Below, piece after piece: positions 1 to 5,914 of a stretch of DNA of 5,914 nt (its first letter is position 1; every line of letters begins with the position of its first letter). The stretch is from a bacterium (GTDB lineage Bacteria > BMS3Abin14): assembly GCA_029210545.1 (NCBI GenBank), contig JARGFV010000133.1:1-5914 (forward strand), read 5' to 3'. The notes beneath the pieces are model-generated. The model was not told the DNA's origin. It saw only the letters and a program-made list of their open reading frames with translations, and ran no database searches. The translations under genes and the position numbers were made by a program.

Positions 1-7
1 TTCCTTA

Positions 8-42
8 CAAATCAATGACTTACGGAGTGAGTCATTGATTTG
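8..42. repeat. Long inverted repeat, outer hairpin 1 downstream of priA
   Basis: Bases 8-20 pair perfectly with 30-42 (13 bp). The stem extends through a T-G wobble and two more pairs to a three-base loop at 24-26. The arms carry the core ATGACT/AGTCAT also found in the hairpin at 63-88, so the two look like related units of one intergenic repeat. Read on the minus strand it is the last of three hairpins after the priA stop codon. There is no strong T tract on either side, so it is not a textbook intrinsic terminator, though a stem this stable could stop 3' exonucleases or help termination. The structure is seen directly; its role is inferred. Confidence 0.8.
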
Positions 43-43
43 G

Positions 44-61
44 GCGCCCCGCGCGGGGCGC
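44..61. repeat. Perfect 18-bp GC-only palindrome between the two hairpins
   Basis: Every base from 44 to 61 is G or C, and the segment equals its own reverse complement, centred between 52 and 53. In RNA it would form a seven-pair stem with a GCGC loop. It is flanked on both sides by the heptamer CATTGAT (33-39 and 61-67), which ties it to the neighbouring inverted repeats as one composite element. It could serve as the GC-rich stem of a bidirectional terminator, but no T run follows directly on either strand. Confidence 0.75.
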
Positions 62-62
62 A

Positions 63-88
63 TTGATGACTTTTTGCGAAGTCATCAA
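63..88. repeat. Inverted repeat, outer hairpin 3 nearest the priA stop
   Basis: Bases 63-72 pair with 79-88 (10 bp) around the loop TTTGCG. On the minus strand it lies about 20 bases after the priA TAA stop and is the first structure the operon transcript meets. Bases 68-87 match 5755-5774, upstream of the same operon, at 17 of 20 positions with only transitions differing. That marks it as a member of a dispersed intergenic repeat rather than a one-off terminator. From memory, hairpins containing GACTTTTT-GCGA-type cores are frequent between genes in deltaproteobacterial genomes; this was not checked against any database. Confidence 0.75.
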
Positions 89-108
89 ATTTGAGGACAG
101 GGAGTGTT

Positions 109-2271
109 TTATAGCAGCTGGATGGGATCCACCCGTACATTGACCCGCACTCCGGCGGGCTGTTCCCTGCGGGCCGAAGAAAGCACCCGGATAAGCTCGC
201 CGTGGCTTTGGGCGAGCACCAGGAGGTGCCAGCGGTGCCTGTTCCTGATCCGGCTGATCGGAGCGGGGGAGGGCCCCAGGATCCGGGCGTCGGGACCGAC
301 CTTGAGGGAACGGGAGATGCTCGCGGCAGCCCTGGAAACTTTCTCTTCGGAGATACCGTCCACCACGATGCGGCCCAGCCGTCCGAAAGGGGGGTAGCCC
401 AACTGCCGGCGGAGGAGTTTCTCGGACTCGAAAAAGGCGTCGTAATCGCCGCCAAGGGCGCTTGTCACGGCATAATGGTTGGGGGTATAGGTCTGGACAA
501 CCACCTTGCCCCTCTTTTCCCCCCTCCCGGCCCTGCCGGAGACCTGGGTGATGATCTGAAAAGTCCTTTCCGCGGATCGAAAATCCGGGATGTCCAGGGC
601 CTGCTCGGCGCTGAGGATCCCTGCCAGGGTCACGCGGGGGAAGTCATGTCCCTTGGCCAGCATCTGGGTCCCCACCAGGATGTCGGTCTCACCTGAATCC
701 ATCCGATCATAGATCGCTTCCAGGGCGCCCGGTTTGCCGAGGGCATCCCGGTCCAGCCGGTCAACGGATGCCGATGGGAACCTCTCCATGAGGACTTTTT
801 CCACCTTCTGGGTGCCGGCTCCCACGGGCTCGAGGGCGGTTGAGCTGCACCGGGGGCAGCTGTCCGGGGGTTTCTGTTTGTGGCCGCAATAATGGCAGAC
901 CACGGCAGGTCCCGAGTGGTAGGTCAGGGTGACGCTGCAGTTGGGGCAGGGCATGGCTTCCTGGCATTCGGTGCACAGGAGGAACGGGGCGAAGCCGCGC
1001 CTGTTGAGAAACAGCATGGCCTGCTCCCCCCGCACGATGACGCCCTCGATCTCCGTGAGAAGGGTCTTCGACAGCGACGGGTCCTTCGGATCCTGCTGGT
1101 CCGGCTGTGACATGTCCACCACCACCAGCTCGGGGTCAGGGGAGGGTGTGACCCGTTCGGGCAGGACCGCGATTTCGTACTTCCCGGTAACAGTATTGTG
1201 CCACGACTCGAAGGAAGGTGTGGCCGAGCCGAGGACCACAGGGACACCCTCGATCTGGCCCCTTTTTACGGCCACGTCCCTGGCGCTATAACTGGGAGTG
1301 TCTTCCTGGCGGAAGGAGGGATCGTGCTCCTCGTCCACGATGATGAGCCCGAGATCCGGGACGGGGGCGAAGACACCGGAGCGAACTCCAACCACCAGGC
1401 GGGCTTTGCCCCTTTGTACCGCTTCCCAGGAAGCCTCCCTTTCAGAGCCCTTCATGCCGCTGTGCAGGGCGGCCACCTGTCCGGGGGCTACCCGCTCCAG
1501 CCTGGATACGAGCAGGGGGGTCAGGGAGATCTCGGGAACCAGCAGCAGCACGCCTTTCCCCCTGTCAAGGGTGTGCCTTGCGGCCCGCAGGTAGACCTCC
1601 GTCTTCCCCGAACCGGTAACCCCCCTCATGAGAGTGACAGTGAACCGTGCCTCGTCCACGGCTTTCGTCATCCCGGAAAGAGCATCTTCCTGATGAATCG
1701 TCAGGTTCTGCACCTGCTTCTCATCCCTCCGGTAGCCCGCGGACGGGGCACGATGTTCCTTCCGGGCGGGTTCGGCAGGTACGATGAGACCCCCGGCCGT
1801 GGCTGCCTCCATGAGGCTCGGATCGAACCGGTCGGAAAGGTAGGCGGCTGTCCTCGGTCCCCGTTTGAGCGCCTCGAGCAGCTCCGTGCTGGAGCTGGGT
1901 CCCGCATCCAGCGATGCCCGGCCTTTGTCGGTGAGCACAAATTTTGGTCCCCTGCCGCCGGTTCGGGCCGGCGGCAGGGCTAGCCTCAGAAGGAGCCCGA
2001 CAGGGCTCAGATAATACAAGGCGGCCCACAGGGAAAGCTCCAGGAGAGGTCCGGGGACGGGGGAAATGTGGGCTATGGAAACGATGGCCCGGGTCTTTAC
2101 CGGAGAGGAGTCCAGCAGCTCGGTGACGACACCTGTCATGGTCTGGCGGCCGAAGGGAACGTGGACCACGGTGCCTGGAAATATCTGTCCTGCGAGGTTT
2201 TCCGGGATCCGGTAGTGAAACGTTTCCTCGACGGGCCTCGGAAGGGCGACCCGTGCGAAGGCCTGGTTCAT
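109..2271 (-). CDS. priA: Primosomal protein N' (replication restart helicase PriA)
   Basis: PriA is a superfamily 2 3'-5' DNA helicase that recognises stalled or collapsed forks and D-loops and reloads the replicative helicase through the primosome. The 720 residues match the usual length. The N-terminal fork-binding region (about 1-105) contains the typical PVEETFHYRIPE start. The helicase follows: Walker A GVTGSGKT at 217-224, DEEH box at 313-316, GSATPS at 348-353, and motif VI QVSGRAGRG at 576-584. Eight cysteines (433, 436, 442, 445, 459, 462, 472, 475) form the two zinc sites. The C-terminal domain contains LGYPPFGRL and ILGPSPAPI, and the gene ends at TAA. The ATG overlaps the TGA of the upstream gene as ATGA. 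A GAAGGG lies only two bases before the ATG, so translational coupling probably matters. It is the last gene of the operon. No motif residue is missing, so it should be functional. Confidence 0.98.
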   Translation of the reverse strand: MNQAFARVALPRPVEETFHYRIPENLAGQIFPGTVVHVPFGRQTMTGVVTELLDSSPVKTRAIVSIAHISPVPGPLLELSLWAALYYLSPVGLLLRLALPPARTGGRGPKFVLTDKGRASLDAGPSSSTELLEALKRGPRTAAYLSDRFDPSLMEAATAGGLIVPAEPARKEHRAPSAGYRRDEKQVQNLTIHQEDALSGMTKAVDEARFTVTLMRGVTGSGKTEVYLRAARHTLDRGKGVLLLVPEISLTPLLVSRLERVAPGQVAALHSGMKGSEREASWEAVQRGKARLVVGVRSGVFAPVPDLGLIIVDEEHDPSFRQEDTPSYSARDVAVKRGQIEGVPVVLGSATPSFESWHNTVTGKYEIAVLPERVTPSPDPELVVVDMSQPDQQDPKDPSLSKTLLTEIEGVIVRGEQAMLFLNRRGFAPFLLCTECQEAMPCPNCSVTLTYHSGPAVVCHYCGHKQKPPDSCPRCSSTALEPVGAGTQKVEKVLMERFPSASVDRLDRDALGKPGALEAIYDRMDSGETDILVGTQMLAKGHDFPRVTLAGILSAEQALDIPDFRSAERTFQIITQVSGRAGRGEKRGKVVVQTYTPNHYAVTSALGGDYDAFFESEKLLRRQLGYPPFGRLGRIVVDGISEEKVSRAAASISRSLKVGPDARILGPSPAPISRIRNRHRWHLLVLAQSHGELIRVLSSARREQPAGVRVNVRVDPIQLL

Positions 2272-2828
2272 GGCCCTTCGGTTCCCGCTGCGGCGGGGAG
2301 GATGCGCTCCACGATCAGGAGGCTGCCATCCCTGCGGACCTCCGTCCTGGCAGGGTATCGCACCTTTTCGGAAACGTGGACCATGTCCAGGTAATCCGTG
2401 ATGGTGGAGGAACTGTCTTCGGAAAGGGTCTCGATCCGAAGGGGAATGTAAGTGCCCTTGTCAAGCCACAGCCTGACGCCGTTTCCTTTCACCAGGTAGC
2501 ACACTGTGCCTGACAGACGGTCCAGGGTCACCGGGGTCTCTTCCAGGGTGAGGAAAGGCCAGGAGGCAGCCAGCGCTTCCTTCGACCCTGTAAAACGGCT
2601 GTAAGGCACACCAGGGAATGATGAGGCGTCGGTCCCCGCGGATCTGGATGGGATGGTTACCGTTCTTTCCTCCAGCACGTTGCCGTCAGGGTCCTCCATG
2701 ATCAGCTGGACCTGGATCGCCTCGGCTCGTGCGAGGGCCGCCTCCACCCGGTTGAGGATCTCCGGAGCGGTGAGTGTGTAGGTGAGGACAGGCAGCATCA
2801 GCCATGGGAAGACAAAGCGGGCGATCAT
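2268..2828 (-). CDS. Exported LolA-like / outer-membrane lipoprotein-sorting-type protein
   Basis: A 186-residue protein with a hydrophobic N-terminal segment (about 4-19, after Met-Ile-Ala-Arg) that looks like a signal peptide or anchor. APEILNRVEAAL follows at 21-32, resembling the 'AxEILxRvxxxl' opening of periplasmic proteins annotated as outer membrane lipoprotein-sorting (LolA/LolB fold). The remainder alternates short strand-like segments (GTVCYLVKGNGVRLWLDKGTYIPLRIETL at 107-135 in part), consistent with that fold. The only cysteine is 110, so there is no lipobox and it is not itself a lipoprotein. The LolA-fold call rests on pattern resemblance, and a carrier role for lipoproteins is not shown. 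The start is well supported: GGAGGAG at 2837-2843 lies eight bases before the ATG. The ATG overlaps the TGA of the upstream gene (ATGA), and its own TGA overlaps the priA start the same way. Confidence 0.7.
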   Translation of the reverse strand: MIARFVFPWLMLPVLTYTLTAPEILNRVEAALARAEAIQVQLIMEDPDGNVLEERTVTIPSRSAGTDASSFPGVPYSRFTGSKEALAASWPFLTLEETPVTLDRLSGTVCYLVKGNGVRLWLDKGTYIPLRIETLSEDSSSTITDYLDMVHVSEKVRYPARTEVRRDGSLLIVERILPAAAGTEGP

Positions 2829-3352
2829 GTGCGGTTCTCCTCCATCTGTGCGATGTAGGCGGCCGTGAGGATCTCGGGCTCGGGGATGCGCAATGTCCGG
2901 GCGAACTCCATAATAAAACCCCTGAGGTAGACAAGGGCCGGGAGGTCAGAGTAGCGCTGCTCCTCGATATACTCCAGGTAGGTGGACCGGATCCGGGTGC
3001 TGCCCGCGACCTCCTTGAGGGTCAGGCCCAGTTCCTCGCGCCGCCGCTTCAGGTAGGTCCCCACCGGTTCTCTCTCTTCCAGGCTCCTGGCGGGGGCCAG
3101 CCCTTCGCCTCTCAGGGGCATCTGCCTGCCGGCCGACGGCGCCTCAAGGTTGGAGGTGATGCGCATGTATGCCTTCTCGATACGGTGCAGGATGCCTGAC
3201 CTTTCCTCGTCGGCCATGAGGCTGTAGGTGGCGAGGGAACTCTCGGCATAAAGGGCCTTCATGCGGTGGTAGGCACGGCGTACATCCTCAAGGGTCGCCC
3301 CGTCCTCCAGGTCCAGGAGCCGGTAGTCATCGTTTGAAACGGACCCGCTCAT
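2825..3352 (-). CDS. J-like region fused to RodZ-type helix-turn-helix, cytoplasmic
   Basis: A 175-residue protein in two parts. Residues 9-66 (YRLLDLEDGATLEDVRRAYHRM ... IEKAYMRI, abridged) follow the J-domain pattern of 'YxlLgL...s.edIrrAYrrl...i.eAY.vL'. The HPD tripeptide needed to stimulate DnaK is absent, so it would be a degenerate J-like fold. After a linker, residues 97-165 match the N-terminal HTH of RodZ and related proteins: VGTYLKRRREELGLTLKEVA, then IRSTYLEYIEE and LPALVYLRGFI. In RodZ this domain contacts the actin-like MreB. Here no transmembrane or periplasmic part follows, so the protein should be soluble. It could bind DNA, a cytoskeletal filament or the adjacent ATPase; the sequence does not decide. 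The ATG at 3352 overlaps the ATPase stop as ATGA. The ribosome site is weak (AGAGAG), which favours coupling to the upstream gene. Confidence 0.8.
   Translation of the reverse strand: MSGSVSNDDYRLLDLEDGATLEDVRRAYHRMKALYAESSLATYSLMADEERSGILHRIEKAYMRITSNLEAPSAGRQMPLRGEGLAPARSLEEREPVGTYLKRRREELGLTLKEVAGSTRIRSTYLEYIEEQRYSDLPALVYLRGFIMEFARTLRIPEPEILTAAYIAQMEENRT
2837..2843 (-). promoter_or_regulatory. Strong Shine-Dalgarno of the LolA-like gene
   Basis: The minus strand reads GGAGGAG here, eight bases before the ATG at 2828. It sits inside the end of the upstream coding region. It fixes the start of the exported protein and suggests this cistron can be initiated independently despite the ATGA overlap. 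Confidence 0.7.
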
Positions 3353-4293
3353 GGCACGGCTCTCTTCGAGTCGAGGAGGTTGCGGACGATGGCATGGATG
3401 CTCCTGGAAAATGGGCTGGCCGGGAACGCCTCGAGGACCGCCTTGCGCAGCCTGACGGCCTCCCGCAGGGAGTCGTCCTCGTCGATGCTGCCGATGTGCC
3501 GAATCTCGATGCCAAAGTAGTCGCGGCAGGCGTGGACAATGTCATTTCCCAGGTTGTGGTCGTCGAACCGCCGGGTCTGGTTGACGATAATGTCGGGGCA
3601 GAAAGTCGCGGCCTCCTCCATGAGGGCCTGCCCCGCTTCCGGATCGATCTGGGCCACGTTGCTGATCAGGGTCCTCGGCGACTGGATGCCCCGTGCGACC
3701 TTCTCCTCCATGGCCTTGTCGATAGCCTCGGCCACACCGCTCAGTTTTGTGGCCTTTTTGAGCTTTCTGTAGAAGGCCGCCTTGATGAAATGGTATGCGT
3801 TCTCCACCGAGGTCGGCTCCGGCAAAACAACCAGCACCCCCTCGTCGGCTGCGAGAAAAAAGTCCAGCGTGTTGAACGCTGAACCCGAACCGAGGTCCAG
3901 GAGGACGAAATCCACGTCCAGGGTCGTGATGTGGCGGATGATCTTTTCCTTCTGTGTGTGCTTGGGGTTGGCCATCTCGAGGAGGGCCCTGGAACCGCTG
4001 ATAAAACGGAGGTTGGGGAAAGGAGTCTGGACCATGGTGTCCGCAAGGGAGTCCACTTCCTTGCGGATAAAATCAGACAGTGTGCGGTCAGGTCCCGCCA
4101 TGCCGAGAACAGTGTGCAGGTTTGCCCCGCCGAGGTCGGCGTCCAGGGCGACGCAGATGAACCCCAGCTGGGAAAGGCAGATGGCCATGTTGGCGGTGAT
4201 CACTGTCTTCCCGACACCGCCCTTGCCTCCACCCACGGCCCATATCCTGGGCCGTGTTCTTTCGTTCGTTTCCGGGTTCAGACCGATCATCAC
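3349..4293 (-). CDS. MinD/ParA-family P-loop ATPase (FlhG/MinD-like)
   Basis: A 314-residue SIMIBI-class ATPase. The deviant Walker A motif GGGKGGVGKT at 21-30 contains the signature lysine 24, which in MinD/ParA reaches across the dimer to the partner's nucleotide. DADLGGANLH at 51-60 is the switch I/A' motif and FVLLDLGSGS at 129-138 the Walker B strand. EPTSVENAYHFIKAAFYRKL at 159-178 is typical of the MinD-like group that includes FlhG. Such proteins cycle between ATP-bound dimers on membrane or DNA and free monomers, positioning cell structures. The FlhG activation helix is absent before the P loop. The C-terminal end (about 298-314) has only a weakly amphipathic helix, so membrane binding is uncertain. 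No flagellar, ParB or MinC/MinE gene is nearby. The start is ambiguous: GTG at 4293 overlaps the upstream TGA as GTGA, and ATG at 4290 follows at once; a GAGG abuts both. Confidence 0.88.
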   Translation of the reverse strand: MMIGLNPETNERTRPRIWAVGGGKGGVGKTVITANMAICLSQLGFICVALDADLGGANLHTVLGMAGPDRTLSDFIRKEVDSLADTMVQTPFPNLRFISGSRALLEMANPKHTQKEKIIRHITTLDVDFVLLDLGSGSAFNTLDFFLAADEGVLVVLPEPTSVENAYHFIKAAFYRKLKKATKLSGVAEAIDKAMEEKVARGIQSPRTLISNVAQIDPEAGQALMEEAATFCPDIIVNQTRRFDDHNLGNDIVHACRDYFGIEIRHIGSIDEDDSLREAVRLRKAVLEAFPASPFSRSIHAIVRNLLDSKRAVP

Positions 4294-5600
4294 CTCACTG
4301 AGCCGTGATCGTAAAAGACAAGCCCGCTGAGGAGTTTCGGGTAGAAAAAGGTGGATTTCTGGGGCATTCGTTCCCTGGCCCCGGTGACCGCCACCAGATC
4401 GTCCATCCCCGTTGAGGGCATGACTGCCAGAAGGTTCCCGCCGTTGCGAGCCCTTTCGAGGGCGTCGCCGAGGTCCTTGAAATATTCGAGGTGCTCCTGG
4501 TGGCTTATCTGGTCAGAGGTCATGCCAAGGCACCCCATCATCAGGAACCGCTCGACAAGGGTGACCTCCAGGATGCGCACCGGGGCAGGGAGATCCGGCA
4601 TGAGTCCGGCCAGGTCGCTCTCACTGGTCAGGATCGCCTTGATAAAATGGTCGGCAACCGGGTCGTAGAGGATAAAACCCCTCCCGTCCAGGGTGGCAGG
4701 GGCAGTACCGGAACGGAGCATCTGTTCGGTTTTCCCCGTCACGTCGTCCAGGTGGAAGTTGGCGCCAAGCCGCTCGAGGACTTTTCCGAGGTCGAAATTC
4801 TCGAAACCGTAAAGGTGCCGGTGGGTAGGAAGAATGGCAAGACCCGGGTCCTGCATGCCCACGAGGGCCATCATCACGAAGTTGTACCCCTTGTCGGGAT
4901 GCGGGTCGGGGTCGGCTTCGGCCATTATCCGGGAATAGGTGAGGGCGGTTTCGTAACGGTGATGACCGTCGGCGATGTAAAGGTTCCTATCCGCCAGCAG
5001 GCCGGAAAGGGTGTCGATGATGGCGGGGTCGTCGATGACCCACATGCGGCGCCCCAGCCCGTCCCTGTCGGTGATGTCCATGATGGGCGCGGAGGCGAAT
5101 ACCGGGTCGAGTGCGGTCCTGACTGAGCCGGCGTCACCGTCGAACAGGGTAAAGACCTGGCTGAGGTTGCCCTTGAACGCCCTCATGAGTTTCAGCCGGT
5201 CCTCCTTGGGACCGCTGTGGGTCCTCTCGTGGGGGAAGATCCGCCCCGTCTCGAAGGGGTCGACCCTCACTCTGCCGATGATCCCCCAGCGGTGGTAGGG
5301 AGCGGGTTCGCCGGGTACCTGGAAGGAGTCCTCGATGAGGTAGTAGCGGGGCCCGGCGTCCTGCATGAGGATCCCCTCGGCGATCCACTTTTTCATGACA
5401 GCTGCTTCGTCGGTGTAGTTCCCGGCTTTGCCGGGTGTCGAACCCAGTATCAGACGGACACAGTTGGCCGGGTCACGCTTTAACAGCTCGGCGTGCTGGG
5501 ACGGGTCGATGACATCATAGGGCGGCGCCACGACACTGGAAAAATCGTCAATGCGTTCGGGGTTGTAGCGGATTCCGGGGAAGGGTCTGATCTCAGGCAA
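4290..5600 (-). CDS. DUF1015 family protein, first gene of the operon
   Basis: A complete 436-residue DUF1015 protein. Conserved family blocks visible are VVAPPYDVI at 23-31, a GRIFPHERT block ending at 127, DGHHRYETAL at 211-220, and MPQKSTFFYPKL near the C terminus (412-423). No signal peptide or membrane segment is seen, so it is probably cytoplasmic. I cannot assign a reaction. The DGHHR block loosely recalls the DGxHR-type loop of the ParB/sulfiredoxin superfamily, which includes the free serine kinase SerK; this is resemblance from memory, not proof. The start is TTG at 5600, chosen because GGAGGT lies five bases upstream and an in-frame stop at 5625-5627 leaves no ATG or GTG between. 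Its TGA overlaps the ATPase start. Next to PriA and a MinD-like ATPase it may simply be a housekeeping gene heading the transcript. Confidence 0.92.
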   Translation of the reverse strand: MPEIRPFPGIRYNPERIDDFSSVVAPPYDVIDPSQHAELLKRDPANCVRLILGSTPGKAGNYTDEAAVMKKWIAEGILMQDAGPRYYLIEDSFQVPGEPAPYHRWGIIGRVRVDPFETGRIFPHERTHSGPKEDRLKLMRAFKGNLSQVFTLFDGDAGSVRTALDPVFASAPIMDITDRDGLGRRMWVIDDPAIIDTLSGLLADRNLYIADGHHRYETALTYSRIMAEADPDPHPDKGYNFVMMALVGMQDPGLAILPTHRHLYGFENFDLGKVLERLGANFHLDDVTGKTEQMLRSGTAPATLDGRGFILYDPVADHFIKAILTSESDLAGLMPDLPAPVRILEVTLVERFLMMGCLGMTSDQISHQEHLEYFKDLGDALERARNGGNLLAVMPSTGMDDLVAVTGARERMPQKSTFFYPKLLSGLVFYDHGSVR

Positions 5601-5770
5601 TGGCGACCTCCAGGGTAGATGGGCTCACGGAAAGTCCATCGATCCGTCCCGCTACCGGCGGGGCTGAGGTGGGGGTGGCACCAGGCGAATCCACTCCGCC
5701 TGGCCGGGGAGTCACGCCCATGGCATGATCGCCCAGGGCAAAATGGCTCGAAGAGACTTTTTGCGAGGTT
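5601..5770 (-). other. Leader region of the operon with three possible hairpins and a short open frame
   Basis: No gene is confidently seen. The minus-strand RNA can form an imperfect 24-base hairpin at 5716-5739 (4 plus 3 pairs around a 2x2 internal loop), a perfect 7-bp stem with a 9-base loop at 5681-5703, and a 5-bp stem at 5648-5662. None has a U tract, and no known riboswitch consensus is recognised. A 70-codon minus-strand frame (5593-5805, ATG to TGA) runs through the leader and overlaps the DUF1015 start by eight bases. Its ATG lacks a Shine-Dalgarno sequence and lies upstream of the candidate -10 box. By my count about a third of its last 48 codons end in A or T, so coding support is weak. 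Confidence 0.45.
5606..5611 (-). promoter_or_regulatory. Shine-Dalgarno that sets the TTG start of the DUF1015 gene
   Basis: The minus strand reads GGAGGT, complementary to the 16S rRNA tail, five bases before TTG at 5600. With no alternative start between it and the in-frame stop at 5625-5627, it decides the start. The rare TTG may keep expression of this first cistron moderate. Confidence 0.75.
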
Positions 5771-5774
5771 ATTA
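5755..5774. repeat. Diverged copy of the left-edge hairpin repeat
   Basis: This segment begins with GACTTTTTGCGA, identical to 68-79. Over 20 bases it matches 68-87 at 17 positions, and the three differences are all transitions. The flank on its left is not conserved, so the strong hairpin seen at 63-88 is lost; only a weak interrupted stem with CTCG/CGAG ends (about 5748-5768) remains. It overlaps the candidate -10 box. Chance similarity is unlikely but not excluded. Confidence 0.5.
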
Positions 5775-5776
5775 TA
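5771..5776 (-). promoter_or_regulatory. Candidate sigma-70 -10 box for the operon
   Basis: The minus strand reads a perfect TATAAT here, within the only clearly AT-rich patch of the window (about 5752-5806) and upstream of the first gene. The hexamer about 17 bases further upstream is TTTTAT, a poor -35. A better ATGACA lies at 5800-5805 but the gap of 23 bases is too long. If used, transcription would start near 5764 and give an untranslated leader of about 160 bases. Confidence 0.45.
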
Positions 5777-5914
5777 GGCGAATGTTGTCTGAAATAAAAT
5801 GTCATGAAACGGAGGAAGGTGCAAGAAGGAACGCCATCCCGAAATCCGCGATTGGTTTGGGCCGGCCTCCGGTCGGGGTGTCTGAGGGGTCTGTTTTTGA
5901 CACGCCGGTCCTGG
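5777..5914. other. Right-edge region, no confident gene; possible divergent frame or promoter
   Basis: A plus-strand frame opens with ATG at 5782 and stays open to the window end (44 codons plus one base); it includes an internal GTG at 5878 that would begin MSEGSVFDTPVL. A second plus frame, from ATG at 5804, is also open to the end, so openness alone is not evidence. A perfect TTGACA lies on the plus strand at 5897-5902 and could be the -35 of a divergent promoter whose -10 lies outside the window. The region is probably the intergenic spacer or 5' edge of a divergent gene. Nothing else is recognised. Confidence 0.25.

Follow-up and report, generated by a model that had tools for sequence, protein, structure and literature searches.

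A soluble protein joining a J-like domain to a RodZ-type HTH domain is the probable partner of a FleN-like MinD/ParA-family ATPase

Introduction

Many ParA/MinD (A/D) ATPases are called orphans, their partner not being known, and most partner proteins of A/D ATPases stimulate the enzyme through an N-terminus that is basic and disordered (PMC10241942). FlhG has been defined by two motifs, an N-terminal helix with the sequence DQAxxLR and a C-terminal membrane helix (PMC12826062). In RodZ, two aromatic residues are required for MreB binding, as mutational data established for F60/Y64 of E. coli and Y66/F70 of Chlamydia (PMC4047632).

Here we describe a window of 5,914 nucleotides, the whole of the analysed stretch of contig JARGFV010000133.1, that encodes a FleN-like ATPase next to a protein consisting of a J-like domain and a RodZ-type HTH domain (J-HTH). 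The two proteins very probably work together, because their genes are adjacent across families, are fused in two families, and are linked by a loop of the J-like domain that covaries with the presence and integrity of the ATPase. No description of an ATPase/J-HTH pair was found in the open-access papers searched and, as far as these papers show, the partner type is one not recognised before for an ATPase of the MinD/ParA family.

Results

Gene organization of the window

The window contains a minus-strand operon of five genes connected by 4-nt overlaps, in the order DUF1015, ATPase, J-HTH, small protein and PriA (Table 1). The DUF1015 and ATPase genes overlap by GTGA; the ATPase and J-HTH genes, which the original prediction had singled out as an overlapping pair, do overlap, by ATGA. 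That prediction had also noted the lack of a Min, Par or flagellar partner, and indeed the window is free of min, par and flagellar genes and FlhA is absent from the genome. Rfam gave no match in the window. The DUF1015 gene is kept upstream of the pair in those loci of the window's family (f1) that extend far enough; its product, a protein of unknown function, stands beside the pair in f1 and was not seen beside it elsewhere. The short protein with the hydrophobic N-terminus was seen in f1 loci only and is regarded as an operon neighbour. Downstream of priA, at window positions 1–100, short inverted repeats lie around AATCAATGACT...AGTCATTGATT and GCGCCCCGCGCGGGGCGC. A scan of genomes by pattern found a single close relative.

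Table 1 Features of the window, with window coordinates, strand and basis of assignment.
Feature	Position	Strand	Basis
DUF1015 protein, opening the operon	4290..5600	−	PF06245 E 1e-78
MinD/ParA-family ATPase of FleN/FlhG type, 314 aa	3349..4293	−	Pfam/NCBIfam, AlphaFold2 model, FleN structural match
Deviant Walker A GGGKGGVGKT, residues 21–30, signature lysine K24	4204..4233	−	Sequence
Helical segment, about residues 172–228, between the halves of the core; absent from the FleN alignment	3610..3780	−	Profile alignment and model
Soluble J-like + HTH_25 protein (J-HTH), 175 aa, probable partner of the ATPase	2825..3352	−	
J-like domain, residues 7–70; helices 7–12, 21–34 and 48–70	3143..3334	−	Model m4922cab8ffe1 and profile match to DnaJ chains
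SLATYSL loop, residues 39–45, where HPD would stand; candidate ATPase-contact motif	3218..3238	−	Covariation
RodZ-type HTH_25 domain, residues 97–174	2831..3064	−	PF13413 E 5e-19; Foldseek
Y142 and F146, equivalents of the MreB-binding RodZ positions	2915..2929	−	Alignment to 4gqm and 2wus
Short protein with hydrophobic N-terminus, probably exported, possibly LolA/RseB-like	2268..2828	−	Sub-threshold MucB_RseB match only
PriA, closing the operon; neighbour outside the module	109..2271	−	PriA domains in Pfam

A FleN-like ATPase with a role outside flagella

The assignment of the first protein of the pair to the MinD/ParA ATPases, made originally from its deviant Walker A motif with K24, is confirmed by matches to ParA, CbiA and AAA_31 in Pfam, above cut-off, and both K24 and K29 are at least 90% conserved in ATPase alignment A6. 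The AlphaFold2 model (pTM 0.86) has the MinD/ParA fold (Z 28–33), so that signature lysine, deviant Walker A motif and fold of the A/D ATPases are all present. FleN/FlhG is nearest in both sequence and structure: the best structural match was FleN-AMPPNP, with a Z score of 33.6 over 245 residues and 31% identity, followed by FlhG and MinD (MinD Z about 28; VIA-align). The closest FleN structures include some complexes with FleQ.

The window ATPase departs from these proteins in several regions. Its profile alignment to FleN breaks at residue 167 and resumes at residue 228, leaving an insertion of ~55 residues that forms helices in the model. The N-terminus (MMIGLNPETNERTRP, low pLDDT) is devoid of the DQAxxLR enhancer helix of FlhG/FleN, and the chain ends a few residues past a core helix (residues 294–308) that is aligned to FleN up to residue 255–258, with no C-terminal membrane-targeting helix of the MinD/FlhG kind. 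Against the NCBIfam minD_bact equivalog, the protein scored 56.8 bits, far below the cut-off of 212.9. FlhA is absent from all eight f1 genomes searched (the window genome, G000, and seven relatives) and from 17 of the 25 genomes searched. The window protein thus resembles FleN but does a job other than flagellar.

Domain structure of J-HTH

A family profile built from 16 relatives matched DnaJ chains in the PDB with its N-terminal half (E 1e-10) and the RodZ-type HTH structures 3fym, CT009 and 2wus with its C-terminal half, in agreement with the original description of a J-like region joined to a RodZ-type HTH. The J-like part of the window protein itself scored 12.4 bits against a Pfam DnaJ cut-off of 27.8; we regard the J homology as real because the profile reaches DnaJ at 1e-10 and one fused relative exceeds the Pfam cut-off (31.8 bits). 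In the AlphaFold2 model (mean pLDDT 87), the J helices and a five-helix HTH domain are separated by a low-confidence linker, and helices I–III of the J fold are present together with the homology. The top Foldseek rows for the HTH domain were 3fym, SinR and 2wus RodZ, with J domains lower in the list.

The protein is soluble, as had been predicted, with no transmembrane segment (maximum mean hydropathy 0.79) and a chain that stops after the HTH domain. It has no basic disordered N-terminus, MSGSVSNDDY directly preceding helix I; some relatives carry KRKK or KKKLK ahead of this helix. HPD, the motif needed for stimulation of Hsp70, was found in 0 of 102 aligned J-HTH sequences, its place being occupied by a loop of the type S-L-A-x-Y-S-L.

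Conservation of the pair

The survey drew on 290 genomes, as a rule one or two from each family, and the nearest sampled genomes outside f1 are related to it no more closely than 'same domain'. Of the 290 genomes, 58 have a member of the ATPase subfamily, and J-HTH proteins with both parts occur in 14 families besides f1, drawn from unrelated lineages across Bacteria. Within f1, every locus of sufficient length has the two genes side by side. Outside it, the ATPase lies directly upstream of J-HTH or is fused to it in 13 of the 14 families, G278 being the sole exception; in G060 the ATPase gene is cut by the contig end. Single-ORF fusions of ATPase and J-HTH occur in two of these families (G242 and G104 of f94, and G257).

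The same arrangement was seen in two phyla. The phylum of G039, whose genomes are large (by our guess probably Myxococcota), has J-HTH in 99 of 146 genomes, and among the best 30 loci the ATPase is directly upstream in 22, or in 24 if two further loci are counted, where it emerged on reading the second half of a split gene. In the phylum of G278 (at a guess, possibly Bdellovibrionota), J-HTH is present in 166 of 191 genomes; the ATPase is directly upstream in 28 of the best 30 loci, the other two being contig ends, and in 16 of 20 weaker loci, giving 44 of 48 evaluable loci overall. The gene-neighbourhood comparison thus supports the original proposal that the two proteins are partners, and adjacency across families excludes chance adjacency in a single lineage. 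On the ATPase tree, the J-associated ATPases cluster (5 label changes versus 16.5 in shuffles), and a single clade of them is neither supported nor rejected (p-AU 0.109).

At several loci (L043, L044, L083, L087, L091 and L093), an HNH-nuclease gene recurs upstream of the pair, and downstream comes either a patatin-like phospholipase or a protein of 87 aa, followed by RluD. Bdellovibrio ParA2 (Bd2331, gliding reversals; PMC7186360) was considered as a studied member and set aside, as neither its locus nor the genes around it could be matched with this pair.

J-HTH also occurs without an adjoining ATPase, in G278, G293, G421, G327/G383, G613, G599 and G543/G657; genome-wide absence was examined in G278, G293, G327, G383 and G421. 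Since J-HTH persists in such lineages, and three of the eight lineages with absent or degenerate ATPase keep the loop aromatic, an ATPase-independent role is conceivable, and J-HTH may have a function of its own.

Covariation of the J-domain loop with the ATPase

The aromatic residue of the loop is kept in 87 of 89 J-HTH sequences that have an adjacent or fused ATPase. Counted by lineage, it is kept in 30 of 32 lineages with the ATPase and in 3 of 8 in which the ATPase is absent from the neighbourhood or degenerate (Fisher p=0.0015), and the lineage medians of the loop score are 2.23 (32 lineages, ATPase intact) and 0.44 (8 lineages, absent or degenerate; p=0.0016), these p values being optimistic because the loop was chosen after the sequences had been viewed, and the negative lineages being few. 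The remainder of the J domain showed no difference (medians 1.73 versus 1.69, p=0.52). Among the five lineages that have lost the aromatic, G421 has a deleted loop, whereas the loop has been replaced in G293, G278, G543/G657 and the f94 fusions; the ATPase of the f94 fusions is without the Walker lysine (KGGAGTS). The aromatic is retained with no neighbouring ATPase in G327/G383, G599 and G613; G404, the sister of G327/G383, has the ATPase on another contig. In G375, the loop is degenerate though an ATPase is present elsewhere. Because decay upon loss of the ATPase is confined, within the J domain, to the loop, the SLATYSL-type loop is a candidate contact, and its covariation suggests that it likely touches the ATPase.

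The HTH end and MreB

Both positions that correspond to the MreB-contacting aromatics of RodZ are aromatic in 36 of 53 J-HTH sequences when every row of alignment A4 is included. Most lineages thus retain the pair, but two families have lost the second aromatic, f29 and f162, where I or M takes its place in the majority of members. Within the sister clade of the ATPases, an MreB fusion occurs in G155 and G440, which belong to the same genus. The fusion protein (L119:3267-5393 in G155, L233:304-2430 in G440) has 708 aa and consists of a MinD-family ATPase and a complete MreB (PF06723 E 3e-109); G155 additionally encodes a separate MreB. Other ATPases of the sister clade have a weak C-terminal PilZ match (L118:5062-6408), an N-terminal GYF_2 domain (L096:3947-5233 and probably L102:4833-6116), or an N-terminal stretch that appears J-like with HPE (L116:5484-7031).

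MreB was found in 25 of 25 pair genomes searched and in 261 of 290 controls (90%), and co-occurrence was dropped as evidence since the controls have MreB too. The window genome separately encodes a transmembrane RodZ-like protein. A link of the HTH end to MreB is possible, and MreB is the best single guess for what this end binds, not more.

Discussion

We consider it somewhat more probable than not that the two genes form one ATPase-gated module composed of a FleN/FlhG-derived ATPase and a dedicated soluble adaptor. The ATP-bound dimer of the ATPase would dock on the J-like domain at its LATYSL hairpin loop, so that the nucleotide cycle would gate or place whatever the RodZ-type HTH end holds; the J-like domain would not serve Hsp70 as a co-chaperone. 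The likeliest class of target would be envelope or cytoskeletal assembly, MreB or similar, rather than flagella. That J-HTH is the partner of the ATPase, as originally proposed, is well supported by adjacency in many families, fusion in two and the covarying J-loop; the further proposal, that the pair positions something linked to MreB, the pole or the nucleoid, stays conjectural. Against this module stand the lineages that have J-HTH and no ATPase, three of the eight absent or degenerate cases keeping the loop aromatic; the degenerate loop of G375, which has an ATPase elsewhere; the p-AU value, which leaves a single clade of J-associated ATPases neither supported nor rejected; and the fact that the window J-HTH lacks the disordered N-terminus with positive charge by which most partners of ParA/MinD ATPases act (PMC10241942).

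A narrower form of this explanation, in which J-HTH is an ATPase-gated soluble analogue of RodZ whose HTH end binds MreB so that the pair regulates elongation or polarity, is possible but doubtful. The aromatics in 36 of 53 sequences, read with the RodZ mutational data (PMC4047632), the fusion of a sister ATPase clade to full-length MreB in G155 and G440, and the connection of RodZ to the Min system by MinJ in B. subtilis (PMC5778138) are consistent with it. However, the second aromatic is I or M in f29 and f162, aromatics at these positions are general in HTH_25, the MreB fusion falls outside the J-associated ATPases, MreB is too common among the genomes for its co-occurrence to be informative, and the window genome has a normal transmembrane RodZ-like protein besides. 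The generalized version, a widespread and hitherto undescribed class of MinD-family partner in which an HPD-less J loop docks on a FleN-type ATPase and a RodZ-type HTH relays control to MreB, is put forward tentatively. By analogy with FleN and FleQ, the HTH could instead bind DNA, with the ATPase controlling it as an antiactivator controls a transcription factor. The FleN structures closest to the ATPase, some solved with FleQ, and the resemblance of the HTH to the DNA-binding SinR and C-proteins would fit such a pair, but the HTH is of the RodZ class with RodZ proteins as its best sequence matches, and J-HTH shows no relationship to FleQ, a member of the AAA+ proteins; this reading is rather unlikely.

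A role of the module in RNA modification or ribosome biogenesis is suggested by RluD: in the phylum of G278 it comes after J-HTH in 49 of 50 loci, in that of G039 in 20 of 30, and it does so even where the ATPase is missing. We judge it unlikely, as the gene order may simply be old and the f1 loci have no RluD, their neighbours being DUF1015, the small, probably exported protein and PriA. The J homology, and the existence of AtcJ, a dedicated small J protein that recruits DnaK (PMC6715715), would allow J-HTH to be a working co-chaperone that recruits DnaK so as to have it remodel either the ATPase or its cargo; with HPD absent from 102 of 102 sequences, this is very improbable, and the identity was rejected. 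It is extremely improbable that the ATPase is simply the flagellar FlhG beside an incidental neighbour: FleN/FlhG is its nearest relative in fold and sequence, but FlhA is missing from 8 of 8 f1 genomes and 17 of 25 searched, the DQAxxLR N-terminus and the C-terminal membrane helix are lacking, and the window genome without FlhA contradicts this identity, which was rejected.

On the preferred reading of an ATPase with a dedicated adaptor, a partner type that had gone unrecognised can be assigned to a whole ATPase subfamily in many bacterial families, together with a specific candidate contact motif. If the HTH end does bind MreB, positioning ATPases would be connected to the actin cytoskeleton.

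Compared with known systems, the window ATPase shares its fold and deviant Walker A motif with FleN/FlhG, but lacks the DQAxxLR helix and the C-terminal membrane helix and has the extra helical segment of residues 172–228; the host is without FlhA, and the partner is different. MinD of the Min system has the same MinD-type fold (Z about 28), whereas the window ATPase falls far under the equivalog cut-off, adjoins no MinC or MinE and has no C-terminal amphipathic helix. J-HTH and RodZ have in common the HTH_25 domain and the positions of the MreB-binding aromatic pair; unlike RodZ, J-HTH is soluble, has no transmembrane or periplasmic part and carries a J-like domain. With J proteins of the DnaJ/AtcJ type, it shares the three-helix J topology and, in many members, a J-like end of helix III (R..YD), but has a conserved LATYSL-type loop and not HPD. 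Although J-HTH is unrelated to the partners in PomXYZ, McdAB and ParC/ParP, and the window protein lacks a basic disordered N-terminus, these and other ParA/MinD cargo systems likewise consist of an ATPase with a dedicated partner gene.
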